Assembly (NCBI GenBank): GCA_947627255.1
Contig: CANQVI010000011.1
Span: 1 to 36,538, forward strand
Direction: 5' to 3'
Length of the DNA: 36,538 bases
Origin: an uncultured Clostridia bacterium
Lineage (GTDB): Bacteria; Bacillota; Clostridia; TANB77; CAG-465
Below are positions 1-36,538 of the stretch, piece by piece. Within the stretch, counting starts at the first letter, position 1; each line of letters begins with the position of its first letter. A program made the translations under genes and the position numbers. Under the pieces are notes generated by a model. That model ran no database searches. It was not told where the DNA came from and was given only the letters and a program-made list of their open reading frames with translations.

Positions 1-1
1 C

Positions 2-1855
2 CTATTTATCGTTTAATTCTTTATATCTTTTTATTTTCATAGTAGATGTCTTTTCAAATTCACCATCTTTTATTTCCAATTCTTTTATAGCTTTGTATGA
101 TGTTAATTTCTTGTTTACTTCTTTTATTTTCTTCCATATTATATCATATACTTCTTTATCGCCTGTAACACCATATATTTCTTTAATTTTTTCATAATCT
201 GGTATAACTCTTGCAGTAATAATTAGCTCTTTTTCTTCTTTTTTACTCTTACTATCTGGTTTTTGACCATAAATCATAGACTCTTTTATTTCATCTAATT
301 TATCTAAAATCATTTCTATTTCTTCTGGATATATATTTTTACCATTTTGAGTAACTATAACATTTTTACTTCTTCCTGTAATATATATGTATCCGTCTTC
401 GTCAATATATCCAATATCTCCAGAATTAAAATATCCGTCTTTATCTATAACTTTTTTAGTTTCTTCTTCATCTTCATAATATCCTATCATTAGAGTTGGT
501 GACTTAATTAAAAGCTCCCCTTCTCCATTTTCATTAGGATTTTTTACCTTTATATCTGCTTGAACAATAGCTTTTCCTGTTGAGCCAACACAAGGTTTAT
601 ATTCTGGTGTAAGTGCTGCTATAGGTGCTGTTTCAGTAAGTCCATATCCTTGTAAGAAAGATATTCCTATATCTTGAAGCCATATACCAACTTTACTATC
701 TATTGGTGCAGCTGCTGAAACTATAATTCTTAAGTTTCCTCCAAGATTATCATAAATTTCTTTAAATACTTTTCTTTTTATATCTATACCAACTTTATCT
801 AGTGTATTTGTTAATGATATCATAGCTTTTATTAGCTTATCTTTCTTGCTTTTTACTATTTTTTCATTTATCTTTTTATATAGACTTTCAACAAGTAAAG
901 GAACTGTTAATATTCCAGTTGGTTTTGATTCTTGAATATTAGGTACTATATATTTTAATCCTTCACAAATAGCAATAGATGCACCTGTTGCTATTGGAAG
1001 TAGAAATCCTATTGTTGATTCATAGCAATGATGTAATGGTAAAACAGAAAATAATCTATCTGTTGGATAAATCTTTACATATGCAGAAACAGCATTTATA
1101 TTTTCTGCTAAGTTTCTATTATTAAGCATTACACCTTTAGAATTTGAAGTTGTACCTGAAGTAAAAAATAATATTTTAAATTCATCTGGATTAATCTTTA
1201 TATCATAAAATTTTTTATTACCATTTTCTACTAATTTTCTTCCTACTTCAACTAAATAATTTAATCCAACATCTTTTCCTTCTATTTTATCATTAGATTT
1301 CATTTTTATATAATATTCTACATTTAAATTTTTTTCTTTTATTTTATTTATTTCTTCTTCCTTTTTTGGAGAATAAATTATAGCAGAAGCCTTAGATCTT
1401 GTTATTATATTTTCCAACTCATTAAGCGGTAGTTCTTTATCTGTTGGAATAGCAATACCTACACCACATAGCATAGCCATATATGATATGTACCAGCCAT
1501 ATTGTGTTTCACCAATTATTATTACTCTTTTATCTTTTAAATTTAATAAGTCAATCATTGCAGTAGTAAGGCCTATTACATCTTCACCAAATTCTTTATA
1601 TGATATAGTAGTATATGGTTCTTTATGTTCTTTTTTCTCTAAGATACAAGGTCTATCTGAATACATATCTATTGAACGTAAAAAGAATTCCCTTACTGTT
1701 TCATAATGTGTCATATCTTCGTATGGTTTGTTTCTATGTTTGATTTTTTTTGCTTCTTTTTCATAGTCTATATTTGCTAATTCATGTAATATGTTTTCAT
1801 CTAATTTCATTTTCTTAAATTTAAAATTAGGTATTTTTATATCTCTTAATCCCAT
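2..1855 (-). CDS. long-chain acyl-CoA synthetase (AMP-forming)
   Basis: This 617-residue protein is an adenylate-forming enzyme that activates fatty acids to acyl-CoA by way of an acyl-AMP. The AMP-binding P-loop FFTSGTTSNSKGV is near residue 230, YGLTETAP near 405, the hinge region NSGDIGYIDEDG near 470 and the C-terminal catalytic lysine motif GKNIYPEE near 507, so both domains are intact. The N-terminus (residues 1-45) is lysine-rich and precedes the usual start of the AMP-binding domain. A GGGGG ribosome binding site lies just before the ATG, and a TATAAT-like -10 is at 1884-1889 without a clear -35. It follows the pgsA terminator, so it is probably a single-gene unit; its own terminator lies outside the window. 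The exact chain-length preference cannot be read. Family assignment is firm. Confidence 0.93.
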   Translation of the reverse strand: MGLRDIKIPNFKFKKMKLDENILHELANIDYEKEAKKIKHRNKPYEDMTHYETVREFFLRSIDMYSDRPCILEKKEHKEPYTTISYKEFGEDVIGLTTAMIDLLNLKDKRVIIIGETQYGWYISYMAMLCGVGIAIPTDKELPLNELENIITRSKASAIIYSPKKEEEINKIKEKNLNVEYYIKMKSNDKIEGKDVGLNYLVEVGRKLVENGNKKFYDIKINPDEFKILFFTSGTTSNSKGVMLNNRNLAENINAVSAYVKIYPTDRLFSVLPLHHCYESTIGFLLPIATGASIAICEGLKYIVPNIQESKPTGILTVPLLVESLYKKINEKIVKSKKDKLIKAMISLTNTLDKVGIDIKRKVFKEIYDNLGGNLRIIVSAAAPIDSKVGIWLQDIGISFLQGYGLTETAPIAALTPEYKPCVGSTGKAIVQADIKVKNPNENGEGELLIKSPTLMIGYYEDEEETKKVIDKDGYFNSGDIGYIDEDGYIYITGRSKNVIVTQNGKNIYPEEIEMILDKLDEIKESMIYGQKPDSKSKKEEKELIITARVIPDYEKIKEIYGVTGDKEVYDIIWKKIKEVNKKLTSYKAIKELEIKDGEFEKTSTMKIKRYKELNDK

Positions 1856-1942
1856 TTTTATTCCCCCTATTACTTCATTTCTAATTATACATCAAAAAAA
1901 TCGATTTGTGCTTAGAACGAGTGGTCAGTTTTTTAAAAACAT

Positions 1943-1976
1943 AAAAAAAGAGCCACAATTTTTAATTGCAACTCTT
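1943..1976 (-). terminator. intrinsic terminator after pgsA
   Basis: On the minus strand an imperfect hairpin (outer arm AAGAGT, inner arm TGCAATT, with a three-base internal mismatch) is followed by seven T. It lies 19 nt after the pgsA stop codon and ends the addA-pgeF-pgsA unit. Confidence 0.7.
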
Positions 1977-1994
1977 AATTAATTACTTATTATT

Positions 1995-2639
1995 TTAATT
2001 TTCTACATCAATATCTTCTTTAAATCTGTTAAAGTAGTCTATAAATGACCATATTGTTGTAATTACTGTAAATACTACTGTTACACTCATTGTTACATTT
2101 ACTACAAGCTCAAATACATTCAAATTTAATGATTCTGTAATAAATCCAAAAATTCCTACTTCTGGGATTAATGAATAATTTAATAATGCAAATGTAATTG
2201 TTAGCATTTGGAATAAAGTTTTTACTTTACCACTTATTCCAGCTGCTACATCTTTAGCATTATCTGAACCAAACATTCTTAAAGCTGTTACAAAGAAATC
2301 TCTAAATACAACGATGGCTGTAACATAAGCTGGTATTAAACCAATTCCAGTAAGCATAATAAATCCTGCTGATACTAATAATTTATCTGCTAATGGATCC
2401 ATTATTTTACCAAATTTAGTTACAATTCCTTCTTTTCTTGAAATTCTACCATCAAGAAAATCTGTTAATGATGCAACTACAAATACAACAATGGCAGCAT
2501 ATCCCATATAGTTATATACCTTTGGTATTTTTATTAATTCAAAAAAGCTTTCTGGTATACTTAAAATTAAGATAAATATAGGTACTAGAATTATTCTTAA
2601 CATAGTTAATTTATTAGGTAAATTCATTTTTCGAAACAT
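1995..2639 (-). CDS. pgsA: CDP-diacylglycerol--glycerol-3-phosphate 3-phosphatidyltransferase
   Basis: PgsA transfers a phosphatidyl group from CDP-diacylglycerol to glycerol-3-phosphate, the committed step to phosphatidylglycerol, in the membrane. The CDP-alcohol phosphatidyltransferase motif is present: D60, D63-G64, R68, G77, D81 and D85. The usual Ala before the Arg is Ser67 here (DGRISR instead of DGxxAR), a conservative change. Four or more hydrophobic segments span the 214 residues. The first ATG is chosen because an AGGAGG lies 10 nt upstream; the next Met (residue 5) would be too far. It is the last gene of the unit, 67 nt after pgeF, and is followed by a terminator. Confidence 0.92.
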   Translation of the reverse strand: MFRKMNLPNKLTMLRIILVPIFILILSIPESFFELIKIPKVYNYMGYAAIVVFVVASLTDFLDGRISRKEGIVTKFGKIMDPLADKLLVSAGFIMLTGIGLIPAYVTAIVVFRDFFVTALRMFGSDNAKDVAAGISGKVKTLFQMLTITFALLNYSLIPEVGIFGFITESLNLNVFELVVNVTMSVTVVFTVITTIWSFIDYFNRFKEDIDVEN

Positions 2640-2706
2640 TATCTCTATACCTCCTCTTCAATTCTAAATTATAACAAACTAAATTTATATAGTCAATATT
2701 TACAAA

Positions 2707-3561
2707 TTATTTCACACGATTTTCATTTAAAGTAACAATAGTAGCCATAGTAGCATAGTCCTCTTTTTTATTTTGAACAGCTTCTCTATATGAGAAAAAG
2801 TCTTTTGTATTGCATCTTGTACATATTGGAGCTACATGAATATTTTTTTCATTTACTCCAGCATCAATTAGTTCATGCTTTAATATTTGAATTAGGTCTA
2901 TATGAAATGTTTTACCATCATTTTCATATTTTAAATACTCGTTTTCATATTTAAAAACACTTGTAAATTTTTCTTTAAAACTATCCTCCATGCTAGTAAA
3001 GCAACAGCTTCTAATTGAAGGACCAATACAAATAATTAAGTCTTGAGCTTTACTTTCATACTTTTTTTTAAGTAAATTTATAGCTTTAATATATATTTTA
3101 TTTATAACCCCTTTCCATCCTGCATGAACATTTGCTACTACATTATTTTTAGGATCATATATTATAATTGGATTGCAATCTGCTGTTGTTACAAGTGTAG
3201 CTATGTCTTTTTTAGAAGTTATATATCCATCAAATTCCTCTTTATTTAAGTTTTCAAATAGATATTTATCTTTATTTTCATCATCTAATATTAAAATGTT
3301 ATCTGTATGATTTTGTCTTGCTTTGTATATATTATCTATATCTAATTCTTTTTTTATTATATTTACATTTTCTAATACATTTTTTATATCATCTGTTCCA
3401 GCAGTTCTAAAATTAAGACTTTCGAAATCTCCTTTACTGACTCCTCCATGTCTTAAAGTTATACAATGCTTTACATTATATTTATTTAATACTTTAAATT
3501 CTATGTATTCCAATTTATTATTTTTAATATGCAATATTTCATCATCATTATAGTTACTCAT
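2707..3561 (-). CDS. pgeF: peptidoglycan editing factor PgeF (multicopper polyphenol oxidase/laccase fold, YfiH family)
   Basis: PgeF (YfiH) proteins form a cysteine-histidine metal site and in E. coli remove wrongly incorporated L-Ser from peptidoglycan precursors; some homologues show purine-nucleoside activity. The Zn-site residues are visible as His85 (RQNHTDN), Cys129 (TTADCNPI) and His146 (NVHAGWKG), followed by GPSIRSCCF and a C-terminal CTRCNTKDFFSYR. Length (284 residues) is normal for the family. The start codon is one base after the addA stop, and its GGAGG ribosome binding site lies within the last addA codons, so translation is probably coupled. Family assignment is secure; the exact substrate in this organism is inferred. 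Confidence 0.9.
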   Translation of the reverse strand: MSNYNDDEILHIKNNKLEYIEFKVLNKYNVKHCITLRHGGVSKGDFESLNFRTAGTDDIKNVLENVNIIKKELDIDNIYKARQNHTDNILILDDENKDKYLFENLNKEEFDGYITSKKDIATLVTTADCNPIIIYDPKNNVVANVHAGWKGVINKIYIKAINLLKKKYESKAQDLIICIGPSIRSCCFTSMEDSFKEKFTSVFKYENEYLKYENDGKTFHIDLIQILKHELIDAGVNEKNIHVAPICTRCNTKDFFSYREAVQNKKEDYATMATIVTLNENRVK

Positions 3562-3562
3562 A

Positions 3563-6500
3563 TTATTCCTCCACTATTTCAATTTCTTTATTAAGATTAA
3601 ATGAATAGATATATATTTTATCCACTTTATATTCTGTAAGAGTATTAATAGCCTCTTTATATATTTCTAACTGAACTTTATATTTTTTTATAAAATCAGA
3701 ATCATTTTCTATTCTATCTGTTTTGAAATCTACTAAAACTACTTTATCATTATCTGTTACATAGAAAAGGTCAATTATTCCTTGAATTGTACTATTAGAT
3801 ATTTCTTTTTTATTTAATATAAATTCATATTCTCTATATATTTTTTTTGCATTTTTTAGCTCTTTTCCAATATTAGAATTTAAGAAATTATATATTCTAT
3901 TAATATTAATATACTTTTTATCATTTTGACTAATTATACCTTTAAATACTAATTTTTCTATATATTCTTTTATATCTGACTGACTATTTAATTTTTCAAA
4001 TTCAAGATTTTGCAATATAAAATGTACTAATATTCCTTTTCTTACAGCAGTATATCTATTAGCATTTTCATCTAATTCGTATGGTAGCCTAAATTTTGTA
4101 CTTTCTTGTGATTCATCATCTATATCTTTTGTTTCGTCTTCAATCTTTGATGTTATATTAGCTTCACTTTCCTCATTATTTTTCTTTAAATTACTAACAC
4201 TAACTCTTAATGGTGCTATAACATCATCTTTATATTTATAATCATACTCTATCTTATCTTCTATATTTTTTAATATTTCATCATTTGCTACTACATTTGT
4301 GTTTTTCTTTATTTCATCTATTACTTCATTTACAGATTTCTTCACATTTGAAATATTACTTACTGATAACATCTTTTTTAGATTTTCATCTGTTGTATTT
4401 GAAGTTATCTCTAAATGTTGTACATCTAATATATTCTTGTCTTTTTCAAATTCACAATATAGTTTAATTACTGGTAATAAATTTTTATAATAACTATTAT
4501 TAGAAGCAATTAAAGTTTCGTTAAATTTATTATCTTTTATATTTAGTAACTGCATATCATAATCTTTTTTATAATCTTTAGTTGTAGCAAAAATGTATAA
4601 TTTTTCTTTTGCTCTTGTAAGTGCAACATATAGCAGCCTTAATTCTTCTGATTTAGTTTCTTTTTCAATTACTGACTTTATAGCTTGTTTAATTAATGAT
4701 GGATAAGTAATTGATATATCTTGATTAACTACATCTATACCTATACCATATTTATGATGTAATAATACTTTTTCACTACGCAAATCTTTAAAATTATAAT
4801 TTTTTGAACAATCTGCAAGAATTACTATTGGAAATTCTAATCCCTTAGATTTGTGAATTGTCATTACTCTTACAACATCTTCATTTTCTCCAATAATTTT
4901 TGCACTACCACTACTATCTTGCTTATTCTTTAAATTATCTATGTATTTTATATATGAATTTAATGTATTTCCTATATTATTAGTATAGAAATTATTTGCA
5001 AGCTCAATTAGATAATCTAAATTTGCTCTTTTTGATGTAGAATTTTCTTCAAGTGCTAATTGATAGTATATATTTGTATCTTTATATAACCTTATTATTA
5101 AATCTGAAATACTATATACTTTTGAATAATTTGAATATTCCTTTAATAATGCTAAAAATTCTGTAACTTTAGTATATATAATTTCTTCTTTTTTCTTAAA
5201 TTCTTCATCTAAAGCTATGTTATTTAGTACATCATATACATAGCTTTTATTGTCATATAGCCTTATCTTAGTTAGTTCATCTAGTGTGAAATTACCAATA
5301 ATACTATACATTATACTTGTTATATATACATCTTGATATGGATTATCTAATACTCTTAGAAAAGATAGTATTAACTTTACTTCATCTCCGTCAAAAATAC
5401 TACTAGAAGTATCACAAAATACAGGAATATCATTATCTTTTAACACTTTTTCTAATACTTCTGCTTTGCCCTTTATTCCCCTTAGTAATATGACTATATC
5501 CTTATATGTAGCATTTCTTGTAGTTCCATCTTTTTTAGTTATTTTCATATTATTAACTATATCTTGAATTTTAAATGCTATACATTTTGATTCAATTTCA
5601 AATGAAGTTAAGTCTTCATCTATTTCATATTCATCATTTTCTTCATTATCTTCTATATAATTTTTTTCTTCTTGCTTTAAGTCAATTATATTTATCTGAG
5701 TAGTATAATCGCAGCCATCTACATTAGGATAGCTAGTATTTCCACATTTTAAACTTTCATCATAAGTGTAATTACATTGACCATTTTTCATGCTCATTAT
5801 CTTTTCAAATATATAGTTAATTGAGTTAAGAACTTCACTTCTACTTCTAAAATTTTGTGATAATATAATTTTACAATTTTTTATATCTTCTGTGTCTTCT
5901 TCCTCTTTTTTATAGCTTATATATTTATCATTAAAAATATCTGGTCTTGCTTGTCTAAAGCCATATATACTCTGCTTTATATCTCCAACCATAAACCTAT
6001 TATTATCTGTAGCAACTGCTTGAAGTATTCTTTCTTGTACATAGCTTGTATCTTGATACTCATCAGTATATATCTCTTTATACCTTTTTTTAATAGAATT
6101 AGCTATATCTGTAATTTCATCTTTTTCATCTACAAGAAGCTCTAGTGCATAATGCATTATATCATTAAATTCAGCTACTCCACTTTGTATTTTTTCCTCT
6201 TTAAAACGTTTATCAAAAGAAAGTAGTAATTCATATAAATATTTAATGTATTCGTATGCTATGCTATTATCTTGTAAAATATCTGAGCTTTTAGCATATA
6301 TCTTCTTTTTAACTTTTAAAATAACATCTTTAACTTCTGTTTTTCTAAATTCTGCAATTTCTTCTTTTAACTCTATATTACTTACTTTTCCTATTGCAAA
6401 TTTTGCAAATTCAACTGATTCTAAATTTTCATATAACTTATCCCAATTATCATTTTCAATATTTATGCAACTTTTTAACATATAAACATCATCATTTAAA

Positions 6501-7264
6501 ATTGTTGCACATTTATTAAATTCTTCTATACCTTCAATTTTAGATAAATAATCTCCATATTTTACTATACATAGCCTTATTTCATCAACTGCATCCAAGT
6601 AAATGTCCTCTCCAAAATCTGTTTGGCATAAATCTACATTTTCAGATATATTATATTTTTCTATTTGTTCTTTTAACCATATAAACGGATATGGAAAAGA
6701 CTGAATATAATTATATATTCTAATTATATTGTTAAGTAGCACATCATCACTACCATTAAAAAGTTCTAGTAAATTATATAATCCAAATGTATCTTTTTCA
6801 TTTGAATATTTTTCATATTCATTCTCTAAAAGTTCTTCCAATACTTTTGATTTTATCAAATTACTTTGTGATTCTTCACATATTCTAATATTAGGGTCTA
6901 TATTTAGTTTATCAAAATTCTCTTTAACTAATTTTAAACAGAATGCATCTATAGTTGTTATACTAGCCCTATTTATATATATTAATTGATTTCTTAAGTG
7001 ATTAATTTTTTTAATGTCTTTTTCTGTTTCTAATGCTTTATATATAGCATTTAATATTTTTTCTTTAAGTTCTTGAGCTGCAGCATTGGTAAATGTTACA
7101 ACTAATATTTTATCTATGTCTAAATATTCATTAATAACTTTTTGTATAATTCTTTCTACAAGTACAGCAGTTTTTCCACTACCTGCAGATGCACTAACTA
7201 ATATATTAGCATTACTTTTTGTTATAGCTTGTTTTTGATCTTTTGTCCATTCTGTTTTTGACAT
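3563..7264 (-). CDS. addA: helicase-nuclease AddAB, subunit AddA
   Basis: AddA is the UvrD-like helicase and nuclease subunit of AddAB, which processes double-strand breaks for RecA loading. The 1233-residue protein has Walker A SASAGSGKT (about residues 24-32), TFTNAAAQEL, the DEYQD Walker B box near 395, VGDIKQSIYGFRQARPDIF, the TIHKSKGLEFP motif, LLYVALTRAKEKL, and a C-terminal RecB-type nuclease domain with GILVHFIL, VLVDFKTD and YKVQLEIY. All catalytic blocks appear intact. The start is supported by AAGGAG 8 nt upstream. In most Firmicutes addB precedes addA, but here addA opens its own unit, divergent from tsaE, and no addB is in the window. pgeF follows after one base. Confidence 0.95.
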   Translation of the reverse strand: MSKTEWTKDQKQAITKSNANILVSASAGSGKTAVLVERIIQKVINEYLDIDKILVVTFTNAAAQELKEKILNAIYKALETEKDIKKINHLRNQLIYINRASITTIDAFCLKLVKENFDKLNIDPNIRICEESQSNLIKSKVLEELLENEYEKYSNEKDTFGLYNLLELFNGSDDVLLNNIIRIYNYIQSFPYPFIWLKEQIEKYNISENVDLCQTDFGEDIYLDAVDEIRLCIVKYGDYLSKIEGIEEFNKCATILNDDVYMLKSCINIENDNWDKLYENLESVEFAKFAIGKVSNIELKEEIAEFRKTEVKDVILKVKKKIYAKSSDILQDNSIAYEYIKYLYELLLSFDKRFKEEKIQSGVAEFNDIMHYALELLVDEKDEITDIANSIKKRYKEIYTDEYQDTSYVQERILQAVATDNNRFMVGDIKQSIYGFRQARPDIFNDKYISYKKEEEDTEDIKNCKIILSQNFRSRSEVLNSINYIFEKIMSMKNGQCNYTYDESLKCGNTSYPNVDGCDYTTQINIIDLKQEEKNYIEDNEENDEYEIDEDLTSFEIESKCIAFKIQDIVNNMKITKKDGTTRNATYKDIVILLRGIKGKAEVLEKVLKDNDIPVFCDTSSSIFDGDEVKLILSFLRVLDNPYQDVYITSIMYSIIGNFTLDELTKIRLYDNKSYVYDVLNNIALDEEFKKKEEIIYTKVTEFLALLKEYSNYSKVYSISDLIIRLYKDTNIYYQLALEENSTSKRANLDYLIELANNFYTNNIGNTLNSYIKYIDNLKNKQDSSGSAKIIGENEDVVRVMTIHKSKGLEFPIVILADCSKNYNFKDLRSEKVLLHHKYGIGIDVVNQDISITYPSLIKQAIKSVIEKETKSEELRLLYVALTRAKEKLYIFATTKDYKKDYDMQLLNIKDNKFNETLIASNNSYYKNLLPVIKLYCEFEKDKNILDVQHLEITSNTTDENLKKMLSVSNISNVKKSVNEVIDEIKKNTNVVANDEILKNIEDKIEYDYKYKDDVIAPLRVSVSNLKKNNEESEANITSKIEDETKDIDDESQESTKFRLPYELDENANRYTAVRKGILVHFILQNLEFEKLNSQSDIKEYIEKLVFKGIISQNDKKYININRIYNFLNSNIGKELKNAKKIYREYEFILNKKEISNSTIQGIIDLFYVTDNDKVVLVDFKTDRIENDSDFIKKYKVQLEIYKEAINTLTEYKVDKIYIYSFNLNKEIEIVEE

Positions 7265-7357
7265 TTTACTTCTCCTTTTTATATATTATATTTTATATTC
7301 TATTGAACATTTTTGCAAGAATATTACAAACTATATGTAATTTCCTTTTTACTTTAA

Positions 7358-7386
7358 TTGATATTTATGTAATATTTTGGTATAAT
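7358..7386 (+). promoter_or_regulatory. promoter of tsaE-tsaB-rimI
   Basis: TTGATA (7358-7363), 17-bp spacer and TATAAT (7381-7386), preceded by TTGG. The predicted transcription start near 7392-7394 coincides with the first usable start codons of tsaE. Confidence 0.7.
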
Positions 7387-7393
7387 TGTATTG

Positions 7394-7903
7394 GTGATTT
7401 TTTTGAATACATTAACTTTAGAAAATGCAGATAAATTATTAAGTAGTGCTTTTACTACTAATGATGATTTTGAATATACATATACTTCATATAGTGAAGA
7501 AGATACTAAAAAATTAGGGCGAAAATTTGCTAATTACTTAAATAAAGGGGATATAATAACTTTAAATGGTGAACTAGGCTCTGGAAAAACTGTATTTTTA
7601 AATGGAATTGCTAGTTTTTTTGGAGTAGAAAATGATGTATGTAGTCCTACTTTTACAATAGTAAATGAATATAATATATCTAAAGACTTCCCTATTTACC
7701 ACTTTGATGTGTATAGAATAAAAAATAGCGATGAATTTTTAGAAGGTGTTGGAACTGATTATTTTTATAACGGTATATGCTTAATTGAATGGGGCGATGA
7801 AATAATATCAGATATATTACCTAAAAATACTATACATATTGATATAATAAAAGATGAGGAAGATAAACAAAAGAGAATATTTAAGATTTGGAGGAAAATA
7901 TAG
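7394..7903 (+). CDS. tsaE: tRNA t6A biosynthesis ATPase TsaE
   Basis: TsaE is the P-loop ATPase that works with TsaB and TsaD to make N6-threonylcarbamoyladenosine at A37 of ANN-decoding tRNAs. Visible motifs are the Walker A GELGSGKT, CSPTFTIVNEY, PIYHFDVYRI and LIEWGDEI. The start is unusual: there is no in-frame ATG before the conserved region, only TTG 7391, GTG 7394 and TTG 7403, with no ribosome binding site before any of them. I chose GTG 7394 because the promoter predicts transcription starting there, which would make the mRNA leaderless. The protein (169 residues) has about 28 residues before the usual TsaE N-terminus. tsaB follows after one base. Confidence 0.85.
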   Translation: MIFLNTLTLENADKLLSSAFTTNDDFEYTYTSYSEEDTKKLGRKFANYLNKGDIITLNGELGSGKTVFLNGIASFFGVENDVCSPTFTIVNEYNISKDFPIYHFDVYRIKNSDEFLEGVGTDYFYNGICLIEWGDEIISDILPKNTIHIDIIKDEEDKQKRIFKIWRKI

Positions 7904-7904
7904 C

Positions 7905-8612
7905 ATGAATATTTTAGGAATTGATACAACTACAAAATCTGCTAGTTGTAGTGTTTTAAAAGATGAAAAATATACTATGAATTCTATAACAAACGAAATA
8001 ACACATTCTGAAAAACTTTTACCAATTATAGATAAAACATTATCTGAATGTAATATTAATATAGACGATATTAATTTACTTGCTGCATTAAATGGTCCTG
8101 GCTCTTTTACAGGAATAAGAATAGGACTTGCTACTGTAAAGGCTTTAGCACAAGTAAAAGACTTAGATATATACTCTATTTCTTCAATAGATTTAATTAG
8201 TTATGTAGCTTCAAAAAAAATAGATAAAAAAGAAATATATATTCTTTCACTTATAGATGCAAAAAATAATAGAGTATATTATGGTGTAAATAAAATTATT
8301 AAAGAAAATAATGGAAAATATACTATTCAAAAAGTTATGGATGTAAATAATGATAATATTGACGATGCATTATCTAATATTGCTAAAGCTAATATTTCTA
8401 TTGATATTGTAGCTGGAAATTGTACTGAAATCTTTAAGGACAAGCTAACTACTACATTTAGCAATATATTTGAACTATATCCTAATACAAATGATTTAAT
8501 AGAAAGTTACTTAAATATAGCTAACATTAGTGAATATATGTACAATGCTTATAGTTTAGACGCATTATATGCAAGACCTTCACAAGCAGAAAGAATGGTA
8601 AATAATGGATAA
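7905..8612 (+). CDS. tsaB: tRNA t6A biosynthesis protein TsaB
   Basis: TsaB is the inactive ASKHA-fold partner that scaffolds TsaD and TsaE. It starts MNILGIDTTTKSASCSV, typical of the family, and carries NGPGSFTGIRIGL near residue 65 and the C-terminal LYARPSQAERM. An upstream in-frame start at 7854 is open but lies inside tsaE; the ATG at 7905 has a GGAGG 10 nt upstream and matches the family N-terminus, giving 235 residues. It is one base after tsaE and overlaps rimI by 8 bp. tsaD, the catalytic subunit, is not in this cluster. Confidence 0.92.
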   Translation: MNILGIDTTTKSASCSVLKDEKYTMNSITNEITHSEKLLPIIDKTLSECNINIDDINLLAALNGPGSFTGIRIGLATVKALAQVKDLDIYSISSIDLISYVASKKIDKKEIYILSLIDAKNNRVYYGVNKIIKENNGKYTIQKVMDVNNDNIDDALSNIAKANISIDIVAGNCTEIFKDKLTTTFSNIFELYPNTNDLIESYLNIANISEYMYNAYSLDALYARPSQAERMVNNG

Positions 8613-9054
8613 TATAAAAATATTAAAAATGTCTTCCGAAGATATAGATGAAATATTAAAAATAGAGAAATCTCATAATGTTTCCATTTTAACTAAAAAT
8701 TTATTAGTAAATGATTTATTAGGTAGTAATAATTATTATCTAATTGCTAAATATAATAATAAAATAATTGGATACGTTGGAATATCATATATTTATGATA
8801 CAGCAGATATTATTTCAATAGTTGTAGATAAATCTTATACTAATCATGGAGTTGCTACTCTGTTATTAAATGAAATATTTAGTTTTTGTAAAGAAAATAA
8901 TGTTAAAAAAATAATGTTAGAAGTTAGAAAATCTAATATAATTGCACAAAATCTTTATTTGAAATTAGGATTCAAAAAAATTTCTGAAAGAAAGAACTAC
9001 TACGAAGGAAAAGAAGATGCATATATATATGAAAAAGAAATACCAATCAATTAA
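8605..9054 (+). CDS. rimI: ribosomal protein alanine N-acetyltransferase, GNAT family
   Basis: This 149-residue GNAT acetyltransferase most likely acetylates the N-terminal Ala of ribosomal protein S18. The acetyl-CoA binding segment is VVDKSYTNHGVATLLL; the usual R/Q-x-x-G-x-G/A motif is relaxed at its first position. The following EVRKSNIIAQNLYLKLGF block is diagnostic of RimI. Its ATG lies inside the last tsaB codons, and tsaE-tsaB-rimI order is common in Firmicutes, which supports RimI over a generic GNAT. The stop codon falls inside the terminator hairpin. Confidence 0.87.
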   Translation: MDNIKILKMSSEDIDEILKIEKSHNVSILTKNLLVNDLLGSNNYYLIAKYNNKIIGYVGISYIYDTADIISIVVDKSYTNHGVATLLLNEIFSFCKENNVKKIMLEVRKSNIIAQNLYLKLGFKKISERKNYYEGKEDAYIYEKEIPIN

Positions 9055-9070
9055 GATTGGTATTTTTTTT
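9041..9070 (+). terminator. intrinsic terminator after rimI
   Basis: An 8-bp perfect stem TACCAATC/GATTGGTA with a 6-nt loop is followed by eight T. It overlaps the rimI stop codon. The minus-strand flank is also T-rich, so it may serve the converging PH-domain gene as well. Confidence 0.85.
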
Positions 9071-9443
9071 AATGAAAGTCATCTTCATCATATTGAATTT
9101 CTCTAGAACCTACTCTGTTCTCTTTTCTTTCTCTAAATACTTCTGTAGAAAGTAAATCTTTTACTTCTTGAGAATTTTTTACATTTTTAATGTCAAATTC
9201 TGGTGTAGTTTTATCTGCAGAACAACAATGTATAGTTCCTACTCCAAATATTCTTTGAGATAGCTTTCTTTCAAGTGTTACATCCATTATTCTAAAAAGC
9301 ATAATTTCTTCTTGCCTTTTGCTTAAAAATCCAGTGTCAATTAACAATTTCTTACTAGTTAAAGTATATACTGTAAATGAAAGTGGTAGTCCAAATATGG
9401 TTCTTTTTCTGTCTTTCCAAATAATATCATTATTCTTACTCAT
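9069..9443 (-). CDS. bacterial PH domain-containing protein (bPH_2 / YdbS-like)
   Basis: This 124-residue protein carries one bacterial pleckstrin-homology-like domain. The family hallmarks are FTVYTLTSKKLLIDTGFLSKR, EIMLFRIMDVTLERKLSQR, a glycine-rich turn FGVGTI, and an ending like NSQEVKDLL. It has no transmembrane segment, unlike YdbS/YdbT, so it is probably cytosolic or membrane-peripheral. The role is unknown. AGGAGG lies 9 nt before the ATG. It is a single-gene unit with an extended -10 promoter at 9482. Confidence 0.8.
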   Translation of the reverse strand: MSKNNDIIWKDRKRTIFGLPLSFTVYTLTSKKLLIDTGFLSKRQEEIMLFRIMDVTLERKLSQRIFGVGTIHCCSADKTTPEFDIKNVKNSQEVKDLLSTEVFRERKENRVGSREIQYDEDDFH

Positions 9444-9481
9444 AGAAAAAACCTCCTATCAAATATTTTTTATGCCAAATA

Positions 9482-9491
9482 ATTATACCAC
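9482..9491 (-). promoter_or_regulatory. extended -10 promoter of the PH-domain gene
   Basis: On the minus strand TGTGGTATAAT (TATAAT at 9487-9482) lies about 40 nt before the start codon. No good -35 is at 17 bp, so the TGn extension may compensate. Confidence 0.5.
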
Positions 9492-9538
9492 ATTATTTAG
9501 ATAAAATAAATACTTTCAAGGAGATTTAATTACATAAT

Positions 9539-10213
9539 TTATATATTTTTTTCTGTTTCTTCTACTTTTGCATTATAATTATCAATAAATTCTTGACTCT
9601 TAGATTTTAATGTATCATTTTCAATAAACCATTCAGATTTATTATCTTTCATATAATTTAAAACATCTATTAATGAATTTAAATAAGTTGCAAACTTAGT
9701 ATCTGTTTCTTTTACTTCATTAACACAATTTGAAAGCTCTAGTTGCTCTAGTATTTCTTTGTATAGTTTTTTGTGTCTTCCTTTAAGTCCATTACCATCA
9801 GTTTTTTCTTCTATTTTAGCTTCATCTACTAAATCAAGTAATTTTTGCATATTTTCTTCGTTTTCTGCTTTTATTGAATTTAATTTTTCAAGTGAATTTG
9901 TAAAATCTGGTCCATCATTTTTATAATTTTCTATATTTAAAGCCTTTAATTGTGCAATTTCATTATAATTATCTCTTAGAGTGTTAGTAGAATCTATATA
10001 TAATTTATAGTCTTCTTTTACCATTTTTTCTATAATACCATATACACCTTTTAAAGTAACATCTGTGTTTGTATTTTCTTCAGATAAAGCATTTATTTGC
10101 ACAGTCAATTTATTTCTTTCGCTTATATCTCTAAAAGCTAAAAATAATGAAACAGCAATGATTATAACTGCTATAATAATTATCGCAATAATTAGATTTT
10201 TCTTTCCTTTCAT
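9539..10213 (-). CDS. membrane-anchored coiled-coil protein, DGPDF family paralogue 1
   Basis: I do not recognise a named family. The 224-residue protein has a short basic N-terminus, one transmembrane helix (about residues 6-27, Ile-rich) and an outside region that is helical and charged. It contains NYKNDGPDF near residue 117 and ends with a block NYMKDNKSEW...FIDNYN. The gene at 23209-23910 encodes a protein of nearly the same length with the same topology, the same NYxxDGPDF motif and the same W-plus-YN C-terminal block, so the two are paralogues. GGAGG lies 9 nt before the ATG. No signal-peptidase motif is evident, so it is probably an anchored surface protein. No clear terminator was found downstream. 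Confidence 0.75.
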   Translation of the reverse strand: MKGKKNLIIAIIIIAVIIIAVSLFLAFRDISERNKLTVQINALSEENTNTDVTLKGVYGIIEKMVKEDYKLYIDSTNTLRDNYNEIAQLKALNIENYKNDGPDFTNSLEKLNSIKAENEENMQKLLDLVDEAKIEEKTDGNGLKGRHKKLYKEILEQLELSNCVNEVKETDTKFATYLNSLIDVLNYMKDNKSEWFIENDTLKSKSQEFIDNYNAKVEETEKNI

Positions 10214-10241
10214 ACTTAATCCTCCATATCAATCTTTTTTT

Positions 10242-10270
10242 ATTATACAACTAAATATTTTTAAAGTAAA
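10242..10270 (-). promoter_or_regulatory. promoter of the DGPDF paralogue 1 gene
   Basis: On the minus strand TTTACT (10270-10265), 17-bp spacer, TATAAT (10247-10242), about 30 nt before the start codon. Confidence 0.6.
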
Positions 10271-10340
10271 TAGTTTTACTTTTTTTTACTTTTTTAGATG
10301 AAAAGTATACAAATAATAATTAAAAAATTATTTAATTAAG

Positions 10341-10380
10341 TTGAATATTTTTTACATATACTATACAATGTAAGTATAGT
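10341..10380 (+). promoter_or_regulatory. lon-family gene promoter with overlapping palindromic operator
   Basis: TTGAAT (10341-10346), 17-bp spacer, TACAAT (10364-10369). A perfect inverted repeat ACTATAC-N7-GTATAGT spans 10360-10380 and covers the -10 box and transcription start. This position suits a repressor. It does not resemble the CtsR heptad repeat or the CIRCE element. Confidence 0.6.
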
Positions 10381-10416
10381 GTATACAAAAGACAAATTTT
10401 GGAGGGAAAAAGATAT

Positions 10417-12831
10417 ATGAAAAAAGTAAAAGAGTTAAAAGCTACAAATTTAAAAAATTCATTTAATGTGGATTCATTAAAATTTGAAACAACAGATGAA
10501 GTTGAGCCATTTAACGGAATTATAGGTCAAGAAAGAGCACTTGAAGCTATAAAATCTGCTATGCAAATACCGCAAAAAGGATTTAACTTATACATATCTG
10601 GTACATTAGGAATTGGTAAAACATCTTATGCCCTATCTGTTGTTAACTCACTAAGTGAAAAAATGCCTGTACCTCAAGACTATTGCTATATAAATAATTT
10701 TGAAAATCCAAATGAACCTATTGCTATTGCTTTAAATCCAGGTGAAGGAATGGAATTTAAGCAAGACATGAATAGATTTATAAATTCTATTATTACTAGA
10801 ATTAATAAAGAGTTAACTGGCGATATGTACGAAAAAGAAAGAAAAACTATTGTTGACAGATATAAAAGAGCTAAAGATAATTTAATGCGTGAATTTGATA
10901 AATCTACTTATGAAAAAGGATTTAAAGTTAGAAACACAGAAAACGGTATATATTTTTCTCCAGTTCACAATGGTGTTGTTCTAGATGAAAAATCATTCAA
11001 AGTATTAGATGAAAAAACTAAAAAATATTTTGAGGAAAAGAGTCCTGAAATTCAAGAACAAACTTTACAAGTATTAAAAGAAATAGATGCATTAGATAAA
11101 AAATGTGAACAAGTATTAAAAGAATGGGAAAATAACCTTGCTACATTTGCTGTTACACAATGTATGAGCGATTTAAAAATAAAATACAAGAAAAACTTAA
11201 AAATCCAAAATTTCTTATACTCTATTCAAAGCGACGTTGTTAAAAATGTTAATCTATTTAAAAAAGATGATGAAAAAGATATAAAAATGATGGCCAACCC
11301 TTATATGATGCAACAATTAATGCAAAGAAAAAATCAAAAGCCATGGGAAAAATATAGAGTAAACTTAATTGTAAATAACGATAGATTACAACATGCTCCT
11401 GTTGTACTATGTAAAAACCCAAATTATTTTGATTTATTTGGTAAACTTGAATTTGAGACTTCACCACAAGGTACAAGAACAAATTATAGTATGTTAAAAC
11501 CTGGTCTTGTACATAAAGCAAATGGTGGATATCTAATTGTTAATGTACGTGATTTATTAATGAGTGCACCAACTTGGGAAGCATTTAAAAGAGTATTAAG
11601 AAACCAAGAGCTATCAATAGATAGTACAAGAGATATAAATCAACCAATTACAGTTGTTTCTTTAAAACCTGAGCCTATTCCAATTAATATGCAAGTTATT
11701 CTAATAGGATCAGAACTTCATTATCAACAATTATGCCATATGGATGCAGACTTTAAAAAATTATTTAAAGTAAAGGCAGATTTTGATGATAGTTATGATA
11801 GAAACAAAGAAAATGTAAAAAAATTTGTACAATTTATAGCATATATTTGTAAAAAGCACTCTCTCCTACCTTTAGATAAAAGTGCTGTTAAAGAAATAAT
11901 AGAATATAGTTCAAGATGTGCTGGAAATCAAAATAAATTAACTGCTATAATGCAAGATATTTCAGACTTAATAATAGAATCAAGTTTTATAGCAAGTAAT
12001 GCTAAAAAGAAAGTTGTAACTTCTGATGAAATAATTTCAGCCTTATCTTCAAAGACAAAAAGATTTTCTAAATATAATGATCAATTAAATAAAATGATAC
12101 GTCAAGGCGATATAATTATTTCAACAAATGGTAAAAAAGTTGGACAAATAAATGGTTTAACTATTGCAGTGGCTGGTGACTGCTCTTTTGGTCAACCAGT
12201 ACGAATCACTGCTAATACATACATAGGAAAAAGTGGAATTGTTAATATTGAAAGAGAAGTTGCAATGAGTGGTACTACTCACTCAAAAGGTGTATTTATT
12301 CTTTCTGCATATATAGGTGAAAAATATGCACAAGATATACCACTTTCTCTTACTGCTAGTATATGTTTTGAACAATTATACAACCCAGTAGATGGTGATA
12401 GTGCTTCTTCAACAGAACTTTATGCAATTCTATCTTCTCTATCTGGAGTTCCAATAAATCAAAGTCTTGCAGTAACAGGATCTGTTAACCAAAAAGGTGA
12501 AATACAACCAATTGGTGGTGTTACAGATAAAATTGAAGGCTTCTTTAAAGTATGCAAAGAAAAAGGATTAAATGGAGAAAATGGAGTTTTAATTCCTTAT
12601 CAAAATGTAAAAAATCTTACTTTAAGTAATGAAATAGTAGATGCAGTTAAAAATAATCAATTTCATATATACCCTATTAGTACAATCGATGAAGGTATAG
12701 AAATTCTTACTGGTATTCCTTCAGGAGAATCAAATAATGAAGGTGAATATCCAGAAGGTACTATTAATTACTTAGTAGCCCAAAAACTTAAAAGATATGC
12801 ACAAAATAGTGTAAAATATAGTAATAACTAA
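10417..12831 (+). CDS. ATP-dependent protease, Lon family (AAA_32 type)
   Basis: This is a Lon-type serine protease of the COG1067 group, a cytosolic ATP-dependent quality-control protease. The Walker A GTLGIGKT is at residues 62-69, a long helical insertion runs roughly 130-290, and the AAA_32 block NGGYLIVNVRDLL lacks a canonical Walker B acid (Asn instead of Asp). The C-terminal Lon protease domain has the catalytic dyad Ser662 (DGDSASST) and Lys705 (GGVTDKIEG), 43 residues apart as in E. coli Lon. There is no LON substrate-binding N-domain. An upstream TTG at 10399 is in frame but overlaps the GGAGGG ribosome binding site, so the ATG at 10417 is the start (804 residues). Single-gene unit, operator-bearing promoter. 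Confidence 0.92.
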   Translation: MKKVKELKATNLKNSFNVDSLKFETTDEVEPFNGIIGQERALEAIKSAMQIPQKGFNLYISGTLGIGKTSYALSVVNSLSEKMPVPQDYCYINNFENPNEPIAIALNPGEGMEFKQDMNRFINSIITRINKELTGDMYEKERKTIVDRYKRAKDNLMREFDKSTYEKGFKVRNTENGIYFSPVHNGVVLDEKSFKVLDEKTKKYFEEKSPEIQEQTLQVLKEIDALDKKCEQVLKEWENNLATFAVTQCMSDLKIKYKKNLKIQNFLYSIQSDVVKNVNLFKKDDEKDIKMMANPYMMQQLMQRKNQKPWEKYRVNLIVNNDRLQHAPVVLCKNPNYFDLFGKLEFETSPQGTRTNYSMLKPGLVHKANGGYLIVNVRDLLMSAPTWEAFKRVLRNQELSIDSTRDINQPITVVSLKPEPIPINMQVILIGSELHYQQLCHMDADFKKLFKVKADFDDSYDRNKENVKKFVQFIAYICKKHSLLPLDKSAVKEIIEYSSRCAGNQNKLTAIMQDISDLIIESSFIASNAKKKVVTSDEIISALSSKTKRFSKYNDQLNKMIRQGDIIISTNGKKVGQINGLTIAVAGDCSFGQPVRITANTYIGKSGIVNIEREVAMSGTTHSKGVFILSAYIGEKYAQDIPLSLTASICFEQLYNPVDGDSASSTELYAILSSLSGVPINQSLAVTGSVNQKGEIQPIGGVTDKIEGFFKVCKEKGLNGENGVLIPYQNVKNLTLSNEIVDAVKNNQFHIYPISTIDEGIEILTGIPSGESNNEGEYPEGTINYLVAQKLKRYAQNSVKYSNN

Positions 12832-12838
12832 AAGAAAA

Positions 12839-12869
12839 AATAATGGATAGAAATATCCATTATTTTTTT
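12839..12869 (+). terminator. bidirectional intrinsic terminator between lon-family gene and arginase
   Basis: A perfect 11-bp stem AATAATGGATA/TATCCATTATT with a GAAA loop is followed by seven T on the plus strand. On the minus strand it is followed by six T, so it ends both converging genes. Confidence 0.9.
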
Positions 12870-13737
12870 ATAAATTATTTATAAATGATTTTAATATTGT
12901 TTTAGCAATAATTTTTGTTTTATTATCTATATCTCTTAGTGGATTGTATTCGACTAAATCTAAAGATTTAACTTTATTTTTATACTTAATTATACAATCT
13001 ACTGCCTCATATGCTTCTTCTAAATTTATACCATCCTTTGCTGGAACTGATACTCCAGGAGCAATAAGTGGGTCTATAACATCTAAATCATAGCTAATAT
13101 GGATACCATTTGTATCCCTACTTGCTATTTCTATTGCTTGTTCCATTATATTTTTCATGCCATATCTTTTTATATCTTCTGTTGTAAAAACTTTAACTCC
13201 TGCATCCTTTAAGTTTTCTATTTCAAGTGGATCTATATCTCTACCACCAACTATTACAGTATTTTTATAACTATAATGATTTGAATTATGAAAATAGACT
13301 AATTCTTCTTTTTCATAGCCAGTTATTGCTGCAAGTGGTAAACCATGAATATTACCAGTAATAGTAGTTTTAAATGTATTAAAATCTCCATGTGCATCAA
13401 TCCATATTATACCAAGTTTTTCATTTTTTCTAATTGAAGCTAAAGCCGATGCTATAACTAAGCTATGGTCTCCACCTAATGTTAGTGGAAATTTATTTTC
13501 TTCTATTGTTTCTAAAACTATATTATATAATTTTTCATTAAACTCATTTACTTTTTTTAAATTTTTTCTTAAATTTTCTTTTGATTTTTCTTTATTATCT
13601 TCATCTGCATATATTTTTATAATTTTATTTATATTTTCATTTTCTAAATTTTCAGTCAATTTATCTGGACCAAGTGCTGCACCTTCTACTGAAACTCCTA
13701 AATCGGTACAAGCATTAATCACATTTATATGTTTCAT
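12868..13737 (-). CDS. rocF: arginase
   Basis: Arginase hydrolyses L-arginine to L-ornithine and urea with a binuclear Mn centre. All metal ligands are visible: His91 (GGDHS), Asp114, His116 and Asp118 (DAHGDFN), Asp217 and Asp219 (SYDLDVIDP). Arginase-specific features separate it from agmatinase: NT..T..GNIHGLP after the DAHGD box, and Glu263 in LVEYNP. An in-frame start at 13776 overlaps the preceding gene; the ATG at 13737 has AGAGGA upstream and gives 289 residues, close to the family norm. It begins 16 nt after the MurE-like gene, so the two are co-transcribed, an uncommon pairing. Confidence 0.88.
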   Translation of the reverse strand: MKHINVINACTDLGVSVEGAALGPDKLTENLENENINKIIKIYADEDNKEKSKENLRKNLKKVNEFNEKLYNIVLETIEENKFPLTLGGDHSLVIASALASIRKNEKLGIIWIDAHGDFNTFKTTITGNIHGLPLAAITGYEKEELVYFHNSNHYSYKNTVIVGGRDIDPLEIENLKDAGVKVFTTEDIKRYGMKNIMEQAIEIASRDTNGIHISYDLDVIDPLIAPGVSVPAKDGINLEEAYEAVDCIIKYKNKVKSLDLVEYNPLRDIDNKTKIIAKTILKSFINNL

Positions 13738-13753
13738 TTTTATCCTCTTTTCT

Positions 13754-15283
13754 TTAGTTATTATGTCTTTTATCATATTCGCTTAAATATTTTTCTGTAT
13801 ATTCAACATCTGATATACAAGGTAAATATTCTGTGCCATATTTTTGTCTTGTTTCCCTACCTTTACCAGTAAGAAGAATTATTGTAGGTTTCTCCTCTTT
13901 TTCTGCCTTTAATACTGCATCTAATATTGCTTCTCCTCTTTCTTCAATTAATGCATAGTTCTTAGTATATTTTTTTACATATTGTGCAATATCATTTGAT
14001 ATATCTATTACAGGCTCTGCTCCAGGGTCTTCTGCTACTAAATATACAAAATCTGAATTTTGACCTGCTATAGTGCCTAAATCTTTTCTTCTAAGTAATG
14101 CTTTTTTTCCTGGACATCCAAATATAGCAACAATTCTTCTACCTTTATATTCTTCCTTTACAGAAGAAAATAATTTTTCAAAACTTAGTTTGTTATGTGC
14201 ATAATCTACTAAAATAATTATTTTCATATCTTTAGTGTGGAAAACTTCCATTCTTCCACTACTTCTTGCTATTTTTAGTCCTTCTTTTATGTACTCAACT
14301 GGTATATCCATTAAATAACAAGTAGCTATTGCAGCTAGTGCATTTTCAACATTGAATAATCCTGGCATTGTTAGCATAAATTCATCATCATAAGATGGTG
14401 TATGAACTTTAAATATAGTATTAAATCCATCTTTTCTTATATCATAAGCATAAAAGTCTGTGTCTTTAGTTTTCATTGAGAAAGTAAATACTCTTGCACT
14501 ATCGCGTCTTGCAACAGCAACTGTATTAGAAGCTAAATCTGCATCCATATTTACTATAGCATTCTTAGTATTTGCAAACATTTTTAATTTTGATTGATAG
14601 TAATCATTAAAATCTTTATGCTCAATAGGACTTATATGATCTTCACTTATGTTCATAAAAATACCTATATCAAAAAATACATCTGCAACTCTATCTAATT
14701 TTAACGATTGAGAAGATACTTCCATTACTAAATTTTCCATACCAGAGTTTAATGCATTAGCAAAGTGCTTATGTATATCATATGATTCTGGTGTTGTTAT
14801 GTGTGATTCAAAATTTTCTACACCATCATATGTATCAATAGATGATATAACAGCAGTATCTTTTTTATTATATGCTTTAGAATATACATCTAGTATTGAT
14901 TTAATATAATACGTAGTAGTAGATTTACCTTTTGTTCCCCCTACACCAATTACATTTAAACTTTCACCTGGATAATTAAAATACATAGCAGACATACATG
15001 AAAGTACTTTTTGAATATCATGAACTAATACATATGGAACATCTACATTATACTTTCTTTCACTTATATAAATAAAAGCTCCATTATCTACTGCTTCTTT
15101 TAAATATTCATCTTTAAAAGTAACTCCTTTTACTACAAATAATGTATCTTCTTCTATTTCTTTAGAATTAAATGAAACAAGATTTACTTCTTTATTCATT
15201 ATTTTCTCACAGTTTACTATTTCTTCAACCAAATTTTCATCTTGTAATAATTCTATATATTCTTTTACAGTGTATTTATTCAT
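13754..15283 (-). CDS. murE: MurE-like UDP-N-acetylmuramyl-tripeptide synthetase (Mur ligase)
   Basis: Mur ligase that would add the third residue to UDP-MurNAc-L-Ala-D-Glu in the cytosol. The ATP loop GVGGTKGKST is at residues 113-122, followed by TTPESYDIHK, MNISEDHISPIEH, SSGRMEVF and VDYAHNKLSFE, all at MurE-like positions. The C-terminal substrate motif, DNPR in meso-diaminopimelate enzymes, is EDPG here (residues 418-421, AEDPGAEP), so the Arg that contacts DAP is missing. That argues for another diamino acid, such as lysine or ornithine. An in-frame TTG at 15304 precedes the AAGGAG site; the ATG at 15283 is correctly spaced (509 residues). First gene of a two-gene unit with arginase. 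A divergent MurE-like ligase beside a standard MurE elsewhere is the alternative. Confidence 0.8.
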   Translation of the reverse strand: MNKYTVKEYIELLQDENLVEEIVNCEKIMNKEVNLVSFNSKEIEEDTLFVVKGVTFKDEYLKEAVDNGAFIYISERKYNVDVPYVLVHDIQKVLSCMSAMYFNYPGESLNVIGVGGTKGKSTTTYYIKSILDVYSKAYNKKDTAVISSIDTYDGVENFESHITTPESYDIHKHFANALNSGMENLVMEVSSQSLKLDRVADVFFDIGIFMNISEDHISPIEHKDFNDYYQSKLKMFANTKNAIVNMDADLASNTVAVARRDSARVFTFSMKTKDTDFYAYDIRKDGFNTIFKVHTPSYDDEFMLTMPGLFNVENALAAIATCYLMDIPVEYIKEGLKIARSSGRMEVFHTKDMKIIILVDYAHNKLSFEKLFSSVKEEYKGRRIVAIFGCPGKKALLRRKDLGTIAGQNSDFVYLVAEDPGAEPVIDISNDIAQYVKKYTKNYALIEERGEAILDAVLKAEKEEKPTIILLTGKGRETRQKYGTEYLPCISDVEYTEKYLSEYDKRHNN

Positions 15284-15309
15284 ATCAATATCTCCTTTTA
15301 ACAATATCG

Positions 15310-15338
15310 ATTATACACTATATATATATCAAAATCAA
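15310..15338 (-). promoter_or_regulatory. promoter of murE-arginase
   Basis: On the minus strand TTGATT (15338-15333), 17-bp spacer, TATAAT (15315-15310), 27 nt before the start codon. Confidence 0.75.
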
Positions 15339-15394
15339 GATAGAGTACATATACACAAATCCACAATTTTATTATATCCATACACAAAAATTCA

Positions 15395-15425
15395 CAAAAA
15401 ATCAGTAGCATATAATGCTACTGAT
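15395..15425 (-). terminator. intrinsic terminator of the PHP gene
   Basis: A perfect 11-bp stem ATCAGTAGCAT/ATGCTACTGAT with a 3-nt loop is followed by six T on the minus strand. The stop codon of the PHP gene lies inside the stem. Confidence 0.88.
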
Positions 15426-16320
15426 TCTTTTTTAGTTTGCTATCAATTTTTGCTTTCTTTTCTTCTAGTTTTTCTAAAATACTCATATCTGAAATATTCA
15501 AATTATTACCTATTCCTAAACCGATTTCAATTACTGGCTTTCTTTTTCCACCATGATAGTCACTTCCTACTGTTGGCACAAGATCATATTTATCACAAAG
15601 CTCTAGTAATTCTTCTCTTGTTTTAGTACCGTTGTTAGGATTATACACCTCTATTCCACATAAACCATATTTTACTAGTTTCTTTATAAAAACCTCCTCA
15701 TTCTTTTTGTCAAATCTTAAGCTCTTTGGATGTGCTAATACAGGAACTCCTCCAAATTCCCTAATCTTTTTTACTAGCTGAATAGGTGTTAGTTTTTTCC
15801 TTTGAACATAGCTCTTTCCTCCATGGTCTAAGTATTTACCATATGCTTCTTGAGATGATTTTGCATATCCTAACTTTTTTAAAGTTATAGCGATATCAAA
15901 ACGACCTATACTTTTTTTATCTCTAGCATTTTCAATTACATCTTCTAACGTAATATTAATACCTTGTCTATTTAGCAAAGAGATTGTCTTATTTGTACAT
16001 GCATATCTTTCTAATTCATACATATCTAACAGTTTACAGATATCCTTTGAAACAAAATACCCTAAGATATGACATACATGTTTTCTATTGTCTTCTTTTA
16101 TATATTTAGACATATCAGCACCTATCTCTATGCCAGGAATAATAGTAATATCGTCTCCTGCTATTTCACAAGCTATTTTATACGAAGATAAATTGTAATG
16201 TTCTGTTAAAGATAAAACTCCAACATTATTTTTTATGGCTTTATTTATAACTTCCGAAATGGTGTCAAATCCATCAGAAAAGTCAGTATGAACATGTAAA
16301 TCTATAAATTTACCATTCAT
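15418..16320 (-). CDS. PHP-domain phosphoesterase (YciV/TrpH, RNase AM-like)
   Basis: A PHP-fold metal-dependent phosphoesterase. Members of this subfamily hydrolyse nucleoside 3',5'-bisphosphates or act as 5'-3' exoribonucleases. Metal motifs in order: DLHVHTDFSDG (His9, His11, Asp16), SLTEHYN, IPGIEIGAD, CHILGYF, VPVLAHPKS and VGSDYHGG, so the trinuclear site looks complete. Upstream in-frame starts exist, but the ATG at 16320 lies 10 nt after AAGGAG and matches the family N-terminus, giving 300 residues. The exact substrate cannot be told. Single gene ended by its own hairpin. Confidence 0.85.
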   Translation of the reverse strand: MNGKFIDLHVHTDFSDGFDTISEVINKAIKNNVGVLSLTEHYNLSSYKIACEIAGDDITIIPGIEIGADMSKYIKEDNRKHVCHILGYFVSKDICKLLDMYELERYACTNKTISLLNRQGINITLEDVIENARDKKSIGRFDIAITLKKLGYAKSSQEAYGKYLDHGGKSYVQRKKLTPIQLVKKIREFGGVPVLAHPKSLRFDKKNEEVFIKKLVKYGLCGIEVYNPNNGTKTREELLELCDKYDLVPTVGSDYHGGKRKPVIEIGLGIGNNLNISDMSILEKLEEKKAKIDSKLKKNQ

Positions 16321-16401
16321 TTCAACCACACTCCTTATTAAATTGTGCATAAATTAATATTGCTCAAGCTCATACTATCATATAAAAAAATAAAAGTCAA
16401 T

Positions 16402-16430
16402 AAAAAAGCTCAGAATAAAATTCTGAACTC
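16402..16430 (-). terminator. intrinsic terminator of carD
   Basis: On the minus strand a hairpin with TTCAGAAT/ATTCTGA pairing and one mismatch is followed by six T, about 33 nt after the carD stop. Confidence 0.75.
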
Positions 16431-16462
16431 TTTTATATGTTTAAAATATAATTTTGTTGAGA

Positions 16463-17011
16463 CTATAATATTACATCTCCGTTTTCGTTTGCATTAGAAG
16501 CTTCATCCATTATACCTGCAGCATAAGATTCTTTTATTATACTATCTATTTTATTTTCTAATAGTTCTTTATCTTGATTTTCAGCAAGAACCATTTCACT
16601 TAATAAAATATTTTTTGATGTTGCAAGCATTTTCTTCTCACCAATAGAAAGGCCTCTTTCCATATGTCTATGAGAAAGCTCTCTTACAACTTCAGCTACT
16701 TCTAATATGTTACCTGATTTAATCTTTTCTACGTTAAGATTGTATCTCTTACTCCAATTAACATCATGAATGTAAGGATCTTTAGGTTTTTCTAGAACTT
16801 CAAATACTTTATCTGCTTCTGATCTTTCTGAAACTTCTCTAACACCTATATCGTCTACTTTGTTAGTTGGAACCATTAATTTCATTCCACCGATAGGCAT
16901 TTTGATTATATAGTAATCATCAACATTTCCAAGCATTTCCTTTTCTTCGATTGATTCGATTGTACCAGCTCCATGCATTGGATAAACTACTTTGTCTCCT
17001 ACACTAAACAC
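16463..17011 (-). CDS. CarD family transcriptional regulator
   Basis: CarD proteins bind RNA polymerase beta through a Tudor-like RID domain and stabilise open complexes. The N-terminus FSVGDKVVYPMHGAGTI and the segment YYIIKMPIGGMKLMVPTNKV are diagnostic of CarD_CdnL_TRCF, and residues about 70-165 form the helical DNA-binding half. The start is decided by the family N-terminus: the purine-rich GGGGG lies only about one base before the ATG, an unusually short spacing. Length (182 residues) is somewhat longer than Mycobacterium CarD because of an acidic tail. Promoter at 17059-17087. It lies just downstream of uppS with no visible terminator between them, so read-through is possible. Confidence 0.92.
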   Translation of the reverse strand: MFSVGDKVVYPMHGAGTIESIEEKEMLGNVDDYYIIKMPIGGMKLMVPTNKVDDIGVREVSERSEADKVFEVLEKPKDPYIHDVNWSKRYNLNVEKIKSGNILEVAEVVRELSHRHMERGLSIGEKKMLATSKNILLSEMVLAENQDKELLENKIDSIIKESYAAGIMDEASNANENGDVIL

Positions 17012-17058
17012 TAAACATTCCCCCTTCTTTTTATCTTAAATCTAAGTAATACACCTAT

Positions 17059-17087
17059 ATTATACCACAATTTTAGTAAAAAGTAAA
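17059..17087 (-). promoter_or_regulatory. promoter of carD
   Basis: On the minus strand TTTACT (17087-17082), 17-bp spacer ending TTGTGG, TATAAT (17064-17059). Confidence 0.65.
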
Positions 17088-17118
17088 GGAAATGAAGTTC
17101 AATTTTATGTCAAAAAGT

Positions 17119-17832
17119 TTAATTTCCACCAAATCTACGGTTCCTTTTTATGTATTCTTCTACTGCTTTATCAAATTGATTTTCGTCAAAATCTGGCCAC
17201 ATGACATCTTTAGGAAAATATAGTTCTGAGTATGTTGACTGCCAAGTTAGAAAATTACTTAGCCTATACTCATTACTTGTTCTAATTATTAAATCTGGAT
17301 CAGGTATATCTTTTGTGTAAAGATATGAAGAAATAGTTTCTTTTGTTATATCTTCTTTTTTTAATTTATTATTGGATACATCTTCGACTATATCTTTAAC
17401 AGCTTTTAATATTTCATCTCTACCGCCATAATTTAAACAAATTCCAAATACCATCTTTTTATTATCTTTTGTTTTTTCTTCTAGCTTTAAAATATTGTTT
17501 TGTATCTTTTTATTTAATTTTGTTATATCGCCATATACTTTTAATCTAATTTCTCTTTTTTCATCGCCATTTAATAAATCATCTGTAAATTTTTCTAATA
17601 ACTTCATAAGAAGTGTTACTTCTGTTGTATCTCTTTTCCAATTTTCAGTTGAAAAAGCATATACAGTTAAATATTTTAAATCACAATCATAAGCATATTT
17701 GACAATTTTTTTAACAGCTTCAGCACCTGCTCTATGTCCATCATTTGGTGCTAGTCCTCTTGCTTTTGCCCATCTTCTGTTTCCATCTAATATAATAGCT
17801 ATATGATTTGGTCCTCTTTCATCTATTTTCAT
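17119..17832 (-). CDS. uppS: undecaprenyl diphosphate synthase (cis-prenyltransferase)
   Basis: UppS condenses isopentenyl diphosphate units onto farnesyl diphosphate to make the C55 lipid carrier for wall synthesis. The catalytic Asp16 lies in IAIILDGNRRWAKARG; other blocks are GHRAGAEAV, VYAFSTENWKR, GICLNYGGRDEI and the C-terminal RTSNEYRLSNFLTWQ. In the last block the usual RTSGE has Asn187 for Gly. Length (237 residues) is normal. Last gene of ispA-HD-uppS with an 11-nt gap to the HD gene, so the precursor (FPP) and its user are co-transcribed. GAGGT precedes the ATG. Confidence 0.95.
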   Translation of the reverse strand: MKIDERGPNHIAIILDGNRRWAKARGLAPNDGHRAGAEAVKKIVKYAYDCDLKYLTVYAFSTENWKRDTTEVTLLMKLLEKFTDDLLNGDEKREIRLKVYGDITKLNKKIQNNILKLEEKTKDNKKMVFGICLNYGGRDEILKAVKDIVEDVSNNKLKKEDITKETISSYLYTKDIPDPDLIIRTSNEYRLSNFLTWQSTYSELYFPKDVMWPDFDENQFDKAVEEYIKRNRRFGGN

Positions 17833-17843
17833 ATGTTACCTCA

Positions 17844-18398
17844 CTATATATCAAAAAAATATGTAGCTTCTAAATCTGCTTCATGCATAAGTAAAGCTAA
17901 TGGATATTTTTTAAAAGCCTGTCCTATTGTCTGATATAATTCTTTTGGCTCTGTAAATCCCATATGCCAACGAATACAATATTTTTCCTCACTAGTTAAC
18001 TTTATATATTCTGTAAGCATCATTACAGATTTTTCTCCATGTCCATATGGAATAGTATCATCTACTGTATAATATGGCACTTTTTCCCATACTCCAGCTT
18101 CATTTTTTACATTTCTAAAATCTACTTTATAATAGTTAACTTTGCATATATCATGAAGTAAAGCTATTATTTTTAAACTATCTTCAGATACATTTATTTC
18201 TATAGGAGAACTTTTAACTTTATTACATAGTATTTCATAAACTTTCATACTATGCTCAAGTAATCCTCCATCATAATCTCCATGAAATCTTGTACTTGCT
18301 GGTGCAGTATAAAAGTCTGTTTTTTCAATAAAATTAATAAGGTTATCTATTCCTTCTCTATTTGTACTTCTTAAAAGTTGCAAAAATTCCTCTTTCAT
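17844..18398 (-). CDS. HD-domain phosphohydrolase of unknown substrate
   Basis: A 184-residue HD-superfamily protein. The metal-binding residues are visible as the His in GGLLEHSMKVY, the HD pair in LLHDICKV, a His in YGHGEKSV, RWHMGF, and the late Asp in MHEADLEATYF, so a working hydrolase is likely. The N-terminal third carries APASTRFHGDYDGG, also seen in stand-alone clostridial HD proteins. It lies between ispA and uppS with 11-nt gaps on both sides, but no isoprenoid role is established. Nucleotide or cyclic-nucleotide hydrolysis is the default expectation. Confidence 0.8.
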   Translation of the reverse strand: MKEEFLQLLRSTNREGIDNLINFIEKTDFYTAPASTRFHGDYDGGLLEHSMKVYEILCNKVKSSPIEINVSEDSLKIIALLHDICKVNYYKVDFRNVKNEAGVWEKVPYYTVDDTIPYGHGEKSVMMLTEYIKLTSEEKYCIRWHMGFTEPKELYQTIGQAFKKYPLALLMHEADLEATYFFDI

Positions 18399-18409
18399 AT
18401 TCCCTCCTA

Positions 18410-19300
18410 TTAACGTTCTCTATCTTTTATATATAGAGCTAAATTTAATAAAAACTCTGATTTATCTCCAAATACACGTATACTAGACATTGCGTCATTT
18501 ATAACATCATCTAACATTTCTTGAGCTCTTTCAAGTCCATATTTTGTAACATAAGTTGCCTTATTCATTTCCCTATCATTACCTACTGGTTTTCCTGTTT
18601 TTTTACTATCTCCTATTTCAGATAAAATATCATCTTTTATTTGAAAAGCTAGTCCTATATTTTCTGCAAAATTAGTTAATACCTGTAATTCTTGATTAGT
18701 AGCTCCACCAAGTAAAGCACCAATTCTAACTGATTCTTTTATTAAAGCACCAGTTTTATTTCTGTGCATATATTCAAGTTGCTCTAATGTTAAAATTTCT
18801 CCAGAGCTAACAGTATCATAATATTCTCCTGCAATCATTCTATCTTTAGCTTTTACAAATTCATTTAAAGCCATAATTTTCATACTAATAGCCTTTATAT
18901 CTAATTCATCTCTTAAATCGTCTGTAATAACTACATTGGAATAATTAAATAATGCATCTCCTGCTAAAAGAGCTGTACATTCATCATACATTTTATGATT
19001 TGTAGGCTTGCCATGTCTAAAATCATCATTATCTATACATGGCATATCATCATGAATTAAACTAGCATTATGCACCATTTCCATACCTATAGCAAAAGGC
19101 AAACATTTTTCATAATCATCTTTAAATAATTTATATGTAGCAAACATTAATATAGGTCTTACTCTTTTTCCACCTGCTAAAAGACTATATCTCATAGATT
19201 CTCTAAGTCTTTTTTCATATGGATTTTCTTCATTAAAATATTCATTTAATTTATCATCAATATAATTTTGATAATTTTTCATTTCTTCTTTAAAGTTCAT
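18410..19300 (-). CDS. ispA: polyprenyl synthetase, probably farnesyl diphosphate synthase
   Basis: A trans-prenyltransferase that extends DMAPP/GPP with isopentenyl diphosphate. LLAGGKRVRPIL (residues 40-51), the first aspartate-rich motif with Asp84, Asp85 and Asp90 (DDMPCID), HGKPTNHKMY, LLAGDALF and the second aspartate-rich motif FQIKDDILSEIGD near 220 are all intact. The four-residue DDxxxxD insertion matches bacterial (type II) FPP/short-chain synthases. 296 residues, normal length. GGGAGG lies 6 nt before the ATG. First gene of the isoprenoid operon. Confidence 0.92.
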   Translation of the reverse strand: MNFKEEMKNYQNYIDDKLNEYFNEENPYEKRLRESMRYSLLAGGKRVRPILMFATYKLFKDDYEKCLPFAIGMEMVHNASLIHDDMPCIDNDDFRHGKPTNHKMYDECTALLAGDALFNYSNVVITDDLRDELDIKAISMKIMALNEFVKAKDRMIAGEYYDTVSSGEILTLEQLEYMHRNKTGALIKESVRIGALLGGATNQELQVLTNFAENIGLAFQIKDDILSEIGDSKKTGKPVGNDREMNKATYVTKYGLERAQEMLDDVINDAMSSIRVFGDKSEFLLNLALYIKDRER

Positions 19301-19371
19301 TTTTCCTCCCTCAACAAGTTATTTATTACTTGTCTTATTACATATAATTTTCCTCTTTCGACATTATATTT

Positions 19372-19399
19372 ATTATACCATATTTTTTATAATCTTCAA
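19372..19399 (-). promoter_or_regulatory. promoter of ispA-HD-uppS
   Basis: On the minus strand TTGAAG (19399-19394), 16-bp spacer ending ATGG, TATAAT (19377-19372). The leader to ispA is about 65 nt. Confidence 0.6.
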
Positions 19400-19424
19400 T
19401 TTTATTATCTAAAAAAGTAGATAT

Positions 19425-19459
19425 AAATAAAAAAGAAGTGAACCTTTTAAGTTCACTTC
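19425..19459 (-). terminator. intrinsic terminator of the secreted-protein gene
   Basis: A perfect 9-bp stem GAAGTGAAC/GTTCACTTC with a 7-nt loop lies 11 nt after the stop codon, with T-rich flanks on both strands. Confidence 0.8.
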
Positions 19460-19470
19460 AATTTTTTTAT

Positions 19471-20385
19471 CTATTTTTCATTAGTTAAAATTACTCTGTT
19501 AATTCTATGTAGTCTAATTTTTTTCTTTTTTTCATCAACTTTATCATCATTTGTACTTACAGACATTTTTCTTAAATAATGCATTGTACTATCCATTGTT
19601 GTAACAGCACTTTTTATTGTATCAGTAATTCTAACTTTTTTGAAATTGCTAATTGTATCTACTTTTTTCTTATTTGTTATTTCAGTTAGCTTTTGACTAA
19701 TTTGTTTCATAACTTCTGTTTCTTTTTGAGAAATATCTGTACTTTCTTCTTCGTTAACTTTATATAAATTTTCTGCAATATTATTTACTTTAATATTCTC
19801 TATTTTCTTTTCTTCTTTTTCTACTTTTACTGGTACTTCAATTTCCTCTTTATTAATCTCTGGTTCTTCATAAGTTTCTGTCTCTATAGGAATTTCCTCT
19901 TTTGGTAATTCTTCAGATGTTTGTTCTTCTTCAATAATAGTAATTTCTTCTGACATTTTTATATCTTGTAATAAGAAGATGTCTTCATATACATTTTTGT
20001 TTGCATTATATACTTGAATTATTTTACTACTAAAATCTTGGACATATCCATCTGGAATATATGCTATTTTATATTGATATAATCCATAAGGAACATTGCT
20101 TAGTATTATTTTACCATTCTCATCACTTTCTAATGCTAAGTTTGTATTACTAAATAGCTCTAGTTCTCTAACATCACACCACTCATCATTATAATTATAA
20201 TACAATTCTAATTTAACACCTGGTAATGGATCATCTGTTTCATAGTTAGCAGTTTCCATATCTTCTGTAGAAAATATATCAAATTCTATTCTACCATCAT
20301 TCATTATTTCTTCACTTGCAAACACATTACTAAATAAGCTAAAGCACATAATTAAATTAAATAATACTATACTACACCTTCTCAT
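19471..20385 (-). CDS. secreted protein with one Cna-B/SpaA-like domain and a Glu/Lys-rich tail
   Basis: No named family recognised. The first 24 residues form a signal peptide (MRRC, a hydrophobic core with LIMCFSLF, then NVFASEE with an Ala-Ser-Glu cleavage region). Residues about 45-130 resemble a prealbumin-like Cna-B/SpaA fold: PLPGVKLELYYN, then DENGKIILSNVPYGLYQYK. A Glu-rich stretch follows (about 155-210, with EE, EIP and EVP repeats), then a basic C-terminus. There is no LPxTG motif and no C-terminal membrane helix, so anchoring, if any, is unexplained. GTG at 20394 is in frame, but the GAGGTGAG ribosome binding site overlaps it, so the ATG at 20385 is chosen (304 residues). Own promoter and terminator. 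Confidence 0.72.
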   Translation of the reverse strand: MRRCSIVLFNLIMCFSLFSNVFASEEIMNDGRIEFDIFSTEDMETANYETDDPLPGVKLELYYNYNDEWCDVRELELFSNTNLALESDENGKIILSNVPYGLYQYKIAYIPDGYVQDFSSKIIQVYNANKNVYEDIFLLQDIKMSEEITIIEEEQTSEELPKEEIPIETETYEEPEINKEEIEVPVKVEKEEKKIENIKVNNIAENLYKVNEEESTDISQKETEVMKQISQKLTEITNKKKVDTISNFKKVRITDTIKSAVTTMDSTMHYLRKMSVSTNDDKVDEKKKKIRLHRINRVILTNEK

Positions 20386-20408
20386 TTTTCTCACCTCTTC
20401 ATACTTAT

Positions 20409-20437
20409 ATTATACCACATTTTTAGAATTATGTTAA
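20409..20437 (-). promoter_or_regulatory. promoter of the secreted-protein gene
   Basis: On the minus strand TTAACA (20437-20432), 17-bp spacer ending TGTGG, TATAAT (20414-20409). Confidence 0.7.
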
Positions 20438-20614
20438 GTTCTTATGAATATTGAAGCACTGAAAAATAGCTATTTTGATGTGTTTTTATTTACTTAGGTA
20501 TTTTACAATATTTAAAATTATGTAATCTATTTTGCATTATTTAATTAATTTTACTTATTTTCTAAAATTTTAAAAATGTAAAATTAATGTTCTAAAGCAG
20601 TAATATTACATTTT

Positions 20615-20644
20615 TGTTACAAAAAATCCCTTATAGGGATTTTT
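20615..20644 (-). terminator. intrinsic terminator of radA-disA
   Basis: A hairpin AAAATCCC/GGGATTTT with a 5-nt loop lies just after the disA stop, followed by a T-rich run on the minus strand. Confidence 0.72.
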
Positions 20645-20646
20645 AA

Positions 20647-21729
20647 TTATATATTATATAATTTTAAAATATTTTGTTCTTGTAATCTCTTTAATGACTG
20701 ATTTATTATTTTTGCACGTCTTTCTCCTATTCCATCTACATCATCAAGTTGCGATACTGTCGCATTACATACCATTTGTAAACTTCCAAATGATTCTATT
20801 ATTTTTTCTATAACACTAGTAGGCATTTTAGGAATTTTATTTAAAACTCTATAGCCTCTTGGAGAAACATTTCTATCTAAAAGTTCAGTTGTGCTATCAG
20901 AATCATAGCCTAATATTTTTATTATTTTTTCAGAATCAATGAGTCCTTTTCTATCCATTTTTCTTATTTCTTCTAATATAGTATCTTCATTTCTTCTAGA
21001 TTTCTTTTTTGATTGTACCATATAATCTTGTATAATTTGTTTTTCTTCTTGTTCAACATTATCTATTAGTTCTAATAGCTGTATATTAATTAGTCTACCT
21101 TCATTTCCAAGCTCTACTATTGTTCTTTCGACTTCCGCTTTCATTCTCATTATCATTTCACTTCTATATATTGCATTTGCAACAAGCTCTAGATATACTA
21201 TATCATCAAATTCATGTTCTGTAAGAACACTTAACATATGATCAAATACTTTTTTATATTTTTCTAATGTTTCTAGCATTTGTGTTGCTTCCATAATAAC
21301 TGTTTCTGTATCATTTATAACATACCTATAATCGCCTTTAAAAATAGTTATTATTCCTCTTCTTTGAGATATACATATTACTATCTCATTAGTTTGTTTT
21401 GCAACACGTTCTGCTGTTCTATGTCTTGTTCCTGTTTCATTTGTCTTTATCTTGTAATCTGGAATAAGTTGCACATTAGCTCTTAATATTTTCTTTACAT
21501 CACTACTTACTACAATAGCACCATCCATTTTAGATAATTCATATATACTTGCTGGTGTAAATTCTAAATCTAATTTAAATCCACCATCTACTATATCCAT
21601 TACTTCTTCACTTTCAGATAATACTATTAAAGCACCTGTTTTGGCTTTTAATATATTATCTAGCCCTTCTCTTAAAGTTGTTCCTGGAGCGACTTTCTTT
21701 AATATTTCTACTATTTCTTCTTGACTCAA
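20647..21729 (-). CDS. disA: DNA integrity scanning protein DisA, diadenylate cyclase
   Basis: DisA makes the second messenger c-di-AMP from two ATP and lowers its output when it meets branched DNA. The N-terminal DAC domain has the catalytic DGA (residues 69-71, SKMDGAIVV) and RHR (102-104, GTRHRTAERV) motifs, so it should be active. A central helical spine follows, and the C-terminal helix-hairpin-helix DNA-binding region includes DDVDGIGERRAKIIN. 360 residues, typical. It starts 13 nt after radA; the radA-disA pairing is standard in Firmicutes. Confidence 0.96.
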   Translation of the reverse strand: MSQEEIVEILKKVAPGTTLREGLDNILKAKTGALIVLSESEEVMDIVDGGFKLDLEFTPASIYELSKMDGAIVVSSDVKKILRANVQLIPDYKIKTNETGTRHRTAERVAKQTNEIVICISQRRGIITIFKGDYRYVINDTETVIMEATQMLETLEKYKKVFDHMLSVLTEHEFDDIVYLELVANAIYRSEMIMRMKAEVERTIVELGNEGRLINIQLLELIDNVEQEEKQIIQDYMVQSKKKSRRNEDTILEEIRKMDRKGLIDSEKIIKILGYDSDSTTELLDRNVSPRGYRVLNKIPKMPTSVIEKIIESFGSLQMVCNATVSQLDDVDGIGERRAKIINQSLKRLQEQNILKLYNI

Positions 21730-21742
21730 TTTATTACCACCT

Positions 21743-23110
21743 TTACTTTATTATCATATTAATTGTTTCATCAATAGATGATACTCCTATTAAAGTTGCA
21801 TCTACTTTTTCTTTTAAATCTTGTATCTGTTTTTTATTTGTATATATTTTTTCATAGCCTAATTTAGAAATTTCCTTTATTCTTTTTTCAAAATTAGTTA
21901 TATTTCTAATTTCACCAGTAAGCCCTATTTCACCTAAGAATACTGTTTTAGGTGAAATTACTATATTTTTATAACTAGAGACAATAGCCATTGCTACACT
22001 TAAATCTACAGCTGGCTCATCTACTTTCATTCCACCTATTATATTTACATATATATCTTGTGTACTTAAATTTAAATTACATCTTTTTTCAAGTACAGCA
22101 ATAAGCATATTTAACCTATTTAAATCTATACCATTTGCTACCCTTCTTGGCATATTATAATATGAGTGAGTTGTTAAAGCCTGTACTTCCATTAATATAG
22201 TTGATGTACCTTCAACTGTTGCAGCAATAGCAGTTCCAGGTAAATTTTTATCTGATTTAGTTAAAAATATATCTGACATATTTTTAACTTCTACCATTCC
22301 CTCATCTTTCATATCAAAAATACCTATTTCATTTGTAGAGCCAAATCTATTCTTTACACCTCTAACTATTCTATGACTTAAAAATCTTTCGCCTTCTATA
22401 TATATAACTGTATCTACCATATGCTCTAAAATTCTTGGTCCAGCTATTACTCCGTCTTTTGTTACATGCCCTATAACTATTGTAGTAATTCCATTTCTTT
22501 TAGATAAATACATTAGTCTTGCTGTTACTTCTTTTACTTGTGAAATACTACCAGGAGTAGAACTAATTTGTTCATCATACATAGTTTGAATAGAATCTAT
22601 AATACAGAATTTAGGCTTAACACTTTCGATTTTTTCTTCAATATTAGATATATTAGTTTCATTTAAAAATAGTATATTTTCAGAGTTTACTTTTAATCTA
22701 TCAGCTCTTAATTTGACTTGAGTTTCAGATTCTTCACCAGAAATATATAATACTTTTCCAATCTCAGAAAGTTTTGAACAAACCTGCATAATTAAAGTAG
22801 ATTTTCCAATACCTGGCTCTCCACCTATTAAATTTAATGAACCCTGAACAATACCGCCACCAAATACCCTATTTAATTCTTCATATCCAGTATTTAGTCT
22901 TATTTCTTTTGTTACTACGATATCATTTAATTTTTTAACATCACTATTTTGTGAAAAAGTAGATGAATATCCATTTTGATTTTTAGTTGTTTTTTTATTT
23001 ACTTTTTCTTCTACAAAACTATTCCAGCTATTACAACCTGGACACTTTCCAAGCCATTTTGCTGACTCATATCCACATTCTTTACAAAAAAATACAGTAT
23101 TTGTTGCCAT
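21743..23110 (-). CDS. radA: DNA repair protein RadA
   Basis: RadA (Sms) is a RecA-like hexameric helicase that promotes branch migration in recombination. The N-terminal zinc finger has Cys9, Cys12, Cys23 and Cys26 (FFCKECGYESAKW, CPGCNSW). The Walker A GGEPGIGKST is near residues 95-104, the RadA-specific KNRFG motif near 252, and the C-terminal Lon-protease-like domain has GEIGLTGEIRNI. 455 residues, normal. GGAGG lies before the ATG. First gene of radA-disA; a palindrome lies in its 5' leader. Confidence 0.96.
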   Translation of the reverse strand: MATNTVFFCKECGYESAKWLGKCPGCNSWNSFVEEKVNKKTTKNQNGYSSTFSQNSDVKKLNDIVVTKEIRLNTGYEELNRVFGGGIVQGSLNLIGGEPGIGKSTLIMQVCSKLSEIGKVLYISGEESETQVKLRADRLKVNSENILFLNETNISNIEEKIESVKPKFCIIDSIQTMYDEQISSTPGSISQVKEVTARLMYLSKRNGITTIVIGHVTKDGVIAGPRILEHMVDTVIYIEGERFLSHRIVRGVKNRFGSTNEIGIFDMKDEGMVEVKNMSDIFLTKSDKNLPGTAIAATVEGTSTILMEVQALTTHSYYNMPRRVANGIDLNRLNMLIAVLEKRCNLNLSTQDIYVNIIGGMKVDEPAVDLSVAMAIVSSYKNIVISPKTVFLGEIGLTGEIRNITNFEKRIKEISKLGYEKIYTNKKQIQDLKEKVDATLIGVSSIDETINMIIK

Positions 23111-23124
23111 ATATTCCTCCTAGA

Positions 23125-23178
23125 GTATTAACTATTTTAATACCTTTTTATTATATCATTTTTAAGTTGATTTAACAA
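23125..23178 (-). promoter_or_regulatory. promoter and leader palindrome of radA-disA
   Basis: On the minus strand TTGTTA (23178-23173), 17-bp spacer ending ATGA, TATAAT (23155-23150). A perfect inverted repeat GTATTAA-N5-TTAATAC (23125-23143) lies between the predicted start of transcription and the ribosome binding site. Confidence 0.6.
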
Positions 23179-23205
23179 GAAAAAAGCACGATATACGTGC
23201 TTTTT
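23177..23205 (-). terminator. intrinsic terminator of DGPDF paralogue 2
   Basis: Perfect 10-bp stem AAAAAGCACG/CGTGCTTTTT with an ATATA loop, T-rich on both sides and just past the stop codon. It overlaps the radA -35 region. Confidence 0.82.
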
Positions 23206-23208
23206 ATC

Positions 23209-23910
23209 TTAGTTTAATTCATTTAAATATTGATTATATTTTGTTACTAACTCATCTGTACTAAATACTATATTTTTTCCTTGTATTTCCCAATCGTTTT
23301 GGTTCTCTTTTAAGAAATCTAGTATTTCATTACTTTTATTTAACATACTGATTAAATCATCTATAGCCTCAGATGCTTCATTTTCAGTTTCACTTGTATC
23401 AGATGTTGCTAGTTCTTCATATACCTTTTTATATTTATTTTTAACATTTTTTGCTTCTATATAAGTCATTATTTTTTCATTAGTTGTTAATTCTTCTACT
23501 CTAGATTTTATAGTTTCTAGTTGTGCTACTTTAGTTGCAATATATTCCTTTGTTGCAACAAAATCTGGTCCATCAGAAGCATAATTATCTGCAGATAATA
23601 TTTCAGTTAATTCTTCCTCTTGTGATATTTGTACCATTTCATCTACCACATTCATAACGTCACTTAAATATTCTTTTAATGCATCTTCAACAGGTAGATA
23701 TTCTCCACTTGTTACTCTTGAATCAAGTTTTGCTTTAATTTCATCCATATTCATAGAAGAAGTTAGCTCATTTATTTCATTTAATTCATCTACTAATGCA
23801 TTTTTTTGTTTATTATTATTTACTGCATTCACTATAGATATAGCTGAAACTACTAATACAGCAACTACAACAAGGCTAATTGCTATAAAAATTATTTTTT
23901 TCTTATTCAT
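23209..23910 (-). CDS. membrane-anchored coiled-coil protein, DGPDF family paralogue 2
   Basis: No named family recognised. The 233-residue protein has one N-terminal transmembrane helix (about residues 5-28, Val/Ile-rich) followed by a charged, mostly helical outside domain. It shares with the protein at 9539-10213 the motif NYASDGPDF near residue 112, the spacing after it, and the C-terminal block FLKENQNDW...KYNQYL. A TATAAT -10 lies at 23933-23938, about 25 nt before the start, without a good -35. GGAGGT lies 8 nt before the ATG. Predicted location is the outer face of the membrane; function unknown. Confidence 0.75.
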   Translation of the reverse strand: MNKKKIIFIAISLVVVAVLVVSAISIVNAVNNNKQKNALVDELNEINELTSSMNMDEIKAKLDSRVTSGEYLPVEDALKEYLSDVMNVVDEMVQISQEEELTEILSADNYASDGPDFVATKEYIATKVAQLETIKSRVEELTTNEKIMTYIEAKNVKNKYKKVYEELATSDTSETENEASEAIDDLISMLNKSNEILDFLKENQNDWEIQGKNIVFSTDELVTKYNQYLNELN

Positions 23911-23980
23911 TTTTCATACCTCCATTAACGTCATTATACAATATTTTTCAATACAAATCTACATTATTTTAATATTTTTG

Positions 23981-24622
23981 CTAACTTATTCTATAATGCC
24001 CAATTATTTCATTTGTGTAAAATCCTAATACATCTTCTTCATAATTCTTTTGAAATGGATTTGCATGATGGATTAAATATGGTATTCCATCATTATTCCT
24101 TTTATCTGATACTATACCAATATGAGTTTTAAATACCACAATATCTCCACCTTGCCAATTTTCTATATCATTTAAATCTAAGGTTAAAGATATAGCATTT
24201 CTTTTAAAATATACACTTAGGTTTCTTACTCTTCTAAAATCTATATTTATATCTACCTTTCCTATATTATATTCCTCTTTATTCGCAATAATATCTTCAT
24301 TTACAAGTTTCATTAAGTCATATCCTGAATTTAACATAGCATATGCTACAACATCTGTGCATACTCCATATTCATCATTTGTATATCCAGAAGTATAATA
24401 TTTACTTTTATATATTGGTTTTTTGCTTATATATTCTCTTGCATTATTTAAAATATCTGTTTGATCATCTATACCATCGCTGTCCATATCTATATTACTA
24501 ATATACTGTGGTATATCATATTTAACAGGTACATTTATATTTTTTACTAGATTAAAAATATAATATATTGTAATTGCGATTATACAAAAATATATAACAT
24601 ATTTAAAAACATTTTTTAACAT
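23981..24622 (-). CDS. DUF1287 family protein, NlpC/P60-like fold, membrane-anchored
   Basis: DUF1287 (COG3738) proteins have a circularly arranged NlpC/P60-like fold and are suspected peptidoglycan or amide hydrolases. This one has an N-terminal membrane helix (about residues 8-27), a DMDSDGIDDQTD acidic loop that looks Ca-binding, the candidate nucleophile Cys88 in YGVCTDVVAYAM, then DFRRVRNL and a GDIVVFKTHIGIVSD segment with the candidate catalytic His, and LIHHANP near the end. All expected motifs are present. AAGGAG precedes the ATG. It starts 12 nt after the DUF84 gene and is the last gene of a three-gene operon. Wall remodelling is inference from fold and topology. Confidence 0.82.
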   Translation of the reverse strand: MLKNVFKYVIYFCIIAITIYYIFNLVKNINVPVKYDIPQYISNIDMDSDGIDDQTDILNNAREYISKKPIYKSKYYTSGYTNDEYGVCTDVVAYAMLNSGYDLMKLVNEDIIANKEEYNIGKVDINIDFRRVRNLSVYFKRNAISLTLDLNDIENWQGGDIVVFKTHIGIVSDKRNNDGIPYLIHHANPFQKNYEEDVLGFYTNEIIGHYRIS

Positions 24623-24634
24623 ATATTATTCTCC

Positions 24635-25171
24635 TTAGCTTATATCATTCCAATTACTATTTATATATTGAGTTAAGGCCATGATAAATGCCTCTTTAGT
24701 TAGGTCAATTCTATCAATTACATTTTTAGTTAAAAAACTTATTCCACCTTTACTACTTCTTAAATCCGTAGCATTAAAAATTCTATCCATTACTTTTCCT
24801 AAATCTTTAGTAATTATTTCATCTACATATTTATCTGGAACAGGAAAAGCAGGGCTTGTACCAAAACTCTCATATCCATTTTTGTCTTTTATTACTGCTA
24901 TATTTATTATTACCCATTTTCCAAGTAAATTAGTAATACCAGATTCAATGCCTAAAAAATATTCTGCATCAATATTGTTTTCCTTAGCATATTCAATTAA
25001 ATTATTTACCCTATTTCTAGCACCTTCATAAATTTCATTATTTACTGGCTCATCACTAACATCTGAAGATACTGGTATGCCAGTTACATCTACATCTTCA
25101 AAATATGTAGAAAAAGCTCTTTTTGCTCCTTCAATTTTTCCTGGATTTTTACTACCAATTAAAACTTTCAT
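24635..25171 (-). CDS. inosine/xanthosine triphosphatase, DUF84/YjjX family
   Basis: NTPase_I-T (DUF84) enzymes hydrolyse non-canonical purine triphosphates such as ITP and XTP, protecting nucleic acids. The N-terminus MKVLIGSKNPGKIEGAKRAF is the family signature, followed by SDVSDEPVNNEI, ARNRV, FLGIESGI and late SSKGGISFLTK. 178 residues, typical. Its ATG overlaps the stop of the upstream MazG-like gene (ATGA), so translation is coupled. Both act on damaged or unwanted nucleotides, so the pairing makes functional sense. Confidence 0.88.
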   Translation of the reverse strand: MKVLIGSKNPGKIEGAKRAFSTYFEDVDVTGIPVSSDVSDEPVNNEIYEGARNRVNNLIEYAKENNIDAEYFLGIESGITNLLGKWVIINIAVIKDKNGYESFGTSPAFPVPDKYVDEIITKDLGKVMDRIFNATDLRSSKGGISFLTKNVIDRIDLTKEAFIMALTQYINSNWNDIS

Positions 25172-25506
25172 ACTTCCTCCTTATTACTAATAACTTTTTC
25201 TAAGAATATTTTATTATCAAAAGCACCTCTTTTTAGACTTTTATTATTAGAGATATTAATAACATCGTCTAAAGTAGCATTTTCAAGTTTTGCCAAGTAT
25301 TTTATAACTTCCAGCATATCTGCAAGTTCTTCAACACGCTCTTTTCCACTTGATTTTAGTACTTCATTATACTCCTCGTTTAATTTTCTTTCTAAAGCCT
25401 CTTTATATTCTTCATCATTTAAAATTCTAGTTATAGGCTTTTCATTATTTGATAGTATTATATCTGGTATTTTATCTCTAACTAATTTATTATATAATTT
25501 CTCCAT
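25168..25506 (-). CDS. MazG-like / phosphoribosyl-ATP pyrophosphohydrolase-like nucleotide pyrophosphohydrolase
   Basis: A 112-residue all-alpha NTP pyrophosphatase superfamily protein. The N-terminal YNKLVRDKIPDII is the hallmark of the stand-alone group, and the metal-binding acids lie in KLNEEYNEVL and VEELADMLEVIKYL. Substrate is unknown; house-cleaning of modified dNTPs is the family expectation. First gene of the MazG-DUF84-DUF1287 operon, overlapping the next gene by 4 bp. GAGAGGT precedes the ATG. Confidence 0.85.
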   Translation of the reverse strand: MEKLYNKLVRDKIPDIILSNNEKPITRILNDEEYKEALERKLNEEYNEVLKSSGKERVEELADMLEVIKYLAKLENATLDDVINISNNKSLKRGAFDNKIFLEKVISNKEEV

Positions 25507-25529
25507 AGTTTACCTCTCAATTCATATAT

Positions 25530-25539
25530 ATTATACCAT
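25530..25539 (-). promoter_or_regulatory. extended -10 promoter of the MazG-DUF84-DUF1287 operon
   Basis: On the minus strand TATGGTATAAT (TATAAT at 25535-25530), 24 nt before the start codon, without a clear -35. Confidence 0.5.
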
Positions 25540-25718
25540 ATTTATATATGTGGTACTATATATTTAAAATTATTCATTAACTTTATTAATGATTGATTTT
25601 CATATATTTTTTAATTGTTATTAAAAATAATAATTGTAAATATATAATTATCATAATTCGATAAAATAATATAATAAACTTCTACCAGTTAAACTATCTA
25701 ATGATTTTCTATAAATAG

Positions 25719-25747
25719 AAAGACAAGAAAAATAGTTTCTTGTCTTT
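25719..25747 (-). terminator. hairpin, probable terminator of the coiled-coil gene
   Basis: A perfect 12-bp stem AAAGACAAGAAA/TTTCTTGTCTTT with a 5-nt loop lies 22 nt after the stop of the gene at 25769. The T-run is stronger on the plus strand than on the minus strand, so the working direction is uncertain. Confidence 0.6.
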
Positions 25748-25768
25748 TTACATCAAAAATATAAATAA

Positions 25769-26233
25769 TTATTGATAAATATTGTCATCAATTAATAATC
25801 TTTTAGAAATATTATTTGCTATTAAATCATATATATCATATTCTTTTATTATTTTTATAACTTCTTCTCTATTTGCTTCTTTCCATAGATATATACTAGC
25901 AATATCTGCTTCTACTTCATTATAATATACATCAGGTATATCTTTTTTTTCTTCTATTGTATCTTTTATAATTTTTAATATATTTCTTAATGCAATTACA
26001 TAGGCTCTATCTTCACTATAATGTGCATCAATACCAAATTTTTTCAATATATTATCATATCGTTTTAATAAATTTTCTTGCTTTTGAATTATATCTTTTA
26101 CAATAGCAATTTCTTTTTCTTGTTCATCTATGATTTCAGTGAGTTCTCTTTTTCTCATTTCAACATAATTATTATATGCAGGACTATCTGTAGTCTTAAT
26201 ATATGCATTTTCTTCTTTCTTTTTTAAAAACAT
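25769..26233 (-). CDS. hypothetical coiled-coil protein
   Basis: Not recognised. The 154-residue protein has a lysine-rich start, a long predicted coiled coil (about residues 26-62, ELTEIIDEQEKEIAIVKDII) and a helical C-terminal half with IASIYLWKE and a conserved-looking EYDIYDLIANNI. It has no membrane segment or signal peptide. AAGGAG overlaps the stop codon of the preceding reading frame, so its translation is coupled to that frame. It lies in the accessory-looking stretch between the MazG operon and dinD. Confidence 0.6.
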   Translation of the reverse strand: MFLKKKEENAYIKTTDSPAYNNYVEMRKRELTEIIDEQEKEIAIVKDIIQKQENLLKRYDNILKKFGIDAHYSEDRAYVIALRNILKIIKDTIEEKKDIPDVYYNEVEADIASIYLWKEANREEVIKIIKEYDIYDLIANNISKRLLIDDNIYQ

Positions 26234-26240
26234 AATACTC

Positions 26241-26459
26241 TTACTCCTTATATTTATTATTTAAAGCAATCTCATTAAATTGTAATTCTGCTTTTTTAAG
26301 TTTATCATTGTTGTAATTTAATTGTTCATTATATGCTAAAAGCATTTCTTTATTAGTATTATTTTTTTCTTCAAGAGTTTTAACCTCATTTTTTTCTTTA
26401 TTTAATAATTGAATTTTTTCATATGCTGGTTTTATTATATCATATCCTGCATATTTTTT
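26241..26459 (-). pseudogene. 5'-broken reading frame encoding a coiled coil
   Basis: On the minus strand an open frame begins right after a TGA (26462-26460) and runs 72 codons to TAA at 26243-26241. It reads KIQLLNKEKNEVKTLEE, then NEQLNYNNDKLKKAELQFN, a convincing coiled coil, but it has no start codon until Met at residue 38. A run of seven A lies at its 5' edge; in another frame a 41-codon ORF starting MVVVEKII crosses the run, so one frameshift could join them. It could also be a short 36-residue ORF from the internal Met. Its stop overlaps the ribosome binding site of the next gene. Confidence 0.4.
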
Positions 26460-26463
26460 TCAA
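26434..26463 (-). promoter_or_regulatory. promoter inside the broken frame, upstream of the coiled-coil gene
   Basis: On the minus strand TTGAAA (26463-26458), 18-bp spacer ending ATGA, TATAAT (26439-26434). It would drive the 26241 frame remnant and the gene at 25769. Confidence 0.5.
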
Positions 26464-26555
26464 TAAAATTTCTATGTTCGTAATATTGGTATACTACTAT
26501 TTTTTGTTTGAATATCAATATATGTTTAGTCAGTGATATTATTTTTTCTACTACC

Positions 26556-26583
26556 ACCATTTTGTCGGAGCCAACAAAATGGT
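26556..26583 (-). repeat. 10-bp perfect inverted repeat after dinD
   Basis: ACCATTTTGT/ACAAAATGGT with an 8-nt GC-rich loop (CGGAGCCA), 18 nt past the dinD stop. No T-run follows on the minus strand and only TTTT on the plus strand, so it is a poor intrinsic terminator. Its GC-rich loop stands out in this AT-rich region. Confidence 0.6.
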
Positions 26584-26601
26584 TTTAAATACTTTGCTAA
26601 G

Positions 26602-27435
26602 CTACTTTGAATTATCTTTTAGACCTTTTTGGTTTTCTTTTTCTAACTGTTTCAAACTTTTTTCAGGTGTAGGCATTTCTTCTGGCATAGTTCCTCCATT
26701 TTTAGCAATTACTTCTCTTATATTTTTACCAATATTGTAATGAGTTTTATTAGCTTCATTTTCAGTTTGTATGTTATCTTTTTTTAATTTTTGTTCTGTT
26801 TGAGAAATTCTAAATAAATTTGCAATAAGTTCATCACTTCCCATATTGTCTAGTATGTCTTCTCTATATCTTAATCCTTTTCTTTTAGCAATATCATCGG
26901 CTGTTTCTCCATTATATAAACCTTTATATCCGCTATTATGAAACTTATCAAAATTTTTTACCCCTGCATTTTTAGCTGCTTGATTAAGTGAATAATTTCC
27001 TTTTCTTGCCAAATCTCTTTGATAAAATCTTTTTTCATCTTCTGTCAATTCGCAATACTCTTTTTCAGTAAGTTCTTGTTTCCTTGTTTGAATAGCAAAA
27101 TACGTTTGAGCTAGTGCTATTACTTTTTTTCTACTATCACCATTTTGTGCTATTAAATAACAAGCATAACGATTTAGCATATAATCTTCAATAAGTTCCT
27201 CTTTTCCTTTTCCTGATATTATTGGCTTACTAACATCAGTAAAGCAATAATTTGTTGATATTTCGCTATTCTTACATGATATCATTGCCTTTTCAATAAT
27301 CTTTTTAAAATTTTGCCATTTAGAATACCCCAAAACTTTTTGTAATTCTCTTGCATACCAAAACTCAGTGCCATCTCCATCTACATGTTTTATACCTTCA
27401 AAGGTATCATTAGTATAATTTTCTAATTCATTCAT
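26602..27435 (-). CDS. dinD: DNA damage-inducible protein D (DinD)
   Basis: DinD is an SOS-induced protein; E. coli DinD binds RecA filaments and inhibits strand exchange. The N-terminal part is a BRO-N/antirepressor-like domain (FWYARELQKVLGYSKWQNF), followed by the DinD-specific segments YMLNRYACYLIAQNGD, YFAIQTRKQEL, FYQRDLARKGNYSLNQAAKNAG and HYNIGKNIREVI. 277 residues, close to E. coli DinD (274). AGGGAG precedes the ATG. A LexA box lies between the -35 and -10 of its promoter. Patchy distribution and location beside ssrA suggest horizontal acquisition. Confidence 0.9.
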   Translation of the reverse strand: MNELENYTNDTFEGIKHVDGDGTEFWYARELQKVLGYSKWQNFKKIIEKAMISCKNSEISTNYCFTDVSKPIISGKGKEELIEDYMLNRYACYLIAQNGDSRKKVIALAQTYFAIQTRKQELTEKEYCELTEDEKRFYQRDLARKGNYSLNQAAKNAGVKNFDKFHNSGYKGLYNGETADDIAKRKGLRYREDILDNMGSDELIANLFRISQTEQKLKKDNIQTENEANKTHYNIGKNIREVIAKNGGTMPEEMPTPEKSLKQLEKENQKGLKDNSK

Positions 27436-27462
27436 TTAACATCTCTCCCTTCTTCCATAAAA

Positions 27463-27491
27463 ATTATATAGTAGAACATTTGTTCTGTAAA
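27463..27491 (-). promoter_or_regulatory. dinD promoter with embedded LexA (SOS) box
   Basis: On the minus strand TTTACA (27491-27486), 17-bp spacer, TATAAT (27468-27463). The spacer begins with GAACAAATGTTC (27485-27474), a full match to the Firmicutes LexA/DinR consensus GAAC-N4-GTTC. LexA bound there would block RNA polymerase. Confidence 0.85.
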
Positions 27492-27570
27492 TACTAAAAT
27501 TTATTTTTTTTATACTTTTCATCGCATTTTTCGACAATTATTTTTTAAATAATTGAAGTTTACTAATAAC

Positions 27571-27596
27571 AAAAAAATAGACGGGATTAACCGTCT
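27571..27596 (-). terminator. intrinsic terminator of ssrA
   Basis: Stem AGACGG/CCGTCT with a 6-nt loop, then A and seven T on the minus strand, 5 nt after the tmRNA CCA end. Confidence 0.85.
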
Positions 27597-27600
27597 TATA

Positions 27601-27953
27601 TGGTGGAGATGGTGAGAGTCGAACTCACGTCCGAAAATTCATCTATACTAATTTCTCCGAGTGCAGTAAATGTTAAATTAATATTATCCTACTACAACAT
27701 TTACAAAAAAATAAGATAATATGATTGTAAATTACCCTCTTTCCTACAATCGTTAAAAAGATTTGTTAGCTAGATATTATGAAGTCTTTATACATTTTCT
27801 AGCAAAACATATAAAAACCGGCGCTATAAATTAAGCAGCCATTGCAAATTGTCTATCTGCGTTTAATTTTAATTTCTCGTTTTTATAGTGGCCAACGAGA
27901 ATCCACTACTCGCTTATAGTATTTCAAAATATCCGTCGAAACCTTACATCCCC
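27601..27953 (-). ncRNA. ssrA: transfer-messenger RNA (tmRNA)
   Basis: tmRNA rescues stalled ribosomes and tags the nascent peptide. The 5' end GGGGATGTAAGGTTTCGACG and the 3' end with GAGTTCGACTCTC...CATCTCCACCA (minus strand) form the tRNA-Ala-like domain with an encoded CCA. The tag frame ends ...NADRQFAMAA with TAA at 27833-27831. The resume codon is not certain; the frame is open upstream through Lys-Leu-Asn. The ending AMAA differs from the common ALAA by one residue. 353 nt is a normal length. Confidence 0.96.
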
Positions 27954-27961
27954 ATATGTAT

Positions 27962-27971
27962 ATTATACCAT
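27962..27971 (-). promoter_or_regulatory. ssrA promoter (extended -10)
   Basis: On the minus strand TATGGTATAAT, with TATAAT at 27967-27962, places transcription start within a few bases of the mature tmRNA 5' end. Confidence 0.65.
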
Positions 27972-27997
27972 ATATATGTGTAAATAGAAAGTTTTAG

Positions 27998-28026
27998 TTG
28001 ACAAATACTTAGAATTATTATATAAT
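27998..28026 (+). promoter_or_regulatory. perfect sigma-A consensus promoter
   Basis: TTGACA (27998-28003), 17-bp spacer, TATAAT (28021-28026): full consensus in both boxes with optimal spacing. It is divergent from the ssrA promoter and drives the hypothetical gene at 28086. Confidence 0.85.
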
Positions 28027-28085
28027 ATTATCAGTTTTATGTATACTACTGAATCTAAAGATTAATATTATTAGGAGGTGTTTCT

Positions 28086-28493
28086 ATGAAGAATAGAAAA
28101 TTAAAAAAAGTGAGAAATTTAAATATCACACTAAGGAACTTTTTATCTTACATGTTGGATAATGTAGATAATTTCTCAAATGAGTTGTCTAAGGAATATT
28201 CTGAATCAGAAAGAAGGGATTTTGTATATAACTGCACAGTTAATACTATATCTGAATTCTTAAATAACGGAAAAACATATATAATACCTAAAATTGCAAC
28301 TGTTAGAATTCAACAATTATTCCAAGAAAACTTCAAACTAAGACAATTTTACACACCAGAGCAAATACTTTATGTTTCAAAATTAACTAAAAATATTATA
28401 ATGATGTTTGAAAGTTTAAGACTACCTCTTGACAATAAAGATAAAAATGATGTTATGGCTCAAACCAATAAATTAATTGCAAGTACTATTTAG
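28086..28493 (+). CDS. hypothetical protein, 135 residues, strongly promoted
   Basis: Not recognised. The protein has a very basic N-terminus (MKNRKLKKVRNLN), is mostly helical by composition and has no membrane segment or signal peptide. A patch ERRDFVYNCTVNTISEFLNNGKTYIIP in the middle and FYTPEQILYVSKLTKNIIMMF in the second half look like structured helices. AGGAGGTG lies 6 nt before the ATG, behind a consensus promoter with a roughly 50-nt leader, so expression should be high. The basic start would suit nucleic-acid or ribosome association, but that is only inference. Own terminator. Confidence 0.72.
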   Translation: MKNRKLKKVRNLNITLRNFLSYMLDNVDNFSNELSKEYSESERRDFVYNCTVNTISEFLNNGKTYIIPKIATVRIQQLFQENFKLRQFYTPEQILYVSKLTKNIIMMFESLRLPLDNKDKNDVMAQTNKLIASTI

Positions 28494-28511
28494 TACTTGT
28501 TTTTCTTTTTT
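28480..28511 (+). terminator. intrinsic terminator of the 135-residue gene
   Basis: Stem CAAGTACT/AGTACTTG with a 4-nt loop, then a run of T (TTTTTCTTTTTT). The stop codon lies in the hairpin. Confidence 0.85.
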
Positions 28512-28525
28512 ATGTATTATATAAT
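28497..28525 (+). promoter_or_regulatory. promoter of the 176-residue hypothetical gene
   Basis: TTGTTT (28497-28502), 17-bp spacer, TATAAT (28520-28525). The -35 box overlaps the upstream terminator. Confidence 0.55.
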
Positions 28526-28579
28526 TTAGTAAAATTTATATTAACTTAAAAATTAATATATTTTAAGGAGGGATGATAT

Positions 28580-29110
28580 ATGAATATAAGTCAAAAGTTT
28601 AAAAAAGAAGTGCTATTTGAAGCACTTAAAATGACTATTGCAACTATATCAATTTTAATTGAAGAAGGTTGTAAAGATAATGCAAGACTTGCTGTATATA
28701 CTAACTACTACTGCTCTATCGCATTAAAATCTTTTTATACTTTCAATAATGAAGACAAAAATTATTCTAAAAAAGACATTGCAATAAAAAAATATCACCA
28801 AATATATATGGACAATTTTGCTAAAGCAACACAAGATTCTTCAGACCTTAATTTATACTTTAAGTTTAATGATGAATATATGAATTTGTCATCTGATGAA
28901 AAATTAATCATTGTATCATTTTTAACTTTATCTAGCTTCTATTCTACTAAAAGTATAAACAAAGTTAAAAATATTTTAAGGACATATATTTTTAAATTAA
29001 AAAATTGTATTAAAAATTCAGGAAAATATTACTCATCATTCGATATTAGCAAATATGACCTTTTTCAAGTAAAATGTATATTATTTAATTTCTTAATAGA
29101 AAATAGCTAA
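28580..29110 (+). CDS. hypothetical protein, 176 residues
   Basis: Not recognised. The protein is helical and soluble by composition, with VLFEALKMTIATISILIEEGCKDNARLAVYTNYYC near the start, a polar middle, and ELKIIV-like LSSDEKLIIVSFLTLSSFY in the second half. The pattern of helices with small and hydrophobic residues spaced regularly could be a TPR-like or four-helix fold, but no motif proves it. AAGGAGGG lies 8 nt before the ATG. Faces rplL and has its own promoter and terminator. No similarity to the neighbouring 135-residue protein is evident by eye. Confidence 0.68.
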   Translation: MNISQKFKKEVLFEALKMTIATISILIEEGCKDNARLAVYTNYYCSIALKSFYTFNNEDKNYSKKDIAIKKYHQIYMDNFAKATQDSSDLNLYFKFNDEYMNLSSDEKLIIVSFLTLSSFYSTKSINKVKNILRTYIFKLKNCIKNSGKYYSSFDISKYDLFQVKCILFNFLIENS

Positions 29111-29135
29111 AAACGGCTTTTTTGCCGTTTTTTTC
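29109..29135 (+). terminator. intrinsic terminator of the 176-residue gene
   Basis: Stem AAAACGGC/GCCGTTTT with a TTTTTT loop, then further T. It touches the stop codon. Confidence 0.87.
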
Positions 29136-29139
29136 ATAT

Positions 29140-29167
29140 AAAAAAAGAGATTAGCTAACTAATCTCT
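29140..29167 (-). terminator. intrinsic terminator of the rpmG-rplL operon
   Basis: Stem AGAGATTAG/CTAATCTCT with a 4-nt loop, followed on the minus strand by a T-run. It lies 18 nt after the rplL stop and ends the operon before any rpoB. Confidence 0.87.
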
Positions 29168-29184
29168 TTTAATCTAATTAAATA

Positions 29185-29553
29185 TTATTGCATTTCAGCA
29201 ACTGCACCAGCAGCTTTTAAAGCTTCAACTAATTTTTCAGCTTCTTCTTTTGGCATGTTTTCTTTAACTGTCTTTGGAGCTGCGTCAACTAAATCTTTAG
29301 CTTCTTTTAATCCTAATCCTGTAGCTTCTCTAACTGCTTTAATAACAGCAATTTTAGTTGCTCCAGCATCTTTTAATACAACGTTAAATTCAGTTTTTTC
29401 ATCAGCAGCTGCACCACCAGCAACTGGACCAGCAGCAACAACAGCAGCTGCAGCACTTACTCCAAATTTTTCTTCGATAGCTTTAACTAAATCAGCTAAT
29501 TCGATAACTGTTAATTTTTCAATTTCTTCTACTAATTTTTCTATTTTTTCCAT
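29185..29553 (-). CDS. rplL: 50S ribosomal protein L7/L12
   Basis: The stalk protein that recruits translation GTPases. An N-terminal dimerisation helix, an Ala/Gly-rich hinge (about residues 34-52, [15 protein letters not shown]) and the C-terminal factor-binding domain with [20 protein letters not shown] are all present. 122 residues, normal. GGGAGG lies before the ATG. Last gene of the operon. Confidence 0.98.
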
Positions 29554-29607
29554 TTTAAATTCCTCCCTAAATATATTTAAATTTATTTTTTTTAATAGAA
29601 TTGTTAA

Positions 29608-30108
29608 TTAAGCATTTTCTGCTTGTTTTTCTCTTGCTTGATCAAGAACAACTGCAAGGTTACGAATGTTTCCAAGTAATGCAGATGCAAGCATAGAGTA
29701 TAATGTTTCTTTTGATGGTAAAGATGCAAGTTTTTTAACTTCTTTAACATCAATTAGTTTTCCATCCATTACACCATTTTTAATTGTATAAAATTCATGG
29801 TCTTTAGCATAATCGCATACTACTTTAGCAGGTGCAACATAATCGTCATAACCAATAACAACTGCTGTTGGTCCTTCTAAAGTTTCTAATCCTTCAATTC
29901 CAGCAGCTTTTGCAGCATATAGAATTGTTGAATTTTTTACTACGCAGTATTCATTACCATCAGCTCTAACTTGAGCACGTAGTTTTGTATCATCATCAAC
30001 TGTAATACCTCTGTATTCAGTTAAAATGATCATTTTAGCTTTTTTAAATTTTTCAGAAAGTTCTTCTACTTTTGCTTTCTTTTGGTTTAATACTTTCTCA
30101 CTTGGCAC
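29608..30108 (-). CDS. rplJ: 50S ribosomal protein L10
   Basis: L10 anchors the L7/L12 stalk. The N-terminal rRNA-binding region contains KFKKAKMIILTEYRGI, followed by YCVVKNSTILYAA and LEGPTAVVIG; the helical C-terminus binds L7/L12. The start is GTG, 10 nt after AAGGAGGTG. 166 residues. The upstream leader carries the L10-binding structure and an attenuator hairpin, so synthesis of L10 and L7/L12 is likely autoregulated. Confidence 0.97.
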   Translation of the reverse strand: MPSEKVLNQKKAKVEELSEKFKKAKMIILTEYRGITVDDDTKLRAQVRADGNEYCVVKNSTILYAAKAAGIEGLETLEGPTAVVIGYDDYVAPAKVVCDYAKDHEFYTIKNGVMDGKLIDVKEVKKLASLPSKETLYSMLASALLGNIRNLAVVLDQAREKQAENA

Positions 30109-30130
30109 TTTTTTGACACCTCCTTAAATT

Positions 30131-30235
30131 CAAAAAAAGTTTTTGCCAGACACTTACGAGATTTTTAAGTGTCTAACAAAAACTTAAGTTCCGTTATCCT
30201 ATTTAAAAACCTCGGTAAGATTTATGGAATTTATC
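30131..30235 (-). promoter_or_regulatory. L10 leader with attenuator hairpin
   Basis: Between rplA and rplJ the minus-strand transcript carries CTTACCGAGGTTTTT, resembling the Firmicutes L10-binding leader, then a long hairpin. The arms (30184-30165 and 30156-30137) pair over about 20 bp, including AGACACTTA/TAAGTGTCT and GTTTTTG/CAAAAAC with two wobble pairs, and are followed by seven T. The layout fits control of L10-L7/L12 output relative to upstream genes by L10 binding. Confidence 0.75.
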
Positions 30236-30238
30236 CAC

Positions 30239-30919
30239 TTACTGTCTTGGGTTAATTTTAATACCTACGCCCATTGTTGTTGATATAGCAATAGATTTTA
30301 AATATGTTCCTTTTGCTGCGGCAGGTTTTGCCTTAACAATAGCGTTTAATAAAGCATCATAGTTTTGAAGTAATTTTTCAGCTCCAAAAGATACTTTACC
30401 AATTGGGCAGTGAATTATATTAGTTTTATCTAATCTATATTCGATTTTACCAGCTTTAATTTCAGATACTGCTTTAGTAACATCCATAGTTACAGTACCA
30501 GATTTTGGATTTGGCATTAATCCTTTTGGTCCTAATAGCTTAGCTATTCTTCCTAAAGAAGCCATCATATCTGGAGTAGCAACTACTACATCATAATCAA
30601 ACCAGTTTTCTCTTTGGATTTTTTGAATCATATCATCATCTCCAACGAAATCTGCACCAGCTTCTCTAGCAGCGTCAGCTTTATCGCCTTTAGCAAGAAC
30701 TAAAACTTTTTTAGATTTACCAGTACCATTTGGAAGTACGATAACACCTCTAACTTGTTGATCAGCTTGTTTAGAGTCAACACCAAGTTTTACATGCATT
30801 TCTACTGTTTCATCGAATTTAGCTTTAGGCATTTTTAAAGCAAGATTCATAGCTTCTTTTGCATCGTATAATTTTCCTGCTTCAACTAACTTGTTAGCTT
30901 CGTCCATTCTTTTACTCAT
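30239..30919 (-). CDS. rplA: 50S ribosomal protein L1
   Basis: L1 of the ribosome exit-site stalk. The N-terminal helix carrying [20 protein letters not shown], the [18 protein letters not shown] segment, and the signature [19 protein letters not shown] are intact, ending with a [10 protein letters not shown] block. 226 residues, near the usual 230. Between rplK and rplJ in the standard order. Confidence 0.98.
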
Positions 30920-30967
30920 TCTTTTTCCCTCCTTTGGTTTTAGCGAACATTAAATGTTCTCCCACAA

Positions 30968-31396
30968 TTAATCTTCAACAACGATCCCCATTGATCTAGC
31001 TGTACCTTTAACCATAGATACTGCAGAATCTAGTGATGATGCGTTAAGATCTTTCATTTTTATTTTTGCAATTTCTTCTGCTTGAGCTCTTTTAATAGTA
31101 GCAACTTTATCTTTATGAGGTTTTGCTGAACCTTTTTGAATTTTAGCTGCTTGTTTTAATAAAACTGCTGCAGGTGGAGTTTTTAAAACATATTCAAATG
31201 TTTTATCTGCATAAACTGTTAAAATTACTGGGAATATCATTCCAGCATCTTTTGCAGTCTTTTCATTGAAATCCTTACAAAATTGCATTATATTTATTCC
31301 AGTTGGTCCTAATGCTGGTCCTACTGGTGGTGCTGGATTAGCTTTACCAGCTTCAATTTGTAGTTTTACAACATGTGTTACTTTCTTTTCTGCCAT
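30968..31396 (-). CDS. rplK: 50S ribosomal protein L11
   Basis: L11 sits at the GTPase-associated centre. [16 protein letters not shown], the [18 protein letters not shown] signature and the C-terminal rRNA-binding block with a KGTARSMGI ending are present. In-frame starts at 31417 and 31399 exist, but the former overlaps the AAGGGGGTGA ribosome binding site; the ATG at 31396 has the best spacing and matches the family N-terminus MAEKK, giving 142 residues (141-142 is typical). Confidence 0.97.
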
Positions 31397-31459
31397 CATT
31401 TTCACCCCCTTAAGCATAGGTTATATATAAATATATTGTATAAATATACTTAAAACAAA

Positions 31460-32002
31460 TTATATTTTTTGAATTTGGTGAAATTCCAAATCAACTGTTG
31501 TTTCTCTTCCAAACATAGAAACTTTAACTTTAACTCTCTTTTTATCTTTAAATATTTCTTCGATAACAGCTGGATAATTGTAGAAAGGTTCTGTTGTTAT
31601 TCTAACGCTGTCTCCAACTTCGAAATCTAAGTTAATTATATCTTCTATGCCAAGAGATTGCATATCTTTTTCTGTAAGTGGTAGTGGTTTATCTCCTACA
31701 CCTACAAAGTTGAAAACACCCTTTATGTTTTTTACAACATACCATGTTTCATCAGTCATTATCATTTTTACAAGAACATATCCTGGAAAAACTTTTTTGA
31801 TAGAAGACTTTTGTTTTCCATCCTTTATTTCAATTTCTTCTTCCATTGGAATTATTATTTCTTGTATCTTATCTTGTATGCCTTTATTTTCAACAATTTT
31901 TTCTAGAGTTGCTTTTACTTTATTCTCATATCCAGAATAAGTGTATACAACATACCAACGTGCTGATGAATCAGTAGCTAAATCATTCTCCACAACATTC
32001 AA
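31460..32002 (-). CDS. nusG: transcription termination/antitermination factor NusG
   Basis: NusG binds RNA polymerase and couples transcription to translation. The N-terminal NGN domain has RWYVVYTYSGYENKV, FPGYVLVKM and WYVVKNIKGVFNFVG; the C-terminal KOW domain begins about residue 128 (VGDSVRITTEPF) and holds KDKKRVKVKVSMFGR. 180 residues, with a short extra N-terminus (about 14 residues) before the NGN domain. GAAGGAG lies before the ATG. Confidence 0.97.
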   Translation of the reverse strand: MNVVENDLATDSSARWYVVYTYSGYENKVKATLEKIVENKGIQDKIQEIIIPMEEEIEIKDGKQKSSIKKVFPGYVLVKMIMTDETWYVVKNIKGVFNFVGVGDKPLPLTEKDMQSLGIEDIINLDFEVGDSVRITTEPFYNYPAVIEEIFKDKKRVKVKVSMFGRETTVDLEFHQIQKI

Positions 32003-32047
32003 CTCCTTCTCTTAAAATTATCTTTATAAATAAAAGAACTTATATTA

Positions 32048-32245
32048 CTAGCCTATTTTTGTTTGTATGAAATTCCAGATATTTGTATCTGCAAATTCAA
32101 GTATCATATCAAAGCCTAATATTATAACTGAAAATACAACTACTAATAATACTACCATAGCTGTATTCTTAAATAATTGTTCTTTTGTTGGCCATACTAC
32201 TTTTTTTAATTCGCTTTTTACACCTTTAATAAATCCCTTTGCCAT
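32048..32245 (-). CDS. secE: preprotein translocase subunit SecE
   Basis: SecE clamps SecY in the translocon. The 65-residue protein has the basic amphipathic block KSELKKVVWPTKEQL before one transmembrane helix (about residues 29-50), the single-spanning Firmicutes form. A GTG directly upstream is in frame, but the ATG at 32245 is better spaced from GAGGAG. Between rpmG and nusG as usual. Confidence 0.96.
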   Translation of the reverse strand: MAKGFIKGVKSELKKVVWPTKEQLFKNTAMVVLLVVVFSVIILGFDMILEFADTNIWNFIQTKIG

Positions 32246-32267
32246 CACAATTCACTCCTCAATAAAA

Positions 32268-32417
32268 CTATTTTGTTTCTTTGTGTACTGTATGTTTTCC
32301 ACAGAATTTACAGAATTTTCTTTCTTCAATTCTGTCAGGATTATTTCTTTTATTTTTCTGTGTTTCATAATTTCTTTGTTTGCATTCTGTACACGCCATT
32401 GTTATATTTTCTCTCAT
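32268..32417 (-). CDS. rpmG: 50S ribosomal protein L33 (zinc-binding form)
   Basis: This small gene encodes 49 residues with [18 protein letters not shown], then [18 protein letters not shown]. The two CxxC pairs mark the zinc-binding (C+) form of L33, which in bacteria with both forms is the zinc-replete version. GGAGGTG lies 10 nt before the ATG. It is 22 nt upstream of secE, the typical Firmicutes arrangement rpmG-secE-nusG. Confidence 0.95.
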
Positions 32418-32461
32418 TTATAAATACACCTCCACGCAATCTAACTCATGTATGCTTAGCT

Positions 32462-32490
32462 ATTTTATCATAATATAAAGTCAAAGTCAA
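32462..32490 (-). promoter_or_regulatory. promoter of the rpmG-secE-nusG-rplKAJL operon
   Basis: On the minus strand TTGACT (32490-32485), 17-bp spacer ending ATGA, TAAAAT (32467-32462). Leader to rpmG is about 37 nt. Confidence 0.75.
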
Positions 32491-32572
32491 TAAAAAAAAC
32501 TATTTTTGTAAAAAAAGATTACTATTTTAGCTTAAAATTCGACACTAAGTCTACATATATAATTATTTCAAA

Positions 32573-32605
32573 CATAAAAAGATAAATAATTTCTTATTTA
32601 TCTTT
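32573..32605 (-). terminator. intrinsic terminator of the small multidrug-export gene
   Basis: A perfect 12-bp AT-rich stem AAAGATAAATAA/TTATTTATCTTT with a TTTC loop begins at the stop codon. The minus-strand 3' flank is T-rich. Confidence 0.72.
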
Positions 32606-33120
32606 TAACTTATTATACTTCCTAGTATTCCAAATGATACAAACATCATTATTATACTTGCAAGAAAAACACCTAGAAGAATTGCAAGTAAAGCCTTTTT
32701 CTTATCCATTCCTAATAGTGCTGCAAGCATACTTCCTGTCCACGCACCAGTTCCTGGAAGTGGAATTCCTACAAATAGTAATAATCCTATAAACTCTCCT
32801 TTTTCTAAAGCATCTTTTTTACTTAATGCTTTATTTTCTAGTTTTTCTACAATTTTTGCTAATCCTTTTCTTTTCTTTAACCAATTAAATATAGGAGTTA
32901 TTAACCATAATATAAATGGTATTGGAAGTATATTACCTATAATTGCTATTATATAGCTTGTAATTGGGCTTAATTTTAATAATGCAGCTGCTATTAGCCC
33001 ACCTCTAAGCTCCAATATTGGAAGACATGATATTATAAAAACTAATATTTCTTTTCCAAAGGCAATATTTTGTAATCCACTAAATGCTCCTATTATACTA
33101 TTTACTATACTTTCTACCAT
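32605..33120 (-). CDS. small multidrug export protein family (COG2426)
   Basis: A polytopic membrane protein of the Sm_multidrug_ex family (171 residues). The family motifs CLPILELRGGLIAA near residue 33 and GIPLPGTGAWTGSMLAALLG near 117 are both clear, with four or five hydrophobic segments and a lysine-rich cytosolic loop (about 82-108). The family name comes from one report of drug export; transport function and substrate are unproven. AAGGAT precedes the ATG; weak ribosome binding site. Confidence 0.83.
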   Translation of the reverse strand: MVESIVNSIIGAFSGLQNIAFGKEILVFIISCLPILELRGGLIAAALLKLSPITSYIIAIIGNILPIPFILWLITPIFNWLKKRKGLAKIVEKLENKALSKKDALEKGEFIGLLLFVGIPLPGTGAWTGSMLAALLGMDKKKALLAILLGVFLASIIMMFVSFGILGSIIS

Positions 33121-33175
33121 ATTTTTATCCTTTCAAACATTATAATTATAATATAAAAAACGTATTATTTCAATA

Positions 33176-34021
33176 TTATATTAATTTTTCTCTAATATTA
33201 TAGAATAAATGTTGCTGTATAATTCCAGCATCATTACCAAAATTTTTAGTAGCATATTCTAGTATTTCTTTTTTACTTACGTCTTCTCCATTAAAATATA
33301 ACTTTTTCATAACTCTTTCTACCCAAACATCAATAGGGAAAACTTCTTGTCGTGAACAAGAAAAAAGTAAAATACAATCTGCAACTTTAGGACCTATTCC
33401 CATAAGTGAAAGTAGACTTTTTCTAAGTTCTTTTGTCTCAATATCTTCAATATTATCTATAACAAACTTCTTTTCATTAATAGCTTTTACAGTATTAAAA
33501 ATATATTTATCTCTAAATCCTACTCCACATTTTCTATATTCCTCAATACTAACATCTTTTAATTGCTCAGGTGTTGGGAACAAATAATATTCTTTATCAT
33601 TAAAAATTACTTTTTGACCAAATCTTCTAGAAATTTCTTCTACTGATTTTGAAATTCTTGGTATATTGTTATTAGCAGATATTATATATGAAATTATTGT
33701 TTCAAAAAAATCTTGATTTAAATGTCTAAGTCCACTTGTATTTTTTAATGCTTTTTCTACATATTTATCTACTTTTGATATTCTATTTTCTATAGCTTCA
33801 TAATCATTATCTAGTCCAAAATATTTGTTTATTGCCTCTTTAATTTCTTCTTCCTTATTACTTTCTACATATATATAATCGCCATCTTGTCTAATTTTTA
33901 TTACTCTATCTTTTATTACACCAATATAATAATCATCTTCTTTTTTCCATCTAAAACATTGTCCACATTCTAATGTATATTTTAAATTAAAACATTTTAC
34001 TTTCATTTTTAATTCTTTCAT
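33176..34021 (-). CDS. ogg: 8-oxoguanine DNA glycosylase (Ogg1 type)
   Basis: Removes 8-oxoguanine from DNA and cleaves at the abasic site. The N-terminal OGG_N domain starts at YTLECGQCFRWKKEDDYYIG; the helix-hairpin-helix carries the catalytic Lys in LMGIGPKVADCILL near residue 212, and the conserved Asp follows in FPIDVWVERV near 229. Both catalytic residues are present, so activity is expected. 281 residues, a normal length. GAGGTGG precedes the ATG. Single-gene unit with its own promoter, divergent from plsC. Confidence 0.92.
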   Translation of the reverse strand: MKELKMKVKCFNLKYTLECGQCFRWKKEDDYYIGVIKDRVIKIRQDGDYIYVESNKEEEIKEAINKYFGLDNDYEAIENRISKVDKYVEKALKNTSGLRHLNQDFFETIISYIISANNNIPRISKSVEEISRRFGQKVIFNDKEYYLFPTPEQLKDVSIEEYRKCGVGFRDKYIFNTVKAINEKKFVIDNIEDIETKELRKSLLSLMGIGPKVADCILLFSCSRQEVFPIDVWVERVMKKLYFNGEDVSKKEILEYATKNFGNDAGIIQQHLFYNIREKLI

Positions 34022-34045
34022 AATTCCACCTCAAAAAGCACTAAA

Positions 34046-34074
34046 ATTATATCATTTTTTACAATTATAGGCAA
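34046..34074 (-). promoter_or_regulatory. promoter of ogg
   Basis: On the minus strand TTGCCT (34074-34069), 17-bp spacer ending ATGA, TATAAT (34051-34046). Confidence 0.65.
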
Positions 34075-34107
34075 TATATTTATATTGTAAATTATAATTG
34101 ATATAAC

Positions 34108-34136
34108 TTTACAGAATTTGCTTTTTATTGTATAAT
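34108..34136 (+). promoter_or_regulatory. promoter of plsC
   Basis: TTTACA (34108-34113), 17-bp spacer, TATAAT (34131-34136). Confidence 0.68.
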
Positions 34137-34181
34137 AATTTTATGACACTAAATATTACTTTTTAGCATAAGGGGGAAATT

Positions 34182-34835
34182 ATGGGCAAAGTATTAAAAG
34201 TAGTTGGAAAATTCATAATAGGGAATTTATATAGAGTAAAAGAATATAATAAACCTGATTTAACAAATGGTTCATATATTCTATGCCCTAATCATGTTAG
34301 TGATGCTGATGGTCCAGTTATGTGGACACATAATCAAAATATAAGAATTCTTGCAAAAAAAGAATGTTTTGAGCATAAATTTATGGCTGTATTTCTTAAT
34401 ATGATTGACGTAGTAAAAGTCGATAGAGATAGCCATAATGGCGCAGAACTATTACAAGCTATAGACTATTTTAAAGATGGAAAAAACAAATTATTTATGC
34501 TCTTTCCACAAGGAACTATATCTGATATAAATAAAAACAAATTAACAAGAATTAAATCTGGTGCATTTTTCATTTCAGCTAAAACAAACGTACCTATTAT
34601 ACCTGTATTTTTAGAGCAACCTAGACCATTTAAAAGAACTAGAGTTGTTTATGGTACTCCTATGTATATGGAAGGTACAGTTGTTGATGGAAAAGTAGAT
34701 AAAAAAGCACTTGAAAAATATAGAATACAATGGCAACAAGAAGTATTTAAACTACAAGATATGGCAGCTAAATTTGAGAATAGACCAGTAAGAGCACCAA
34801 AATTAAAGCCAAAGCATCAAAACAACAACGAATAA
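34182..34835 (+). CDS. plsC: 1-acyl-sn-glycerol-3-phosphate acyltransferase
   Basis: PlsC acylates lysophosphatidic acid to phosphatidic acid at the membrane. The catalytic HxxxxD is His38-Asp43 (CPNHVSDADG). The second motif is FPQGT near 109 instead of the usual FPEGT, a Glu-to-Gln change at a position that helps bind the phosphate. The substrate-tunnel block IKSGAFFISAKTNVPIIPVF is present. 217 residues. AGGGGGA lies before the ATG. With PgsA and the acyl-CoA synthetase in the window it completes part of a phospholipid pathway. Confidence 0.87.
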   Translation: MGKVLKVVGKFIIGNLYRVKEYNKPDLTNGSYILCPNHVSDADGPVMWTHNQNIRILAKKECFEHKFMAVFLNMIDVVKVDRDSHNGAELLQAIDYFKDGKNKLFMLFPQGTISDINKNKLTRIKSGAFFISAKTNVPIIPVFLEQPRPFKRTRVVYGTPMYMEGTVVDGKVDKKALEKYRIQWQQEVFKLQDMAAKFENRPVRAPKLKPKHQNNNE

Positions 34836-34867
34836 AAAGTCTTGAATAAAATTCAAGACTTTTTTTA
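34834..34867 (+). terminator. bidirectional intrinsic terminator between plsC and the Nudix gene
   Basis: A perfect stem AAAAAGTCTTGAAT/ATTCAAGACTTTTT with an AAA loop, T-rich at both ends. Confidence 0.88.
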
Positions 34868-35347
34868 ATCTCTTACTACTATATTTTTAAATTTATCCTC
34901 TTTTACTATTTTTTTAATTATTTCAGGTTTAATATTTTCTTTTTCAATATCATTTATACTTATAAACTCATACCAATTTCCATCTGAATCATAATTTATA
35001 AGTTCTTTTTTATCTCTTTTTATAATCTCATCATTTTCATCTAGCTTTATTCTATATACAAAGAATAGTTCATGATATTTTACATCATTTGAAGTAAAAA
35101 AGTTTTCTATTACATTTTGTAATTTTATATCTTTTTTAGAAATATCAAAATGCATTTCTTCTTGTATTTCTCTAATTAAAGTGTTTTTAGTATCTTCTAA
35201 AGTCTTTACTCTACCACCTGGTATTACACTATGAGTTGCTTTTTTTCCTTTTTCAATAAGTATATTATTTTTATATTCTAAAATAACACCAACTCTAAAA
35301 TTAAATTTTACATTGTTTACAAATATTGAAAGATCATTATTATCCAT
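34865..35347 (-). CDS. Nudix hydrolase
   Basis: A Nudix-fold hydrolase acting on a nucleoside diphosphate linked to another group. The box runs from Gly45: GRVKTLE, seven residues, REIQEEMH. All acids (Glu51, Glu60, Glu63, Glu64) and Arg59 are there, but the Gly expected after EEx is His66. Catalytic metal ligands are therefore intact. Preceding HSVIPGGR is typical. 160 residues; the substrate cannot be predicted. GGAGAG lies before the ATG. Confidence 0.85.
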   Translation of the reverse strand: MDNNDLSIFVNNVKFNFRVGVILEYKNNILIEKGKKATHSVIPGGRVKTLEDTKNTLIREIQEEMHFDISKKDIKLQNVIENFFTSNDVKYHELFFVYRIKLDENDEIIKRDKKELINYDSDGNWYEFISINDIEKENIKPEIIKKIVKEDKFKNIVVRD

Positions 35348-35463
35348 CTTCTCTCTCCTTTTTTAAATATAATAATATTATAACACAGTTAATATAAAAA
35401 GCTATCTAATATAGTAAAATTAGTTAAAATATAGTATAATATTGGTTATTGGGAGGTAATTTT

Positions 35464-36246
35464 ATGGAACAATACCTAAATTTTGCAAAAGAAATAGCAT
35501 ATAAAGCTGGAGAAATAATACTTAAATATTTTAATGAAGATAACTATTCAAGCTATAAAGAAGACCAAACTATAGTAACAATAGCAGATAAGAAAATAAA
35601 TCAATATTTAATAGAAAAAGTAAAAGAAACTTTTCCAACTCATTGTGTAGATGGCGAAGAAGAACAATTTGGAAGGAGCAATTATGTATGGGTATGTGAT
35701 CCTATTGATGGAACAGCTATGTATGCTAGACATATTCCCGTTGCTGTTTTCTCTTTAGCATTAGTAATAGATGGTGTCTCTAGTGTAGGAGTTGTTTATG
35801 ACCCATTTAATAAAAATCTATACTCTGCAATAAAAGGAAAAGGAGCATACAAAAACGACAAAAAAATTAATGTTAATGATGTAGAACTTGATGATATGAG
35901 AAGTGTATCTCATTTTGATATGTGGCCAAAATCTGAATATAACATTTATGATTCCATAAAAGAGTTATCTAAGAAAACATATTTTGTTGGAATTGGTAGT
36001 GTAATTAGAGCTTGTATGTGTGTTGCAAATGGCGATTTTAATTTAGCTGTTTTTCCTGGTACAAAACATAAAAACTGTGATATAGCGGCAGCTAAAGTAA
36101 TTGTCGAAGAAGCAGGAGGAAAAGTTACAGATTTATTTGGTAATGAACAAAGATATGATAAAAGTATAAATGGAGCTATTATTAGTAATGGTGTTGTACA
36201 TGATGAAGTACTATCTACATTAAAAAAATATTTAGAGAAAAAATAA
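35464..36246 (+). CDS. inositol monophosphatase family protein
   Basis: A metal-dependent, lithium-sensitive phosphatase fold. Metal-site motifs DGEEEQFG, the signature WVCDPIDGTAMYARHIP and the C-terminal NCDIAAAKVIVEEAGG are in order, so catalysis is expected. Substrates in the family include inositol-1-phosphate, 3'-phosphoadenosine-5'-phosphate and fructose-1,6-bisphosphate, and which one applies here is not clear. An upstream in-frame TTG (35449) overlaps the GGGAGGT ribosome binding site; the ATG at 35464 gives 260 residues, normal length. TATAAT at 35435-35440 is the likely -10. Confidence 0.87.
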   Translation: MEQYLNFAKEIAYKAGEIILKYFNEDNYSSYKEDQTIVTIADKKINQYLIEKVKETFPTHCVDGEEEQFGRSNYVWVCDPIDGTAMYARHIPVAVFSLALVIDGVSSVGVVYDPFNKNLYSAIKGKGAYKNDKKINVNDVELDDMRSVSHFDMWPKSEYNIYDSIKELSKKTYFVGIGSVIRACMCVANGDFNLAVFPGTKHKNCDIAAAKVIVEEAGGKVTDLFGNEQRYDKSINGAIISNGVVHDEVLSTLKKYLEKK

Positions 36247-36248
36247 AA

Positions 36249-36277
36249 GCTATGAACTAAATTCATAGTCTTTTTTT
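36249..36277 (+). terminator. intrinsic terminator of the inositol monophosphatase gene
   Basis: Stem CTATGAA/TTCATAG with a 5-nt loop, then a run of seven T, 4 nt after the stop codon. Confidence 0.82.
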
Positions 36278-36289
36278 ATAATTGTAAAT

Positions 36290-36314
36290 AAAAAAATCAA
36301 TCCAAATGGATTGA
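36290..36314 (-). terminator. intrinsic terminator on the minus strand with no gene before it
   Basis: A perfect 7-bp stem TCAATCC/GGATTGA with a 4-nt loop, followed on the minus strand by seven T. The nearest minus-strand reading frame ends 160 nt upstream of it, so it points to a short untranslated transcript. Confidence 0.75.
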
Positions 36315-36393
36315 CTAAAAAAATGGAGCGAGTGTCGTAGTTATCTACAACTCTTTTCCAATAACGAAAGAGTACATATAATCTTCCGTTGTT
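36291..36393 (-). ncRNA. candidate small structured RNA
   Basis: On the minus strand an extended -10 GTGGTATATT (36405-36400) would start transcription near 36393, and a clean intrinsic terminator ends it near 36291, giving about 100 nt with no plausible ORF or ribosome binding site. Two hairpins are visible: GTTGTAG-ATAA-CTACGAC (36351-36334) and ACTCTTT/AAAGAGT (36373-36350), overlapping by three bases so they may be alternatives. I cannot match it to a known RNA (not 6S, SRP RNA, tRNA or tmRNA). The terminator is the strongest evidence. Confidence 0.4.
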
Positions 36394-36473
36394 AGTAATA
36401 ATATACCACGTTTTAAGTGTTTATGGAATAGATTTTTGTTAATTTTACAATCTTTCGCATAAATTGTAATTTG

Positions 36474-36536
36474 CTAAATTGTTTGTACCAAAAATAAAAT
36501 TGCAGTTATAACATATCCTAAACCATATAATAATGA
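36474..36536 (-). CDS. C-terminal end of a membrane protein (partial)
   Basis: On the minus strand the window enters an open frame ending at TAG (36476-36474) whose last 20 residues, SLLYGLGYVITAILFLVQTI, are strongly hydrophobic and look like a final transmembrane helix. The rest lies beyond the window edge, so the family is unknown. A chance ORF end is possible. Confidence 0.35.
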   Translation of the reverse strand, partial: SLLYGLGYVITAILFLVQTI

Positions 36537-36538
36537 AA

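Follow-up and report, generated by a model that had tools for sequence, protein, structure and literature searches.

How host NOD receptors and PGLYRP-2 recognise peptidoglycan is decided by the third residue of its stem peptide. To our knowledge, what determines this residue is understood for diaminopimelate and lysine, not for ornithine. The arginine of the DNPR motif in diaminopimelate-type MurE contacts the second carboxylate of meso-diaminopimelate. Lysinibacillus (Bacillus) sphaericus, a sporeformer with two MurE, has lysine in its vegetative wall and diaminopimelate in its spores. Staphylococcus aureus MurE binds the side-chain amine of lysine through Asp-406, part of a DNPA motif, and through Glu-460 (PMC3829189). 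Ornithine-containing walls include those of Limosilactobacillus fermentum, Borrelia, Deinococcus, Thermus and Eubacterium limosum; because the wall of E. limosum contains ornithine (PMC4791908), its occurrence in a member of the Clostridia is not new in itself. In Lactococcus, the third residue carries a D-Asp bridge that AslA, RacD and AsnH build and amidate (PMC4155827). This module goes with the L-Lys-D-Asp (A4alpha) and L-Orn-D-Asp (A4beta) walls of lactic acid bacteria. A literature search returned nothing specific on two MurE in one cell or on an arginase feeding peptidoglycan.

How does the present locus compare? The window, by which we mean the whole 36,538-nt stretch of DNA analysed here from an uncultured gut Clostridia bacterium, encodes a second MurE ligase, MurE2, and an arginase. 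MurE2 resembles the L-Lys MurE of Staphylococcus, Enterococcus and Vagococcus (PRK14022 branch; 4C12/4C13) in its fold, its catalytic lysine and its lack of the DNPR arginine; the amine-binding pair (406/460 in S. aureus) is acidic in both, with Glu for Asp at the 406 position of MurE2. It differs in scoring below the PRK14022 cut-off, and in being a second copy beside a diaminopimelate-type MurE, with a co-located arginase. The likeness to L. sphaericus is one genome with two third-residue ligases, but here the second ligase is linked to an arginase. With the ornithine walls the locus would share ornithine as the proposed stem-peptide diamino acid, whereas here the ornithine would come from a ligase-adjacent arginase in a cell that also has a diaminopimelate-type ligase. 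Genes of the AslA/RacD/AsnH module adjoin clostridial relatives of MurE2, whereas the window's own family lacks AslA and a FemX-like transferase is encoded elsewhere in the genome.

The MurE2 and arginase genes

The features of the locus are as follows.
12838..12872, no strand assigned: A+T-rich hairpin with a T-run where the arginase and LonB-like genes converge, read by eye and not among the hits of the scan; a probable terminator
12868..13737, minus strand: arginase (ureohydrolase), 289 aa from its likely start, 192 bits to PF00491
13754..15283, minus strand: MurE2, second UDP-MurNAc-tripeptide synthetase, Lys/Orn-type branch, ATG at 15283, 509 aa
13853..13867, minus strand: GKGRE, MurE2 residues 473-477; E477 lines up with Glu-460 in SKGRE of S. 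aureus MurE, the second side chain that binds the amine
14021..14032, minus strand: EDPG motif, MurE2 residues 418-421; E418 lines up with Asp-406 in DNPA of S. aureus MurE and, in diaminopimelate-type MurE, with the D of DNPR
14588..14590, minus strand: Lys-232 of MurE2, a column invariant across MurE2
15310..15338, minus strand: promoter-like TTGATT-17-TATAAT upstream of MurE2, 10 of 12 matches

MurE2 scores 308.2 bits against the TIGR01085 murE model, above its cut-off of 257.3; beyond this general murE cut-off, no equivalog cut-off is reached. The best single family is PRK14022 (L-Lys ligase), at 347 bits and below the cut-off of 536. With murE as the best family, cyanophycin synthetase, MurT and FolC were ruled out as identities. 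An AlphaFold2 model (pLDDT 94) keeps the full three-domain MurE fold, and VIA-align gives it Z scores of 42.2 to 2xja and 41.2 to 4c12, the best structural matches being the MurE of M. tuberculosis, S. aureus and E. coli (Z 42 to 40). The P-loop GTKGK and K232 are invariant among MurE2 sequences, and we take Lys-232 to be the equivalent of the carbamylated catalytic lysine of MurE (SKLKMF).

The EDPG that the sequence-only reading had placed at ligase residues 418-421 can be read in the window, and across the family the motif is [ED]DP[GAQ] rather than DNPR. With S. aureus numbering placed on MurE2 by alignment via Vagococcus MurE, both amine-binding positions are acidic (E418 and E477), but Glu takes the place of Asp at the first. 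A tree of 90 sequences, the product of a quick search, sets 83 MurE2-type sequences apart from seven DNPR MurE (SH-aLRT 100); the MurE compared with MurE2 were of the DNPR and Lys-branch types, none being of proven ornithine type. The MurE2 clade includes the MurE of Vagococcus, Enterococcus, Atopococcus and Weissella. Judged by sequence, MurE2 is a member of the lysine-type MurE branch found in Vagococcus and Enterococcus, in agreement with the earlier claim that the ligase is of a non-diaminopimelate type. The missing DNPR alone is no sign of ornithine, because Lys-type MurE is also without it.

The longest arginase frame opens at 13776, inside the ligase gene. At 13737, a start with an AGAGGA ribosome site agrees with the starts of orthologues; taking it as the true start, the gap to MurE2 is exactly 16 nt. 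Alignment to 6nfp/1cev locates all six Mn ligands, in the motifs DAHGDFNTFKTTITGNIHG, GGDH and DLD, and the substrate-binding residues N130, N139, H141, D183 and E277; presumably they act as they do elsewhere in the family. An arginase with all Mn ligands that starts 16 nt downstream of the ligase is what had been described from the sequence, and this is confirmed, with GGDH, DAHGD and DLD present and both genes on one strand. The closest solved chains are the bacterial arginases 6nfp, 6dkt and 1cev. The score against the TIGR01229 arginase equivalog is 213 bits, under the cut-off of 227.6, and two changes are seen: T246 to V, which gives SVP for GTP near the catalytic site, and S137 to T. The same SVP is common to MurE2-linked arginases of three lineages (window, L036/L047 and L087), and such enzymes may form a subfamily.

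From the gene layout, co-transcription of MurE2 and the arginase is likely. A shared promoter is plausible; promoter-like sites such as the one upstream of MurE2 are no denser than in shuffled sequence. Elsewhere in the window, 26602-27435 on the minus strand encodes a protein with a BRO-N domain, which is typical of phages and mobile elements.

A canonical MurE and possible fates of ornithine in the same genome

The genome (1.4 Mb, 95% complete) contains another MurE, of the canonical DNPR type (L002), as a gene separate from MurE2. It scores 598 bits on the diaminopimelate-ligase equivalog and lies in the usual division and cell-wall cluster (L082), with MraZ/MraW-like proteins, an FtsI/SpoVD-like PBP, MraY, FtsW and MurG, all named from their sequences. 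DapF is also present (TIGR00652, 280 bits against a cut-off of 115). The window ligase is accordingly ruled out as the sole MurE of the cell. The sequence-only reading had proposed looking for dapF, lysA and another murE: the first and the last are present, and LysA is absent, no PF02784 decarboxylase being found in the genome. It had also set against itself a canonical diaminopimelate-type MurE together with diaminopimelate in the wall; the former exists, as the DNPR MurE. The idea of an organism that is simply of the ornithine type does not survive these finds, since a canonical DNPR MurE and DapF mean that the cell need not rely on ornithine alone at the third position.

Where could ornithine go? 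We found no gene of the OTC/ATC family, no OKR-type decarboxylase (ornithine/arginine/lysine) and no PF02784 decarboxylase in the genome, so few other ornithine sinks were found in a search limited to these families. An arginase feeding an OTC or OKR-decarboxylase route was therefore ruled out.

Some further observations concern the same pathway. DapF was detected in only 23 of the 57 genomes of the order, though all 57 keep a MurE match, and several complete genomes with a DNPR MurE (G028, for example) are without DapF. Two MurF-like ligases are encoded in the genome of the window: contig C9 carries an ordinary one (L005/L199) and contig C8 one of 526 aa. The latter, with N-terminal membrane helices, occupies 4583-6160 on the minus strand of L198 (C8:19000-30000) and is flanked by an alanine racemase, an alpha/beta hydrolase and a D-Ala-D-Ala ligase.

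Recurrent pairing and residue 418

Each of the 27 further genomes searched in the genus has such a second MurE, as do all 8 other genomes of the family and one genome of another family (G048). MurE2 is followed directly by this arginase in 15 genomes of the genus, where the CarD, MurE2 and LonB-like locus is syntenic. Three genomes (G001, G008, G013) have a different, agmatinase-like ureohydrolase (~25% identity) in the same slot after MurE2, and two other genera contribute four genomes (G028, G029, G033, G035) in which the agmatinase-like type lies directly upstream of MurE2 in other surroundings. The arginase and MurE2 genes of G048 converge. Two MurE2-linked ureohydrolase subfamilies are thus found in three gene orders relative to MurE2, and in an order-wide search of 57 genomes a member of one or the other was present in 23, in each case beside MurE2. 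We assume that the seven agmatinase-like partners make ornithine. The remaining ureohydrolases of the order are of a third type, whose neighbours are a PLP aminotransferase-like gene and an ABC-F gene (L060-L064, L066, L067) and, in several genomes, a PF02784 decarboxylase a short distance away; from this context they are probably polyamine pathway genes. With adjacency kept in 15 genomes of the genus and another ureohydrolase adjoining in seven more, the ligase-arginase pair first noticed in the window is real and meaningful, and its ornithine interpretation is partly supported. As a separate observation, MurE2 of G001 (L037, G001:C54) is divided between two reading frames, as would result from a broken gene or from an assembly error.

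Among named genomes, MurE2 was detected by a scan in Sellimonas, Claveliimonas, Mordavella and Clostridium aminobutyricum, and in many Oscillospiraceae, Coriobacteriia and lactic acid bacteria. Within 4 kb of MurE2 there is an ATP-grasp ligase at 16/54 loci and an Asp racemase at 15/54, frequently in the order ligase-racemase-MurE2, and relatives in Lachnospiraceae, Oscillospiraceae and G048 adjoin an ATP-grasp ligase, Asp racemase or AsnB. The same ATP-grasp family occurs in Enterococcus, Vagococcus (gene order AsnB-MurE-ligase-racemase), Atopococcus and coriobacterial genomes; this AslA-like family was not found in Weissella. By sequence, these neighbours appear to match the AslA/RacD/AsnH genes of Lys-D-Asp walls. 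An arginase lies inside the MurE2 cluster of Sellimonas and of SIG657, an Oscillospiraceae MAG (L104), and G048 has arginase, MurE2, an AslA-like ligase and Alr together. An AslA-type D-Asp ligase was present in G048 and was found neither in the genome of the window nor in the 35 other family genomes searched, which rules out this bridge enzyme for the genome of the window. Its FemX-like transferase was dropped as a partner of MurE2, occurring equally in relatives without MurE2. That transferase is present in most genomes of the order and absent from G048, the sole carrier of the D-Asp ligase; within the order, each bridge enzyme seems to exclude the other.

Which residues of MurE2 vary with its partner? 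We compared 76 sequences for a trait defined as an arginase-type enzyme in the genome or the second, MurE2-adjacent ureohydrolase type, the two-type definition having been made after the data were seen. Residue 418 is Glu in 28/28 sequences from genomes with such a ureohydrolase and in 17/48 from those without; Asp is found in 0/28 and 31/48, respectively. None of the 392 columns tested shows a stronger association than 418 (Fisher 3e-9; next best 8e-7), and no other column divides the home family plus G048 perfectly into the two classes. A correlated-evolution model is preferred over an independent one (LR 23.4, p 1e-4), with 0/100 simulations as high. Sequences outside the home family (the discovery set), examined after the pattern had been seen, give p 6e-4 alone. 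Tree-independent pairs all point in the same direction and none in the opposite (8 well supported, 4.5 informative on average, median p 0.06), a test made weak by too few pairs, so that we rely on how the columns rank and on the fit of the correlated-evolution model. Glu exceeds Asp by one carbon, and ornithine has one carbon fewer than lysine; the swap would therefore be expected for a shorter side chain.

The 17 Glu-418 genomes without an arginase may obtain ornithine from another source, or Glu may not equal ornithine. The wall of Atopobium parvulum is reported as L-Lys-D-Asp (PMC3035223), and a congener, Atopobium sp. (L121), has Glu-418. This evidence rules out Glu-418 as a sure marker of ornithine. 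Cultured relatives fall on both sides: Sellimonas caecigallum (which also bears an arginase), Claveliimonas bilis and Clostridium aminobutyricum have Glu-418, Gallibacter intestinalis and Vagococcus fessus Asp-418, as does MurE2 of G024, a close relative of the window's. One genome, G031 (L068, L069), has two MurE2 copies, one with Asp-418 and one with Glu-418, the latter at a contig end and left out of the column test; a ureohydrolase was not found in G031.

What MurE2 may add

Why would a cell with a canonical MurE keep a second one? We favour, with a probability of roughly 0.58, the explanation that MurE2 adds L-ornithine from the co-located arginase alongside diaminopimelate-type synthesis. 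MurE2 would be a UDP-MurNAc-L-Ala-D-Glu ligase with the predicted activity of placing L-ornithine as the third stem residue. The arginase directly behind it, probably on the same transcript, would make ornithine from arginine, and MurE2 would work beside the canonical diaminopimelate MurE to give two wall precursors, mixed or at different life stages. We infer three elements of this scheme: ornithine rather than lysine as the substrate, entry of the product into the wall, and the reason for two precursor lines. MurE2 is read as ornithine-adding because of its Lys-branch grouping, the AslA/RacD neighbours, the recurrent ureohydrolase pairing, residue 418 and the few ornithine sinks. Against this stand the canonical DNPR MurE and DapF, the Glu-418 genomes without an arginase, the Glu-418 of Atopobium sp., the lack of AslA in the home family, the occurrence of the FemX-like transferase also in relatives without MurE2, and a window arginase that falls under its equivalog cut-off and carries T246V and S137T.

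The main rival is that MurE2 adds L-lysine as in Enterococcus/Staphylococcus, the arginase serving arginine catabolism and its ornithine going elsewhere. The closest characterised relatives of MurE2 are L-Lys enzymes, with PRK14022 as best family, acidic residues are kept at both amine-binding positions (as E418 and E477), and S. aureus MurE takes ornithine 400-fold less well than lysine (PMC3829189). Lysine would in any case have to come from outside or by another route in a genome without LysA. Yet a lysine-adding MurE2 leaves unexplained why the presence of an arginase is mirrored more closely by 418 than by all other columns, why two ureohydrolase subfamilies always adjoin MurE2 in this order, and where ornithine goes without OTC or the decarboxylases searched; we regard it as unlikely, at somewhat better than one chance in four.

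MurE2 might instead serve outside the wall, making another peptide (a storage polymer, a signal or an antibiotic-like product) from arginine-derived ornithine. Such a role would fit the complete canonical MurE already in the division cluster, the position of home-family MurE2 away from other wall genes, and a Mur ligase fold common to cyanophycin synthetases. MurE2 nevertheless keeps its full N-terminal domain and the MurE-wide invariant residues, it is most closely related to MurE of the lactic acid bacterial wall and to those linked to AslA/RacD, and no CphA-type ATP-grasp partner is fused or adjacent to it, which leaves a non-wall role improbable. More improbable still is that the pairing is a neutral gene-order accident kept by slow rearrangement. 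The locus is syntenic in the home genus and one insertion could therefore explain 15 genomes, but different ureohydrolases occupy the same slot after MurE2, other genera have an upstream placement in other surroundings, another family has a convergent copy, and ureohydrolase presence co-varies with residue 418.

The ornithine-adding MurE2 can be placed in a wider picture, to which we give slightly less than even odds. A group of gut Clostridia would have two third-residue ligases, for diaminopimelate and ornithine, and the ornithine line would have several origins, each through a one-carbon change from Asp to Glu where the amine is bound, coupled to the gain, next to the ligase gene, of an enzyme that makes ornithine (arginase or the second ureohydrolase subfamily). 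Because one position follows arginase in many lineages, it offers a direct and cheap mutational test, and residue 418 is a possible way to read wall type from the genomes of unculturable bacteria. If gut bacteria make two kinds of stem peptide, this would bear on how the host senses their wall fragments. In Sellimonas, Claveliimonas and Mordavella (L087, L088, L089), MurE2 and a DNPR MurE lie close together after a D-Asp ligase and an Asp racemase; dual-MurE clusters therefore exist in cultured gut species.
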